Notes: a model not told the origin generated them from the sequence alone. DNA of 64,000 nucleotides from Candidatus Nitrosocosmicus franklandus (GCF_900696045.1 NZ_LR216287.1:744001-808000); one strand, 5' to 3'. Shown: positions 1 to 64,000, counted from the stretch's first letter. Program-made: numbers and translations.

Positions 1-389
1 GTATCTATCTATAGAGAATGAATAAGGTTTTTTAAGTCAATACAGATGACCGAAGATTTGATTACTTGTCGTATAAAAAACATGAATATTCCCTTACAAA
101 TCTTATATAAGAGATATATCACGAATCACCGAAATCCTAGTAGAAGAGAAGAAGCTTTATCAAAATAATTATTATCATAGCAATGAAAATATTTAACAAA
201 TTATTTTTTGCTTGAATTTTTCTTCAAAAAAATGATATTACCTAAGATACCACTATCTTTCTAGTTCGAGCTAAAGATTTTCATATGATCTAAAATTGAT
301 AGGATCCAAAAAATTCCAATTAAAAAAATCATTATAAGTGCTTTTTTAGTCTCAATAAACTTTACATATGATCAAGTAGCACTATAATT

Positions 390-557
390 ATGGTTTTGAT
401 AACATGCCCAAAATGCGGGGAATCCTACTCTGCTTCTCCCCCAGACCCGGACCACAGGAAGTTAGCCAAATATCCGGATAGGGACACATTTCCTCATACA
501 ATCGAATGTAAAATGTGTGGCAACATCATTACGATTTACTGGAAACCTACTCAATAA
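390..557 (+). CDS. Small zinc-ribbon protein (55 aa)
   Basis: Open frame from ATG at 390 to TAA. The protein opens with MVLITCPKCGES and carries a second pair as CKMCG near residues 40-44, so it has two CxxC knuckles about 30 residues apart, the usual layout of a one-zinc ribbon. An AT-rich TATA-like stretch (about 361-369) lies about 25 bases before the ATG, which fits a leaderless archaeal transcript. The middle is rich in Pro, Asp and charged residues. Such mini-ribbons often bind nucleic acid or a protein partner, but nothing here shows which. It has no operon partner: the next gene is on the other strand. Confidence 0.6.
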   Translation: MVLITCPKCGESYSASPPDPDHRKLAKYPDRDTFPHTIECKMCGNIITIYWKPTQ

Positions 558-687
558 CCTATTTCAAGGTTCTTACTTTAGAAACTATAGATTTATTTTA
601 TGACCTCTAGATAATTCAGACTTGTAATTAAAAAATTCTTACAATTCGAAACGATCTAAAATAAAATAAAATAAAAGAACAAAAAAT

Positions 688-2397
688 CTATTTCTGAGGA
701 ATGTTTGGCAAAGTAAATGTAAATGTAGCACCCTTACTCTCTTTATTATTTTCTGCCCATATTCTCCCACCATGAGCTTCTATTATGTTTCTACAGATAT
801 ATAGACCAAGTCCTGTTCCTGACGGAGAGCTGGTATTAAATTTATTAAAGAGCCTAGACAAAACATTCTTGTTTATTCCCTCACCTGAATCCCTCACTCT
901 GATAAATATTCGGTCCTCTCCTCTTTTTACGCCGACTTCGATATTGCCTTTTTCAGTAAATTTTATTGCATTTATCAAAATATTTGATAGTACCTGATGA
1001 ATCCTATCTTTATCGGCATAAACAACCAAACTATGTTTTGAGCCGTTCACGCCCTTATTTAGATCAATTTGTACGTTTTCATAATATAGATCTATGGTAA
1101 CGTTGGTGTCACCTATTTGATTTGTATAATCTCTAATCATTGTGTGTAAAACTGGAATAATATCGAATTTTTCTAGATTTAAGCTTAAAGTACGACTCTC
1201 GATTCTGGCAGCATCCAATATTTCCTCAGATAATTTTTGAAGTCTCTTAGAATTCTTAATGATTATCTCAAGATGTTCCTTATACTCATCTATATTACCA
1301 TTCTTTTTGTAGAGAAAAATGGAAAGAGCTAAAATAGGCTGGATAGGTGTTCGTAATTCATGAGCTGCTATATTTATGAATTCGTCTTTCAGCTTTTCTG
1401 ATTCTTTGATCTTCTCATATTGCTTCTGAATCAACTCGTTTCTTTCCTTCAGGTTAAGGGTAAATCGGATACCAGAAATCGCTAACGCAATTATATTTAC
1501 AAAGTATCCCAAATCCTTTAATACGTGGGCCACATTATGGGCAGTGTCAAAAGATTGTATCGAGTATGACATTATTATTTGTGAAAAAATATCTATAACA
1601 AGATAAAGCAAAATTCCTTTATAAATAACGTCTTTTTTCAAATACAACTTCTTTTTATAAAAAAAGAACAAGGCTAGCAAAAAAATGACAAGTGGAGGAA
1701 TTTCATATGGCCTATGAATAGAATATTCATCTACAACGCTTGCAGGAAAAATCATTATGAATGAGACTCCGGCTATGGATCCTGCTATGGCAGCCAGAAG
1801 GATCAAATAAATGATCAAATTCTTTTGTAGTTTCTCTTCATACTTCTTCTTTCGGTCATTGTCCAGAAATGATTTTGTATTTGTATTATTATCAGTTTTA
1901 CTTGCTTTAGTATCAACTTTGTGCGTTACTAGCTCATCTGGGAACAAAAAAGAATACTTTGCAATTGCGACCAATAACATGCTACTTAGAAATATTCTCC
2001 CAGCAAACCAAGTTTGTGGAATGAAATATTTCAAGAAATCAACATGTTCCATTAATCCATATGAGACAGCGACGTGAAGTAGGTCGATAGATGCACTTAC
2101 CGCGAAACCTATTCCAATAAAGAGACTGAATTTATCATTTAGGTTACGTGCATGTAGAATGTAGTAGAAGGCTATAACACCAGAAAGGATAACTGCAAAT
2201 AATTCTATGTAAAAGTGATGTAACTCTGAGCCTAACCATAAATATGGATCAGCAGAAATTACGGCAAGTAATATAAGAAGAATAGACGGGATTAGAGTAT
2301 ACTTTAGAAATATTTTGTTTGAAAATATTTCTAGAAATTTGTAGCATTTCTCTATCAAATAAAGATCTAGAGAACCATTATTCATCACGTCAGACAT
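688..2397 (-). CDS. Membrane sensor histidine kinase (MASE3-HisKA-HATPase)
   Basis: 569 aa. The N-terminal 310 residues hold about eight hydrophobic helices, with a TWFAGRI segment near 128 typical of MASE3 integral-membrane sensor domains. They are interrupted by a polar Lys/Asn-rich loop around 165-190. A short linker leads to the HisKA box (AAHELRTPIQP, phospho-acceptor His near 348), then the HATPase_c domain with N box (NILINAIKFT), G1 (DSGEGI) and G2 (GTGLGLY). All catalytic motifs are intact, so it should autophosphorylate. No PAS or receiver domain is present. It lies 202 bases downstream of, and on the same strand as, a protein with a receiver domain, its probable partner. The ligand sensed in or at the membrane is unknown. 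Confidence 0.93.
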   Translation of the reverse strand: MSDVMNNGSLDLYLIEKCYKFLEIFSNKIFLKYTLIPSILLILLAVISADPYLWLGSELHHFYIELFAVILSGVIAFYYILHARNLNDKFSLFIGIGFAVSASIDLLHVAVSYGLMEHVDFLKYFIPQTWFAGRIFLSSMLLVAIAKYSFLFPDELVTHKVDTKASKTDNNTNTKSFLDNDRKKKYEEKLQKNLIIYLILLAAIAGSIAGVSFIMIFPASVVDEYSIHRPYEIPPLVIFLLALFFFYKKKLYLKKDVIYKGILLYLVIDIFSQIIMSYSIQSFDTAHNVAHVLKDLGYFVNIIALAISGIRFTLNLKERNELIQKQYEKIKESEKLKDEFINIAAHELRTPIQPILALSIFLYKKNGNIDEYKEHLEIIIKNSKRLQKLSEEILDAARIESRTLSLNLEKFDIIPVLHTMIRDYTNQIGDTNVTIDLYYENVQIDLNKGVNGSKHSLVVYADKDRIHQVLSNILINAIKFTEKGNIEVGVKRGEDRIFIRVRDSGEGINKNVLSRLFNKFNTSSPSGTGLGLYICRNIIEAHGGRIWAENNKESKGATFTFTLPNIPQK

Positions 2398-2599
2398 TCA
2401 ACTCGCTTAAGATAGCATATGAACCCAAAGTCCGTAATGATAACAAGTAATGATGGACAAAGGAAAATTTATTGATGCTCTTATGTAATAAAATGCATCT
2501 GGCAATTTCGATAAAAGCAGGATTGGAAAGATCTTGGCAACAACCAATACAATTTATCAAAACTGTGATGAGCATTTTTGAAACACCACAAACCAATTC

Positions 2600-3769
2600 T
2601 TACTTTGGGTTTCGTAGTATTGATCTGATGTTTGAAAGTAAGATCTCAGGTTCTATTGGTTTTCGAACAATTTCGTCACGCTTTATTTCAGGGAATATAC
2701 TTAGGACTTCCTCTAATGCGTTAAGTGCGGATAGGAATAGTACTTTGATATCAGGATTTAGAATTTTTAGTTGTGAGTACAGTTTTATTCCATTCATTTC
2801 AGGCATTCTAATATCCATAATGACGAGATTGTAAAAGTAAGGATTATTGTCTGAAAAGTGACCAAGTGCATGAGTTGAACTAGAAAAAGCGGTTACATGG
2901 TAACCTTCCCCCAAGAGTATAGATTTGAATGCAAACAAAATGTCCTCATCATCGTCGATCAATAAGATGTTAAAGTCAGAGTTTGAAGGATTTTCTTGGT
3001 CAAGTTGTTTTTCAAAGTATTTTTTTTCTTTGTTATGATCGATCTTTGTCATCTTTCTGCCTTCCTCTATCCGATGAACAGAGTATGCTTGAAACAAAGG
3101 TTTTTGTTCCAGATCGTCATAGCCGTTGTAACAATCAATCATTTTGAAATAATATTCATTGAAAATGGGAGTATTTCTTATGATTTGCAGAAAATCTTGG
3201 TGTATAATCATTTGATTGGATGAAGCAAAGCGATTAATTTTCGAGCAAACATTGACAGGAGGTCCAAAAAGATCAACAGTTTGGGAGTTTAAAGAAATTG
3301 CCAACTCAACCTTACCATAATTTGCGCTAATTCTATAATTGGCCTCTGATAGTCCCTGACTTTTAAGGTTATCATTCAGAGATTTATTTTCTTCAATCAT
3401 GATTAGACCACATTCAAGGACATCCCTAAATGCTGACACATTGTCAACATTTACAGTCCTTGGAAAATAATACAACAATCCATCGCCAGCATTTTTGACC
3501 ACTCTTCCATTATGAGCCCTAATTATAGATGACATAGTATTAAGAAAAATTGAATAATATCCTTGAATCATATCGGAATGTATCATATCATTTGTGTTTT
3601 TCGTTGAATCGATAATGTCCACAAAGCAGATACAGTATTTGTGAGTACAATTTAAGAATGTGATTTGATTTGCCTCCAAAAGTGACGGATTAAAATCACG
3701 ATAATCTAAATCATTTCTTCTCATCATGTTATTATAATATAACGGTGACTCAAAGTTAGGGGTGTTCAT
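2600..3769 (-). CDS. Class III cyclase-homology domain fused to C-terminal response-regulator receiver
   Basis: 389 aa. Residues about 45-210 form a class III nucleotide-cyclase fold: CFVDIIDST gives the first metal Asp, NAGDGLLYYF the second, and PPVNVCSKINR is the helix that normally holds the transition-state Asn and Arg. Here Asn is kept but the Arg position is Lys, so real cyclase activity is doubtful. Residues about 268-387 are a complete receiver domain: acidic DDD pocket, phospho-acceptor Asp in VIMDIRMPEMNG, Ser in LFLSAL, and Lys in VRKPIEP. The order, cyclase first and receiver last, is the reverse of common bacterial designs. The neighbouring histidine kinase on the same strand is the likely phosphodonor. 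Confidence 0.88.
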   Translation of the reverse strand: MNTPNFESPLYYNNMMRRNDLDYRDFNPSLLEANQITFLNCTHKYCICFVDIIDSTKNTNDMIHSDMIQGYYSIFLNTMSSIIRAHNGRVVKNAGDGLLYYFPRTVNVDNVSAFRDVLECGLIMIEENKSLNDNLKSQGLSEANYRISANYGKVELAISLNSQTVDLFGPPVNVCSKINRFASSNQMIIHQDFLQIIRNTPIFNEYYFKMIDCYNGYDDLEQKPLFQAYSVHRIEEGRKMTKIDHNKEKKYFEKQLDQENPSNSDFNILLIDDDEDILFAFKSILLGEGYHVTAFSSSTHALGHFSDNNPYFYNLVIMDIRMPEMNGIKLYSQLKILNPDIKVLFLSALNALEEVLSIFPEIKRDEIVRKPIEPEILLSNIRSILRNPK

Positions 3770-4386
3770 TTGTGATTCCTTCCATAAAAGAGATAAAGAC
3801 TAAATATCAAAGATTCAAAATCATGTACAAACAGAACATTAGCTCTTGTGGATGAGAAATCAGGTGGCCTTTGGTACAGTGGTAATATATCACACAATCG
3901 CATGATATTGTTTGACATTGGCAATATTACACAATTAGCGTATATAACTCTTTCGAATATAATTTTATTTGTTCGAAATGTTTTTAAAAAATAAATTAAT
4001 ATTAGTAAACACAAAAATAACCTAGGAAAATCGAATCATAAAATCTTCTTAATATTAAACATAAACACTAAATAAGATATGATTTTTTGCTCAACTTAGA
4101 GGCTATGATTTACCTAGATTTCCTGTATTAGTTATCTACTACTCTTTCCGAAAAACTATTGAAAAAAGAGTACTGAGGGGCTAATCAAACCTTAATTACT
4201 AAATATTTGAGGTCGATTTCATAAGCAAATCGTTAACTCGTTCTATTTTTTATAGAATATAAATCAAAGTGCAGTATAATTTAAGAATCTCTACGATAAT
4301 CAGGTATGAAAATTTTTATTACAAACTTAATATCCGACCTTAGAGATGAAAATAGAAAGTATTTGTCAACAATCATAAATAGAATT
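3770..4386. other. Intergenic, about 620 bases, no gene seen
   Basis: AT-rich spacer between the start of the cyclase/receiver gene (minus strand, reading away) and the end of the 115-aa secreted protein gene. The frames open here look like out-of-frame noise with poor composition. The promoter of the cyclase/receiver gene should lie within the first 60 bases, but no single TATA box stands out. Confidence 0.5.
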
Positions 4387-4734
4387 CTAATCGTTTGACA
4401 TATTGTCCAGATGAATCTCTGTTATCTCCAGTAATGCACCTTCTATTTCATCATCTACAGGAATTCCCATTTCTTCACTAAGGTCGTCGATAGCATCATC
4501 CCAGTTTTCACCACCATTTTCGTCACCATTATCCTTGTCCTGTTGCAGTGCGAGGGCAAGTTTTTCCACTGCAGAGCCATTAGACTGGTTTAAATTTGAA
4601 GATAATTGAATATTATCTAAATCAGATGGAGAAAGAGGGTCAGGAGTTGAAGAATAGGAGACCGAATAATTCATGACGACTGTAAGCAACAACACAGCAC
4701 AAATAATAGACAGGAGAAATCCTGATTTTCGCAT
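4387..4734 (-). CDS. Small secreted acidic protein (115 aa), unknown function
   Basis: MRKSGFLLS plus a hydrophobic stretch to about residue 28 forms a Sec-type signal peptide or membrane anchor. The rest is Asn/Ser/Asp-rich, with two acidic patches (QQDKDNGDENGGENWDD and the C-terminal half), and it has no Cys. That composition is usual for exported proteins of soil Nitrososphaeria. No domain is recognised. It stands alone, with over 1 kb without a gene upstream of its start. Confidence 0.6.
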   Translation of the reverse strand: MRKSGFLLSIICAVLLLTVVMNYSVSYSSTPDPLSPSDLDNIQLSSNLNQSNGSAVEKLALALQQDKDNGDENGGENWDDAIDDLSEEMGIPVDDEIEGALLEITEIHLDNMSND

Positions 4735-5741
4735 TAATTGTGGTAACTTCTTTACTATTTAAAAATGAGTGGTAATCAATGTTTCACACGTAGTCAAATA
4801 AATTATATTCAAGGTTAGACAAGCATCTCATTACAGTTACACTTCAGATGTGTTCTAAACTTGTTTATTAAAGAATTTGCTATTCAACAAAATATAGATA
4901 AAGTTCAACAATTAACCGAATTTAGTAGCAAGAATCCCAATCTTCATCCTTTGAAAACAATATTGAATGATTGTTGTAAACTGTATTGTATCATGACATG
5001 TACAATTTATTTGATTTCTTTATGCGAGCTGTAAATGCAAGCATTTTCATACAACCATGTCAAAGATCTTTCCAAAATGAACAAGGAGTGATATATTAAT
5101 GACACAAATCTATCTGCTGATAGGTACAGATCGCTTTAAAGAATTTCCACCATTCCCCTTGAGATTTTCAATCCATCATTTTAGGATAATACATTTTTAA
5201 AATTAAAAGAATAGATTCCTGACATTGAAAACTGTTGGCTAGTGTGAGTATTAGTATCTGTACTCTTACGGATGATATTTTCTAAATTAGCTACTACGAC
5301 TAAAAATTTACTCGAATAATAATTGGTAAATTAATTTTAATTTATAAACACGATTTCAATATAATTGACAGAAGCGATATAACAAGATTATCCTGGTCCT
5401 TTTCCCACCAAATTTCCTTCGAAACATCATCAAAATGGATATACGGAATTTATGATAAAAAATAATTGTCCTATAGAAAAGGAATGTGGTGTTCCTAAAT
5501 ATACGTCCACTTACGAGAAAATCTAAAGCGGTTTTTGGATGGTAGCGAAAGTGTGAAAGATGTAAAAGCAGATAAAAATGCGAATATCTGAGAAGTTTTA
5601 ATTTTTCAACATTCGTTTATAGCGAATTGAGATAACCGGGAGTTAATAATTCAAAATAAACTAAACTACTTTAATGAAGGAGCCAATATCTGTATGTTTA
5701 TCAATTAAATATTAATTAGTCCTTGACATAAGCAGTTATAG
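4735..5741. other. Intergenic, about 1 kb, no gene seen
   Basis: Very AT-rich and rich in stop codons in all frames. It separates two divergently transcribed genes for secreted proteins (the 115-aa one and the 194-aa one), so it must carry both promoters. No tRNA-like fold, CRISPR or long repeat was noticed by eye. Confidence 0.5.
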
Positions 5742-6326
5742 TTGATCAAATTATTAACCTTAGTTACTGCAGCCTGTTTCTTATCAAGTACTTTATCAAT
5801 AGCTGGTTTTACACAGATAAATTTGGAGGCATTCGGTCAAACTAATGCTACGACTGAAACCAAGAGAGGGCCCCAGGATCCTGAGTCAACCAATACAGAA
5901 ATGTCTTCGATTAATATAACCAAGACTGTTAAATGTGATTCATCTTTGGGTCTTCCCAGCGATAAATCAGTCTGCCAATTTGTCCTGGCAAATGTAGATT
6001 CAGGGCAATTTACCTTGGAAGTGTCGTCAGAGCAATCAGAGAGCACTAGTTTTCAGGGATCTTCAAACGGTACAATAATCTCTGTTTTGCCAGGAAACTA
6101 TTCAGTGACCGAAGTAACCTTTGATACTATGGAAATAGAAAACCAACTTGGAGAAAATGCAATAGTTGATGTCCTCACTGAGACAAATGGGGATTGTACC
6201 GGCCAATTCAATGAACTGGACACATTCCTACAAGCCACTGGATCTATAGAAGCAAATGAAACCCATGTATGTGAAATCATAAATACACTTAGCATAAGCC
6301 AAGGAGTTTCCCCTGAAGAGCCATAG
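5742..6326 (+). CDS. Secreted protein with a prealbumin/SpaA-like beta domain (194 aa)
   Basis: A TTG start gives MIKLLTLVTAACFLSSTLS, a clear signal peptide. The mature part holds a pattern seen in repeat-type surface proteins: KTVKCDSS...CQFVL, GTIISVLPGNYSVTE, GDCTGQF, then GSIEANETHVCEIIN. This resembles the Cna-B/SpaA-like prealbumin fold. The four Cys are spaced so that two disulfides could form outside the cell. A role in the cell envelope is inferred from the signal peptide and fold only. The function is unknown. Confidence 0.65.
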   Translation: MIKLLTLVTAACFLSSTLSIAGFTQINLEAFGQTNATTETKRGPQDPESTNTEMSSINITKTVKCDSSLGLPSDKSVCQFVLANVDSGQFTLEVSSEQSESTSFQGSSNGTIISVLPGNYSVTEVTFDTMEIENQLGENAIVDVLTETNGDCTGQFNELDTFLQATGSIEANETHVCEIINTLSISQGVSPEEP

Positions 6327-6811
6327 AAGCCATATAGATGAAATAGGCAAAGAAAATACTACAGTTAAATCTAAAAATTTTTTATTTCGTGCTTTGTTGT
6401 ATTAAATACTCTGTCTGATAATGTATCTATAATCACTAAAACGATTTTCAAATATAAGAATTTAGAGTACTTGAATTTGGTGATCTAGTAATAATTCTTT
6501 TTTCATTCTACTGTGATAAAATAGTAAATTAAAGATTTATTTTTTAATATGTCAACAAAAAATAAGAAACCTTATTGCCACAATTTTACTACTAAAGTCT
6601 TTCTAAAAATAACCACTAGTCTAAATCTAAGAAAATATACATAAGATCTATACAAAATTGGTAAATAACAGACTATAAATAAAAGAATGAGAAAATCAGC
6701 AACTGTATAGATATTGTATAGAGGAATATTGTATGAATAATTTCCTAACCTTTTGCTATTAACATTCTACTGTTAATTTACATCATAAATCAATAATAAG
6801 AATGATAACCT
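6327..6811. other. Intergenic, about 480 bases
   Basis: AT-rich spacer between two plus-strand genes, with several T runs soon after 6370 that could end transcription of the secreted-protein gene. No ORF or structured RNA is apparent. Confidence 0.4.
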
Positions 6812-6814
6812 ATG

Positions 6815-6822
6815 TTTATATG
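6815..6822 (+). promoter_or_regulatory. TATA box for the membrane HNH gene
   Basis: TTTATATG lies about 24 bases before the ATG at 6842, the spacing expected if transcription starts at or next to that ATG. This favours 6842 over the upstream in-frame ATG at 6812, which would overlap the TATA box. Confidence 0.5.
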
Positions 6823-6841
6823 TATATACCATAGCACAAAA

Positions 6842-7495
6842 ATGAAACTAACCAAGCATACTATTTTTTATATCATATTGAGTATCCTTATTATAGTATT
6901 TATCTCGAAATCCATATCAGATTATGGTATCAACATCTTTTTCTTTGAAAGCTATTGCTTTAAATCAGAACTTTCTAATATAATGAATCAATATGTCGAG
7001 TATGTCGAAGATTCAGTCAAAGTAAATAAGGATGAAGATATAGGTAGTTCAAGTTCGCGACAAGATTTCTGTAATGGACAGGCTCATTTTGGTGGCTCAC
7101 AATTAGTGCAAGAATTCTCACACTCAAGTCCATATTCGTCAAATACAATTGGCCTGTTTTTGAACTTCATAGGTTCTGAAATACATGAAATTCGTCAAAA
7201 AAATGTCATTTTATTTGTATTTACTACCATGATGATTACGGTAGCGGGTCTAGCAATAATCAAATATCATAGAAAGTTAAAAGAAAACCAGTCAAAACCT
7301 AGGAAAGGCTTTTCCCGGACAATCAAAAATAATGTTCTTAAGAAACAGAACTATAGATGTGATCACTGCCGAAGGATTCTTACCGCAGTTGATTTTCATC
7401 ACAAGAATGGTAATAGATCAGATAATAGAGAAAGGAATTGTCAGGCTTTGTGTCCTAATTGCCATGCAATAAGAACTAGAGGCCTGACTAAATAG
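6842..7495 (+). CDS. Membrane-anchored HNH endonuclease-like protein
   Basis: 217 aa from the ATG at 6842; an ATG ten codons upstream (6812) overlaps the TATA box. Two hydrophobic helices (about residues 7-25 and 116-138) flank an external-looking loop of about 90 polar residues. The second helix is followed by a Lys/Arg-rich stretch, so by the positive-inside rule the C-terminal domain is cytoplasmic. That domain is a compact HNH motif: YRCDHCRR, then DFHHKNGN, then CQALCPNCHAI, with both zinc CxxC pairs, the catalytic-type His pair and the Asn present. HNH domains cut DNA or RNA. Tethering one to the membrane behind an external loop is unusual. The target is unknown. Confidence 0.75.
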   Translation: MKLTKHTIFYIILSILIIVFISKSISDYGINIFFFESYCFKSELSNIMNQYVEYVEDSVKVNKDEDIGSSSSRQDFCNGQAHFGGSQLVQEFSHSSPYSSNTIGLFLNFIGSEIHEIRQKNVILFVFTTMMITVAGLAIIKYHRKLKENQSKPRKGFSRTIKNNVLKKQNYRCDHCRRILTAVDFHHKNGNRSDNRERNCQALCPNCHAIRTRGLTK

Positions 7496-7635
7496 CTTAA
7501 ATTGTACACTATATTACGGCTAAAATAAGACATCTTGTGAATTCCTACCATGTAGGAACAACTTGCAAGTCAAACTATGAAAATCATCAAATTATTTGAA
7601 TCAGTAAAGAAGATTTAACAAAAATAGTTACTTAC

Positions 7636-8109
7636 TTATTTGGTAGAAGAAGGTTTTTGAACTATCCAGTTTAATAGTTCCTTTGTTATTTCATACCTTT
7701 CCTTAATAGAGCCCTCCCCCATCGGATACAAATTGTAATTATGATTCAATAAATCCGTACAACGTTCAAGATCTTTGTTATATACAAAAAGGACGCTCCT
7801 GAGTATGCCAATATTAGGATGTTTAACTGGATCGTTATCAGGCTTAATTATGTTACCGATGTGTTGAATATAATAATCCTTAGTCTTGTTCAGTAATTTT
7901 TCTATTCTCTCCAAAAAATCGATCAATGCGAAGTTGTTACGATTCTCACGTTCGTTCTTAATTTCCCTTCTTATTGCATCTCTATAATAGGCAAAAGCGC
8001 AATGAAGTACATCAGTATATTTGAGATATTCATTTTTTGAACTCTTGAAATCCATAAAATTTTGATGTGTTGGTAGATGATAAAAGCTTGTTGTTGGTAT
8101 TTTCCGCAT
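7636..8109 (-). CDS. Hypothetical protein (157 aa), mostly alpha-helical
   Basis: No recognised domain. The sequence is basic and Asn/Tyr-rich, with long predicted helices (for example RREIKNERENRNNF and DFLERIEKLLNKTKDYY), no signal peptide and no membrane helix. The start ATG is followed by RKIPTTSF. It converges with the HNH gene (about 140 bases between their ends). Amino-acid composition and length support a real gene, but the function cannot be told. Confidence 0.5.
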   Translation of the reverse strand: MRKIPTTSFYHLPTHQNFMDFKSSKNEYLKYTDVLHCAFAYYRDAIRREIKNERENRNNFALIDFLERIEKLLNKTKDYYIQHIGNIIKPDNDPVKHPNIGILRSVLFVYNKDLERCTDLLNHNYNLYPMGEGSIKERYEITKELLNWIVQKPSSTK

Positions 8110-8267
8110 ATATGAATGCGTTGAATTGTTTTCAGATTATTAATATTTCAACCACAAAACTGTCAAGTCGTAAGAGAGAGAGACACAGATTAATCAATAA
8201 CTTTAGTTTCCAAAGTGTTTTCGTAGTGCCAAATAGGTTACATTATAAGTCATCATGAATACTATAA

Positions 8268-8747
8268 GTGGATAAAATGGTTACTGGGATATTCAGCATA
8301 AACGAGGTTGATTTTGTTTTGAATATGGGTCTATCCCTAGTTGCAGGAATATTGATTGGTGCAGAAAGAGAAGCAAAAGGTAAGGCCTCAGGGATTGGAA
8401 CTCATTGTTTCGTTATAGGAGGTTCAATGATTTTTACATATATTTCGGCCTTGGTCGATCCGAATTCTACATCAAGAATTGCCGCTCAGATCGTGACAGG
8501 AATAGGATTCTTAGGGGCAGGAGTAATCCTAAAGGGCGAATTGTTTGATAGTAAAGAGTCCGAAACTCCGAATAAAAAAATAGTTAATTTAACTACAGCT
8601 GCTAGCATATGGTTTTCGGCTGCAATAGGAATGGCAATAGGGTTTAATTTTTACTTTATAGCCATAGTTTCAATAGCCTTTGCTCTTATAGTTCCACGTA
8701 TTCCCAAGGTGGGAAAAAGGCGTGAAGAAGATATGAACAAAGAGTAG
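8268..8747 (+). CDS. MgtC/SapB-family membrane protein
   Basis: 159 aa with four hydrophobic helices and family hallmarks in order: SLVAGILIGAEREAKGKASG, then RIAAQIVTGIGFLGAGVILK, then LTTAASIWFSAAIGMAIG. MgtC-family proteins help cells cope with low magnesium or acid stress by acting on membrane energetics. The biochemical role in archaea is not settled. The protein lacks the C-terminal ACT-like domain of bacterial MgtC, as do many SapB-type members. GTG at 8268 lies about 24 bases after a TATA-like CATTATAAG, suggesting a leaderless start; ATG at 8277 is the alternative. Confidence 0.88.
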   Translation: MDKMVTGIFSINEVDFVLNMGLSLVAGILIGAEREAKGKASGIGTHCFVIGGSMIFTYISALVDPNSTSRIAAQIVTGIGFLGAGVILKGELFDSKESETPNKKIVNLTTAASIWFSAAIGMAIGFNFYFIAIVSIAFALIVPRIPKVGKRREEDMNKE

Positions 8748-8937
8748 TAACGCAATTAATAAGTATACTGTACTCAAGTTACGGTTTGTCTTATCGAACG
8801 ACTGTAGATTATTCAATTATAATAAAAGAATTGGGAAAATTATGAATTCACATAAAGGTCCTCTGAAAACCGCTTGACAGAATTGTGGTTACAAAAAAAG
8901 GTCAAAGTTGTATCTTCTTCGGAGTCTTCCTACCAAA

Positions 8938-10098
8938 CTACTGGACTACATCGTGCTCGGCCTGTCCAGCCATCAAGAATAGTTTCTCCTTGTTTATAGT
9001 TATCTTATTTTTTATCGATTTGGCTGGAACACCTGCAACTATATCCTCATCATCAATATTGTTTATAACCGAACTACCAGAACCAACAATAACCTTGTTT
9101 CCTATTTTTAATTTATTTTTCACAGTGCTGTTTAATCCAAACCAACAGTTATTGCCTATTGTGGTACTTCCTCCTATTATTGTACCTGCAGTTAATTCAG
9201 TATTTTTACCAATGCTTACATTGTGAGCAACATGACATAGTGCGTCTATCTTTGTACCCTGTCCTATTACTGTATCAGATAGAGAGCCGCGTGCAATTGA
9301 ACAGTTAGCATATATTTCAACATCGTTTTCTATAATTACCTTGCCGTAATGAGGAAACTTTTCAAGTTCCAGTGTATCAGGGCATCTTTCAAAAGCAAAA
9401 CCATCATAGCCTATTGTGGTGTTTGGTTGAATTATGCAGCCATCACCTACTATACAATTTTGTAGATTTACTTTGGATTCAATCATTGTGTTGTCTCCTA
9501 TTATGCAATCTTTGCCAATGACAACATGGTCTCCAATATAACAATCTCTACCTATTTTTGCTGAATCAGCTATTGTGGCTGTGGGAGATATTACACCTCC
9601 CACTATTACTTTGTTGGATTCTAAGTTAGTACTACGGGTAATCCTTTTTGCAATTCTGGTAAATTCAAATCGTGGATTATCTACAAATACAAGGACCTGA
9701 TTCTTTTTCTTGTTGGGATGAATACGTCCTATCATGCTTTTTTTACAAAGAATAACACCAGCATTTGACCCAGCAATGGCTAAAGTGCCCTTCTTATTAT
9801 CATTGTCAAGTTTAACATCAATATCAGCATGATCATGATTACCATTACAACCACCATTGCTAGCATTGTCAGTAGGAGTAGTAATAGCATTAGAATGAAT
9901 ATCAGAGGCAGAATCTTGAGATTCTTCTGATGATACTTTGGCTTCTGCTTGACAGAATGTAACGTCAGTTGATGTTCCATTATGCAAGGAAGAGACACCC
10001 TTTTCTGATTTTGAGTGTATCAGGGATTTAGGACCTTCAACTGAATAATTTGAATCAACAAGGGTAAGCAATAGTGATTCAACTGTCCATTGAACCAT
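8938..10098 (-). CDS. LpxD-like left-handed beta-helix acyltransferase
   Basis: 386 aa. The C-terminal 235 residues are hexapeptide repeats (for example IGDHVVIGKDCIIGD) that fold as a left-handed beta helix. The N-terminal part has the FVDNPRFEFTRIAKRI signature of the LpxD uridine-binding domain, and the repeats carry CHVAHNVSIGKN, matching the catalytic His of LpxD. Residues about 30-95 are a low-complexity Asp/Asn/Ser-rich insert not expected in bacterial LpxD. Bacterial LpxD acylates UDP-glucosamine in lipid A synthesis. Archaea make no lipid A, so the substrate here is probably another UDP-amino sugar. The gene stands alone. Confidence 0.82.
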   Translation of the reverse strand: MVQWTVESLLLTLVDSNYSVEGPKSLIHSKSEKGVSSLHNGTSTDVTFCQAEAKVSSEESQDSASDIHSNAITTPTDNASNGGCNGNHDHADIDVKLDNDNKKGTLAIAGSNAGVILCKKSMIGRIHPNKKKNQVLVFVDNPRFEFTRIAKRITRSTNLESNKVIVGGVISPTATIADSAKIGRDCYIGDHVVIGKDCIIGDNTMIESKVNLQNCIVGDGCIIQPNTTIGYDGFAFERCPDTLELEKFPHYGKVIIENDVEIYANCSIARGSLSDTVIGQGTKIDALCHVAHNVSIGKNTELTAGTIIGGSTTIGNNCWFGLNSTVKNKLKIGNKVIVGSGSSVINNIDDEDIVAGVPAKSIKNKITINKEKLFLMAGQAEHDVVQ

Positions 10099-10252
10099 AG
10101 AAAAAGTCTAGATTCTTTTAATATAATTGTTTTCTAAAATATTCAAATGGCATAATCATCACTACTACTGACGGTTAGACATGATTTTTCATCGGTCATG
10201 AGGAATAAATTGCAAAAATGAAGATAATTCAATAGGACCAAAAAGTTGGTAT

Positions 10253-10477
10253 TCAGTCTAGCAGTTTGATTGTTACTGGTCCGCCGCTAAGGGTTTTTTG
10301 TTCTAATCGAATGATAGAGCGCTTGCCACGATACATGACGTAAGTTTCGAACTCCTTTTCTGCAAATTCAAATTTCACTCGTTTGTTCAACCACTCTTTT
10401 GGAACCACAGCCGTAAGACCGAATCCAGGTACTTGCCTAAAATGTGTCTTGTATGTAAAATTATTGATTTCAGACAC
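10253..10477 (-). CDS. Conserved-looking small protein (74 aa), unknown
   Basis: GTG start, immediately preceded by AT-rich TATA-like sequence. The compact, Arg/Lys/Phe-rich sequence (VPKEWLNKRVKFEFAEKEF, YVMYRGKRSIIRLEQKT) looks like a small beta-barrel, perhaps SH3-like or AbrB-like, but no family is recognised. It has good codon composition and no signal peptide. It is tandem on the minus strand with the LpxD-like gene, 154 bases upstream of it, but may have its own promoter. Confidence 0.55.
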   Translation of the reverse strand: MSEINNFTYKTHFRQVPGFGLTAVVPKEWLNKRVKFEFAEKEFETYVMYRGKRSIIRLEQKTLSGGPVTIKLLD

Positions 10478-10792
10478 ATTATACTATATACTACAAGCGC
10501 ACAAAAACTTATTCTATCAATCTTATCTTATTTTTGCCAATAATATAGAATCTGTACATTTTTTGGAAATATTTTCCATTGTACCACAACAATACCAATA
10601 TCCCCTACCGTTAAGAATGGACCAGGTCGTATTTGAGAGGTAACCACGTCCATATTTGTCCATCGCAATATTATAATCATCAATGAAAAAGATTATCTTT
10701 TTCATTCTAAAATTCAAATAATTATTGGCAATTCAACCCGTCGTGGCCAAATACAGGATTTGAATGGTAATACTTACCGAAATTTACCAATG

Positions 10793-10800
10793 TTTATATA
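10793..10800 (+). promoter_or_regulatory. TATA box of the phasin-like gene
   Basis: TTTATATA is centred 26 bases before the ATG at 10823, an exact fit to an archaeal promoter driving a leaderless mRNA. Confidence 0.65.
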
Positions 10801-10822
10801 TTAGCATGGTTAACTATGTGTA

Positions 10823-11392
10823 ATGTCAAAACAAGATAAAAAAGAGACAACCATAAAAGATAACGTTAATCAAAATCTTCGAAATAATAATCAATTTATT
10901 AGTAGATCAATCGAAGAAACCACTCACGCACTAAATCAAGTGTTTGATGAATCCAAGAAAAGCATTGAAAAAAATATTACAGAAGCAAGAAATCAGATTC
11001 CTCGTTATACTCAATCAATAAATGAAGTACAGGAACAAGTAGTACAGGCAACAAGAGACATTGCAGAAAGCTACTTAGATTATCAAAAACAAGCAATTGA
11101 TTCATTTCAATCCATTTTCACGCCTTATATCGAAAGTGCAAATAATCAAATGCTGAACAACCAAAACTTGTTCAATAGACTCCCCGAAATCTATTCAAAG
11201 ATCGCCAACAATTACGCTGAAAATAGTGTCGCAGTTAGCAGAATAATGAACAACATTGCATTTTCAAATGTAGAACTAGTCAAGAATGTAATAAACAATA
11301 CAAAGGAGCAAACAAGACAATTTGCGGAAATAGGGAAAAGGAACGTAAGAGTTTACGAAACCATTGAAAAAGAAAGTACAAATACACTATAA
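10823..11392 (+). CDS. Phasin-like coiled-coil protein (189 aa)
   Basis: Entirely helical and polar, rich in Gln, Asn and Glu, without Cys or Trp. Heptad-like spacing from about residue 25 to 175 includes a VQATRDIAESYLDYQKQAIDSFQ segment that resembles phasins, which coat polyhydroxyalkanoate granules. Granule coating is inferred from that pattern; no PHA synthase gene lies in the window. A strong TATA box at -26 and a hairpin/T-run terminator just after the stop frame it as a single-gene, probably well-expressed unit. A general structural coiled-coil role is the alternative. Confidence 0.6.
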   Translation: MSKQDKKETTIKDNVNQNLRNNNQFISRSIEETTHALNQVFDESKKSIEKNITEARNQIPRYTQSINEVQEQVVQATRDIAESYLDYQKQAIDSFQSIFTPYIESANNQMLNNQNLFNRLPEIYSKIANNYAENSVAVSRIMNNIAFSNVELVKNVINNTKEQTRQFAEIGKRNVRVYETIEKESTNTL

Positions 11393-11420
11393 TCATTTAT
11401 AACCCATTAGTTTTTGATAG

Positions 11421-11444
11421 ACCTAACTTAAGTTTAGGTTTTTT
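11421..11444 (+). terminator. Hairpin and T-run terminator after the phasin-like gene
   Basis: ACCTAACTTAAG followed by TTTAGGT forms a short stem (one-base bulge), directly followed by six T. It lies about 30 bases after the stop codon. Confidence 0.55.
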
Positions 11445-11638
11445 GTCATTTTCTTTACAAATTTTAGCATATTTTGAATATCTACAACGAACAGAAGACA
11501 ATAGAGTCTCTTTAACCCAACCCCCTTTCAATTAAGAGAAGTAACAAAGTTCGATGTGCTCAGTAAAATGAGTTCAATTTCTCAATCCTCAGCGAAGCAT
11601 TCCATGATAATTAATATAGTTTGGTAATAACATACTAT

Positions 11639-12052
11639 ATGCATTCCGTCAGAAGCAGGACAGCTCAAATTATCGCTGCTGTAGGTTTAGCATTGTTATT
11701 AATTTATTTTATTGATGTATTGACTTCGATGCTCATCAAAGAACCAGGATTTTTACCTCTTACATCCAAAGACAGGGGCCTTTTATTTGGAGGATTATCC
11801 ATTGTTCTTTTTATAATTTCATTCATAGTTGGATGGAAGATTTACTCAAAGACTTTGGCTACCCTTCTGATCGTAGGAGGAGCTTTGATTGGTACATCGG
11901 TTTTGGTATCCACTTTTGTAACACCCCAGCTTACGAACAATCTTGAAGGATTCAAAATAGTAACTCCACCTTTACCGCAGTTCATAGGCATCATAATTAT
12001 AGGATACGCAATATTGGGATTAGGAATATACAAAGCTGCCAAAAACAGATAA
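11639..12052 (+). CDS. Four-helix membrane protein (137 aa), unknown
   Basis: The ATG at 11639 gives MHSVRSRTAQ, then four hydrophobic helices (about residues 8-27, 50-70, 75-95 and 112-132). A TTG at 11621 would add six residues. The TATA-like TTAATATAG lies about 26 bases before the ATG, so the later start is favoured. The short loops and lack of conserved charged residues in the helices give no hint of a transporter family. Some DoxX-like or small stress-related membrane proteins have this shape, but no assignment is made. Confidence 0.6.
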   Translation: MHSVRSRTAQIIAAVGLALLLIYFIDVLTSMLIKEPGFLPLTSKDRGLLFGGLSIVLFIISFIVGWKIYSKTLATLLIVGGALIGTSVLVSTFVTPQLTNNLEGFKIVTPPLPQFIGIIIIGYAILGLGIYKAAKNR

Positions 12053-12167
12053 AAAGTTGTAGACATCTTAATTATAAAGAACATCCTAGGATTTAGTTGA
12101 GAAAAATCTTATCTTTTTTAGTTCAAAAAGTCAAATATCTAAAGTGTCGTTTAGAGTTAATTGCAAA

Positions 12168-12437
12168 ATGTCTAAAGAGAATAAATCACCAATATTTATG
12201 GCAGTAATTGCTATTTCTGCATTTTTGGTTGCAGGATCACTTGTAGTAGGCTTGAATGACCAAATTGTCTTTGCATATAAGAAATCGGATTCGGCTGCAC
12301 AAGGTCTCTCACAAGAGGAATCTTCAGGTCAATCTAGTTCAGTGCTATCCGAGAATGGAACCAGCACCGCATCAGGCAACAATCTCGACTTTTCGCTAAA
12401 CCTTAACGACGGGCAGAATGCATTAGCCCAACAATAA
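12168..12437 (+). CDS. Short secreted QQ-family protein, member A (89 aa)
   Basis: From ATG 12168 (MSKENKSPIFMAVIAIS...) there is a signal peptide ending near QIVFAYK. The mature part is Ser/Gln/Asn-rich and closes with ASGNNLDFSLNLND then GQNALAQQ and a stop. The same ending occurs in the next gene and at 14877, so these are paralogues. A GTG eight codons upstream is possible but would bury the basic N-terminus of the signal peptide. No Cys is present. Function unknown; an exported, possibly self-associating surface protein is inferred from composition. Confidence 0.65.
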   Translation: MSKENKSPIFMAVIAISAFLVAGSLVVGLNDQIVFAYKKSDSAAQGLSQEESSGQSSSVLSENGTSTASGNNLDFSLNLNDGQNALAQQ

Positions 12438-12826
12438 CCATATTTTTTCCCAAATCATAGTTCTAAAGATTGTAGTTAATTTGAAGCCTTATCCTAACTA
12501 GTGCTAAGAAATATTGGTATCTTGAAAGCTAATTTCTACGGGGTTTCAGTTTCCCTTGATCACTTAGGCTGTTATGCAAAATATTGTCTTGCAAAAGTGT
12601 TAATCCATTCAACTTTGACTTTTATTTAATCTTGATCTAATACCTAAACAATCATTAACAAAAGCTACAAGTAACGATGATGAGACATTATTTATTCCCT
12701 CACATTAAAGGCTAATAAATAAACATTCTGTAAAACTATTCTAAATTTATCGTGTAGAACTAAATATCATAAGGATCTTAAAAAATTATTATATCGTATA
12801 TTATTGCAAAATAAATAGAAAGCAAA

Positions 12827-13192
12827 ATGTACAGGTCAAATAATATGAAAAAGACTGCAGTACTAATGGTAGCTGTATTAGCAACGATTTTGATAATGGG
12901 ACCAGGGATTTCGGGTGTTGGCGACGCCTTAGCAAAGCAAAAGTATGATGATTGGGATGAATGCAGAGACGATCACAGTAGCAAATGGTGTAAAAAATAC
13001 TTCAAGGACCGTGATGACGATGATGACGATGATGACGATGGAGGTAACAGAGCATCACAAGCTATTGGACAATCACAATCCTCAAGTCAAAATAGTCAAG
13101 TAGTGTCAGGTGGCGATAGCATAGGTTCTGGTAATAACTTTAACTTCCAAAATCAAGTAAACAGCGGAAATAATGCATTAGCCCAACAATAA
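12827..13192 (+). CDS. Short secreted QQ-family protein, member B (121 aa) with Asp run
   Basis: Signal peptide (MKKTAVLMVAVLATILIMG from the internal Met at 12845; the ATG at 12827 fits a leaderless start after GTATATTA at about 12797). After cleavage near DALAKQ comes a Cys-containing segment (two Cys), then an eight-Asp run encoded by GAT/GAC repeats (13015-13040), then the family tail: Gln/Ser-rich, VVSGGDSIGSGNNFNF, GNNALAQQ, stop. The Asp run suggests calcium or other cation binding outside the cell. It lies about 390 bases after member A, with its own promoter. Confidence 0.65.
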   Translation: MYRSNNMKKTAVLMVAVLATILIMGPGISGVGDALAKQKYDDWDECRDDHSSKWCKKYFKDRDDDDDDDDDGGNRASQAIGQSQSSSQNSQVVSGGDSIGSGNNFNFQNQVNSGNNALAQQ

Positions 13193-13276
13193 TCTCATTT
13201 TTTTAATCCGTAAGAAATCAAATTTTTTCAAGAAATCAAACATATAAAATATAATGAAATTCATACAATATTACAG

Positions 13277-13618
13277 TTGAAAACATCTGATCTCTGTACT
13301 CTAATTCAAAAATCTTTTCAATCCCAAAAATATCCATTATCTTCAGATACCGAAAAGGAATTGTCATCATCTGTTAGAGTCATAAACAAATCGGCCACGG
13401 ACAATCTCAAAGACGAAAACACAATTATTGAAACAAGAATAAACGAGTTTTATGTAATCAATAATTATGATCCCACAATTACCCACTTGGCTGGCATGAT
13501 AGAAATGGATTGCCTTGATTCATTTAAGATGCTTTGTAGGCGTATAGAGCGAAAATCAGAAAGCAATCATACAGCGCATATCTCCATAAAAACATCCAAC
13601 GTCAAACAAGAAGATTAA
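13277..13618 (+). CDS. Hypothetical protein (113 aa)
   Basis: TTG start about 29 bases after an AT-rich CATATAAAATATAATG promoter-like stretch. The protein is soluble, Ser/Lys/Glu-rich in the first half, with FYVINNYDPTITHLAG and a Cys-containing helix (SFKMLCRRIERKSES) later. No domain is recognised. It sits between the QQ-family genes and two regulators. It has good amino-acid balance but could not be assigned. Confidence 0.5.
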   Translation: MKTSDLCTLIQKSFQSQKYPLSSDTEKELSSSVRVINKSATDNLKDENTIIETRINEFYVINNYDPTITHLAGMIEMDCLDSFKMLCRRIERKSESNHTAHISIKTSNVKQED

Positions 13619-13757
13619 CCAATTATTTTTGTCCAGAGGGACGGCATGGTCATTAAAACAAAAGGCTGTGGATACGATTTGCTAATAGACTAGATTTTGG
13701 TTACAAAGATCAGAGAAGAAGATAAGAAAAACTATGAGATTAAAAATGATATAATGG

Positions 13758-14066
13758 TCAGCTTGTTGTTTTATAATTGCGTGTAGGAGTTGCAAGCAAT
13801 TCCTCGATTTCGTTATTCATCTTTAAGAACATTAGACCCTTTTGAGTCGTTTTGTACTCTGATCCTTCCATGTATTCGATGAGATCATTTTCAATCAATA
13901 CCGAAAGATATTCCTTTAATTGTGCATAGCTAAGAAAAGCCTTGTACATTATTTTTGTCTTGGTTGCACCACCATTTGCTGCATCTAATATCATAGCTAC
14001 GATTTCGGTTCGGCTTCTATATTTCATATATACTCTATATACATCACTAGTATATAACCGATACAA
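13758..14066 (-). CDS. Archaeal winged-helix transcriptional regulator
   Basis: 102 aa, or 89 aa from the internal Met at 14027 (MKYRSRTEIVAMILDAANGG), the more likely start because family members begin there. It shows the one-domain winged helix common in Nitrososphaeria (HTH_45-like): ATKTKIMYKAFLSYAQLKEY as helix-turn-helix, then LIENDLIEYMEGSEYKTTQKG as the wing, and a final helix. Such proteins bind DNA as dimers. Targets are unknown. It is divergent from the HxlR-type gene, with about 150 bases between the two starts, so either protein may control this shared promoter zone. Confidence 0.8.
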   Translation of the reverse strand: MYRLYTSDVYRVYMKYRSRTEIVAMILDAANGGATKTKIMYKAFLSYAQLKEYLSVLIENDLIEYMEGSEYKTTQKGLMFLKMNNEIEELLATPTRNYKTTS

Positions 14067-14213
14067 TTGATAATTCCAATTAGCTATTGCAATTATATTG
14101 ACTTTTGATATTATTTATAGAGACATCAGATTATTCCTTAATAATTACCTACTATAAAATACATGAGATATACAAAATATATTATAAGAACAAGCAAGGA
14201 AATAAAAATATAG

Positions 14214-14720
14214 TTGTTTCACAAAAATGATGATTTAGAGATCAAAGAAAACGGTGGATACGATAGTGAATGTATAGTAAAACCGCAAATCAAGATAATT
14301 AATTGTCCCATCCGAACAACCTTGGGAGTATTGGGGAAAAAGTGGACTATGCTTATTATAAGAGACATTGGTTTTTTAAAGATAAACAGATTTAATCGAA
14401 TTCTTGAGTCAATTCCAGGTCTAACCCCAAGGGTATTATCAATGCGCCTTAGAGAACTCGAAAAAGAAGGGATCATTCGCAGTACTCAAATTAAAAGAGA
14501 ACAAACCATGATTCTTTGGAGCTTGACCGAAAAAGGTAAGGACATTTTACCAATTTTATTGATGCTAACTGCTTTTGGATCAAAGTGGTATTCTGAATAT
14601 GTATTTGAGGATAAAAAACCAAGAAGATTGGATGAAGTATTTTCATTACCCGAGACAAAGGAAACAATAACGGAGTATACCAAGCGATTAAGTTTTGATC
14701 ATACATTTCCGAACAAGTGA
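14214..14720 (+). CDS. HxlR-family transcriptional regulator
   Basis: 168 aa, TTG start. Core HxlR signature: CPIRTTLGVLGKKWTMLIIRD, then FNRILESIPGLTPRVLSMRLRELEKEG (recognition helix), then WSLTEKGKDILPILLMLTAF. The Cys at the family position is present, the residue that senses redox or electrophiles in some HxlR proteins. The C-terminal 40 residues are an extension beyond the usual domain. It is divergently placed to a winged-helix gene and upstream of a secreted QQ-family gene, which may be among its targets (inference). Confidence 0.88.
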   Translation: MFHKNDDLEIKENGGYDSECIVKPQIKIINCPIRTTLGVLGKKWTMLIIRDIGFLKINRFNRILESIPGLTPRVLSMRLRELEKEGIIRSTQIKREQTMILWSLTEKGKDILPILLMLTAFGSKWYSEYVFEDKKPRRLDEVFSLPETKETITEYTKRLSFDHTFPNK

Positions 14721-14876
14721 CCATTTCAGTTTTGTTCTTTTGTCATAGACCGCTTCAGAAAAACTAATAGAATTATTTACTGTAATTCAATACCGTTAAC
14801 CAATTACAAAATAAAAATCAAGTAACAAGTTTCCAAACTATGATATAATTAATTTCGATTATACATTTCGATTAGA

Positions 14877-15146
14877 ATGAGCAACATAACAAAAAACTAT
14901 AAGGTCGGAGTATTTGCAATGTTTATTGCAGCAGTCTTAATTGGTTCAGTAGTAGCCCTAGGTGATAACTATGCATACGCTGGTGGAAAGAAGAAACACA
15001 ATGACGCAGAACAAGAAATCGAACAAGGTCAAGCTAGCGAGCAGAACTCACAATGTGTATCTGGAGACTTCTCATTGATCTGTGGAAATAATCTGAACTT
15101 ACAGTTGCAAAACCAATTAGGTAACTTGGCATTAGGCCAACAATAA
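14877..15146 (+). CDS. Short secreted QQ-family protein, member C (89 aa)
   Basis: MSNITKNYKVGVFAMFIAA begins a signal peptide ending near NYAYAGG. The mature protein is about 50 residues: AEQEIEQGQASEQNSQCVSG, a short loop with a second Cys, GNNLNLQLQNQLGN, LALGQQ, stop. The two Cys flank the loop and could pair. Gly-Asn-Asn before alternating polar/hydrophobic residues, and the Gln-Gln end, are shared with members A and B. It has a T-run terminator and probably its own promoter (TGATATAATT near 14845). Confidence 0.7.
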   Translation: MSNITKNYKVGVFAMFIAAVLIGSVVALGDNYAYAGGKKKHNDAEQEIEQGQASEQNSQCVSGDFSLICGNNLNLQLQNQLGNLALGQQ

Positions 15147-15147
15147 A

Positions 15148-15155
15148 TTTTTTTT
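15148..15155 (+). terminator. T-run terminator after QQ-family member C
   Basis: Eight T in a row start right after the stop codon of member C, followed by a second T4. Archaeal RNA polymerase terminates at such runs without a hairpin. Confidence 0.4.
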
Positions 15156-16668
15156 GTTTTAAGTTTTCCAAAGTCAAAAATCCTCTATATGCAAAAAAGT
15201 GATTTATTCTAAAAAGTAGTTTGAAAGGTATTGCCATATCTTAGACAGATAAAACCTATACTCGATATTATTAGCACATTTATCTATGATGACCAACTTC
15301 GACGATCTCACAATAGAGTAATGAACTGTATACATCATACAGAATTCATCAATAGTTCATCTTTTTTTGATAGTCGACATGCTTACCACACAAGATATTG
15401 TAAGATAGTTCTGGCCTTCAACGACCTGAGAACGATAACAAAAGGGGTTATTGTTGACTAATTACCACGTCTCAAGTGTTGCTATTTAAAGATAAACCAC
15501 TAATCCAATTTCCTAATACAACTAAACCAATACCACAAACCGTATGACTGACTTGTAAATATGTTGTTCTCGTAACATGAATTAAGGTATTTATCATCAT
15601 TACAAAATCGTTCTTTTCATCTTTATCTTATATCGTCGGAAGAAAATATAAAAGCAATCAAGTTATAGAATATCGTGCGAGCATATCCACGCCAGCTTAT
15701 ACAATCGTTCCCATGACAATTTCTACCAGTCGATATACCTTATTTTTCGTTTATGATGGTAGAATAGGTAATGACTACGCATATGTGAATTTGTCAAACT
15801 GTAGCATCACGGTGTTCCTTGCAATTCTGATTTGTTATCATTGTTATAACAATACACAAGGACCTAAGAAGATTTGCAATTACTATTTAGAAACAATATG
15901 AAAATTTTTATCATAGCATTTTGCATATGCAAAGATTCACACTTTCTTCATTCAATAGTCATGACATTATGTTTTGTCATTAAATCAATTATTTAAGTTT
16001 CATATATAATGACCGCTGTTGATATGTAAATCATAAGAACAATATCTTCATCCAGAAAGTGATTCTTAAACGTAAACTAATTCTATGATGATAGATTCCA
16101 TTTCAACTGTCTGAGTCAGATGAACTAAAATTTGTCAACTCATTGTTTGCCCTGAATGCATTAAACAAGATCGTTATCAAATACACTTCATATAGCAGAG
16201 AACTAATGCGAAACGACAAGTAGTTTAGATTGTCTAATTCCTAACATAATAGAGTCTTATTTATTTCGAACGTTTTCATATAACTGAATTAAAACGATTA
16301 TCAGCTTGAAAAATTGATTCGCAAAGCGTAACTTTGATGTTTTCTTTCATTTTCTGTGTTTTAAACACAAATAATCTTCACACTTATTTGATTCTAATTA
16401 TCAAATACCCTGGCTTTAGCAATTGCAAGGCATAATACATCTTTGCTCTCCCTTTATAAATAATATAGAATGCGGCTAACCTAAAGATATGAAGGCAGAC
16501 ATTTTCACTATCTATAGCAAATAACATTTGTTAATTGATAATTATAGAAAACGAAAAACAAATTAAAAAAAGAATTAAACATATAAAATCATTAATTCAA
16601 TTTTCTAATATATCTTTGAATTTTGAAATACACTTAAATATTAAAAAATCATTTGAATATACGTACTG
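15156..16668. other. Gene-poor stretch of 1.5 kb
   Basis: AT-rich with many stops. Two short frames (15231-15461 and 15713-15901, plus strand) have odd composition (many His, Arg, Tyr and Cys) and no start-site support, so they are not called. No tRNA, CRISPR or transposase remnant was seen. Confidence 0.45.
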
Positions 16669-17151
16669 TTGGATTTAATTACATATAGAAAACTAAAGGA
16701 ATCTGGATATAAGAAGCCAAACTTAACCACAGTAATCCACGATCCGGAAATGATTTTAGGAATGTATTTAGAATCTCTTAGTTTACCAGAAAATGAACTT
16801 AATATTCTCTGGAATCAGCAAATGTTTGATTTTATTGTTACAAATCTGAGAGAAACATTTATCCGTATAGAAAAACTCTCAAGAACAAAAGGTATCAAAT
16901 TTAGAATAGTAGTAGAATTAAGTGAGGATAACAAGTGGTTTCTGAAATCGATCACTTATTGTGAAGTAAGACAAACAGATGCTGTGCCAGAAAATCTTCA
17001 GTTGATCGATACTAAAATATACTTACAGCCAGTAATTGAACCAGATGGTAATGGGATTAGTAAGATTCTGTGGAGCAATTCTGTAGATCTGGTAAATCAA
17101 AAACAAAATCAATTCGATAAATTATGGAAAACAGCTACACCGACTCAATAG
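16669..17151 (+). CDS. Hypothetical soluble protein (160 aa), possible orphan sensor domain
   Basis: TTG start about 30 bases after TTAAATATT. The pattern of helix, then KGIKFRIVVELSEDN, then ICYCEVRQ-like strand, then DTKIYLQPVI and WSNSVDLVNQKQNQFDKLW resembles the alpha/beta sensory region that precedes histidine-kinase modules in many Nitrososphaeria kinases. There the segment likewise ends in an S-N-S/S-T-S strand and a helix with LW. Here it stands alone without kinase or DNA-binding domain. The similarity is by eye and weak. No signal peptide. Confidence 0.55.
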   Translation: MDLITYRKLKESGYKKPNLTTVIHDPEMILGMYLESLSLPENELNILWNQQMFDFIVTNLRETFIRIEKLSRTKGIKFRIVVELSEDNKWFLKSITYCEVRQTDAVPENLQLIDTKIYLQPVIEPDGNGISKILWSNSVDLVNQKQNQFDKLWKTATPTQ

Positions 17152-17495
17152 GAAGTCAACAAAATAATACTTTAAAAGACCAATCATGTCATGGTAGAAC
17201 CCAATTATAATACTGACATCGTTTGAAGCTTGCATTTGATCCTAGTGTGTTTAATACCATCACCTTTTTCGATCCTCTATTAATAAAGTCTGGACCTGTG
17301 ATCACATTTTTTCTTCTAAACGATAGACAAAAAAATTTTATTATTTATAAATCACTCCTTTCCAAAATACGTTCGATCTAGATGTATAAATTGAGATAAG
17401 ACAGGTTTTTAGACTAATTATTAGTACCAGACCTTGGTTGTACCATCTTGACAAACCATTCATATCCATAAGAAAAAAGAATTCTAATCACAAAT

Positions 17496-17504
17496 TTTAT
17501 ATTA
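17496..17504 (+). promoter_or_regulatory. TATA box upstream of tRNA-Val
   Basis: TTTATATTA lies about 40 bases before the mature tRNA 5' end, leaving a leader of roughly 15 bases for RNase P to remove. Confidence 0.45.
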
Positions 17505-17539
17505 AGAACACTGAAAACGAGAAGACAAAGGCAATAATA

Positions 17540-17614
17540 GGGCCGGTGGTCTAGCCTGGTTAAGATACCGCCTTGACATGGCGGGGGTCGTTGGTTCGAA
17601 TCCGACCCGGCCCA
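17540..17614 (+). tRNA. tRNA-Val (anticodon GAC)
   Basis: Cloverleaf read by eye: acceptor stem GGGCCGG with CCGGCCC, D arm GTCTAGCCTGGTTAAGATAC, anticodon stem CCGCC/GGCGG around loop TTGACAT (anticodon GAC, reading GUC/GUU), T arm GTTGG-TTCGAAT-CCGAC, discriminator A at 17614. 75 bases. No intron, and no encoded CCA. A TATA box lies upstream. No integrase or direct repeat of the 3' end was seen next to it, so there is no sign of an element integrated here. Confidence 0.97.
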
Positions 17615-18823
17615 TATTGTAAATTTTGGATGTTATGAATATTTTTATTTAAATTATTACAAGAAATAGTATTATTACCTATAATATTTACGCCGATATG
17701 GCAAGTCGTATTCAGTATATGATAATTCAAAACTGTACATAGTTTTTTTCCAAATCATTATGAAGGTTACTCATTACAGTATGAGCCTATTTTCTTAAGC
17801 GAACCACTATAATCGGTTCTTATATAAGTAGAATTTAATCCTCTATGATAGTTTAAACATTTGGTCTTTAAATTAAGTATAGAAGGATATTATTTGATCT
17901 TTGCCTAATGTAGAATATCACCTCTAGAAGTGAAGATAATAGTGATCGCTCGTGTCTACAATACTCGATATTAGCAAGTGAATATAGATGCTATACTTTT
18001 GCAATTGATAATACCCTGTAAATTGATGTCTCTACGAGGCTGATAGCAATGATTGCATTTCTTTCCGGGATTAAGAGGAGAATAGATAACAGATATGTAA
18101 ATGAAACTCCTTTATGTAATAATTTGTCTGGATGTAGTGAAAACTTACATGTAATCCGAAAGGGCAATTTGTGGCTGTAGTATTAAATAGAATCTTTAGC
18201 CACAAGCGTTCTTACTTTACAATAGTTCCCCTAGATATTTGATCCCAATTTAGAAAGTCAGACAAGGTGACCATAGATTAATGAAAAGCTTTCATATGCT
18301 CATAAAATCACCTACCAACAATGAGGTAATGTTGATGCACATGTAAATTCTATTATAACTATTATGTAGGTCTGAAATGGTGGAACTTGACGCGGGCCTG
18401 TAGGGCTTATCCGCTCCAAGTCGATATCAGCAGAACATTAACTAATTCACGAACTTGACAAGACGGTTGAGCAGTACGCTAACTGTATGCAGAAGTTTCT
18501 CGTACCTTTATCAAAAGTGTCTTTCTAAATGAGTAATATTAGTTCACACCTATTACAGTTATCTAATATCCATTAGTTCATTTGAAATGGTAATGAGTAG
18601 TTTTGTTTGACCTGATAATGACATCTACAACACCATGTTGCTCCTTCCACGTGATTCGTCGTAGGAATTCCACCCAACACACATAGTAGTAAGAATTTTA
18701 TCGAAATGAGTCGCTTGATAATCTCATTCTTTCTTAAATAATACCAATTGCTATTGTGATACATATGAGATTCGATGATCAAAATCCTACTCGACGAAGA
18801 TATCGTCTTGGGATGGTAGTATA
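17615..18823. other. Gene-poor 1.2 kb after the tRNA, with two possible RNA-structure spots
   Basis: No convincing gene. A 43-codon ATG frame at 18049-18180 has fair composition but no support. Two spots stand out in the AT-rich background. One is an 8-bp perfect inverted repeat TTGTGGCT (18169-18176) / AGCCACAA (18198-18205). The other is a GC-rich block at 18385-18421 with nested complementary arms. Either could be part of a small RNA. Confidence 0.4.
18385..18421. ncRNA. Candidate structured RNA element (GC-rich nested stem)
   Basis: ACTTG (18385-18389) pairs with CAAGT (18417-18421). Inside it GCGG (18392-18395) pairs with CCGC (18411-18414), and GCC (18396-18398) with GGC (18404-18406). 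The block is far richer in GC than the surrounding sequence, which in AT-rich archaea is a common mark of non-coding RNA. Its ends, strand and function are unknown. Confidence 0.25.
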
Positions 18824-19031
18824 ATGGTTAAAGGTATAAAGGTAAATGAAATGACGGCAGGAGGGGTAACAATATCTATATGGACTGCTACCGATCCACC
18901 AAAAAAACCATCATGATCTATTTCGAGTCGATGTTGGTTCAGATGGTGATGATGATTGGATTTGTGTTGGAGGAGGAGGTAATTGTTTACCTGGTGATGG
19001 CGATAGTTACCTCACAGCATCCTTTCCTTCT
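18824..19031 (+). pseudogene. 5' part of the SRDH/discoidin protein, out of frame
   Basis: ATG 18824 opens MVKGIKVNEMTAGGVTIS, then WTATDPPK, and then meets a stop after the A7 run at 18901-18907. Dropping one A joins this frame to the downstream gene, continuing as HHDLFRVDVGSDGDDDW, then WICVGGGGNCLPGDG, into the ATG at 19032. The region 18909-19031 has no stop in the downstream frame and matches the second internal module (GGG..., then SFP...), so it belongs to the protein. Either a mutation or a homopolymer sequencing error splits it. The start of the first fragment resembles a tRNA D-arm only by chance. Confidence 0.55.
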
Positions 19032-20168
19032 ATGGATGACAATATGAAACCTGATTGGAAAGGCTGGGTTGCATCATCACGCGATCATATAGACCCCAAT
19101 GTAGCTCCATTAGAAGTATTTGCTCTAGGTATAAAAATTCCTAATTTAAGTAAAGAAAGTCTCAAGTCAAACCTTCAGGTCTTTAGAAATGAAAGTGTAT
19201 CAGATCCTCACCCACAGTCCTCAAGTTTTGTAGACAACGGGTTTCTTTTAATAGGTGGGGGGTTTCTTGTACCCGACCAACCACCGGGTGGAGGAAATAT
19301 AGGTACTGGTTCGTTCCCAGATTCAAATATTTCATGGCATGCACGTTCCAGAGATCACCAAATTCCTAGTCCTTCAAGGATTATATCCTTTGCAATAGGG
19401 ATTCGTTCTACTTTAAGAAAACTAGATGGAACAAAAGTCGGAACAATTAGCACATCTTTTCATAGTTCTGAAGGCTTTGATAATGCTTTCACAGCAGTTT
19501 CTCCGTTGCCGGGTATGGCGTTATGCGGGATGGGCGGTGCCTGTCACTTTGGTTTTCATGGAACTTATCTTACTAGAATAGTGCCTCAATTACTACCCGT
19601 TGATAATCCAACTCATCAGTTTGCTATTGTAGATAATCTTTCCATTTACGGTTCAAGTGGCGACCATACCGAACTGGTGAGTCGTACTGCATATGCCATG
19701 GGACTTAAATTCAACCCCTTGCCATTTGATCCTCTACCTCCCCCTATAGATCCTATTGTACTCTGTAACAAGGAAATAATTGCAAGTGAAGCTGATTCTA
19801 GTGGACACCTGTCCGGCAATAATGCTTTAAAAACCATTGACAGAATACCAGCTACAACGTGGGTATCTACCAATATTCCTAATCCTTGGATTCGATTAAC
19901 CTTACCTAATCAAGTATCGATTTGCAGGGTTGATGTGTTGTGGGGAGATGAAAAACCACATATTTTTAATTTATCCACCTCAACTGATGGTAATACATTT
20001 GTTGATGTATATCCTGAGTTTATAACTAGAAACGGGACCAGTACAGATGATTTTGAATCCTATTACTTTGCTTCGAGGGTTGCTACCGATATCAAATTGA
20101 CATTTGCACAAATAGGGCCATTTGGTACCGTTGCAGTAATAAAAGAGGTGAGAATCTTCACTAAGTAG
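19032..20168 (+). CDS. Repeat-module protein with C-terminal F5/8-type C (discoidin) domain
   Basis: 378 aa from the internal ATG. The true N-terminus probably lies upstream across a frame break. Three related modules can be read: WVASSRDH...FALGIK (about residues 15-40), WHARSRDH...FAIGIR (about 100-125) and YGSSGDH...YAMGLK (about 208-230), each preceded by a Gly-rich segment and a strand. Residues about 245-378 form a discoidin/F5-8C beta sandwich (SEADSSGHLSGNNALKTIDR, TTWVST, PWIRLTLP, CRVDVLW, IKEVRIFTK), which usually binds sugars. No signal peptide is seen in either part, so export is uncertain. Carbohydrate binding is likely from the domain; the SRDH module is unassigned. Confidence 0.75.
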   Translation: MDDNMKPDWKGWVASSRDHIDPNVAPLEVFALGIKIPNLSKESLKSNLQVFRNESVSDPHPQSSSFVDNGFLLIGGGFLVPDQPPGGGNIGTGSFPDSNISWHARSRDHQIPSPSRIISFAIGIRSTLRKLDGTKVGTISTSFHSSEGFDNAFTAVSPLPGMALCGMGGACHFGFHGTYLTRIVPQLLPVDNPTHQFAIVDNLSIYGSSGDHTELVSRTAYAMGLKFNPLPFDPLPPPIDPIVLCNKEIIASEADSSGHLSGNNALKTIDRIPATTWVSTNIPNPWIRLTLPNQVSICRVDVLWGDEKPHIFNLSTSTDGNTFVDVYPEFITRNGTSTDDFESYYFASRVATDIKLTFAQIGPFGTVAVIKEVRIFTK

Positions 20169-20407
20169 TGATGATCCAGATTATGTTAAGATATACTGTG
20201 ATGATCATAGTCAAATCGATTGCCAATCCTTTGTATACGATTCTTCATACAAACTCTGCCTCATCTTTTATCTTGGAAAATATGGTGTGTAAAATTCTTT
20301 ACTCACAGTTGGTATTACCTTCCTAGACTAATTGTTCGGCAATATAGTATCCAGTTAAACATGATTGGAGATACAGTTTGTTTATAAACCTTAATATATA
20401 ATGTCAG

Positions 20408-20647
20408 TCACATCTCCAATAATTTCGTCAAGGGCTTGTATCTCTTGCCCACATCATCCACGTCACCCACGATGCAAGATCCATACTTTTTTAGCAGTCC
20501 AAGAAAACTAGGTCCCACACGACGATTTAAATGGCTCGACAAGTCTACAGACATCTGTAACCATATTAGAATATCATTTTTTGTTGCGACGTCAACTTGA
20601 TCATTTGTCAAAAGAACAATCGCTACATCTGAACTGCCTTTCCACAA
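20408..20647 (-). CDS. Hypothetical small protein (79 aa)
   Basis: A frame with reasonable composition (VAIVLLTNDQVDVATKND, then HLNRRVGPSFLGLLKKYG). No domain, signal or membrane helix is recognised. It stands alone, and the start is not backed by a clear promoter. It may be a remnant of a longer gene, since the sequence begins abruptly with MWKGSSD. Confidence 0.3.
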   Translation of the reverse strand: MWKGSSDVAIVLLTNDQVDVATKNDILIWLQMSVDLSSHLNRRVGPSFLGLLKKYGSCIVGDVDDVGKRYKPLTKLLEM

Positions 20648-20873
20648 TCTTTTGGTAACACCATTCCAATACTATAGAAAGTTTCTAATCTAAAAACACG
20701 TCTGGATATAGGCTAAGTTTTTTGAAAACAACTAAAGTTTTTTGGATTAGAAAATGATATTGAATCTGTTCTTATAGGTATGTAGAACACTAACTGTAAT
20801 CACGAGTAACATTACATCTTTTGCTGACCATCATTACTTTGTCATAAGTATTCAGGTACTCAGCGAGACGATA

Positions 20874-21212
20874 TTAATGAGATATTTGGCTTCTTTTACG
20901 TAATACTTCATGTTCAAGATTTTCTATTCGTTCGGCCATTTCATTGATATCTCGCAAAAGATCCTGCCTGAATTTATACATTCTCAAGTCCATACAAACC
21001 TCTGCCTTCTTAAAGGTCAACAATGCTTTATCGCCATCATTAAACGGAAGTAAAAGTGCTTGATCATAAACTTCCAATCTACGTCGAAATGACTCATATA
21101 TTTCCCTGACCGGCGTATTTTTTCTAGTTATTCTTAGAGACAATTCATAATCAGATCTCAGAATATTTTCTATGAGTCTATGGGATTGACTGTCATTAGA
21201 TGATATGCACAC
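20874..21212 (-). CDS. Hypothetical helical protein (112 aa)
   Basis: Charged, helical, with a C-terminal coiled-coil segment (LLRDINEMAERIENLEHEVL). No membrane helix. Three Cys/Met-rich residues at the start and ITRKNTPVREIYESFRRR in the middle. The composition looks like a genuine cytoplasmic protein. It is divergent from a weak 71-codon frame at 21247. Function unknown. Confidence 0.5.
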   Translation of the reverse strand: MCISSNDSQSHRLIENILRSDYELSLRITRKNTPVREIYESFRRRLEVYDQALLLPFNDGDKALLTFKKAEVCMDLRMYKFRQDLLRDINEMAERIENLEHEVLRKRSQISH

Positions 21213-21246
21213 GCATTAATTAATTGCATTTGAACTATTAAAGGTT

Positions 21247-21462
21247 TTGTGTGATGTTCAAAATATATTGCAATATTACATTTGCTTTAGAATATACGGA
21301 ATTCCGCCTAAAAGAAACCAGATAGGTTACGGCATAACAGAAATTACATTAGAAACAAATACAATAGACAATATGGATATCACATCGACATTCATTTTTG
21401 ACTTGAAGGAGTATAATTCTGGAAAAATACAGAGTAAGAATATTTTACATATAACCAATTAA
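21247..21462 (+). CDS. Possible small protein (71 aa)
   Basis: Open from a TTG/GTG start region, with plausible alternating strands (YGITEITLETNT, STFIFDLKEYNSG). No recognised family. Divergent from the 112-aa gene with only 34 bases between starts, so any promoter would have to overlap that gene's. Weak. Confidence 0.25.
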   Translation: MCDVQNILQYYICFRIYGIPPKRNQIGYGITEITLETNTIDNMDITSTFIFDLKEYNSGKIQSKNILHITN

Positions 21463-22008
21463 TGTTCGAAGTAGAGTTAATTTAAGAACCAAAAAATTTG
21501 ACCATTAACAATATGAATTCTACCCGGTCCATATCGTTATTTTGGATATTTTTGTATTAAACAGTGAAATTATTGGAATAATCTTTATTCAGAATTACAC
21601 TATTTTCAATTTCATGATGTCTAGATGAATACGATGAGTAGTATTGTTTTGAAAGTCAGATGAATAAGGGTATCGCAAGTGATGTAGTAAAGTCTCACTT
21701 TTTGAAAGACTCATTGACATGAATTAGTATATATATCCAGAATTAAGGCTTTTGTGACAAAATTGGCATCAAATTCTGCAATAATCATTTTTAGACAATG
21801 TTAATCAAACAAGTTGATACTTTCTTATAATCCAGAAAAGTGATAGCCGATGTCGGATGAATTAAGCATTAGGAAGACTTTTTTTGTTATCAATTACGTT
21901 GGAGGAAATCATCACCATTAGAGATGTATAAAGACAATATTGCATCTGTTGGATTAATTTCAATAAAGTTTAATATTGTAAATCATTGTCATTAATTGGT
22001 GATGACGG
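21463..22008. other. Intergenic, about 550 bases
   Basis: AT-rich, full of stops, no repeat or RNA fold noticed. Confidence 0.4.
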
Positions 22009-22104
22009 ATGATTTGTAACAAGTGTGATACCTTTTATGAATTAGAAGAATCAACTTACGATAACAAACAACATTCCTTTGTTTGTCCTAAATGTAAGAG
22101 CTAA
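22009..22104 (+). CDS. Mini zinc-ribbon protein (31 aa)
   Basis: MICNKCDTFYELEES..., then FVCPKCKS and stop: two CxxC pairs about 20 residues apart and almost nothing else. A perfect Shine-Dalgarno core GGTGAT (21998-22003) sits five bases before the ATG, which is rare in this window and supports translation. The layout matches the treble-clef or rubredoxin-like knuckles of tiny regulators and RNA-polymerase or ribosome accessory ribbons. No function can be assigned. Confidence 0.5.
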   Translation: MICNKCDTFYELEESTYDNKQHSFVCPKCKS

Positions 22105-22962
22105 ATGCAGAATTGTTATTTGTTATCAAGATCTCGTGTCATGACAAGCAGACTAATCTTGGGTAAGTCTTTTCAAAATCCTTAGAATAATTGCAAAACT
22201 TGTACGACTTTATAATTTTAAAACCGTAGAAAATATTGCACGTTATCGACTTGTAGTTACTTGATCATTCTGACCATAGGAGCTCATAGTTATTCTCAGT
22301 AGCTTTGGAAAATTTGTCAAAAAAAGTTTAACATTGCTATAACGTACTCCATACACAATGGCATAAACAAGACTCTTAGAAGACATTTCGAACACAGAAA
22401 CAAAGGAATTGTATACTATTAATTAATTCGTATTGAATATCATTGTGTTGAAAGGATAAAAAAGAGATAAAAAAGAATGTCGTTTAGTAACTTTCAACTA
22501 GATCTTGCAGTATGAAGATTATCAATAGTAAATTGGTCATCTATTTAAGACTATTGCATACCTTTTGACTACAAGTCCCAAAAATCAACAACTTAGTAAA
22601 GATAACTCTATTACATAAAGTACCTTTTCGGTATAACCAATCAACCAAACCAAGTTAAAACTGGTAATCCCAACATCCTAACTAATAAGTCTACGATCAT
22701 TGCTCATCATAATATGTTCATATAATCTAGTCAACTAATCAAGACCGTAATTGAAATCCCTGGATCGACCCCATTTGACTGCAATAAATCGGTATGATGA
22801 TTTCCCCATTATATCAATTCACTAATAGGAGGCGAATCAATTTCCCATGCGTAATCTGATAGTATACTTATAACCAAATTATAGATGTTTGTACAATAGC
22901 ACTATATAGAATGTTATCCTTTTGTCTATTGATTTTTTGGGATAGGTAGGTGTTTTTAAAGT
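22105..22962. other. Intergenic, about 860 bases
   Basis: No ORF of good composition and no visible RNA or repeat. Confidence 0.4.
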
Positions 22963-23238
22963 ATGTTCGACTTTGATAGGGCGATGAACATAACCGAAAA
23001 CGAGATACCATATATAGTAGAGGCAAAAACAAGTGGATGGAAGGAGAGAGGAAAGAGCGTTTCTTATCATTTCTTAGAGCCATCTCATAGTGTATGTATG
23101 GAAAAGAGCGACTTAATGCTTGCCCAAATTCAGGCCTGTGAAAGATTGTTAAGATACGCAAAGGATGAGGAAGATATTAACATACTAAAGGAAGAAGTTA
23201 CCAAATTAAGATTAGCTTTGGATTTGATACGATACTGA
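22963..23238 (+). CDS. Hypothetical protein (91 aa)
   Basis: ATG start. A compact N-terminal beta segment (IPYIVEAKTSGWKERGKS) is followed by a C-terminal helical hairpin (LAQIQACERLLRYAKDE, ILKEEVTKLRLALDLI). Codon use and amino-acid balance fit a real gene. No domain recognised, no signal peptide. Isolated. Confidence 0.5.
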   Translation: MFDFDRAMNITENEIPYIVEAKTSGWKERGKSVSYHFLEPSHSVCMEKSDLMLAQIQACERLLRYAKDEEDINILKEEVTKLRLALDLIRY

Positions 23239-23531
23239 TATTTAGAAATTAAATCCTAATTGTGGCCTAGTCTGAGTAAAAATAACCACAATAAGCCGTG
23301 TTTGCATAGATACGATGTTTTTAAAGGAATTATGATAGTAACTACACATCAAATAATTTTACAGACATTGTATCTCTGACCCTTTCTTACCCATACAATG
23401 TTGCTTATGATGCGACCTAATCTCTTGTTTAATAGTTTTCAATAAGTTATAAGTATGAAACAAAATATTAGGAAAAATTTTCAATTTGCAAAAAAAAGAG
23501 GAGATGTAGATTAGGTTAAGCGAGCTAGTCC

Positions 23532-23771
23532 CTACCTTGTCTTTAAAGTATTTGGCATACAATCTCCAAGCTGCGGGTTGAGATTACTTGGTAACTTTAT
23601 CCATCCATCTGGGCAATTTGCTTGCTTCAATTTGAATACTGTCGTTAACTCAGCATTACTAACGGGAATGAGCGAACCCATGAAAAGTGCCATAGTTACG
23701 ACCATTGCTACTGAAGCAGTCACCAATATCTTTGTGTTTTTGTTTCTTCTTGTATGAGTTGTTGTTCTCAT
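23532..23771 (-). CDS. Small secreted protein (79 aa)
   Basis: A basic N-terminus (MRTTTHTRRNKNTK), then a hydrophobic stretch and SNAELTT, is a textbook signal peptide. The mature part is about 40 residues with two Cys (QANCPDGWIKLPSN, GDCMPN), which could form one disulfide. The segment CPDGWI-LPS is reminiscent of small lectin-like or cystine-stabilised secreted peptides, but no family is named. Isolated. Confidence 0.5.
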   Translation of the reverse strand: MRTTTHTRRNKNTKILVTASVAMVVTMALFMGSLIPVSNAELTTVFKLKQANCPDGWIKLPSNLNPQLGDCMPNTLKTR

Positions 23772-24413
23772 AAAGGTTTAAGGCATAAATAATTATAAGG
23801 AATTTGCTAACTAATTGCAATACTCTAATATTCTAGCAAAATTAGAGTAAATAACAATTTATTCTAAAAGACAATGAGATTAGCAAAAGATTGGTGCAAT
23901 GACGTTAGTTATAGACTCAAATCTCATGTTTCACGAGAAATGTTTACACTATTTACTTGATGTACTAAGATTATCAACGTATGATAGTCAGACTATACTG
24001 TCTAAAAGTAACAATTATCTATACCTTACTCTACTATTATTAAAAGAACCTAGTTAAAAGTCCAGGGCAGAGAGCTGAATTGTTTGACATCTTTAATACC
24101 GCTGTTTGTATATATTCGCCCCTGCAAGTCTAATTAATTTCATAGTCTGCCTAATACACTGATACTATACATGAGATCTAATTACTTAGTTCTTGTTGCA
24201 GTTTTGTATCAATTCATAGCATGAAATAAGATAAAGTACTTCACGCCTCAGCTTGAAACAATTAGCAAAAATCTGATCGACTTCGAATTATCCATGCAAA
24301 ATTTAAACCACTATCCATTAAATTCTAACTATCTGGATTTGAAATGGATTAGGCATTAGCTATTAAAAAAATAAGGTTGTTGATGTTCTTAATGTTTAAT
24401 TCTATCTATCTAT
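23772..24413. other. Intergenic, about 640 bases, with TCTA microsatellite
   Basis: No gene seen. At the right edge (about 24401-24417) TCTA is repeated four times, directly before the stop codon of the QQ-like gene. The first bases of the window show a shorter run of the same motif. Confidence 0.4.
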
Positions 24414-24737
24414 CTATTGGGGTGCAGGTAGGGTAGAATCTGTTGGAGGCTGGTCAAAGGTCGGGATACATTCACCATTCTCTTGCAAGCCCAAATTGAG
24501 GTTATTTGCATTTAATGCATTGAATTCTGGTGCAACTGCTTGTCCATCAGCCTCTGATGCTTGGCCTTGTTCTACTTCTTGTTCTGCATCGCTATTAGGT
24601 TGTTGACCAGCTGCGATATTTCCGCAGGCTTCCACCCCGGGACGCTCAAGAATTGAGGCAAATGCATTGGGTACATATACACCTATGAGTCCGACTGCTA
24701 GGAAAACTGAAAGGATTCCTACAAATGATTTATTCAT
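24414..24737 (-). CDS. Short secreted QQ-family relative, member D (107 aa)
   Basis: A signal peptide (MNKSFVGILSVFLAVGLIG, cleavage near AFAS), then a mature part containing DAEQEVEQGQASEADGQAV, ANNLNLGLQENGE. The block up to NNLNL matches member C (14877) almost residue for residue. The C-terminus differs: instead of ALGQQ it has a Pro-rich tail with Cys. Two Cys overall are placed to pair. It lies about 9.5 kb from the other three, showing the family is dispersed. Confidence 0.65.
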   Translation of the reverse strand: MNKSFVGILSVFLAVGLIGVYVPNAFASILERPGVEACGNIAAGQQPNSDAEQEVEQGQASEADGQAVAPEFNALNANNLNLGLQENGECIPTFDQPPTDSTLPAPQ

Positions 24738-25668
24738 TCTTTATTTTAAAAAGTAATTTTATTTGACAGCTTCTTATAATAGTTAGTCAGAATTGTATGA
24801 GAAAAATATCAAAATACAAGAGTACTTTACCTTTTTCCCTCACCATTCTAGCATAATTCCTTTTGAAATACATTTAGTATAACCCATATCAGTTTTTTTA
24901 TGAATCCTTGACATTTTTTATTAATCGAATTTACTAAATTCAAACAATTAAGATATCTTATCTATAGTAAAAACATTATAGTACATCTTTAACGAAAAAT
25001 GGATGGACAATTTATTGAAACTACATTTAAGGATATGATTATTTTTCATTGCCTGTTTTAGATTCAGCTTTTGATTGTTTGTATTTTTCAAGATCATAAA
25101 AGCAAATTTTTTATCTAATCTACAAAATAGAGCACTCAAGACCTTACCAAAGAAATAGATTTCGATTATTCCATTTACATTCACATTCAATTAAAAAGGC
25201 ATAAAATCACGATAAGAAGACTTATTCATGGTGTTAACGCATATAATTGTTAGTTTATTTAACTTATGTTCTGTTTATCACAGTATCAAAGTTGCAAAAA
25301 AAGATTACATCGATTAATATCTTGACAAAGGCAAGGAACTCCATTTTACTTTATCCAAGATAAGACACACAAAGACGTCTTTAAACCTAATATACTAAAA
25401 AAGAGATCATGTAACCAGCATAAAGGAAAAGTATTCGTAATGTTTTAACACCACATAACCGAATCAGTCTTTAGACCAAAACCTTCTCAGACATACTGTT
25501 TTGTTGAGATACTCAACGAGAATACGAAATTGAGAAAGGCGGGAGCAAGTAATGGAGTAATGATCCTAAATACTCTAAAGATTTGAAAGCCCGAACTGTC
25601 GCTTAAAATATATCATTTTTATGAACGGCTCATGAAACTCTAGCTACAAAAATAAGGGGCAAATAAAA
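24738..25668. other. Intergenic, about 930 bases
   Basis: Strongly AT-rich. An 80-codon minus-strand frame (24948-25190) is Lys/Asn/Phe-rich noise and is not called. Nothing else seen. Confidence 0.4.
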
Positions 25669-25980
25669 TTAGGAGGCTGTAATTTCCCTAAATAATTTAA
25701 ATTCAATGGGTTTTGATACTAGATTTTGAACCTTAGCTCTCAATTCAACTGATTCTTGGCTATTGTAGTGTTTATCATATGCCTCTTTGCTTTCCCACAC
25801 TTCATCAAATAAGAGTTCATTTGGATCTTCGATTGATGAGTTAAAAGTATAAGAAATATTACCTTCGCGTTTTCTAGGTGGATTAATTAGAGGCATAAAA
25901 AGATCTAAGAGCTCTTGTTTTTTCCCTTCCTTTGCATTGATCAAAACTATCACTCTTACTTGATTGTTTGGAGTTGACAT
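25669..25980 (-). CDS. ABM-domain protein, putative quinol monooxygenase-like (103 aa)
   Basis: A single antibiotic-biosynthesis-monooxygenase (dimeric alpha-beta barrel) domain: VRVIVLINAKEGKKQELLDL, the central EGNISYTFNSS strand, NELLFDEVWESKEAYDKHYNS, and FKLFREI as the last strand. Length and order match YgiN-like proteins, which act on quinols or haem without a metal cofactor. Substrate unknown. Solitary gene. The glutamate/tryptophan pair EVWES and the following His are kept. Confidence 0.82.
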   Translation of the reverse strand: MSTPNNQVRVIVLINAKEGKKQELLDLFMPLINPPRKREGNISYTFNSSIEDPNELLFDEVWESKEAYDKHYNSQESVELRAKVQNLVSKPIEFKLFREITAS

Positions 25981-26803
25981 GTTTTCACTTTTAGTTTTAT
26001 TTTTTTATAATTAAAGTTTTCCTTCCATATTGTCATCTTGAAGTATGTTTTAGACTATGAAATCTTTTGTTCCGGATGTAGGCATGATAACAGAGATTGA
26101 GCTGGAGGCAACCTTGTCTTCTAGATGGTTCAGAGGATTATTAAAAAAAAGTTCTCTTCGGTTATTATCAGATGGTTATTTCGAGTCGAAAAAAAAACCT
26201 TGACAGAGATATTGAAAATCAAGAATCAAGTGTAGCGTTTATAAATCAATATTGAACACTTTACTAAAATAAATATATTAAGATGCACTGAATCTGTTTT
26301 TGAGGGGTAAATCAGAAAACATGTATACCTTTACCTGAATCACATAATAAACAGCTTTTGATATGAGAAAATAAGTCATTTTGAGACGAATAATATACAC
26401 TTGGTCTAATCAGGCAGCAGCTGTTAGCACATTGAAAAGGTCAGATATCCTATTTATTTCTCATAAAGTACAGACCTCAATTCAAAATCAAAATACGGAT
26501 AGAGCATAACTCAAAATAGTTGAGAATTTTAGAGAGACTAATATGAACGCCAATCATTATTATTAATTGGAACAGGATATCAAAATGTATTCTAGTTAGA
26601 AGAAACGATTAACCAGATAGTTTAATAAGATATAGTTTAATCAAATATCTCTTGCGGGGATATCTATGTATAGTAAATTGTCGGATAGAGAGTTACAACA
26701 GGATATTACAATCCGTACACTTGACATATGTCGATGAGAATTGGTTCCAGAATCCAATTGTATTCTATTAGTTTCATTTTAGTTCATAAGCTCCCATGTC
26801 TGA
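25981..26803. other. Intergenic, about 820 bases
   Basis: No gene of good composition, no RNA fold or repeat seen. Includes the upstream zone of the ABM gene. Confidence 0.4.
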
Positions 26804-28108
26804 CTAGAGTGGTTCAAATACAAAAACATCAGCACCAGGGGTCCGTTGGTTTGCGTTAATACAATTAACAATGTAGTTTGACTCAGGTGCCTTTGCACAT
26901 TCATTTTCTAAATCGACTTTTTCAGTGTGGAAAAAATTCTTAATCCATATTCCAATTATTTCGTAGCATAAAGCTTTAAAATCTAGCTTTGATTTGCTGC
27001 AATACTTGAATCCTTGATCAGGATCTGCATACCCCTTTAGAATCGTCTTCAGTGTGCCTAACAAGCAATCATTATGGTACTTGGTCTGATTTCCAATTTT
27101 ACATACCGCAATTGATAACTCTGTGTTGGCGTAAGCGATTGTTTCCAAAAGCCGACCAATTCCTTGATAACAATACTTGGAAAATTTTCCTGACGGAACA
27201 TTATCGCATTTCGTAAATGTATTTGCGATACTGTTATGACCTGGAGCGTGATCAGATCTTGCAAGATCGTATGCTGGAAAGTAGTAATAGCATTGAGATG
27301 CAAATTTTTCTATAGTCTTGTTGCATGGCGAATAGATGTCATTTGTGTCAAAATCGCCATATCCAGTTTCTATGAAATTCTCAATGTTTTCCATAAATAC
27401 TCCCCTTGAACAGGCGCTCTGTGCCCATATGGATAAAAACTCACGACAGCGATCGACAGCAGCTGTGGTATTATAATCATAAAGGATAGCTAATCCGTGG
27501 CCTATTCCATGAATACAATCCCTCTCATATAACCAATTAACATTTTCTCTACTCATAGGACACATGTCCGTAATCACAATCTGATTTCTATTCGAATTGC
27601 TATTAGCATGTTTACCCTCAAAATAGCCTTGAAAAATTCCATGGTAAACTGAACCTCCGCAGTGAATAGTAGCATATTGTAGTGCATCCTCAAGATTTCC
27701 GAGATATTCAAATAACCACCTTCCTAGGTTGTGTCCATCGTTATGACACGAATAATGGTTTTCGTCGTATATCTGAATAAGATCCGAATATATTGCTAAA
27801 ACCAACTGACTTTCCACTCTTTTATCAAGATCATTAAGGAATATCGTTGGACAATGTTCGCTATGATTTTTTTCTCTTCCTTCTTCTGTTTGACAAGCCA
27901 TAATAATCTGTGTTGCGTAAAATCCAGACGAGTTATTTCCTTTCAAGTCTGACGTATCTAGAATAAATCTTAGTTGATTTGGTATGGAAAAATTTGCATC
28001 ATTGTTGTTGACCTGGTCGTTGATCGGAAAAATGGGAGATATGTTGTTTAAAAAAACTACACTAAATATAGCAACAATAAATACAACAGGTCTATTTTTT
28101 AGAGTCAT
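26804..28108 (-). CDS. Secreted Cys/His-rich helical-repeat protein (434 aa), unknown
   Basis: Signal peptide (residues 1-27). The mature protein has about 20 Cys and a repeating pattern of Cys, one or two residues, then Gly and a hydrophobic helix: CIHGIGHGLAILYD, CSRGVFMENIE, CYQGIGRLLETIA, CLLGTLKTIL, CYEIIGIWIK. His-rich spots (CHNDGHNLGRW, then CIHGIGHG) look like a metal site. The length and regularity suggest disulfide-stapled helical repeats outside the cell. No enzyme family is recognised. It lies 197 bases downstream of a second exported protein on the same strand, so the two may be co-transcribed. Confidence 0.7.
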   Translation of the reverse strand: MTLKNRPVVFIVAIFSVVFLNNISPIFPINDQVNNNDANFSIPNQLRFILDTSDLKGNNSSGFYATQIIMACQTEEGREKNHSEHCPTIFLNDLDKRVESQLVLAIYSDLIQIYDENHYSCHNDGHNLGRWLFEYLGNLEDALQYATIHCGGSVYHGIFQGYFEGKHANSNSNRNQIVITDMCPMSRENVNWLYERDCIHGIGHGLAILYDYNTTAAVDRCREFLSIWAQSACSRGVFMENIENFIETGYGDFDTNDIYSPCNKTIEKFASQCYYYFPAYDLARSDHAPGHNSIANTFTKCDNVPSGKFSKYCYQGIGRLLETIAYANTELSIAVCKIGNQTKYHNDCLLGTLKTILKGYADPDQGFKYCSKSKLDFKALCYEIIGIWIKNFFHTEKVDLENECAKAPESNYIVNCINANQRTPGADVFVFEPL

Positions 28109-28305
28109 TTCAATTCATCTCATAAACACCAGAGGCTATTTCAAAATTAAAAACTCGATTGTATAGCATAGGAATACAGGACTCCAGCAAGTTCGTATCC
28201 AAACTTTGACATTACAAGTACTAGAAATAAATAAATTCATGCAAAATTTTTCTATCATCAGTAATCAGGTTCACAAATAAATAACAGATTTTTGAAGAAA
28301 TACCA

Positions 28306-29190
28306 TTAGTCCGTTGTAACTCCAAGTTTACTTAACAGAGTGAGTCTATCAGTACTAATCATTGTAGCCATTTTTGAAAAAATTCCATCAATTGATAAAT
28401 AGATCTCTTCGGGCGTTGCTACTCTGTCTATTAAAGCATTAAGCGAATTTACTAAAAGGATTAATTCAGATGAGCTAGTTGAAGTTTCTGGGTCAGTATT
28501 GAAAATAGACATTAATTTCTCGGCTTGTTTTATGAATGCTTTACTATCCTGATATTCAAATATAGCCTCTATGGTACCGTTAGTTACGGCAGCGCTATAC
28601 TCATATCCTGCAAGGTCCAAGAGATTAACTACAACAAATGAATTAAACAACAAGTCATTCTGCAGATTTTTAGGTATTACGGCGTTGGTTATTTCCTTTA
28701 AAATATTATTAGCTAACTGGATTGTAGTAAAATATTCATCGATGGTTGAATTCCTAGAAACATCTGGCATATTCACTAACACAGAATAAAGGGATTGATT
28801 TAGCGATTGATTGGTTTTTGCGATTTGCGGTGCAACAAATGGATAAACTTCAGTAATGGGATGAGAAGCATGAGCAAAGGCCAAAGAGTCATTGCCTGTA
28901 TACTTATTTAGCAATGAAGCATTTAGATGTCCATAAATCTGTTCAATTTTTGATGTAAAGTTTACCAAATCAGAATATCGTATGTCTAATATGTTCTCAG
29001 GCGAAATTTCCTGTAGATTATCTACGACGGTAGAACTCTCGTGTAGAATTTGTCCATTAACAGACTGAAGAAAAATAAAAGGTGTTAGAGATATGAACAA
29101 TAGTGGAATACAAAGCGTGACGACATAAAAGCAAGTCTTGTACTTGGTGAACAAACAACACCAATCATCTGGCAGAATCATATCTGCCAT
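28306..29190 (-). CDS. Exported or membrane-anchored helical protein (294 aa), unknown
   Basis: An N-terminal hydrophobic helix (residues 20-42) serves as signal anchor. The rest is soluble and helical with several N-x-S/T sites, and HASHPITEVYPFVAPQI is the most distinctive segment. Two similar-length helical halves can be seen but no clear repeat. No catalytic motif. It stands directly upstream of the Cys/His-rich secreted protein gene, on the same strand. Confidence 0.6.
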   Translation of the reverse strand: MADMILPDDWCCLFTKYKTCFYVVTLCIPLLFISLTPFIFLQSVNGQILHESSTVVDNLQEISPENILDIRYSDLVNFTSKIEQIYGHLNASLLNKYTGNDSLAFAHASHPITEVYPFVAPQIAKTNQSLNQSLYSVLVNMPDVSRNSTIDEYFTTIQLANNILKEITNAVIPKNLQNDLLFNSFVVVNLLDLAGYEYSAAVTNGTIEAIFEYQDSKAFIKQAEKLMSIFNTDPETSTSSSELILLVNSLNALIDRVATPEEIYLSIDGIFSKMATMISTDRLTLLSKLGVTTD

Positions 29191-30326
29191 ACAATTTTTT
29201 TAATATTTAACTATTGCTTATGTTTCTCTTAACTGAGAATATAAGGTATCGATATTAATAAGACTAGAGTCGAAATTCATGATATTAATTTTTAGTTGAT
29301 TTAGTCATATAGGCATGAGTTCAGAGAATGGACAGACACTGCACTAATTTAAATAAAAAATACGATATCGTCCATATTTCATAATGACTCTTGTTTTTTG
29401 GTTCAACATGAATTATGCTTTTCAAATAGAAAGCAACTTGAGAGTTAATTTCACAATATTAAAATCCTGATATACGCCTCACAAGGATGTGGATTGTAAA
29501 TGAAAAGTAACAATCAATGTAAATGTTCTCTTTGATCCAAGAATGAATGTATAGATAAACCCATATAGAATCTTTCTGCTAATTTGAGTTCGAGTAACTG
29601 AGCTTCATGAGGGACCCATTTCTTGATTCCTTAAAGATATATAGACTATACAAAAGATATAGTTGAATTATTCACAGAATCATTCAATTAGTTTTCCAAT
29701 AATTGGCAGAACCTAACAAATGTAATTGATCCCCTATAAAAATCAAATAAAAAGATAATAATTACAGCATTCCCTTTAGAAACAAGAAGGATTCATGGTC
29801 CTAGTTCATCAAGTGATAGAAAGTCATCTAAGTATTCCCATCAACTTTTTAACAAACATTCACTGGATTCGATTCACCACATAAAAATAGTTTAGCCCTT
29901 GTGAATAATATGAAACATTTGAACCGTACAGATCTACATTCTCAACGAGTCAAATCAAATAATGGACTAAATAAGTGATCTCTGAAATGACTGTTGTCCT
30001 CCAAAGACATATTTAAAATCGATACATCTTGTTCTAAAAAAAATCCTAAAAATAATAATGAGGAAATACACTATTTGATGACATCACTAGATTTCTGTAT
30101 TTTCAATTTTGCGACAACAAAAAAATATAAAAGATCTAGGAATATTTAACAATCATTAGAGTCATAATTACCTAGAAACGGTTTTAGAATTTTCTTGAGT
30201 AATAGAATTTCTTGTTTATTCCCAAAGGTATTAATGAAAGATATATTCAAAAACCTTCTTTGACGAATTAAGATGAAGAAGAAGGGGAAGGTATTTATAC
30301 ACTTTACCCATCCAAAACGATACTCC
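29191..30326. other. Intergenic, about 1.1 kb
   Basis: AT-rich. A minus-strand frame at 30146-30400 overlaps the lactonase N-terminus and has membrane-like but unsupported composition. A TATA-like TTTATAC (30292-30298) precedes the lactonase start at 30327. Nothing else. Confidence 0.4.
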
Positions 30327-31493
30327 ATGAGTGAGAAAAGATCTGTATTAAAGTATAGAATTATCATGGTCATAATTGCAATTGCAACTATACCTAGCAT
30401 ATTTGTTCCGATAAATGAATCATACTCTGAGGGAACGTTTGTTTATGTTTCTAACGGCGAAGATGGAAGCATATCTATTTTGAAATTAAACCAAAACACA
30501 ACAGATCTAGATTTGGTTGACAAGGTACCTGCAGGGCCAAAAGTGATGCATATGGCAGTGAGCCCTGATCATCAGTTACTGTATGCATCAATTCGTTCTG
30601 AACCCTATTCGGTACTTACTTATCTCATTAATACTCATGCAGGTAACTTGACTCAGATCGGAAAAGTTCCTTTACCTGCCAATATGGTATACATTTCGAC
30701 AGATAATACAGGCCGTTTCTTACTGTCTGTATCGTATAATGAAGAAATGATCGCCATTAATCCGATTAGCTCCAATGGCACTGTCCAGCCAAATCCTGTT
30801 CAAGTAATTTCAACAGGCGAAAAGCCTCATTCGATCAGGAACGATTTATCGAACCAATTTGTGTATGTACCACACTTGGGGATGTCTCAAATCAAACAAT
30901 TCATATTTGATGAAAATAATGGAACGCTAATACCGAATAAACCAGAAGGCGTTAGAACTAATGATAATTCAGGTCCAAGACATATAGAGTTTTCACCAGA
31001 CAACAGATTTGTTTATGTATCTAACGAAATTGATGGCACCGTTTCAGCCTACGTATTAAACAATAAGACAGGGATTCTAACCGAAATTCAAAGATTAAGT
31101 GCTATGCCTAGGAACTCGAATTCTCAATCAGTCGACATAGATAATGTAGCCAACGCTGGAGAATCTAAGCCAATCAATTTAGGAGTGGCGGATATACACA
31201 TCACTCCGAACGGAAAATGGATTTATGTAAGTGAAAGAAACTCTAGTACTATTGCAGCATTTGCTGTAGACAGCGGATCAGGATATCTTACGCATATCGA
31301 AAATTATGATACGGAAAAGATACCCCGGGGCATTGGTATCGATCCGAAAGGCAATTTCTTATTGGCTGCAGGACAGGAATCAGGATATCTATCAGCATAC
31401 AAGATCAATAATGAGACCGGTGAACTAATGTATTTGAATAGATACGAATCTGGAAAAGGTCCCAATTGGATTGAAATAGTTGAATTTGATTAA
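30327..31493 (+). CDS. Lactonase-type beta-propeller protein (6-phosphogluconolactonase family fold)
   Basis: 388 aa from ATG 30327. An in-frame ATG at 30273 would lie upstream of the TATA-like sequence and add an unlikely basic stretch. An N-terminal hydrophobic helix (MVIIAIATIPSIFV) exports it. Seven blades follow with the repeat FVYVSN-x-DG-S-I, for example GEDGSISILKLN, then GPRHIEFSPDNRFVYVSNEIDG, then WIYVSERNSS. This is the Pgl-type lactonase/YVTN propeller. Intracellular Pgl acts in the pentose phosphate route, but an exported one more likely serves as a surface or quinoprotein-like scaffold. Function inferred only from fold. Confidence 0.82.
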   Translation: MSEKRSVLKYRIIMVIIAIATIPSIFVPINESYSEGTFVYVSNGEDGSISILKLNQNTTDLDLVDKVPAGPKVMHMAVSPDHQLLYASIRSEPYSVLTYLINTHAGNLTQIGKVPLPANMVYISTDNTGRFLLSVSYNEEMIAINPISSNGTVQPNPVQVISTGEKPHSIRNDLSNQFVYVPHLGMSQIKQFIFDENNGTLIPNKPEGVRTNDNSGPRHIEFSPDNRFVYVSNEIDGTVSAYVLNNKTGILTEIQRLSAMPRNSNSQSVDIDNVANAGESKPINLGVADIHITPNGKWIYVSERNSSTIAAFAVDSGSGYLTHIENYDTEKIPRGIGIDPKGNFLLAAGQESGYLSAYKINNETGELMYLNRYESGKGPNWIEIVEFD

Positions 31494-32734
<1,241 letters not shown>

Positions 32735-33474
32735 GATGACTATGCAAAAGCTAATGCTGTTCGTTATCTAATTGAATATGATGTCTAAATAAAATAACAT
32801 ATCTTGATATTTTCATGCCTATTATTACTCAATCCATTTGTAACTTTAGTATTTGTGAACACAGTTAAAGTGACCAATTAGTAGCAAAAAATAAAATAAA
32901 TTGTTTTGAGCCTTTTCTTAAAATGAATGAAATATCCGAACTAATATCGAGAAGGCAATTGCTTAATAATAAAAATCTACTATGAAAACATACAAAAACC
33001 AAGTCTTTAATACTGGCCGTAGAATGATAAATTTTTTGTAATCGTAAAACAACTATAGGAGTACAAATAGAGCAATAACTTGTTTCCTACATTTAGCTTA
33101 ATCTTAAATAATTGGAAAGCAGTACTGCTACTCAATGAAGTCAATAATTGAATAATGCATAGATATTATTAAGGATTAAAGATCCGTGTTCATTTCAAGC
33201 GAACTGTTCTGTGTTAAGATTACTTGTTCTATTTTGTTAAAATGGTTACTTTTTTTTCGCATCTCCCAATGATATCATCTAATAGCCTAATTCATTCAGA
33301 GTAACTTGGTCGTTAGTAAATTAATATAAGTAACCTGTAGTTCCTACAAATTTTAGTAATTTTTATACACTGCTAATAAAAAAAATCAAAAAATTTTATA
33401 ATCAAAAATGACTAAGTAGATGATTCCCTAATGTGAAAACTATTTAAAACAGTTAATAGGTATATTGTAAGAAA
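32735..33474. other. Intergenic, about 740 bases
   Basis: Only AT-rich sequence with stops in all frames. No RNA or repeat noticed. Confidence 0.4.
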
Positions 33475-33768
33475 ATGGAATCTAACGCTATTAATCCGCA
33501 TAGGAATGGAATAAGTAACTTGGTCGTTCATCTTTACACTATGAATGCTTCTAACCCAAAGAAGGAATTCTGGACCATAGACGAAATTTTCAATGAGTTA
33601 TATCCAAATGTTAAAACATCTGAAAAAAGTAAGATTGTATCTACATTGAGGACTAATTTAGAATGGATCAAATCTAAGAAGGCGTTGGAAATCAAGAACA
33701 AAAAATCAGTAAAGCCTATAGGATTTAGACTTAGTAGCCTGATCGATGAACTTTATAATACCAAATAA
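33475..33768 (+). CDS. Small protein, possible winged-helix (97 aa)
   Basis: ATG start after TATATTG about 15 bases upstream. Helical, with WTIDEIFNELYPNVKTSEKSK as a helix-turn-helix-like block, then KSKIVSTLRTNLEWIKSKK and a beta hairpin (VKPIGFRLSSL). It is basic and short, fitting a DNA-binding regulator, though no HTH family is recognised. Isolated. Confidence 0.5.
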   Translation: MESNAINPHRNGISNLVVHLYTMNASNPKKEFWTIDEIFNELYPNVKTSEKSKIVSTLRTNLEWIKSKKALEIKNKKSVKPIGFRLSSLIDELYNTK

Positions 33769-34279
33769 TCAACCTAGATTACGTGTGGATTATTTGTAAA
33801 TCAAGTACATGGGTTTCTGCTCTCCAATTTAGTGGTATTATTAAATCACCTATTTTCAGGTAAGAACACATCTATCATCAGAGATTGTATTCTCTGTCAA
33901 CAAATATCTGTATTCAAATGTATTCAAACCTATAAGAAATTATGTATGTTATGTTATGGGGATTTAATGTATTAATAAGAAAGAATTTATCAATTGGTGA
34001 AACCATTCTTAAATTTACTTTCCCCAAAGATCAAAAATACCTTTTTTAATAACACCTGTTTTCAAATAGATATCAAGTCTAATGGTAAAAACGCATAGTA
34101 GAAATTGACCTTAGAATTTTAAATTCGCTAAAAAGAAAGATGTTGATGTAAGTTTGAAATGCCAGGTCGCAAGGAAGATTCTAAACTCGATATTAAACAC
34201 ACAATAACCTGCATAAGTATGGAAATCAAAAAATTTAGAAAATAGATGATATTATAGAAAACAACAAATTTGAAGTCAA
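33769..34279. other. Intergenic, about 510 bases
   Basis: AT-rich; no feature supported. Confidence 0.35.
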
Positions 34280-35479
34280 TCAGTTGGTTTCTTCTTGGTT
34301 GGTGTCATCTTCTTGGTTGGTGTCATTTTCCTCACTAGTTTCATCGTTATTGTTTAAGTCTTCACTTTCTGTATCATCATTGCCATTGTTATTATCTAAT
34401 GGATCCTCATCTTCCTGTTCACTCTGCTCTTCTCTTTCAGCTTCTTCACATTCGGACAATTCTCCACCCGAAGAACCTGGTTCTTCACTGCAATTATCAT
34501 CGTCAAACCAAGGATTACCATTATCATCTCGTCTCTGTTCACCGCGTTGGTTATCATTGTCATTGTCATTGACATTGTCATTATCGTTGCTTGGTGGCAG
34601 ATTTTGGCTTATTATACCTTGATTATTGTTTAGCATAGCAGTTGTTAATTCATTACCTCTAAGGAATTGTTCTGCACCGGAATTGACATTACTCAAAGAA
34701 AACTTTTGGTTCAAAGGAGGACTCATGGAACTTTGAACAGAATCTACATTAAGTGAATAAAAAGCACCTTGGGATTTGGTTTTATTATCTGTAATTGTAA
34801 TATCAAAGGGCACCATTTGATTGCTTGGAAGATTACCTATATCAAGTCCAAAACTTTGAGTTCCAACTACACCTAGACTAGAATTATCATAAAACGTTGC
34901 AACAAGATTGATGAATTGTTCTGGAGCTTGGCCTTTATTAATTATATTACCCGTTATATGCGGGTTTCCAACGTTGTCAACAAATGAACTGCTACCATTC
35001 AAAACAAGGTTTGCAGGCTTTTCAGCTAATGCAGATTCAGATGTGACAGAAAACTCCATAAAGTCAAATGTACCCAAGATTTGTTGAGGATTTTGTATTA
35101 CTATATCAAATGGAGATAACTCACCAGATCTTAAAGTTTCGATTGATGAGAGTGCAGAGTAATTACCAACAATAGAGTTGGTTGCTAGATTAGATAAAAT
35201 TGCTGTTATTATGATGTTAGTCTGAGGTTGGGTTGATGTATTGTTTACTTCACCTATAATATGAAAACTTCCAAACTCATCTGTATAGGTTGATGTACTG
35301 GTAATTTGAATCGAGTCTAAAGAGAGTTCTTGTGCTGATGCGTAGTTGATATTACTAATTCCACTAAACTCAACAGGAGTGATGGTGAAATAGATCAAAG
35401 ATAGTATCACCATTAATGAGATGATTGAAGTATTATTTTTTGACTTTACCAATTTAGCCAATTTTGTTATGAGGAACAT
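34280..35479 (-). CDS. Secreted protein with two FxLYD-like domains and acidic low-complexity tail (399 aa)
   Basis: Signal peptide (about residues 1-48, ending NYASA). Two beta domains follow, each with a G-x-[IV]-x-N-x(n)-[IV] pattern: HIIGEVNNTSTQPQTNIIIT (about 70-140) and HITGNIINKGQAPEQF (about 165-245). They resemble FxLYD/LEA-like bacterial lipoprotein domains. From about residue 290 the chain is Asn/Asp/Glu-rich to the end, with short repeats (NDNDND and TNQEDDTNQEE). That acidic tail is likely disordered and could bind cations. An envelope protein of unknown role. Confidence 0.7.
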   Translation of the reverse strand: MFLITKLAKLVKSKNNTSIISLMVILSLIYFTITPVEFSGISNINYASAQELSLDSIQITSTSTYTDEFGSFHIIGEVNNTSTQPQTNIIITAILSNLATNSIVGNYSALSSIETLRSGELSPFDIVIQNPQQILGTFDFMEFSVTSESALAEKPANLVLNGSSSFVDNVGNPHITGNIINKGQAPEQFINLVATFYDNSSLGVVGTQSFGLDIGNLPSNQMVPFDITITDNKTKSQGAFYSLNVDSVQSSMSPPLNQKFSLSNVNSGAEQFLRGNELTTAMLNNNQGIISQNLPPSNDNDNVNDNDNDNQRGEQRRDDNGNPWFDDDNCSEEPGSSGGELSECEEAEREEQSEQEDEDPLDNNNGNDDTESEDLNNNDETSEENDTNQEDDTNQEETN

Positions 35480-36884
35480 TTTATAAAATAGTTTTCTAAA
35501 AAAAATATAAGTAATTTGATTATTTGATAATACTAAAAGAATTCTTCAGTTTTATTGATTTTATTTTTTTGCTTGTTTGATTAAGAAGATTCCCTACTCA
35601 TTAATAATAACAACTAAATCAATAAATTCCATATTGAAATAAAAAAATAAATTATCTCGACAAGATGTATAAATTGAGGATATTATAAAAGAATAAGATA
35701 TGCACTAGATATTAGTATACCATACAAAGATAATCCAAAGCAATCTGATATTTTCTTGAAAACATTCTATACATATCAGAGTCATACTTTATGTTTCAAG
35801 AGAATGGACAGAAAGAGGAGTTCAAGTACGAATATTTCGTCAAGATACGAATTCAACATACACAAGGTTCTATGATGTTCAATTCGTCCCAAAGTAACAC
35901 GATATATTGATAACCTCGACCAACTTACTGAGTGTTCCTCCTATATCAAACATTGTATACTTCAAATATCAAATCGACACTCGTATAATAAACTATTGAT
36001 TAATCTGCTTAATACCGAGTTGCTCTCTAGGATCTCTCTTAGACATAGAAAGTTATTTCTCAATTATATTTTGTACTATTTTTCTGCGCAATAAAATCGG
36101 ATTACATAAATATTTGAATATAAAAAAATAAGTAAAAATGAACTGTTGAGGGTAAGATTTTCGTAGAAATTAGATATGATGGTCAATGGTTGTTATAAGA
36201 ACCTCATATCTAATTTCTATTTTCTAAAGAGGAACATCCATGATAAGAACAAATTTTGCTCTGACATGTTTCAGTGCAATACACAGTATACACATGGTAT
36301 CCAAATAAAATTATGGCAGCAGATAAATGAATTTGCGACTGCCTTTATGATTTGAATAGAACAATTTATACCTCATTAAATTAGTAAAATTTTATTGTAG
36401 CTCAGGTTTGCTACCATTAGCATGATCAATAAACATACGATTTTTCTGTAATATCAAATATCTTTAATAATATCAGCTAGAAACAAACAATCATCAATAG
36501 ATGTGTTCGAATAATTGTTTTCAACCTGCATACCAAAAATAGCCATTTGCTTCTTTTCTACAAAAAATTAAAACATTTTCAACAGTTACAAATGTCATTA
36601 TATTATTGATAAGTTAGTTCATTACTTTATCAATGACTGTTTACATTCAAAGAACGATAATTCTTTGATATTCCAAAAATACCAAACTTAGATCATGGTG
36701 TGAATTTGGACTAGAATATATATCACATTCATCTGAAATAGCAGCGTAAAAACATAAATTTTCAAAACTATGAATATTTTATTTTATAATTTATAATTAT
36801 CAATGAAATCTACCTGATTTTATTGATTTGGAATAAATTTTAGAGAGGCAAAACTTACATATCTCCAAGTAACAAAACATAGAA
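35480..36884. other. Intergenic, 1.4 kb, holds a 16-bp perfect inverted repeat
   Basis: No gene. The inverted repeat is listed separately. AT-rich throughout, with upstream signals for the alpha-mannosidase gene at the right end. Confidence 0.45.
36164..36219. repeat. 16-bp perfect inverted repeat with 24-base spacer
   Basis: TAGAAATTAGATATGA (36164-36179) is the exact reverse complement of TCATATCTAATTTCTA (36204-36219). It lies in the middle of a 1.4-kb gene-free stretch. If transcribed it makes a long, perfect stem. It could be a terminator-like or sRNA hairpin, or the remnant ends of a small mobile element. Confidence 0.75.
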
Positions 36885-39611
36885 TTGGACAAACCTATCG
36901 TGCATATTGTTCCACATAGCCATTATGACGCTATTTGGATCTTCAGTAAGGAAGAAAATTTTGATATTAATTGTAACTATATCATTAAAAAGGCAATTGA
37001 AATACTTAAAGCAGAAAAGGATTTCAAATTTATTATAGAACAAACCTATCTCTTAGAAAATATAGAAATTAGTTATCCGGAATTGTTTTCAGAGATAAAA
37101 CGATTTGTTAAAGATGGACGAATAGAAATAGCCGGAGGAGAGTACCTCATGTCAGATGTAATGCTTCCATCGGGAGAAGTATTGATCAGAGAGATACTTG
37201 AAGGAAAAAGGTACGTTAAGGAAAAATTTGGAAAAGATGTGGTTGTTGCATGGGGGGCTGATGAATTTGGATACAACGCCCAATGGCCTCAAATCCTCAA
37301 AAATAGTGGCTACAAGTATTTTGCTTTCAGAAGGGGCGTGGCTGAACCATTGATCTCAGAATTCTATTGGAAAGGGATAGACGGTACCTCTATTCTTTCT
37401 CACTGGATGCCCTTAGGTTATCGAGCAGGATTGGACCTTTCGTTACTGCATGAAACATACGAGCAGCTCAGAAGATTGTCTTCCACTAGGCATGTATTGA
37501 TGCCTTCTGGAAGCGGATCAACACCTCCGCAACCAGAATTATGTGACACAATCAATAAATACAATGAATCCACCAAAAGCAAAATCGAAAATCCTCTGAT
37601 GAAGATATCTACACCAGCAGAATTTTTTATGGCCCTTGAACGCGAGATTGAGGAAAAAAACATCAAGATGTCTACAAAGAGTGGAGAAATGTATTCTGGA
37701 AAAGCATCATTTGTTTTTCCAGATAGTAGTTCTACTAGATCATGGATAAAACAAGGATTCAAGGAATATGAAACCTATTTGCTTCAACTTGAAAGATGGA
37801 ACACAATATTAAAATTGGTATCAAAGAATCACGATTTTGATGATGAGTTAAAGAATTATTGGAAGCAGGCACTATTCTTCGCCATGCATGATTCTCTTCC
37901 AGGTACTGGCATAGATCAAGTGTATGAAGAAATGAGATCAGCATTTGACAAAATAGAAAATACACTAAAAAAAACTTTGTCCGAATGTCTCAATGAAGTT
38001 GTAAATGCCACTTTTGAGTTTGAGGAAAACGACAAAGAGCATTTTATTTTGGTGTTTAATTCCATATCATGGGAGGTAAAGGAATGGGTAGAAGCAACAG
38101 TAACATTTGATATTGACGAAGCTTTCGATATAATGGAATTACGATCTCTATCGAGTAATGAGATAATAGATGTTGAAATTTTGGATCTTGAACTGCATGA
38201 AAGAGATCGAGGAATAAAAAGAGTTCAGATAGGATTTATTGCAAAACTACCTTCATTTGGTTATTCTGCTTATGAAATAATATACAGAAAAAAGGAAAAG
38301 GGAAAAAACAATACGATAGATCAATCTACATTACTGGCATATCCAAGATCGTATGAAACTAGATTTAACCTAGACGATTTCACTTTGGAAATTGATGCTG
38401 AAACAGGGATATTTACTCTAATGAAGGCTGACCGTTTATACTTCATAGGTAACGAAATACGAATTGAAGAAGAATTGGGTGATCTATACTACCACAAAGA
38501 TGTAACTGGAATTATTAAATCAGAAAGTGGTGAGGGAATTCCATTTGGTGTATTTAAGAAAGAAAAATACATAGTCTTAAACGGCAAGATCAGAACTAAA
38601 ATAGTATTTCAAAACAAATACTACGCCATACGATGGCCATATAGGCTAAATGAAAAATTGCCCACTATTTTATATCAGCATAGTTTCTTAACTCTTAGAA
38701 AAGAAATCTCCATTTACAAGGGGTTATCAAGGATAGATTGTATGACATATGTCGAAAATAATCACCCTCACGTACGATTAAGAGTAAAATTTGATGTTCC
38801 GTTTAAAGGGTATACCTACTGGACTGGAACTCAGTTTGGGGCCATTCAGAGGCCAACTAATCTATTTTATCTAAATAAAGATCCTGATGTTATGAAAAAG
38901 TGGAAGGAACCTCCTAGTGGGACTTTTCCGTCTTTAGAATGGATCGACTTTTCAAACAGAAAGCAAGATATTGGAGTTACGTTAGTTCACTTCGGTATCC
39001 CTTCCCATGAAATTAGAGATAATAGTTTATATCTCACATTACTCCGAGGAGTGGAAACACTTTCTGCAGACGGAACCAAGGGACCTTGTATTGCAACACC
39101 CGACGCTGCAGAGAAAAGACCATACACTTTCAAATATGCTCTTGTACCTCACACCGGAGATTGGCGCGAAGCATCAAGTTATAAAGAAGGAATTGCATTT
39201 AATATGAAACCAATTGCTATACATCGTAAGAGCAGTGGAAAGCAACAGAAAAAAAATAGTTTAAATGGATCAAGCAAAGGCTTTAAGTCAAGTGGCAGTA
39301 CATCGTTCCTATCGATTTCTCCAAAGAATGTATTACTAAGCACACTCAAACTTCCTCAGCAAGGATATCAAAGTATCGAGCGCAACACTGTTATTTTGAG
39401 AATTTACGAAACAGAAGGAAAAACTGCTCAAGCAACCATATCATCTCACTTCCCTATCAAATCTGCTTCGGTTTTGAATTTGCTAGAGGAAGACAAATTG
39501 GATCCTAAGGAAGAGATTTCAATCGATGGTCCAAGTAACAATTTACTAAACGTTGTCTTAAATCCTTTCAAGATAATGACGATACGAGTAGTGTTTGATT
39601 TTGATAAATAA
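36885..39611 (+). CDS. Glycoside hydrolase family 38 alpha-mannosidase
   Basis: 908 aa. A TTG start gives MDKPIVHIVPHSHYDAIW, the GH38 opening with the HSHxDxxW metal-binding motif. The nucleophile region WGADEFGYNAQWPQI has the catalytic Asp. The middle three-helix domain (DSLPGTGIDQVYEEM) and C-terminal beta domains give a full-length enzyme. A Ser/Lys-rich linker (about residues 780-805) breaks the last beta domain. GH38 enzymes need zinc or calcium and trim alpha-mannose from N-glycans or polysaccharides. No signal peptide, so it is likely cytoplasmic. Confidence 0.95.
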   Translation: MDKPIVHIVPHSHYDAIWIFSKEENFDINCNYIIKKAIEILKAEKDFKFIIEQTYLLENIEISYPELFSEIKRFVKDGRIEIAGGEYLMSDVMLPSGEVLIREILEGKRYVKEKFGKDVVVAWGADEFGYNAQWPQILKNSGYKYFAFRRGVAEPLISEFYWKGIDGTSILSHWMPLGYRAGLDLSLLHETYEQLRRLSSTRHVLMPSGSGSTPPQPELCDTINKYNESTKSKIENPLMKISTPAEFFMALEREIEEKNIKMSTKSGEMYSGKASFVFPDSSSTRSWIKQGFKEYETYLLQLERWNTILKLVSKNHDFDDELKNYWKQALFFAMHDSLPGTGIDQVYEEMRSAFDKIENTLKKTLSECLNEVVNATFEFEENDKEHFILVFNSISWEVKEWVEATVTFDIDEAFDIMELRSLSSNEIIDVEILDLELHERDRGIKRVQIGFIAKLPSFGYSAYEIIYRKKEKGKNNTIDQSTLLAYPRSYETRFNLDDFTLEIDAETGIFTLMKADRLYFIGNEIRIEEELGDLYYHKDVTGIIKSESGEGIPFGVFKKEKYIVLNGKIRTKIVFQNKYYAIRWPYRLNEKLPTILYQHSFLTLRKEISIYKGLSRIDCMTYVENNHPHVRLRVKFDVPFKGYTYWTGTQFGAIQRPTNLFYLNKDPDVMKKWKEPPSGTFPSLEWIDFSNRKQDIGVTLVHFGIPSHEIRDNSLYLTLLRGVETLSADGTKGPCIATPDAAEKRPYTFKYALVPHTGDWREASSYKEGIAFNMKPIAIHRKSSGKQQKKNSLNGSSKGFKSSGSTSFLSISPKNVLLSTLKLPQQGYQSIERNTVILRIYETEGKTAQATISSHFPIKSASVLNLLEEDKLDPKEEISIDGPSNNLLNVVLNPFKIMTIRVVFDFDK

Positions 39612-39792
39612 AATCAAAGAAGGATCATGGATGAAAGCAGTATATGCAAATAGTTTTCCGCTATTATTAATACATGAGGCATCGATTACCAGATAAGAGA
39701 TGGAGTATAGTATATAATTATGATAGAAATTTGTAATATATCTTCAATTTTTGAACTAAAAAAAATCAACTAGTATTTTTACTGTTGAAATA

Positions 39793-39812
39793 GGAAGGAA
39801 GGAAGGAAGGAA
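39793..39812. repeat. GGAA tetranucleotide repeat (5 copies)
   Basis: Five perfect GGAA units about 80 bases before the start of the poly-Gln cupredoxin gene. Such tracts are prone to slippage, and this one lies close to the promoter region. Confidence 0.7.
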
Positions 39813-39889
39813 GACTGTATGGAATCGTGACTTTTACTGCTTAGGATCACAGATATATATTTGTCTTATTATCTACCACTATAACAAAT

Positions 39890-41119
<1,230 letters not shown>

Positions 41120-41986
41120 GCCAGTAATTTACCATGAACCTTTTATTTTTTGAATAGATCAGATTAATTAAAAATTATTAGATTGAAAAAGAATAAAAAA
41201 AATTACTTCTATGACGGGGTTTTAGAAATTGTTGTCTCTAACCATCTTGACAACAATATCCACAGTCACAAATCCTTTCTCCATAATTTTCACATCTATC
41301 TGAAAAGTCCATACTAATTATTAGCTTAACCCATATTTAATACTTGGGTATTCCGTCGTTCTGGACTAATTTTTGTCTATAATTCGATTTTATCATCCCG
41401 TTTTCGTAATAGAATTCCAATAAAATATCATTTTACGTCATATTTAGTTTTGGCATTTTCAGTTGATGTTTAACTTCTTTTTCAGTCCAAAATCAACATT
41501 AATTAGATGAATTTCTTGAAACATATTCACAAAAAACATCAAAGGTCATTTAATTGCAAGCAAAATTAAATTATTTTTTATATTACTTAAATAGTGTAGA
41601 CAATTGGAAATGGCCAATTATGACTGGACCAATCAATATAACTTTGGTTCAATATGTACTTTTCCTGATTGCAAAACCAGTCTAGTAGCAAATTTCTTAA
41701 ATGTCTGACTCAATACTGTAATTTGCACTTTCAGATACACGCAGCTTCGTGTAATTATCCTTATATGCCGACAAATTCCGATGAAAGATTGGGCATTTTA
41801 TGATCCAAGATCAGTCCACACATGAATCAGGAGGTTTTTGTTGTGAGTCTTCTTCCTCACCCTCACAGTAGCCTTTTTTTATTATAGAAATTCAGCAGAT
41901 TCAAGAAAAAATGATACTAGCATAAACAAAAATAAGGACAGGTTTTCATTTACATCAAAACTATCAATTAATAAAAAAATTGTAGG
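41120..41986. other. Intergenic, about 870 bases
   Basis: AT-rich; only the tiny Cys-rich frame at 41238-41312 stands out. Confidence 0.4.
41238..41312 (-). CDS. Possible Cys-rich micropeptide (24 aa)
   Basis: ATG to TAG frame: MDFSDRCENYGERICDCGYC then CQDG. Five Cys in 24 residues (spacing C-x7-C-x-C-x2-CC) is far above what random AT-rich DNA gives. An in-frame stop lies only ten codons upstream, so the ATG is the only start. It could bind a metal ion or form disulfides. No homologue is known to me and no promoter is obvious. Confidence 0.3.
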   Translation of the reverse strand: MDFSDRCENYGERICDCGYCCQDG

Positions 41987-42406
41987 TTATCTAGTTTTGA
42001 TTAACTGTATGTCACCATTGTTGGCCTCTATCATAACTTGTCTGAAGTTTGAACTTCCGCTTTCGGGGGTCACAAATATAGATGCAAAAGGCCCCATATT
42101 ACCTAATGTTTGAATTTGCTCGCCATCAAACTGGACAGTTACATTAGTAATGGAAAAGAAATTATTGTTACTTAGTTTAACGCTTACAGTTTCAACTGGA
42201 CCTCCTCTTTGAATTATTTCAACGTTCAAACCAGCAGTGGTAAAATATACATACAATACTATCGCCGCGACGACGACAAATCCTATTAGAATTATTCTGC
42301 GTATGATTTTAAGCCAATTTCTCTTTTTTCCGCTTTCGCTGCCACCACCACCGCCTCCGTACCCGCCATATCCATACGAGTTATTATTGTCATCCCAACG
42401 TCCCAT
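41987..42406 (-). CDS. Single-pass membrane protein with Gly/Tyr-rich N-terminus (139 aa)
   Basis: Preferred start at 42406: MGRWDDNNNSYGYGGYGGGG. The longer frame from 42469 adds 21 residues that look like leader noise. A Gly-rich head is followed by KKRNWLKIIRR and one membrane helix (about 46-65). The outer part, about 75 residues, is a small beta domain (VSVKLSNNNFFSITNVTVQFDGEQIQ), LEA14/FxLYD-like in pattern. Found as a lone gene. Likely an envelope protein. Confidence 0.55.
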   Translation of the reverse strand: MGRWDDNNNSYGYGGYGGGGGGSESGKKRNWLKIIRRIILIGFVVVAAIVLYVYFTTAGLNVEIIQRGGPVETVSVKLSNNNFFSITNVTVQFDGEQIQTLGNMGPFASIFVTPESGSSNFRQVMIEANNGDIQLIKTR

Positions 42407-42570
42407 GTTAAAGGGATAGAAATGCACATGCAAATAAGTGTTATACATTCGCTTTGTAGCGGGTATCATAAACTAGCAGTTCATTGCTAAAAGATTCAAA
42501 AGAAATCTGAATTATATTACCAATTTCCCAATCAGTATTCCACAATCTTTTGAATCGATTCAACAAATTC

Positions 42571-43491
42571 CTATTCATTTAAAGAATCTCTTGATCCAAA
42601 TTCATTCTTAAATCCATATAGGTTTGCTAATCGGCTCATGTCACTATTAGTTATTTTGCAAGTTTGATGTGCAAGTTTCAGGCAGTATGGATATCCCCTT
42701 ATACTATGAAAATACAATTGATTCAAGAGGTTTTTAATTTCACTCTCCAAGATTTTCGAGTCATTTACCATCTCAATCTTTATCAACGGAACATGGGAAG
42801 ATAGTCGGGCATATATTTCCACAACTTCCAATCTATTTGAAATATGTGTATTTAAACTAGGGTGACTGAATCCAGGATCAAATCCTATTTTGTTAAAATA
42901 ATAGATATCAGCAGCTTTGGAACCAAATTCTTTGAATTGATTATTAGAGGTAGAGTTTTTTGAAATAAATGCTATCCTCGTTTCAGTCGCATCCTCAATC
43001 AAGCTCTTTATATTCTCTATGTATGAATAATTCTTGTTGTGAACCAAATTTGAAACAACTGACCCGTCTATGCAAATTACATCAGGAGTCTGATTTAATA
43101 TTCCCCTGGCAACATCAATTTCCATTTGCATAGCCAATATACCAAGTTTGTCACCAACAATATTTCCTATTCCATAATCCCATTTTGCCTTTGATTTTGA
43201 AATATCATTATGAGAATTAATGGCAATACAATCAACAACAAAAAAGTCAAGACCTTGGAAAGATTTCTTGTTCCAACTACTATCTACTCCAAATGTAGAT
43301 GCAGGACTTCCGAATGGTTCATAATCGATCCATTTATTTGAAGCGATACGCAATAGGTCATCAAAACTATCTCCATGAATCGACGAAATCTTAAATTCTT
43401 TATTCTTGATAGCATCCAAGTAAAGATCAGGGAGCAATAATGTTTTTGAGTATTTTTTATATATCAATGATGCGTTGGAATTAATAGCCAC
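42571..43491 (-). CDS. nurA: NurA-family 5'-3' nuclease
   Basis: 306 aa. NurA core: FGVDSSWNKKSF near residue 66 (first metal Asp), VICIDGSVVSN near 138 (second), then RLEVVEIYARLSSHVPLIKIEM, and the C-terminal GYPYCLKLAHQTCKI typical of the family. NurA trims DNA 5' ends with the HerA translocase during recombination repair. HerA usually sits beside it; here no HerA or Mre11-Rad50 gene lies in the window. It starts 12 bases after the stop of an acyl-CoA synthetase gene on the same strand, so the two are probably one transcript. Confidence 0.88.
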   Translation of the reverse strand: MAINSNASLIYKKYSKTLLLPDLYLDAIKNKEFKISSIHGDSFDDLLRIASNKWIDYEPFGSPASTFGVDSSWNKKSFQGLDFFVVDCIAINSHNDISKSKAKWDYGIGNIVGDKLGILAMQMEIDVARGILNQTPDVICIDGSVVSNLVHNKNYSYIENIKSLIEDATETRIAFISKNSTSNNQFKEFGSKAADIYYFNKIGFDPGFSHPSLNTHISNRLEVVEIYARLSSHVPLIKIEMVNDSKILESEIKNLLNQLYFHSIRGYPYCLKLAHQTCKITNSDMSRLANLYGFKNEFGSRDSLNE

Positions 43492-43503
43492 TACTCATCA
43501 ATC

Positions 43504-45501
43504 TTATATTGGACAAATATCTTTGAGTGAATCGGGATTTTCAACAATTAATAAATCGTCATTTGTAATTTCATCACGTACTAATTTCTGGCGCAGCAGT
43601 CGTCTCAGGGTTTTCCCTGCTCTGTTTTTTGGCAGGTCGTTTACAAAATGAATCTCCTTTGGGAGTAAGAATTTACCAATTTTTTCTCTTAAAAGTTCTT
43701 GGAGATTTTCCTTTATAATAAATATCTGTTTCGGTGTTTTTTTAAAATCTTTTAAAACGCAAAAAACATGTACGGATTCTCCCGTTACTTCGTCAGGGAT
43801 ACTAACAGCAGCAGACTCGATAACTTCAGAATAACTTGTTAATATTTCTTCGATTTCACTAGGATCAATTCTATGTCCAGCAACTTTTATCATGTCATCA
43901 GCTCTTCCTAATATATACCACATATTTTGTTTATCGATCATTACTTTATCTCCATGATACCATATATTGGGAAATCTTGACCAATAGGTTTTGATATACC
44001 TGTCTGTATCATTAAGCAATCCTCGCGTCATTGCAGGCCAGGGCTGCTTTATTACAAGGTATCCATTATCAACTGATTCCCCTTCCTCATTATATATATC
44101 GACATCAAAACCGGGAACAGGTACTCCGACCGATGTTGGAACATTACCTAAGAATGGCAAAGTACCAAGTATTGCTCCCCCTACTTCTGTCCCTCCCGAT
44201 AAATTAATTATTGGACATTTATTATTTCCAACATATTTGAAAAACCAATCCCACGCTTCTTTATTTAATCGCTCTCCTGTTGTAGCTAACAATCTCAATG
44301 AATCAAAAGTATAATTTGACACCTTGATCTCATTTCTCATAAATTGTCTAATTGCAGTAGGTGCCGCACCAAAAATGGTTACTTTGAGATTTTCAATTTG
44401 CCTTGCCCAGAAATCCAATGTAGGATAGTCCAAGGTATCTTCAAACACTACAGTACAAGCACCAATCATAGGAGATCCATAAACTACCCAAGTTTGGCCA
44501 GTTATCCATCCAATATCAGCATACCAAAACATAGTATCATTTTGTTTGAGATCGATCAAGTAAGATGCTTGATGAGCTGAAAATATAGAAAATCCACCAT
44601 GAGTTTGAATAGTCCCCTTGGGCTTGCCCGTAGTCCCAGATGTATATAAATAAAATAAGGGATCCTTGGAATCCATGGTTTCTGATTCAAGTTTTGAATT
44701 CTTGTTTAATCTATTCAGTGAATCATCGTAAATATTATTGTAAGAGAAAATATTGGTATTGTCAAGAGATTTGGAAGAAATACCTACACTATTCGTATTA
44801 TCATCATCGTCAACTAATATCACCTTCTTAACATTAGTATTTCTAAAGACATCCCTCCAATGATCCTGTAATTTGATTACTTTTCCTCTTCGTTCCATAA
44901 ATTTACTTGTAATCAGAAATTTAGAATTGGAATCGATGAGTCTCTGTTCAAGGGCTAATTTTCCGAATCCCGAAAATATGGGTACATGTATGGCACCCAA
45001 CATAGAAATTGAATAAATAGCAATAAAAGACTCGCTTCGCATAGGTAGATAGATCCCAATTACATCACCCTTCCGAACTCCTATATTCTTGAGGGCCATA
45101 GAAAAAACCCGAACTCTAAATTCCAAATCTCTGAAAGTGAGCTTTTCTTTTATGCCATACTGGTTCACAAAGATAAAGGCAATTTTATCTGGATTCTTTT
45201 CCACATTCTTTTGAACAATATTATCGATGATATTGCATTTTCCTCCAATAAACCAATCAGTCCAAGGTATTCCACCTTGAGCATCAATTACCTTCGAATA
45301 CCTTTGTTTCCATTTTATATCCAGGTCATCATTTACCCTGTCCCAATACCACTCAGGATTTTTGGTCGACTCGAGGAGCAAATCATGTAAAGAAACGAGA
45401 TTGTTTTTTCTCATAAAGGTAATCAAATTACTCGTGTTTGTAAAATCAGATATAGGTAGATCGTCGAGAGAAAAAGATGGAATCCTCAAATTATCCGTCA
45501 T
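43504..45501 (-). CDS. AMP-forming acyl-CoA synthetase (acetyl-CoA synthetase family)
   Basis: 665 aa. N-terminal ACAS_N-like stretch (WYWDRVNDDLDIKW, then WFIGGKCNIIDN), P-loop LYTSGTTGKPKG, the adenylation core with WYHGDKV, GRADDMIKVAGHRI at the hinge, and NRAGKTLRRLLRQ with the catalytic Lys near residue 630. All ANL motifs are intact, so it activates a short acid to its CoA ester with ATP to AMP. The substrate may be acetate, propionate or 3-hydroxypropionate. Nitrososphaeria usually use an ADP-forming enzyme for their carbon cycle, so this may serve assimilation of stray acids. Upstream of nurA. Confidence 0.92.
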   Translation of the reverse strand: MTDNLRIPSFSLDDLPISDFTNTSNLITFMRKNNLVSLHDLLLESTKNPEWYWDRVNDDLDIKWKQRYSKVIDAQGGIPWTDWFIGGKCNIIDNIVQKNVEKNPDKIAFIFVNQYGIKEKLTFRDLEFRVRVFSMALKNIGVRKGDVIGIYLPMRSESFIAIYSISMLGAIHVPIFSGFGKLALEQRLIDSNSKFLITSKFMERRGKVIKLQDHWRDVFRNTNVKKVILVDDDDNTNSVGISSKSLDNTNIFSYNNIYDDSLNRLNKNSKLESETMDSKDPLFYLYTSGTTGKPKGTIQTHGGFSIFSAHQASYLIDLKQNDTMFWYADIGWITGQTWVVYGSPMIGACTVVFEDTLDYPTLDFWARQIENLKVTIFGAAPTAIRQFMRNEIKVSNYTFDSLRLLATTGERLNKEAWDWFFKYVGNNKCPIINLSGGTEVGGAILGTLPFLGNVPTSVGVPVPGFDVDIYNEEGESVDNGYLVIKQPWPAMTRGLLNDTDRYIKTYWSRFPNIWYHGDKVMIDKQNMWYILGRADDMIKVAGHRIDPSEIEEILTSYSEVIESAAVSIPDEVTGESVHVFCVLKDFKKTPKQIFIIKENLQELLREKIGKFLLPKEIHFVNDLPKNRAGKTLRRLLRQKLVRDEITNDDLLIVENPDSLKDICPI

Positions 45502-45579
45502 TTATGGTATAAAACAAATGGTTTTAGGTCAACTATATTAATTTATTTCACAAATCATTGACAGAAAAGTATTAATAAA

Positions 45580-46251
45580 TTATGGATTGATAGGATATTT
45601 GAAACTAAACGTATGTTCACCAACTTGAGTATCACTACCACGGTTTAGAGTGTAAAAATATGTTCCATTAACATTAAATTGCAGAGGATCATCAGTTCCT
45701 GAACCTGAGGCATTAGAGGCACCATCAATTAATTTTCCCTGAGAATCAAATTTAGAGAGTGCATCGTCAGTAAGTGCCTCTCTGTCTCGAATAACAATAC
45801 TCTGGTTACCTATAATTGTATATACTGATTCAAGCGAATCGATAAATCCTTCCGTACGAGATCCAATATCCCCAGAAGTCAATCTAAGACCGTCCAGATA
45901 CACGTTGTAAGAAATTGTTTCAAGAATAATTGTACCTCTATTTGGATTATATGCTTTAAAGGCCACCTCCAACCTCAATTCATCATTTACGGGCAAAACT
46001 TTTACTGAATCAATGGTAAGTGATAAATTTTGGTTGTTGGGTTGTGCTGAGACAAACTGGCCGTTTGCTTCAAAACTACTCTGGACTGAATTAGAGCCCA
46101 AAGAATTTCCCTGACTTGTATTTAAAGAAGATGACAGTGGATCATTTAAATTAGGATTTTGAGCCAAGAACCCGGAATTGAAGAGGAAATAAAATATTAT
46201 GCCTATAAGTATAATTCCTATACCGACTGCATAAATAACCCTAGTATTCAT
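45580..46251 (-). CDS. Membrane-anchored LEA14/WHy-domain protein (223 aa)
   Basis: Start placed at Met 46251 (MNTRVIYAVGIGIILIG), giving a normal signal anchor. The 26 residues upstream in the open frame look spurious. After an Asn/Ser-rich linker, residues about 75-220 hold a WHy/LEA14-like domain (LTIDSVKVLPVNDELRLEVAFKAYNPNRGTI...). This fold appears in desiccation- and stress-linked proteins and in archaeal envelope proteins. A close functional cousin lies at 56194. Confidence 0.65.
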   Translation of the reverse strand: MNTRVIYAVGIGIILIGIIFYFLFNSGFLAQNPNLNDPLSSSLNTSQGNSLGSNSVQSSFEANGQFVSAQPNNQNLSLTIDSVKVLPVNDELRLEVAFKAYNPNRGTIILETISYNVYLDGLRLTSGDIGSRTEGFIDSLESVYTIIGNQSIVIRDREALTDDALSKFDSQGKLIDGASNASGSGTDDPLQFNVNGTYFYTLNRGSDTQVGEHTFSFKYPINP

Positions 46252-46358
46252 AAATATTAGAAATAGACATTCGTGCCTATAAAATGGTTTAGAAAGAATC
46301 ATTCGAAAGATCATTATTGAAGTAAACACTTAATCGCAATGAAGCAAAGATTTAGAAA

Positions 46359-47195
46359 ATGGAAGAATGGGATGCACAAACTTATCACCTGATATCTCAC
46401 ATTCAGGAGGCATAGGCCAAAGAGCTGATATCAAATAACAAATGGAATGGAGACGAAGTTGTTCTTGACGTAGGATTGGGGACGGGAAGAGTTGCAAATC
46501 TCATCGCTCAAGTAGTGAAAAAGGGGAGAATTTATGCTGTTGATATTGATGAAAACATGATAAAACTTGCAAGAGAAAAATACTTGCATGTAAAGAATGT
46601 AATCTTTTTGATATCCTATATTTCAAATGCCAATCTTCCCCAGCCTGTTGACATAATTATTTCAAATGCAGCTATCCATTAGATACCCGGTCATAAACAA
46701 CTATTCAAAAAGTTTCATGATATGCTAATTCCGACGGAAAGATACTAATTCAATGTGGTGGAAAGGAGAACATAGGAAAAATAAGGGATGTTTTAGAAAC
46801 ATTGAGAAAGGAAAGAGAATTTGCAAAGTATTTTAGAAAATGGCAGCAACCATGGTATTTTCCTTCAGTCTCAGCAGCTTTTCCATCCTTAAAGATATAG
46901 ATATAGAGATATTCATACAGAATTATCTAACAAAACAGCTGTGTTTCATAGATACGAAGACTTTAGGCTTTTTATGAAAACCATTGTTATGAAACCTTAC
47001 CTATCATATTTACCTCCCTCAAATGACAACAACCATAATAGAGAGTCATCCATTGATATGTTCATAGAACAAATTAAAAATACAGATTTTTTAAATCATA
47101 GAAAACAACCAAGTATAGGCTATGGTATGTTGAATATTTGTGCGATAAAGCAACAAATTATTCATTTCTTTTTTTTGATTGTTCTTTATCTATAG
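46359..47195 (+). pseudogene. Decayed SAM-dependent methyltransferase
   Basis: The frame from ATG 46359 reads MEEWDAQTYHLISHIQEA, then TAG at 46413, then AKELISNNKWNGDEVVLDVG with the SAM site GLGTGRVANL and AVDIDENM, then TAG at 46680, then IPGHKQLFKKFHDML. A base deletion near 46733 shifts to a frame reading GKILIQCGGKENIGK, another shift near 46890 follows, and the last part YEDFRLFMKTIVMKPYLSYL reads from 46941. Related enzymes have Trp at both stop positions, so each could be TGG to TAG. With two stops and at least two shifts it is dead. Confidence 0.85.
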
Positions 47196-47263
47196 TTTAG
47201 AACCAAAGATATCTCTTCAATTAGACATGTGTTTGATATATTTTTGTCGAACAATGAGAGCCA

Positions 47264-48319
47264 TTATTGAAATATTTTCTGCATGTCCGGACTCAAATAG
47301 TCTCTAACTGGGGAAATTATCTTATTTAGGTATTTGCCCGTAGCTGCTTTTAGATCCATAGGATGTATATTACCCTGCTCAAATGCTGTTTTGATCTCTT
47401 CGAAGGAATAGTAAGTTACATTGCCGCCAAATTTTTGAGGGCGCTCAATCGTAAACTCACTAAACTCGTGAAATATAACATAATCTATTATCTCTAGAAT
47501 AGGATTATTTTGAGAGATTTTTGCTGGACAGTATGCTTTTTTTATCTTTAAAGAAATTTCATCTTCATTATCATGAATCAAAATACTACTTGAGGGGTTG
47601 CTCTTGCTCATTTTGCTAAATATTCTAGATTCATCAGAAGTATCACCTAAAGACCCAGAATTCAGAGCATTAGGCTCCGATAAACCAGGCAACAAATGGT
47701 GATGAACAGAAACAGGAACTTTCCAACCAAGTTTAGGAAATACCTCTCTTACCAACATGTGAATTTTTCGCTGATCAGTTCCAGCATGAACAATATCAAG
47801 ATCCATTGCTTTAATGTCAACGGATTGCATTGATGGATACAGGAGTTGAGAGAAATCGAGTGTATCTTTTTCCGTTCTTCCCATAATAGTTAGCGACCTA
47901 AGAGTTCGAGATAGCGTGATTTGTTTTGAAAAGAGTACAAAGTTTTTCCAATATTCATCTGTTTCCTCGTAGAGCTTTGTTCCCTGTATTATATTTACAC
48001 CTGGACAAACAAATTTGAACGCTTTTTCATAATACTTGGATACTTTTGAAATTAAATCCCAATCGTTATTTAGTTTATTATTGATATAAGTATGCCAATC
48101 GGCCAAAAAGACATTCGTCCTAACACCTGCTGCAATAAAATCATTTAACTTAAATCCTGTAAGCATTAGGCTACCCAGATGTAATTTACCTGAAATTTCA
48201 AGCCCGATATAGTGTTTTGGAGATATGTTAGTACTTAATAACGAAATTAGTTCGTCTCTGGTAACTATCTCCTCAGTGGGTGGTCTCTGTATCAGATCAA
48301 CCTTTCTTTCTACATCCAT
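47264..48319 (-). CDS. tyrS: Tyrosyl-tRNA synthetase, archaeal type
   Basis: 351 aa. Class I signature at GLEISGKLHLGSLML (HIGH variant), tyrosine pocket FLADWHTYINNKL, AGTDQRKIHML, and FSKMSKSNPSSS (KMSKS) near residue 235. The C-terminal small helical domain is short, as in archaeal/eukaryotic TyrRS, without the bacterial S4 domain. It charges tRNA-Tyr. Housekeeping gene, with 87 bases to the next gene upstream on the same strand. Confidence 0.96.
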   Translation of the reverse strand: MDVERKVDLIQRPPTEEIVTRDELISLLSTNISPKHYIGLEISGKLHLGSLMLTGFKLNDFIAAGVRTNVFLADWHTYINNKLNNDWDLISKVSKYYEKAFKFVCPGVNIIQGTKLYEETDEYWKNFVLFSKQITLSRTLRSLTIMGRTEKDTLDFSQLLYPSMQSVDIKAMDLDIVHAGTDQRKIHMLVREVFPKLGWKVPVSVHHHLLPGLSEPNALNSGSLGDTSDESRIFSKMSKSNPSSSILIHDNEDEISLKIKKAYCPAKISQNNPILEIIDYVIFHEFSEFTIERPQKFGGNVTYYSFEEIKTAFEQGNIHPMDLKAATGKYLNKIISPVRDYLSPDMQKIFQ

Positions 48320-48406
48320 TGTAACTAAATTGTAACTTTGAGAATATTATAAATTGTAATCTATAATAGCTAGGTATTACCTATATAATATAAATTAGAT
48401 CAGACA

Positions 48407-49585
48407 TTATCCTGCTGTCAATTTGCTAACTTTTATTCTCTCTAATCTGCGAGGAAAAGTAAATGAATCGAAATTGGTCAACTTTGCATCTAGACTAATA
48501 GTAGAAGAATTTTTCGAAGGTATCCTACTAGTATCTTTAGCAATTACAGTCAAAGGTTCACAATTTGCTTCGATGAATTTTTTTCTCTTCCTATATTTCT
48601 TATCCATTCGAAAATAGAGATAATGCTCAAGTATGCCTTCTCTAACTCCAGTAGGAGATATTAGCACATTATTAAAATTGTACTTCTCCATCAATATCTT
48701 TATAATAATGCTTCCTGTTGTAATGGTTCTTGATCGTTGTGGATCTACAAACCGCAAGTTGGATATTTCATCTACTGACATCTCACGGAAAATATTATTT
48801 GCAATGTCTATCATCCTCTTTTCAAGCGAAACATGATGAGAAGAAAGTCGAGAATCAAGAAAAAAAATCTTTGAAATAAACTTGTAAATTGATCTTGCTG
48901 TTCCACCAATAGCAACCATTTTCAAATCTAGAGGTTCATCAAACCTAAACTGATTTCTGTTGGGTAGATACTTTATAATTGATTTTTCAAGCTTATCATA
49001 AGTATTTTTTAATTTAACTTGATCACTATAGTAATTTTCATGAAATTTAATGAATTCTTGTGACAGTCGTAGAACGCCTAAATCTAGGCATATTGTTTTT
49101 TGAATTTTAAAATCCTGGATATGCATTAGCTCCATGCTACCGCCCCCTAAATCGAAAAACACACCGTTGGGGACATGCATGTAAGACTGCGATCCTATAT
49201 AAGTAAAGAATCCTTCTTCGGGACCAGACAATATATTAAAACAGATACCAGTCCTGTCGTGTAAATTATTAATTACTTCTTTTTGATTTTCTGCATCTCT
49301 AACAGCACTTGTCGCTATTGGAATTACAGAATCAATATCTTGTGTCTTTAAATCTTCTTTAAATGAAAGCAAAGCCTGACTGGTCCGCTCTATGTTCTGA
49401 TTCGATATAAGATGATTGTTTTTGTTTAAATCCAATCCAATTTGAACATATTCTTGTCTTTGAAACTTCTTCTTATAGTAACCGTTCTTATAAATATCAT
49501 AAGCAGAAACCTTTACTGAATTGTATCCAAGGTCGATTATTGCAATACTCTCTTTTTTCTTACTAACTACTGTTCCATCATACAA
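48407..49585 (-). CDS. Ppx/GppA-family exopolyphosphatase-like phosphatase
   Basis: 392 aa. Actin-like ATPase fold motifs: IAIIDLGYNSVKVSAYDI (phosphate 1), ATSAVRDAENQKEV, then EEGFFTYIGSQ, FFDLGGGSMELMHI (phosphate 2), and VAIGGTARSIYKFI. The catalytic Glu of the SGPEEG motif is kept. These enzymes release phosphate from polyphosphate or act on guanosine pentaphosphate; archaea use mainly polyphosphate. The last 60 residues are a basic low-complexity tail. It lies between cdc48 and tyrS, same strand, as a likely housekeeping cluster. Confidence 0.9.
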   Translation of the reverse strand: MYDGTVVSKKKESIAIIDLGYNSVKVSAYDIYKNGYYKKKFQRQEYVQIGLDLNKNNHLISNQNIERTSQALLSFKEDLKTQDIDSVIPIATSAVRDAENQKEVINNLHDRTGICFNILSGPEEGFFTYIGSQSYMHVPNGVFFDLGGGSMELMHIQDFKIQKTICLDLGVLRLSQEFIKFHENYYSDQVKLKNTYDKLEKSIIKYLPNRNQFRFDEPLDLKMVAIGGTARSIYKFISKIFFLDSRLSSHHVSLEKRMIDIANNIFREMSVDEISNLRFVDPQRSRTITTGSIIIKILMEKYNFNNVLISPTGVREGILEHYLYFRMDKKYRKRKKFIEANCEPLTVIAKDTSRIPSKNSSTISLDAKLTNFDSFTFPRRLERIKVSKLTAG

Positions 49586-49665
49586 ATCAAACGAAATTGA
49601 ATTTCCATTAAATTTAATGTTTTCTAAACTAATCTGAAAATGTTGAAAAATAAAATTAAGAGATG

Positions 49666-51843
49666 TTATCTGTATTGAGAAAGTGTAACCTTTTCGCCAG
49701 GTTTCATATCTCTCTGAGTTTTTATCTTCTTTACAGCATCCTCAAAATGCTTCATAGTTACATGTGCTTCTGACGCATGCTTTGCAGCATCTTCGGGATT
49801 ACTATATTTTTGAAGATATTCATGTAAGACTAAAGATATGGCAGTATTTGCAACAGCAGACATATCTGCACCACTGAATCCATCAGTAAGTTCAGCAATT
49901 CTTTGTAAGTTGACATCACTTGTCAAAGGTTTCTCCTTTGCATATATTTCCAAGATCTTTAATCTCGTGGCGATATCTGGTTTTGGAACAAATACGATCT
50001 TATCAAATCTCCCAGGTCGTAATAAAGCACTGTCAATCATATCCAGTCTGTTAGTAGCAGCAATAATTACGACTCCGTTGAGCTCTTGGATCCCATCCAT
50101 TTCGGTTAGCAATTGCGAAACCATACGTTCAGTCCCTGCATTTACACCTTCCATTCCACGTATCGGGGCTATAGAGTCGATTTCATCAAAGAAAACAACA
50201 CATGGTGCTGCCTGTCTTGCACGTCTAAAGATTTCTCTGATACCTCTTTCTGATTCCCCGATCCACTTTGACAATAACTCTGGTCCCTTAACACTGATAA
50301 AATTAGCTTCTGATTCGGTTGCTACAGCTTTAGCAAGCATGGTCTTTCCGGTACCAGATGGACCATGCATAAGAATTCCTTTAGGCACGGAGTGCCCTAA
50401 CTTTGTATACAAGTCAGGATATCTTAACGGCCATTCTACAGCCTCTTGCAGCTCTCTTTTGACTTCATCCAGTCCACCGATATCAGTCCACTGTACATCT
50501 GGAGATTCGAGATATACTTCTCTCATAGCTGAGGGCATTACTTCCTTAATTGCATTTTCAAAATCGGCCATTGTAACAACCAATTTATTTAACACGTCAG
50601 GATTAATTTTCTCATCTTCAAGATTAAGTTCTGGTAGTAATCTACGTAAACACTTCATTGCAGCTTCTTTACAAAGGTATTCTAAATCGGCACCAACAAA
50701 ACCATGGCTTACAGATGCAATCTTTTCTTGATTTACATCAGTATCCAAGGGCATATTTCTCGTGTGAATTTGTAAGATTTCTAACCTTCCACGTTTATCT
50801 GGAACTTTGATTTCAATTTCTCTATCAAATCTACCAGGTCTTCTTAAAGCTGGGTCAATAGCATTTGGTCTGTTTGTAGCAGCGATAACAATGACTTTAC
50901 CTCTTGCTTCTAATCCATCCATTAATGATAGTAATTGAGATACAACTCTTCTCTCAACTTCTCCCGTTACTTCTTCACGCTTTGGAGTAATAGAGTCTAT
51001 TTCATCTATAAACATGATAGACGGGGCCTTTTCTTTGGTTTCTTTGAATATTTCACGTAATCTTGCTTCCGATTCACCGTAGAATTTACTCATTATTTCT
51101 GGACCCGAGATACTCACAAAGTGAGCATTACTTTCATTTGCTACAGCCTTTGCCAGCAGTGTTTTACCAGTACCCGGCGGACCATATAGCAATACTCCCT
51201 TGGGTGCCTCTATACCCAATTTCTCAAATATTTCAGGATGTCTGAGTGGAAGTTCTATCATTTCTCGAACCTTCTGGGCTTCTTCCTTTAAACCTCCAAT
51301 ATCCTCGTAGGTTACTTGTGGCACTCCACGGAGCGTTTCTCCACGCTCAGCTATATGAAATACAGTTTTTTGTGTGACTAAAACAGCGTCAACACCAGGA
51401 CCTGGGGTTACTCCTATTACTTGAAAAGTAAGTCTACCACCAAAGTATGGCACCATCACGTTATCACCTTTTATTAACGGTACACTTTCTAGAGCATCAG
51501 CGAGATATCGTTCGTCAATTGGTGGAATAGCTTCTAATGGTGCTACAATTACTTTTTCTGCAGGCACTGCTTTAATCTTTCGGACAATCACGGTGTCACC
51601 AATGGCTACACCAGCATTATTTCTGACCAGACCATCAACTCGTATGATACCCTTACCCTCATCTGAAGGATAAAGAGGCAAGCATTTTGCAACTGTTTTG
51701 CGTTTACCTCTTATTTCCACTACATCACCCGTAGAAGCGCTTAAAGCATCCATAGAATCATAATCGATTCTAGCAACACCACGACCTACATCTCGGGTAT
51801 AGGCTTCAAGCACTTTTAAAGAAAGAGCATTACTTTGAGACAT
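49666..51843 (-). CDS. cdc48: CDC48/VAT-type AAA+ ATPase
   Basis: 725 aa. N-terminal VAT-N domain ([21 protein letters not shown]) and a double-psi barrel, then D1 with GPPGTGKT near residue 225 and [10 protein letters not shown], then D2 with GPSGTGKT near 500, [11 protein letters not shown] and the arginine-finger region RPGRFDK. Hexameric unfoldase that feeds the archaeal proteasome and frees tagged or misfolded proteins. Length is standard. Strongly conserved housekeeping gene, single start at ATG 51843 ([16 protein letters not shown]). Confidence 0.97.
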
Positions 51844-52000
51844 GATTACTATCTAATATTTACTAACATACTACTTATACACTTTTGTAAATCTTTTGCT
51901 AAAATGACGATCCTAGTACATCTAATAACCTGAAAATACGTGATTAAATCTAATAATGATGATGAGGGACCCCATTAATCTTGCCCGTTCTTCATCTACA

Positions 52001-52849
52001 CTATTTTGCTAGTCCGACGATAGGGGCTTGTACAAATTCCTTTGACAACGGAGACTGAGGATCAAAGTTTATGAATAACACCCTATTATCGATCAAAGTC
52101 AAGGATACTCCAATTCCGTTGTAATTATTAGTTTCATCGGAAATCGTCGCATTATTCGAGCTTGTTACTTTAATGACATCAATTTTTCCAGAATATGTGA
52201 TATCATTATTCTGTTGTTGAACGGCGTTACTTACAAAATTTGACAAATCATAGGATGTCGTATTTGCAAACCTATCGCCTGAGAGCGTCTCATTGGTTGA
52301 TTCGGGTCTATTGACGGCATCATTATGAATTTCAGATGAATTAAGATTAACAGGCTGCTTAATAAAGCTGGCACTAAAGTTCTTGGATCCATTATCTTGA
52401 GTAGTCAAAGACCAATTGCCATAAATGCTATTAATAAGAGTTCCTGTTTCTTGATCATACTCTGCACTTACTATGGTTCCATTGAGATCGCTGCTTTCAG
52501 GTTCCTCTGATCCTATAGTGCTGGTTGAAGTCTCACCATCACAAGTGCTTCGCGTTGTACTAGTAGTTTTTCCATTCTCGTTGGTCTGAGATTGTATTGA
52601 TATATTGTTATTGCAATTGTTGTTGTTACTATTTTCGCTATTCTCTATAGTCGATTGTATATTCTCTTGTGTTTGTTCCATAAATTCATCAAAATCTAAT
52701 TGCGCTTTAACAGGTTCGAGATTAAAGGATACCGATACCAATAATAAAGAGAGAACGACAACAATACTCATTGATTTTCTTGAGAAATAATTATCATTAA
52801 CACCATTATTTTGAGATAGGTAGATAAAATAGTCTTTTTTACTAGTCAT
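52001..52849 (-). CDS. Secreted protein (282 aa) sharing a domain with the poly-Gln cupredoxin-like protein
   Basis: Signal peptide ends near VKAQLD. The middle is Asn/Ser/Thr-rich with six Asn in a row. Residues about 120-280 form a beta domain: LNGTIVSAEYDQETGTL, YGNWSLTTQDNG, FVSNAVQQ, GKIDVIKV, GVSLTLIDNRVLFINFDPQ, FVQAPIVGLAK. The same order (G-x-W-x-L, F-x-x-x-H, short strand, domain end with [QA]P[IV][IV]G) appears in the C-terminus of the protein at 39890. Two Cys form a likely disulfide. Envelope protein, unknown role. Confidence 0.65.
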   Translation of the reverse strand: MTSKKDYFIYLSQNNGVNDNYFSRKSMSIVVVLSLLLVSVSFNLEPVKAQLDFDEFMEQTQENIQSTIENSENSNNNNCNNNISIQSQTNENGKTTSTTRSTCDGETSTSTIGSEEPESSDLNGTIVSAEYDQETGTLINSIYGNWSLTTQDNGSKNFSASFIKQPVNLNSSEIHNDAVNRPESTNETLSGDRFANTTSYDLSNFVSNAVQQQNNDITYSGKIDVIKVTSSNNATISDETNNYNGIGVSLTLIDNRVLFINFDPQSPLSKEFVQAPIVGLAK

Positions 52850-53005
52850 TAATACTCAGTAATTTATATACGTAAAATACGATTTATGTTTTTCTGAGTA
52901 AAAATTAGAGTATTATATTAGACTAATTTATTATATGAAATTATTATGAACGATTTTATAGTTAATAATAGGTTTTAAAAGATATATATAAGTGAATTTG
53001 AACAA

Positions 53006-54298
53006 ATGAAAATTCTATCACCAGAAATTGATAAACTTGCTGGAATCAGCTGCTATGCAACTTCGACAATCGGAGTCGATGGACAAATAAAGAAAAACTA
53101 TACAGATTTTTTTGTCCAAGAAATTCTAAAGGATGACTTTTTGAGGCAACTAAGTTCATCACAACAAAGTAATTTTTCCTTCCCAATATACAAGATAGAA
53201 AAAGAAGGAATTGACTCAATTCATGCTGTAATGTTACTGAGAAAAAAAACTGGTCTAAATCTCAAAATAATTGGTATGAAAGATGCAAAAGCTACCACTA
53301 TTCAGTACGCCAGTAGCATCCGCAGTCCTAATTCAAGAAAATTGACAGAAGGAATTAAGATTGGTCCAGTAATGCTCAGTTTGGTTGGATATTCTAAAAA
53401 ACCATTAGAGAAGAATAATCTAATAGGAAACTTTTTTAGAATAAGAATAACAAATACCAAAAAACCTTATTCAAACGATATCATGAAATTCATTTCAGAA
53501 ATTGATAAGATAGGTAACTATTATGGGTTACAAAGATTTGGAAGTGAGAGATTGGTAACGCATTTGGTAGGAAAGGCGATTTTAAATAGGGAATTTGATA
53601 AGGCGGTGAAGATTCTAATGACTTATACTACCAAATATGATTCTAAATTTAGTATAGAAATTAGAGAAAAATTGAATGATGTAAGAAATAATCCGTCTAT
53701 AGTGAAAGAAATTCCTAAAGGTATGGATATAGAAAAAAATTTAGCTCTTGAAATACTAAATGGAAAGAACTCTATTGCAGCCCTCCGATCAATTCCCATA
53801 ACAATAAGAAGGTTATTTGTTCAAGCATTTCAATCGTTTCTGTTTAATAAGACCCTTAGTAAAGCGATAGAAAACGACTTTTCACTTACCAAACCCGAGA
53901 TAAATGATCTTTGTTTTGAAGTGTATAAGAATAATCTAGAATTTGGTAAAATACGCAAATACAACAATAAAAACAATTCCAAAAAAGGTATTATCATGTT
54001 ACCAATTATTCGATTACCCGGATATTCATTTCAGCCAGGAAATAACCGATTTGACAAGATACTAAAAGATTACATGTCTCTAGAAAATATGACAGCCAAG
54101 GATTTTTTTATAAAGGAAATGCAAGAACTAAGTGAATCTGGAGGGTTTCGTCAAGCAAGTTTTTACTGCAAGGATTTTGGATACAGAATTGAGGATAATT
54201 CTATAATTGTGGAATTCTCTGCGCCCAAAGGATCTTATGCCACCATCCTTCTAAGAGAACTAATCAAGCCGGTGAACCCCATATTGGCAGGATTTTAG
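53006..54298 (+). CDS. truD: tRNA pseudouridine(13) synthase TruD
   Basis: 430 aa. TruD features: DFFVQEIL near residue 37, then GMKDAKATTIQ with the catalytic Asp near residue 93, GNYYGLQRFGSERLVTHLVGKAIL, and a long insertion domain common in archaea before FVQAFQSFLFNK. Ends with GSYATILLRELIKP as in archaeal TruD. It converts U13 of tRNA-Glu (and others in archaea/eukaryotes) to pseudouridine. ATG 53006 follows AT-rich sequence. Confidence 0.93.
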   Translation: MKILSPEIDKLAGISCYATSTIGVDGQIKKNYTDFFVQEILKDDFLRQLSSSQQSNFSFPIYKIEKEGIDSIHAVMLLRKKTGLNLKIIGMKDAKATTIQYASSIRSPNSRKLTEGIKIGPVMLSLVGYSKKPLEKNNLIGNFFRIRITNTKKPYSNDIMKFISEIDKIGNYYGLQRFGSERLVTHLVGKAILNREFDKAVKILMTYTTKYDSKFSIEIREKLNDVRNNPSIVKEIPKGMDIEKNLALEILNGKNSIAALRSIPITIRRLFVQAFQSFLFNKTLSKAIENDFSLTKPEINDLCFEVYKNNLEFGKIRKYNNKNNSKKGIIMLPIIRLPGYSFQPGNNRFDKILKDYMSLENMTAKDFFIKEMQELSESGGFRQASFYCKDFGYRIEDNSIIVEFSAPKGSYATILLRELIKPVNPILAGF

Positions 54299-54452
54299 CA
54301 TAGATGAAAGATGTCTAAATCCTGGATCCGTGTAGTGTAAGAGAAATGCATATACTTATTTAACGCATTGTCACATAATAGGATAATGGTGTAACGAGAT
54401 TTCTATTAACAACAAGTCGCCACTGTTTAGAGCATTCATTACAATAGGCATA

Positions 54453-54674
54453 TTGGTATTGTTATTCGGATTAGCCTTTGTTTTGATGGATGTATTGATT
54501 AATGCCTTTACAGGAGGACTAAGAGAGATAGGAATAAGGTTTGTTGTAGTTGGAACGATCACAGTTGGTATTGCATATGTTTACAAGTATCATACTATAA
54601 TAGGTTTTATATTGAGGAACTTTAAAAATAGGCTGTTAGCTCAAGACAGATTTTCGAGATGGTATAAACCATAA
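54453..54674 (+). CDS. Small two-helix membrane protein (at least 73 aa), start uncertain
   Basis: Two hydrophobic helices (LVLLFGLAFVLMDVLINAF and IRFVVVGTITVGIAYVY) and a basic tail (RNFKNRLLAQDRFSRWYK). The frame is open about 20 codons further upstream with sensible residues (INNKSPLFRAFITIG), but there is no ATG, GTG or TTG before 54453. An ATG at 54386, preceded by a TATA-like box at the right distance, reaches that frame if one A of the AA at 54393-54394 is dropped (ATG GTG TAC GAG ATT). So the true gene may start at 54386 and be frame-broken, or use a rare ATT start. Confidence 0.5.
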   Translation: MVLLFGLAFVLMDVLINAFTGGLREIGIRFVVVGTITVGIAYVYKYHTIIGFILRNFKNRLLAQDRFSRWYKP

Positions 54675-54827
54675 GAAAAATTATCATGGCTTAATCGATG
54701 TAATAGAAAGATCTGGAAAACTCGAGTATCTAATATCCGGCCCATAGATTGATTATTAAGGTTGAATTCCTAAACATTAATAAATAAACAATTAATAGTT
54801 AACATATTCTAAGTTCTAATAAGATAC

Positions 54828-55598
54828 TTGACAATCGAGGTAATACAGTATAATTTTGAGGAACATTCTGAACAGTTTCGGTCTTTTTTTACAAATGTAA
54901 TGAAACTGTTGATAGTCTCAAAACTAAATTGCTTAGAAACAAATCGACTGTCAGTAAAATATTTTCATAAATTGGTTAGCAGCATTGAAGGATGTGAAGT
55001 TCATTCCATAAGGTATGGTAAACCCATGTTATTTACCAAGTTTTTAGGTTATGATTTTAATTACCACACTGTTCGAGTTATAATAAGAATAGTTGAAAAC
55101 TTTTCAATAGAAATATCAATTGAATCAATAATCAATGAGTTCGTAAAGGCGTTTGATGAACTAAGCTCACAAACAAGAGAGATAAAATGGAATGTTACCA
55201 ATGATTCGCGCAGAGTCGGTACGATGACGACATTAGCGGTACCAAAGAAGTATTCAATGAACGGAAAAAAATTGCCTAGTTTGAAAACATCAGAAGATGG
55301 AGACACCGATTATGAAGAAGTTATTACTTTTGGTCTGTTAGATTCATTCATTGACTCTCTATATATGTTGATGAAGCTGTCTAGATTGGATAAGAACAGC
55401 TTACTTGGGAAAAGTGTCGAAATCAAAGATGTATCACTAACTCGAAAAATATTGAATATCGAAATCATCATAGATGATGAAACCGTTATTTTGGATTTAA
55501 ATACCAAATCCAGGAATAAAGTGGCTGTCTCCCTTGACAACAATGCAAAAAATGGAGAAGCAATAAAGAACCTAATGTTGCAGAATTACAATAGATAA
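54828..55598 (+). CDS. Hypothetical protein (256 aa)
   Basis: TTG start. A soluble, mixed alpha/beta protein of good composition: IEVIQYNFEEHSEQF, CEVHSIRYGKPMLFTKFLGYD, VRVIIRIVENFSIEISI, a central linker (KKLPSLKTSEDGDTDYEE), and a last beta-rich part. It converges end to end with the membrane gene at 55599 (no gap). No domain recognised. Conservation in this class is likely given the well-formed sequence, but not shown. Confidence 0.6.
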   Translation: MTIEVIQYNFEEHSEQFRSFFTNVMKLLIVSKLNCLETNRLSVKYFHKLVSSIEGCEVHSIRYGKPMLFTKFLGYDFNYHTVRVIIRIVENFSIEISIESIINEFVKAFDELSSQTREIKWNVTNDSRRVGTMTTLAVPKKYSMNGKKLPSLKTSEDGDTDYEEVITFGLLDSFIDSLYMLMKLSRLDKNSLLGKSVEIKDVSLTRKILNIEIIIDDETVILDLNTKSRNKVAVSLDNNAKNGEAIKNLMLQNYNR

Positions 55599-56105
55599 TC
55601 AATCCAACTCAGGTAAACCTGTATCCAAAAAAGCGGCCAATAGTAATACAGATATAGACAAACCTACTGTGAGTCGTCCAAGTAAGATTATCTTGCTTCT
55701 TAAGGATGTAAAATATTCCTCTGGGACTTTACGGTCAACTATTTGTCTCTCCACATTCTTATTTAAAATCATTACATGAATAGCATAAACGATGAATAAA
55801 ATACAAACTAAAAAGATCTTTGCCAGAAGTATATATCCATACGTGGATTCAAATAATAAAGATGGCTGGCCAAAGAAGTAACGCGCATTGTAAATACCAG
55901 TTATTACAAGAATTATCAAAGAAGATCCACCTAAATAGTTAAATCTGCGTCCTACTATAACCATAAATGATATTCGCTCGTTAAGATCAGGTATGGTTTT
56001 TTTCAACAATGGGGCCAAAACTAAGCCCAGGAATATGGACCCACCAACCCAGATGGATGTAAATATCAAGTGAATCCAAATAACAAGGGGATCAAAAAAG
56101 TTCAT
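55599..56105 (-). CDS. CopD-like four-helix membrane protein (168 aa)
   Basis: Four membrane helices: IWIHLIFTSIWVGGSIFLGLV (with membrane His), SLIILVITGIYNARYF, ILLAKIFLVCILFIVYAIHVM (with another His), and LGRLTVGLSISVLLLAAF. Layout and His placement match CopD/DUF2269-like proteins, which move copper or bind haem. Family-level call only. It is convergent with the 256-aa gene. Confidence 0.72.
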   Translation of the reverse strand: MNFFDPLVIWIHLIFTSIWVGGSIFLGLVLAPLLKKTIPDLNERISFMVIVGRRFNYLGGSSLIILVITGIYNARYFFGQPSLLFESTYGYILLAKIFLVCILFIVYAIHVMILNKNVERQIVDRKVPEEYFTSLRSKIILLGRLTVGLSISVLLLAAFLDTGLPELD

Positions 56106-56193
56106 CGGATACTAAATACCTATTTCTTCTATAATATAATATTATAAACAAAGTTTTTTAGTGTCAATACTTTACATTTTAATTCGATAGTAA

Positions 56194-56697
56194 TTGTTTT
56201 TAAGTAGACGTAGACTTGTTCTGATCGGTACTGCTACAGTTATAGTTGGAGTGATTGTTTTACTACCATTAATATTAACAATAACTTTGCCTGATTTGGA
56301 CGCTCTTAGCATAATTGTCAAGAAGATCGAACTAGAAGATATTTCGAATGACAATAATACCGCAACTTTGAATGTTGTATTCAATATCCAAAATCCAACG
56401 GATAAAGCTTTAACAACGTCAAAGATTGACTATGAGTTAATTGCAGACGGTGAATTGCTTGGAGAGTTTTCAAAGTCTTATATAGATATACCTGTAAATG
56501 GCAGACCCCAACTGTTGGCCAATACAGATACAAACATAAGTTCAGTAATAGAAGCACCTATTTTGGACAAGAATATTAGGCTAGACTTGTTAAGAAATAA
56601 TCAAGCAATTGAGAACATTGAGTGGATAATAAACGGAAATGCAATAATTGAATCAGGATTTAGCTCAGCATCTAAAGTATTTAATGCAACATGGTAA
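56194..56697 (+). CDS. Membrane-anchored LEA14/WHy-domain protein (167 aa)
   Basis: TTG start; MFLSRRRLVLIGTATVIVGV is a signal anchor. Then IIVKKIELEDISNDNNTATLNVVFNIQNPTDKAL..., the WHy-domain hallmark (strand, NPT/NPN, strand), and a second half with FSKSYIDIPVNGRP. Sister of the LEA14-like gene at 45580. Usually linked to envelope stability under desiccation or salt stress. Confidence 0.75.
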   Translation: MFLSRRRLVLIGTATVIVGVIVLLPLILTITLPDLDALSIIVKKIELEDISNDNNTATLNVVFNIQNPTDKALTTSKIDYELIADGELLGEFSKSYIDIPVNGRPQLLANTDTNISSVIEAPILDKNIRLDLLRNNQAIENIEWIINGNAIIESGFSSASKVFNATW

Positions 56698-56806
56698 GTT
56701 ACCTTAGCCACTAAATCCTTCTTTTAAATGTTGTAAAAGTATTATTATTATGAAATAAAATAATAATCGTATAAGTGATTATCTTTACAGGAATATTTGA
56801 TCTTCT

Positions 56807-57268
56807 TTACAGTAATTCCTGATCTCCAGATTGTTGATTGATCATAAACTTATCAAAAGACGACAGAATCCACTCCTCAATAATTTGACACTTGGCAGGA
56901 CTATACTGATTTGATTCATCTTCGTTAGAACAAAGATGTTGAAATGAACAACAAAGACACGGAGCTCCCTCTACCATACTAACGTCGATTGGTTTTCGTT
57001 CTTCAGCTTCCATAGAGAAAGATTTTTTTACAACTAATTTGTATGTCCACCTACCACGATACAACGCCTTTTCTCGGGTAATTAAAGACTGTTTTTCTAA
57101 ATTTCCTACCAATCTTGAGCCGTCTCTACTATCCAAAGAGAATAGCTTACATAGTTCTGTTTGAAAAACACCATCTTCGCCGCTAGTGGTAATAGCATCA
57201 AACACCTTATCGATAAGATCACTTTTTGAACGAACAGATAATTTTGAACCAATAATTTCAGATGACAA
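56807..57268 (-). CDS. TFE-beta/RPC34-type winged-helix protein with C-terminal Cys cluster
   Basis: 153 aa. Winged helix at about residues 15-80 (GVFQTELCKLFSLDSRDGSRLV, then RGRWTYKLVV). The C-terminal part has four Cys in a CLCC...C...C pattern (APCLCCSFQHLCSNEDE, then YSPAKCQIIEEW), matching the 4Fe-4S domain of archaeal TFE-beta, the RPC39/C34 homologue. TFE-beta joins TFE-alpha on RNA polymerase to open promoters. The SPAKC...IEEWI ending is typical. Confidence 0.85.
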   Translation of the reverse strand: MSSEIIGSKLSVRSKSDLIDKVFDAITTSGEDGVFQTELCKLFSLDSRDGSRLVGNLEKQSLITREKALYRGRWTYKLVVKKSFSMEAEERKPIDVSMVEGAPCLCCSFQHLCSNEDESNQYSPAKCQIIEEWILSSFDKFMINQQSGDQELL

Positions 57269-57610
57269 AACATAGTAATTACAACAAAATCATATAAATG
57301 TCTTTATAGTCCCAAATGGGTATAAGGATCTCTCGAATTTATCCATCAGATTAATAACATCACGGGTCTAACTATGAAGGCTCAAATAAAGATATCAGTT
57401 AGGCCTAAATGTAACATGAGTTTGTTAAAAGGTATTTAGATAGCAACAAAATATTACAGATATTCAAGAATTGAATTAAATTGTCATTGCAAAAGTAATT
57501 CAAACTAATGCATGAATAGAATCAATTAGAATTCGTGTCATAGTAAATTGTAGTTTTGTTCAATCTATTGACGAATATATCATACTCATCAGCAGGAGTC
57601 AAATACTAAA

Positions 57611-57650
57611 TGTTGTCAAATAATACTGAATGTTGTCGAATAATACTGAA
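57611..57650. repeat. Two tandem copies of a 20-bp unit
   Basis: TGTTGTCAAATAATACTGAA is followed directly by a copy with one change (G for A). A partial third copy precedes it at about 57600. Confidence 0.7.
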
Positions 57651-57759
57651 TACCGACAGGATAGTTGTGTTTGGCACCCACTTTGGAATAGTAGACAAGA
57701 GATTAATACGATTAATTATATATTACGAGAGTATTATTGACGAAAAATAACAAGAATTA

Positions 57760-57930
57760 TTGATAATAGTATTTGATTTACAGGAGTTAAATCTTGATAC
57801 CTCCAATAAAATTCAAGAAATAAATGTAAGACAAAGATTTGACGTATTAAAGTCCATTAGTAAACCAAAACCTAGATGGCATCAAGGAATCAAATGCAAA
57901 GGTAGAGTATTTGTACAATTTGCGTCATAA
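57760..57930 (+). CDS. Weak small ORF (56 aa)
   Basis: A TTG-started frame reading DLQELNLDTSNKIQEINVRQ..., SKPKPRWHQGIKCKG. The composition is protein-like but there is no promoter and no family. It could be a remnant of a decayed gene. Confidence 0.2.
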   Translation: MIIVFDLQELNLDTSNKIQEINVRQRFDVLKSISKPKPRWHQGIKCKGRVFVQFAS

Positions 57931-58048
57931 TAGAAGTAGCCAACCCTACTAATGCATATTCGTCTAGCCTAAAAACCTATAAGAATTCAAATATTATTAG
58001 ATTGAAATAAAAATCATTAAATTAATCACAACCTATTTGTTAATCATC

Positions 58049-58165
58049 ATGGTAAATGTTGTTTCCCCGCAGAATTCAATGTATGGAATAGAACCACCAA
58101 ACGGGGTGAAAATCCAAGGACCTACCAGATTTACAACAAATAGAATATCTGAAATTTTCAGCTAA
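58049..58165 (+). CDS. Possible mini-protein (38 aa)
   Basis: Begins MVNVVSPQNSMYGIEPPNGV and ends RFTTNRISEIFS. It ends exactly where the convergent minus-strand 90-aa gene ends. Pro/Gly/Asn-rich with no Cys. The tight convergent fit and clean start support it a little; function unknown. Confidence 0.35.
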   Translation: MVNVVSPQNSMYGIEPPNGVKIQGPTRFTTNRISEIFS

Positions 58166-58438
58166 TCAAAATTTCGCTCTTCTCGTTTCGATAAATTCTT
58201 TTGTTAAATTATTGAGATTTGAAATGTCACGGCCTAGTGTTTGGTCTACGAGTCTCTTAAAATCCTGATGGTCATTACCAGTAGACAAATTTTGCATCCG
58301 CACTCTCATAGAGTCAAATATTTGATTATTCAAAAGCTCTAGTTCAGTTAAATTTCTCTTTGGTATCTGGTTGAGATGATTATCATATATAAAATTATCT
58401 ACATTCCTATGTTGAAAAGGACGATTTGCAAAATCCAT
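58166..58438 (-). CDS. Hypothetical protein (90 aa)
   Basis: Soluble and helical (LTELELLNNQIFDSMRVRMQNL, DFKRLVDQTLG, NLTKEFIETRRAKF), Asn/Arg-rich. No domain recognised, no signal peptide. Convergent with the 38-codon frame, zero spacing. Confidence 0.45.
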   Translation of the reverse strand: MDFANRPFQHRNVDNFIYDNHLNQIPKRNLTELELLNNQIFDSMRVRMQNLSTGNDHQDFKRLVDQTLGRDISNLNNLTKEFIETRRAKF

Positions 58439-58669
58439 GAATAATTCTAAAAAGTTTCAAGCTAATAAAAGTATTTATTTCTAACTGAAGCGATGTCCCA
58501 GGTTATTTCACTTGAAAGTTACTCGGAACATAAAAGGTTTTTAAAAAGAACTAAATAAATCTATTATTCATCTTGTGAAGATAATATCGAGTATTTAAAG
58601 CAAGTAACGTGTAAATCTAATTGAGAACAAATTAAACCAATCAAAAAACTAGCAGAAAAAATATCGTCA

Positions 58670-60013
58670 TTATTGGCCATTAATAACACTATTATAATAG
58701 TTATGATCAACCTTTGTCAATTTCTTACTTAGGGCCAGATCAACCAATTCACTAAAGAAATTTTTACTTTGATTATAGGTCTCTGTACCAACTGCATGAA
58801 GCCAAAATCGGCGCCTCAATAATGGATGATTCGGGTCTTTCCTATTTATATATTCCATGATCGGTCCGAACTGGAGCACGTATTTCCCGTTCCAAAACCC
58901 TAGCCCCACATTGTGTACAATTTTTGGATATTTTATGAGAATCGAATCAATCTCAGATGAACTGATGAAAAACAGATTTACATTGTTTTCTGAATGCCAT
59001 TTAATGAATAGAAGTGAGCTATTTTGATTGCCTTTTATATCGGCATCAAGCTTTTCTTTCTCCATAATCAAAAATCTGTAATGGTTATTGATGAGCTTTG
59101 TATTATCTAATTTTCTTAAAGATTTTTCCTGGTGACTTAAGAGGTTTAATGGTGCACTATTCTGTAGATCCCAATACTCTCCAGGTGGTAAATAAGTAGC
59201 AGAGATATAATCATCACCATTCTCAAATAATACCTGGTAGATCAATCCAGTAGAAAGTAAACCGATTTCCAAACCCTTTGATGGATTGGTAAGATCCTTA
59301 AATTTCTCCAATATAGTAGCAAATCTGGCTTCGCAAAATTCTTGAATAGGTGTTATAAAAGTTTCATCAAATTTTTGATACTGAATTATCGGTTTTAAGT
59401 CTATGCTAAATTCAACATCAGAATTATTCCCGAATTCATCCATTTTATAAAAAGAATAAACATTTTCCAATTCATTATGATGTTTCAGCATGATTTTTCC
59501 TTTATCATGCAAAGATGATCCGTACATATTCCTGTCAAACAAATAATCGTTTTTTATTTTTTGATATGCAAAATCGGTTAATAATATTTGGTTAGGTCTA
59601 GCTATATCCATAATTCGTCTCGCAAGAACCAATTCGTGTCCCCAAGGCGCAAATTCCTTATGAACCCCATCTCGAAATGAAAGAAACGATCCGTATCCGA
59701 TTCCTATTCGAACATAAATCTTTTCATTTTCTAATGCAGATTCATTATGCTCTCGGATTTTCTTGTGAATAAAAATGGACAACTCCAGAGGTGATGTATA
59801 ATCCAAAAAAACTATGAGCATACCATCTCCTGTAAATGATTTGTAAATTTCAGTATTTCCAAGGGTTGAAAGATAAGAGGCAATTAGGTTTCGAATGATG
59901 CTTATTTTTTCTAATTGACTTGATATTGATAAATTGGGATTCGATGAACCAACAATATCTATAAAAAAATACCAGCCATCTTGTATATCCCTCTCAAGTC
60001 TTTTTTTATTCAT
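58670..60013 (-). CDS. Class III cyclase-homology protein with unknown C-terminal domain (447 aa)
   Basis: N-terminal cyclase fold: GWYFFIDIVGSSNPN (first metal Asp), KSFTGDGMLIVFLD (second), KIYVRIGIGYG. In the next element the usual VNxAxR is changed to ELVLARRIMD, so the catalytic Asn is lost; it may bind nucleotide without making cAMP. Residues about 215-447 have no recognised family: a segment with GLLSTGLIYQVLF, SLLFIKWHSENNVNLFFISSSE and FWNGKYVLQFGP looks like an alpha/beta sensory domain. Second such protein in this window. Divergent from the ABC exporter operon, with 150 bases between starts. Confidence 0.72.
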   Translation of the reverse strand: MNKKRLERDIQDGWYFFIDIVGSSNPNLSISSQLEKISIIRNLIASYLSTLGNTEIYKSFTGDGMLIVFLDYTSPLELSIFIHKKIREHNESALENEKIYVRIGIGYGSFLSFRDGVHKEFAPWGHELVLARRIMDIARPNQILLTDFAYQKIKNDYLFDRNMYGSSLHDKGKIMLKHHNELENVYSFYKMDEFGNNSDVEFSIDLKPIIQYQKFDETFITPIQEFCEARFATILEKFKDLTNPSKGLEIGLLSTGLIYQVLFENGDDYISATYLPPGEYWDLQNSAPLNLLSHQEKSLRKLDNTKLINNHYRFLIMEKEKLDADIKGNQNSSLLFIKWHSENNVNLFFISSSEIDSILIKYPKIVHNVGLGFWNGKYVLQFGPIMEYINRKDPNHPLLRRRFWLHAVGTETYNQSKNFFSELVDLALSKKLTKVDHNYYNSVINGQ

Positions 60014-60163
60014 GATTTAAATTTTTATAATATAAGTTTGCTACTCCAATTTATAATTGTTAGAGTAAGTGGACACCACGTAAAAAAGCAAGCGGTATGA
60101 AAATTTAAAAGAATTATCAACGTATTTATCACCTCGATTAAATAGTATGATGGATCTCGTTTT

Positions 60164-61204
60164 TTGGTACTTGATTCGATTACTCCAATCAAGAAGAATT
60201 TAGCCATACATTGCACAAATCTCTCGAAAGTGTATGGGACACAGACGGTACTTGATAATCTTGAGTTAGAAATTAGTTATGGAAGTATATTTGGGTTATT
60301 AGGTCCAAATGGCGCCGGAAAAACCACCCTAATCAAAATTCTTACCGGTTTATCAAAACCATCGAGTGGAAAAGCATTTGTTGCAGATTTCGATACAAAC
60401 GAACAACCCATAAAAGTTAAGGAAAATATCGGTTGGATATCATCGGAAGTAATTTTGGATGAATCGCTTACAATTATGGAAAATATCCATATTCAAGCAA
60501 GGTTACATAATATAGGTAAGGATTGGAAGAGTAGAGCTAGTAACCTTCTTAAGTATTTTGACTTAAATGATATTGAATCAAAAAGAGTCGAGAAACTTTC
60601 CACAGGTATGAAAAAAAAATTAGAAATCATAATGGCCCTCCTACACAAGCCTAAGATACTCTTTATGGATGAACCTACGATCGGACTGGACGTAAGTACA
60701 AGAAAACTTCTTTGGAATCTTATCAAGAAAATAAATTCAGTATATGGAGTAACAATATTTCTGACCACCCATTATATAGAAGAAGCTGATATACTATGTG
60801 ACGCTATTGCCATAATAAATAATGGCAAGATAATTGCAACAGGCTCGCCTCAAGTCCTAAAGACACAGACTCATGGAGATATTATAGAAATCACATTTCT
60901 TTCGTCATTTGATTATAACAATTTCAATTGCATTGATGGGATAATGCAAGTCGAAGAGATAGGATCGATCGATAAAAATAGGACTTTTGAAACTCACCTA
61001 ACCAATAGTTTGACACTAAGAATAAAAGTAAATAATGCTGAAACTGTATTACCTGAATTGATATCCAAAATTACAGAAAGCAAGCCAAACAATATAGCAA
61101 CCATTAAAATTGAAAAACCAAATCTCGAATCAATCTTTTTGGAGCTAACTGGTAAAAGGTTTGAAGAGGCAGATGCGAACCTCAACATAAAAAATCTATC
61201 TTAA
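60164..61204 (+). CDS. ABC-2-type exporter ATPase (DrrA/NodI-like)
   Basis: 346 aa, TTG start. Walker A GPNGAGKTT near residue 48, Q-loop, signature LSTGMKKKLEI, Walker B ILFMDEPTIGLD, and switch His in LTTHYIEEADIL. After the NBD the C-terminal 110 residues are the DrrA-type regulatory tail (IKVNNAETVLPELISKI, then LESIFLELTGKRF). Energises export through the permease encoded 4 bases downstream; substrate unknown (drug, lipid or polysaccharide). Confidence 0.95.
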   Translation: MVLDSITPIKKNLAIHCTNLSKVYGTQTVLDNLELEISYGSIFGLLGPNGAGKTTLIKILTGLSKPSSGKAFVADFDTNEQPIKVKENIGWISSEVILDESLTIMENIHIQARLHNIGKDWKSRASNLLKYFDLNDIESKRVEKLSTGMKKKLEIIMALLHKPKILFMDEPTIGLDVSTRKLLWNLIKKINSVYGVTIFLTTHYIEEADILCDAIAIINNGKIIATGSPQVLKTQTHGDIIEITFLSSFDYNNFNCIDGIMQVEEIGSIDKNRTFETHLTNSLTLRIKVNNAETVLPELISKITESKPNNIATIKIEKPNLESIFLELTGKRFEEADANLNIKNLS

Positions 61205-61208
61205 AGAA

Positions 61209-61991
61209 ATGATACTACCAATTAATCAATTCATTGGTTTGTATGTAAGAGAGATAATGAATACTTTTAGAAATCCAGCTGTTATTACTCTTAGCATTGC
61301 ACAGCCATTACTATGGATAGTTTTTTTTGGAAGTAGTTTTGCTTACGCTCCTGTTTCTTTTCTAAAAGATTTTTTCCAAACAGATAACTATGTTGCTTTT
61401 TTATTGTCAGGTCAATTGTCTGCATCGATGCTCTTCGTAGGAATGTTTAGTTCACTGAGTCTCATTCAAGATAAGAAATCAGGTTATGTTAGAAGGATAA
61501 TGGTTACTCCAACGCGAAACTATATCATATTTCTGTCAAAAGTATTTGGAGCAGCGACACGAGGGATGTTACAAGTACCCATAGTATTTATAGGCGTTAT
61601 GATTTTAGGAGTCCAAATACCCGATGTCATCGGATTAACCATGTTCTTGTTTTCATTATTGTTATTGAGTTTAGGACTTTCGTCAATATACCTTCTGTTG
61701 ACTATGTCAAGCTCTGACTGGCAAATCCCTACACTAATCTCAAATTTCATTAATTTACCTTTAATGTTTGCTAGTACTGCTTTATTCCCTAATGACAACT
61801 TCCCTACATGGATGCAAACCATTTCAAACTTAAACCCCGTATCCTATTCTTCTACATTCGGAAGAGAAATAATATTTGCAGGGAATATTTCTGATGTTAG
61901 TTGGATTTATTTTTACTATTTGTTAATTTTTGCAGGCGTGATGTTATTAGTCGGCGTAATGACGGCAAACAAGACTTTAAAAATGGATTAG
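61209..61991 (+). CDS. ABC-2-type exporter permease
   Basis: 260 aa with six membrane helices and the ABC-2 pattern: YVREIMNTFRNPAVITLSIAQPLLWIVFFG, LIQDKKSGYVRRIMVTPT, SMSSSDWQIPTLISNFINLPLMFASTALFP, TISNLNPVSYSSTFGREII. Matches DrrB/NodJ-like permeases that partner the DrrA-type ATPase just upstream (4-base gap, so one operon). Confidence 0.93.
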   Translation: MILPINQFIGLYVREIMNTFRNPAVITLSIAQPLLWIVFFGSSFAYAPVSFLKDFFQTDNYVAFLLSGQLSASMLFVGMFSSLSLIQDKKSGYVRRIMVTPTRNYIIFLSKVFGAATRGMLQVPIVFIGVMILGVQIPDVIGLTMFLFSLLLLSLGLSSIYLLLTMSSSDWQIPTLISNFINLPLMFASTALFPNDNFPTWMQTISNLNPVSYSSTFGREIIFAGNISDVSWIYFYYLLIFAGVMLLVGVMTANKTLKMD

Positions 61992-62779
61992 ACAATGATT
62001 ATGTTCTATGGAAATTTAATTATTTAACATCAATTCATCTATCCTTCTTGTATTTTATGAAATGTATATATCACAATGCATATCCTCAGGATCATATCCG
62101 AAACATACAATGCACAAAATAATTAAAATTTAATTAATGCATAATATAACGATACTGTTAATGGAAATACCATAACGGGATAATAAAAAATCTGAATTAG
62201 TAGATCCAAATGATATACTCTAAATGACTAAAATGGTTTTTATTCTATAAAGATAACAGAATAATGTATCATAATCTTACGAAAAACCTATTATCTGTGA
62301 CGTAGAACCATAAGAACACGAGTTAGAAAAATGCATACATACGTCTTCAAAGAATTATTTTTAATGAAATTTACATATCTGTAATCGATCTTGATATGTA
62401 TACAATGCAAATCTGTTGCTTAAAAATACATAGCATGAGTTAATATGAATTCACTTTATAATATGTTCATACATCCAAGAACAAAAACCCTACAGGATAT
62501 TCGCGTTCATTGGTTTATGAAACATAATAGTCTTAATACTACTAAACAATAATTCCCATTTTAAAACATAATTAGCATCAGAGGTGTTGATAAAGAAGGC
62601 AGTTCTTATCTAATATAGAGGATGCTAGTGACTACATTATTTTAACCTTTTTAGTATTTGTTTTCTCAAAAAAAAGGAAACCACGAACAGCCCTAAAGAA
62701 AAAATTCGATAGTTTAGAAGATATTTATTTTTCACCCCTGTTCCTAGCGAAAATATAATAACCTTGACTATCTAAATAG
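61992..62779. other. Intergenic, about 790 bases, may hold the lost 3' end of the Cache gene
   Basis: On the minus strand, just past the Cache gene's stop, another frame reads YLLNYRIFSLGLFVVSFFLR then KQILKRLK to a stop at 62637-62639. This looks like a membrane helix and tail that the Cache gene may once have included. Otherwise AT-rich, no feature. Confidence 0.3.
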
Positions 62780-63550
62780 TCATGTTTCCTTCATTACAAA
62801 CACTACCCAAGTATTATGAAAAGCATTAACTGGATAATACGATATAATTGTTTTAGTACTACCATTATCAGCTTTTAATGATTCAAAAGTTGTTCCAGTT
62901 TCTCCATTTGCAGCATTCCTAAAACTGATTAATTGATTAAAGGATTCAAATGTGTTAGACCTATAGGGATCAGAATCAGCTATTTTTTCTCCATTGCCGT
63001 CTACAAATACAACCCGCTTATTTTCATTTATTAGATCCAGGGATTGGAGTTGGCGGTTTATTTTACCAAAATCAATTCCGCCAGCCCAAACTCCAGCTAT
63101 AGTTATATTATCTTCAAGGGAATATACTGGAGTAGCTATTACGGCTTCTCTTAAACCGGATGAAGTTGTGGTAATAATAGCGTTTCCAAGATAAGTTTGA
63201 TTATTTTGAATAACTTTTTGAAAATAATCTCTAAATGCATAGTTATTTTCTTTTAGTGTTTCTTGTATAGAATAAGGCTCAAGCATGTACATATCACCAT
63301 TTGGCATCAAATAGAATACTTCAAATAAATTGTCAGCTGTACCATTCTTAGAAATAATCTCTTGAGCTACCTGTCGTTTTTCAATATCCTTGTTTGAGGG
63401 CAGTCCATGATGCGATTCAAGAGTTTGTTCAAACATGAGAACATAAGATATGTTTCTTACCTGAGGAAGCCCAGCCGTTAATTCCAATATTGAAGCTGAA
63501 TGATAAAATCGATTTAACAAATCAGTAGCGAAAATATTTGCTAGCAACAA
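62780..63550 (-). CDS. Cache-domain extracellular sensor fragment
   Basis: 256 aa. Contains a dCache-type ligand-binding domain (FYLMPNGDMYMLEPYS, YAFRDYFQKVIQNNQTYLG, VIATPVYS, IAGVWAGGIDFG, VFVDGNGEKIADSDP). Family proteins have a signal anchor at the front and a membrane helix plus kinase or MCP output after. The frame is open upstream to about 63715 (DQHPDNQNYSLQTNIP), and the anchor lies in another frame beyond that. It ends at MKET before any second membrane helix. So it is broken at least at the front and probably truncated at the back. Confidence 0.75.
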   Translation of the reverse strand: MLLANIFATDLLNRFYHSASILELTAGLPQVRNISYVLMFEQTLESHHGLPSNKDIEKRQVAQEIISKNGTADNLFEVFYLMPNGDMYMLEPYSIQETLKENNYAFRDYFQKVIQNNQTYLGNAIITTTSSGLREAVIATPVYSLEDNITIAGVWAGGIDFGKINRQLQSLDLINENKRVVFVDGNGEKIADSDPYRSNTFESFNQLISFRNAANGETGTTFESLKADNGSTKTIISYYPVNAFHNTWVVFVMKET

Positions 63551-63639
63551 AGTATCATTTGATACCTGATTATCATTTCTGATAGTACTAGAATTTAACC
63601 CAGCATAGTTATTAGAGACATTTTGAAATAAAGTCTTAC

Positions 63640-63840
63640 TCAGAACGGGTATATTAGTTTGTAAACTATAATTTTGATTGTCAGGATGTTGATCTGAGAC
63701 TGTGAGTGTAAAAAACTACTATTTGTGTAGGTTAAACCTACGACCATATTAGAGAATAAGCTAATAGAGACTATTATAGAAAAAGTAACTATTAATAACA
63801 GACAAGACCTGTAATTCAACAAGGTATTTTTGTTAATCAT
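63640..63840 (-). pseudogene. N-terminal anchor of the Cache sensor, out of frame
   Basis: MINKNTLLNYRSCLLLIVTF opens a signal anchor, then VVGLTYTNSS. At a run of six T (63710-63715 on the plus strand as A) the frame is lost. One extra T would continue as FFTLTVSDQHPDNQNYS and join the Cache domain. The last 16 residues of this open frame are therefore noise. Mutation or homopolymer error cannot be told apart. Confidence 0.6.
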
Positions 63841-64000
63841 CTAGATTTCGCTATATAATTTGCCAAGTAGACCCTATAAAATTGAAATGATTTTTGAAGA
63901 CAAAAATACCTTTTTAGCATAAGATATTTTCTTATTTGCATATTAATTTCTTTGACTAAAAGTATTAAATGCAGGCAAGATCCTGAAAAAAATGATATTT

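What the first reader, a model, noticed from the sequence alone, without database searches (positions are those of the whole stretch)
12168..15146. A clustered family of tiny secreted proteins ending in Gln-Gln
Three genes (12168, 12827, 14877) and a relative at 24414 share a signal peptide, a Gln/Ser-rich stretch (QGQASEQNSQ and variants), a V-S-G turn, G-N-N-[LF]-[ND]-[FL], and, in three, the exact ending N-x-A-L-[AG]-Q-Q before the stop. The ending GN-x-AL-x-Q resembles the curlin repeat of bacterial amyloid fibres. Each protein carries only one such unit, so self-assembly from single-repeat subunits is a testable idea. I know no described role for them.
Basis: partly seen in the sequence, partly recalled or inferred. 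Interest (0 to 1): 0.65.

Follow-up and report, generated by a model that had tools for sequence, protein, structure and literature searches.

The report
Archaeal secreted 48-residue repeat family
The three or four tiny secreted proteins belong to a large, undescribed family found only in the soil archaeon genus Nitrosocosmicus; it is built from a strict 48-residue, disulfide-stapled building block that looks designed to stack into amyloid-like surface or biofilm fibres, which would fill a gap because these cells have no S-layer.

Summary
The window proteins each hold one copy of a gapless 48-residue unit, N-x-A-x-Q-x-I-x-Q-x-Q-x-S-x-Q-N-x-x-[C/V]-V-S-G-x6-[C/G]-N-N-x-N-x-Q-x-Q-x-N-x-G-N-N-A-x-A-Q. 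The host genome encodes about 35 such proteins with 73 full units, 1 to 9 per protein, joined by short Gly/Asp linkers. The family occurs in 15 of 15 genomes of the genus and in 1 doubtful MAG among 385 other Nitrososphaeria. It matches no Pfam, NCBIfam or PDB sequence. It is under strong purifying selection, alternates conserved/variable residues (beta-strand pattern) and is nearly proline-free. Two cysteines are all-or-none (166 pairs, 147 without, no lone Cys), implying a disulfide across the turn. Best explanation: disulfide-stapled two-strand beta-arch units stack, within and between molecules, into cross-beta extracellular fibres or matrix of these S-layer-less, aggregating cells. Assembly is inferred: the AlphaFold model of a 5-unit protein is low-confidence (pLDDT 58) and a single unit does not fold. 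The curlin resemblance is analogy only (hhalign probability 2%); the design is closer to Pseudomonas FapC, also without sequence homology.

The parts
12168..12437 (+). Single-unit secreted protein, 89 aa (divergent unit, V/G type, one extra residue)
   Evidence: dN/dS 0.14-0.27 against orthologues
12288..12434 (+). its repeat unit (49 residues, ends at the stop codon)
12827..13192 (+). Single-unit secreted protein, 121 aa, with D-rich spacer before the unit
   Evidence: dN/dS 0.07-0.16 against most orthologues
13046..13189 (+). its 48-residue repeat unit (V19/G29 type), ends at the stop codon
14877..15146 (+). Single-unit secreted protein, 89 aa, Cys pair present; five close paralogues in the genome
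   Evidence: 91-94% identical to its closest orthologues with dN/dS 0.03-0.05
15000..15143 (+). its 48-residue repeat unit (C19/C28 type), ends at the stop codon
24414..24737 (-). Marginal relative, 107 aa, partial unit and different C-terminus
24471..24596 (-). its partial unit
13277..13618 (+). Conserved orphan gene inside the syntenic cluster, no Pfam match; not part of the family
13758..14066 (-). HTH_45 winged-helix protein inside the cluster; possible regulator, role untested
14214..14720 (+). HxlR-family regulator inside the cluster, conserved in synteny; possible regulator of 14877, untested

Best explanation
This is a Nitrosocosmicus-specific family of Sec-exported extracellular structural proteins. 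Shown from sequence: a 48-residue unit, 1-10 copies per protein, short flexible linkers, a hydrophobic leader and no membrane anchor. Inferred: each unit is a beta-arch or hairpin of two strands of about 18-20 residues (unit residues 1-20 and 29-48) with a tight turn at 21-28, its conserved Asn/Gln/Ser/Ala/Ile side chains on one face in the register i+j=48, and in half of the units a C19-C29 disulfide closing the turn. Inferred: units stack in register, within multi-unit proteins and between molecules, with Asn/Gln ladders, giving cross-beta (functional-amyloid-like) fibres or a felt around the cell. Multi-unit proteins would act as pre-joined stacks and single-unit proteins (as in the window) as free subunits, caps or growth-limiting pieces. 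Divergent units fused to collagen-like, beta-helix and beta-propeller domains would dock other surface proteins into this matrix. The product would be part of the hair-like surface layer or EPS by which these S-layer-less cells aggregate and form biofilm.
For: Repeat and copy number: (own genome about 35 distinct proteins, 73 full units). Beta alternation: mean entropy 0.41 vs 2.56 bits for odd vs even columns in strand 1, 0.64 vs 2.48 in strand 2; 5 prolines in 15,024 unit residues; N+S+Q make up 52%. Disulfide: 164 C19/C29 + 2 C19/C28, 147 without Cys, 0 lone Cys in 313 distinct units; Fisher p 2.6e-89; strongest covarying pair. Register: 11-37 and 13-35 also covary on i+j=48 (permutation 33 of 2000 without the Cys pair). 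AlphaFold on a 5-unit protein gives two long strands per unit, ten in all; one unit alone stays unfolded. Secretion: 133 of 137 proteins have a hydrophobic segment before the first unit, 2 of 137 one after it; 109 of 141 ORFs end exactly at a unit end. Selection: dN/dS 0.03-0.27 for most orthologue pairs. Distribution matches the genus that lacks S-layer and adhesin genes; papers PMC11559005 (no S-layer, ~18 nm wall, ~30 nm hair-like filaments of unknown composition) and PMC12448741 (aggregation-first biofilm, attachment mechanism unclear). Fusions to collagen-like, NosD-type and propeller domains.
Against: No experiment. The AlphaFold model is low confidence (pLDDT 58, pTM 0.42) and finds no significant fold match; failure of a single unit to fold may only reflect a poor alignment. 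Covariation beyond the Cys pair is weak, and the antidiagonal sum 44 is as strong as 48 once the Cys pair is removed. No dedicated secretion, nucleator or chaperone genes lie beside the genes, unlike curli or Fap operons. The units have few large hydrophobics. No VKOR was found in the genome, so the route of disulfide formation is unknown. Surface location and expression are untested.
Confidence: 0.55

Rival explanations
1. Ordered but non-amyloid coat: units fold as discrete small beta domains on flexible strings (beads on a string) forming a soluble or lattice-like glycocalyx, adhesin or S-layer substitute, without cross-beta polymerisation.
For: Linkers vary from 4 to 31 residues and are Gly/Asp/Lys-rich, which suits independent domains; the disulfide would stabilise a small domain; PMC11559005 proposes a glycocalyx for this genus.
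Against: Few core hydrophobics and conserved faces made of Asn/Gln do not suit an isolated 48-residue domain; AlphaFold leaves a single unit unstructured; N-glycosylation sequons are depleted in units (0.57 vs 1.77 per shuffled unit). Linker variability is also found in amyloid-forming FapC (PMC12392863).
Confidence: 0.25
2. Ice- or mineral-binding beta-solenoid: flat arrays of regularly spaced polar side chains bind ice or mineral surfaces in soil.
For: Regular polar i,i+2 arrays; the non-significant Foldseek list includes two kinds of ice-binding protein.
Against: The conserved face is Asn/Gln, not the Thr ladder usual in ice-binding solenoids (own knowledge); the family is in every genome of the genus with dozens of paralogues; fold matches not significant.
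Confidence: 0.05
3. Secreted antagonistic or signalling peptides (bacteriocin-like), diversified by duplication; single units are the active form.
For: Small secreted Cys-paired products, many paralogues; sub-threshold NCBIfam match to the sublancin glycopeptide family for one protein (24.3 bits against a cut-off of 40).
Against: The match is below cut-off and is explained by Gly/Ser/Cys composition; strong purifying rather than diversifying selection; multi-unit forms with linkers; no adjacent immunity, processing or export genes; half the units lack Cys.
Confidence: 0.04
4. Low-complexity bias or a neutral repeat without structural role.
For: Asn/Gln/Ser make up half of the unit; recent near-identical duplications exist.
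Against: Shuffled controls fail; dN/dS well below 1; all-or-none Cys pairs and unit length fixed at 48 in the great majority of matches.
Confidence: 0.01

Closest known systems
FapC/FapB functional amyloid of Pseudomonas (fixed-length 38-39 residue imperfect repeats)
   Same: Repeats of fixed length, conserved Asn/Gln/Gly, separated by linkers of variable length; each repeat forms one cross-beta layer in the solved fibre (PMC12392863). Same design logic.
   Different: No sequence match: a profile of our units finds no PDB chain at E<=10 although FapC (9u4u) is a solved structure. 48 not 38-39 residues, 1-10 units rather than mostly 3, Cys pair inside the unit, dozens of stand-alone genes rather than one operon, archaeal.
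Curlin (CsgA/CsgB), Pfam PF07012
   Same: Secreted Asn/Gln/Ser/Gly-rich repeats; the tail Q-x-N-x-G-N-N-A resembles Q-x-G-x-x-N-x-A of the curlin repeat.
   Different: hhalign probability 2.2% over 9 columns; PF07012 not over cut-off; unit twice as long; no csg genes nearby; no Cys in the E. coli curlin repeats.
Archaeal amyloid-like sheath proteins (Methanospirillum SH, PMC10593813)
   Same: Extracellular amyloid-like protein of an archaeal envelope.
   Different: Known here from title and abstract only; forms a sheath cylinder in a methanogen; our unit profile matched no PDB sequence.
S-layer proteins of other ammonia-oxidising archaea
   Same: Would occupy the same place (outermost protein layer).
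   Different: Nitrosocosmicus lacks them (PMC11559005); the repeat family is found in this genus and not in the other genera.

Membership tests
Curli (CsgA/CsgB) | Curlin repeat S-x5-Q-x-G-x2-N-x-A-x3-Q (PF07012) | tested here: not met
   No hit over cut-off in the genome; hhalign probability 2.2%
Curli (CsgA/CsgB) | csg operons with dedicated secretion channel and chaperones next to the subunit genes | tested here: not met
   No recurrent neighbour gene beside own-genome members, read by eye from ORFs
Curli (CsgA/CsgB) | Forms cross-beta extracellular fibres | not testable with these tools
   needs purified protein
Fap (FapB/FapC) | FapBC repeat homology (39 positions) | tested here: not met
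   Profile of units matches no PDB chain at E<=10; the FapBC HMM itself was not available
Fap (FapB/FapC) | Fixed-length Asn/Gln/Gly-conserved repeats with variable linkers | tested here: met
   522 matches are exactly 48 residues; linkers 4-31 residues; this is likeness of design, not membership
Fap (FapB/FapC) | fapABCDEF operon | tested here: not met
   Stand-alone genes
Functional amyloids in general | Self-assembly into cross-beta fibres with a physiological role | not testable with these tools
   AlphaFold low confidence only
Any described family in Pfam or NCBIfam | Match over curated cut-off for the unit | tested here: not met
   (only the NosD/beta-helix part of one fused protein passes)

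The most novel reading that the evidence does not exclude
A new archaeal class of functional amyloid with a disulfide-stapled, possibly redox-controlled beta-arch unit, expanded to dozens of genes in one genus as the replacement for the lost S-layer; single-unit paralogues tune or cap fibres made by multi-unit ones, and fused units anchor collagen-like and other domains in the coat.
Probability: 0.3. Interest if true: 0.9.

Novelty: new variant of a known kind. Interest (0 to 1): 0.72.

Why it matters
What covers Nitrosocosmicus cells and how they aggregate are stated open questions: they lack S-layer genes and known adhesins, yet show hair-like surface filaments and the strongest biofilms among the ammonia oxidisers compared (PMC11559005, PMC12448741). 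A genus-wide, heavily duplicated, purifyingly selected secreted repeat family is a concrete, testable candidate. If it forms cross-beta fibres it would be an archaeal functional amyloid unrelated in sequence to curli or Fap, with a built-in disulfide, and a ready source of natural single-unit and multi-unit variants for studying how repeat number controls assembly.

Tried and rejected
Curlin membership by Pfam family search and profile-profile alignment: negative. PDB sequence search with one protein and with the unit profile: nothing at E<=1 and E<=10. Foldseek of the 5-unit model: no hit below E 0.067, TM below 0.2; the listed solenoids, CsgA and FapC are not evidence. AlphaFold of a single window unit: no structure. 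Sublancin, HfaA, RAMP4 and DUF3379 matches: all below cut-off, attributed to composition or signal peptide. Viral contigs: no relative. Gene-neighbourhood search for a secretion or nucleator partner: no recurrent neighbour. N-glycoprotein scaffold: sequons depleted in units. Literature: no paper found that describes the family; the library holds open-access papers only and supplements could not be read.

Full report
WHAT WAS CHECKED. A profile of the four against the host genome (one 2.836 Mb contig; relatives named point to Nitrosocosmicus, and the size suggests N. franklandianus, an inference) returned 84 matches, not four, including nine strong single-unit genes and tandem arrays in ORFs of 162 to 679 codons. 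A refined profile gave 65 gapless 48-residue units in 28 ORFs, 59 distinct; a later tally gives 35 distinct proteins with 73 full units. The largest array (666 aa, 9 units, acidic tail) lies about 1 kb upstream of the window. A profile trained only on other species and tested against shuffles shows the window proteins are true members, 24414 only marginally.

ANATOMY. A typical member is a hydrophobic leader, a short charged or Asp-rich spacer, 1 to 10 units joined by linkers of median 8 residues (51% Gly, 19% Asp), and a stop exactly at the end of the last unit (109 of 141 ORFs); 133 of 137 have the leader, 2 of 137 a later hydrophobic segment. Within units, odd positions of residues 1-15 and 31-41 are nearly invariant (N, A, Q, I, Q, Q, S, Q; N, N/S, Q, Q, N, G) and even positions are free: 0.41 vs 2.56 and 0.64 vs 2.48 bits. 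Prolines are 5 in 15,024 residues. This is what a long beta-strand with one buried or stacked face looks like.

THE CYSTEINE PAIR. Of 313 distinct units, 164 have C19 and C29, two have C19 and C28 (the 14877 type), 147 have none, mostly V19/G29, and none has a single Cys. The pair is also the strongest covarying pair. Shared inheritance inflates the p-value, but the total absence of lone Cys across many paralogues and species is hard to explain without a disulfide. In multi-unit proteins the Cys-bearing units come first (35 of 51 two-unit proteins are Cys then non-Cys; CCvv, CCvvv and Cvv are common), and only 2 of 141 proteins have an odd number of Cys from the first unit on. How the disulfide is made is open: no VKOR was found.

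STRUCTURE. AlphaFold2 on a 5-unit protein from another species gave two strands of about 20 residues per unit with a short turn at the expected place, ten strands in all, at low confidence (pLDDT 58, pTM 0.42). The single window unit gave no structure (pLDDT 48). Weak extra covariation falls on the hairpin/arch register i+j=48 (11-37, 13-35), permutation 33 of 2000, but the register 44 scores as high without the Cys pair. Foldseek finds nothing significant. I treat the two-strand unit as likely, the stacking as plausible, and the exact fold as unknown.

EVOLUTION. The window cluster is syntenic in several other species of the genus. Orthologous genes show dN/dS of 0.03-0.05 for the closest orthologues of 14877 (91-94% identical), about 0.07-0.16 for 12827 and 0.14-0.27 for 12168. 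Synonymous sites are near saturation in some pairs, so these are approximate, but all indicate purifying selection. Three two-unit copies in the host genome are 99.4-99.6% identical over 531-1421 bp, so the family is still duplicating.

DISTRIBUTION. Among 385 other Nitrososphaeria genomes in 81 genera one has it, a 4.0 Mb MAG with 4% contamination whose short repeat-bearing contig resembles Nitrosocosmicus DNA; contamination is likely but not proven. Among 398 genomes drawn from the phylum only members of the genus match. A scan of genome contigs of 84,980 species returned only Nitrosocosmicus records and a MAG labelled Nitrosopumilus that appears to be one of the 15 genus genomes (inference from matching loci). 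That scan used exact peptide patterns and would miss distant relatives.

CONTEXT IN BIOLOGY. Published work finds no S-layer or adhesin genes in Nitrosocosmicus, a thick wall with about 30 nm hair-like structures of unknown nature (PMC11559005), and fast aggregation-first biofilm with an unknown attachment mechanism (PMC12448741). The family is present exactly in this genus. This is a correlation on one branch of the tree, so it cannot by itself show function. Divergent units fused to collagen-like, beta-helix (NosD-type) and beta-propeller domains fit a matrix-docking role.

COMPARISON WITH KNOWN SYSTEMS. The curlin likeness is limited to Q-x3-G-N-x-A. FapC is the closest design analogue: fixed-length Asn/Gln repeats, variable linkers, one cross-beta layer per repeat (PMC12392863); but sequence homology was not found. 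So: works like a functional amyloid (inferred), member of neither family.

VERDICT. Real, large, undescribed in the libraries searched, and specific to one genus. Extracellular structural role about 0.75 likely; cross-beta self-assembly about 0.55.

Noticed in passing
genome 740952-742949 (-), about 1 kb before window position 1 (L033): The largest own-genome member, 666 aa with 9 units and a C-terminal Ser-Gly-Asp-Asn/Asp-rich acidic tail.
   Followed up: partly
genome 44655-45257 (+) (L045) and 2167092-2167712 (+) (L040): Secreted proteins with an N-terminal partial unit followed by a collagen-like Gly-X-Y stretch (GPPGPEGPPGP, GPQGPAGPQ) in an archaeon.
   Followed up: partly
genome 456000-457019 (+) (L039): Secreted protein with one unit at its N-terminus and a NosD-type right-handed beta-helix.
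   Followed up: partly
genome 930021-930743 (+) (L041): Divergent secreted protein with four near-identical 45-residue repeats QNSKCEAGEDNNNSCNN..., keeping the Cys pair but not the rest of the unit.
   Followed up: no
genome 1097852, 1117782, 2469572 (L023, L024, L025): Three two-unit genes 99.4-99.6% identical over 531-1421 bp at separate places: recent duplication or gene conversion.
   Followed up: partly
window 39890-41119 (+): Weakly plastocyanin-like secreted protein with long poly-Gln/QP tracts; not a member of the family.
   Followed up: partly
window 13758-14066 (-) and 14214-14720 (+): HTH_45 and HxlR-type regulators between the family genes, the HxlR one kept in synteny; possible regulators of surface composition.
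   Followed up: partly
window 19032-20168 (+): 378-aa protein with a C-terminal F5/8 type C (discoidin-like) domain just under the cut-off.
   Followed up: no
G059:C89 (L080): Repeat-bearing contig in a MAG of another genus (4% contamination); probably misbinned Nitrosocosmicus DNA, not settled.
   Followed up: partly
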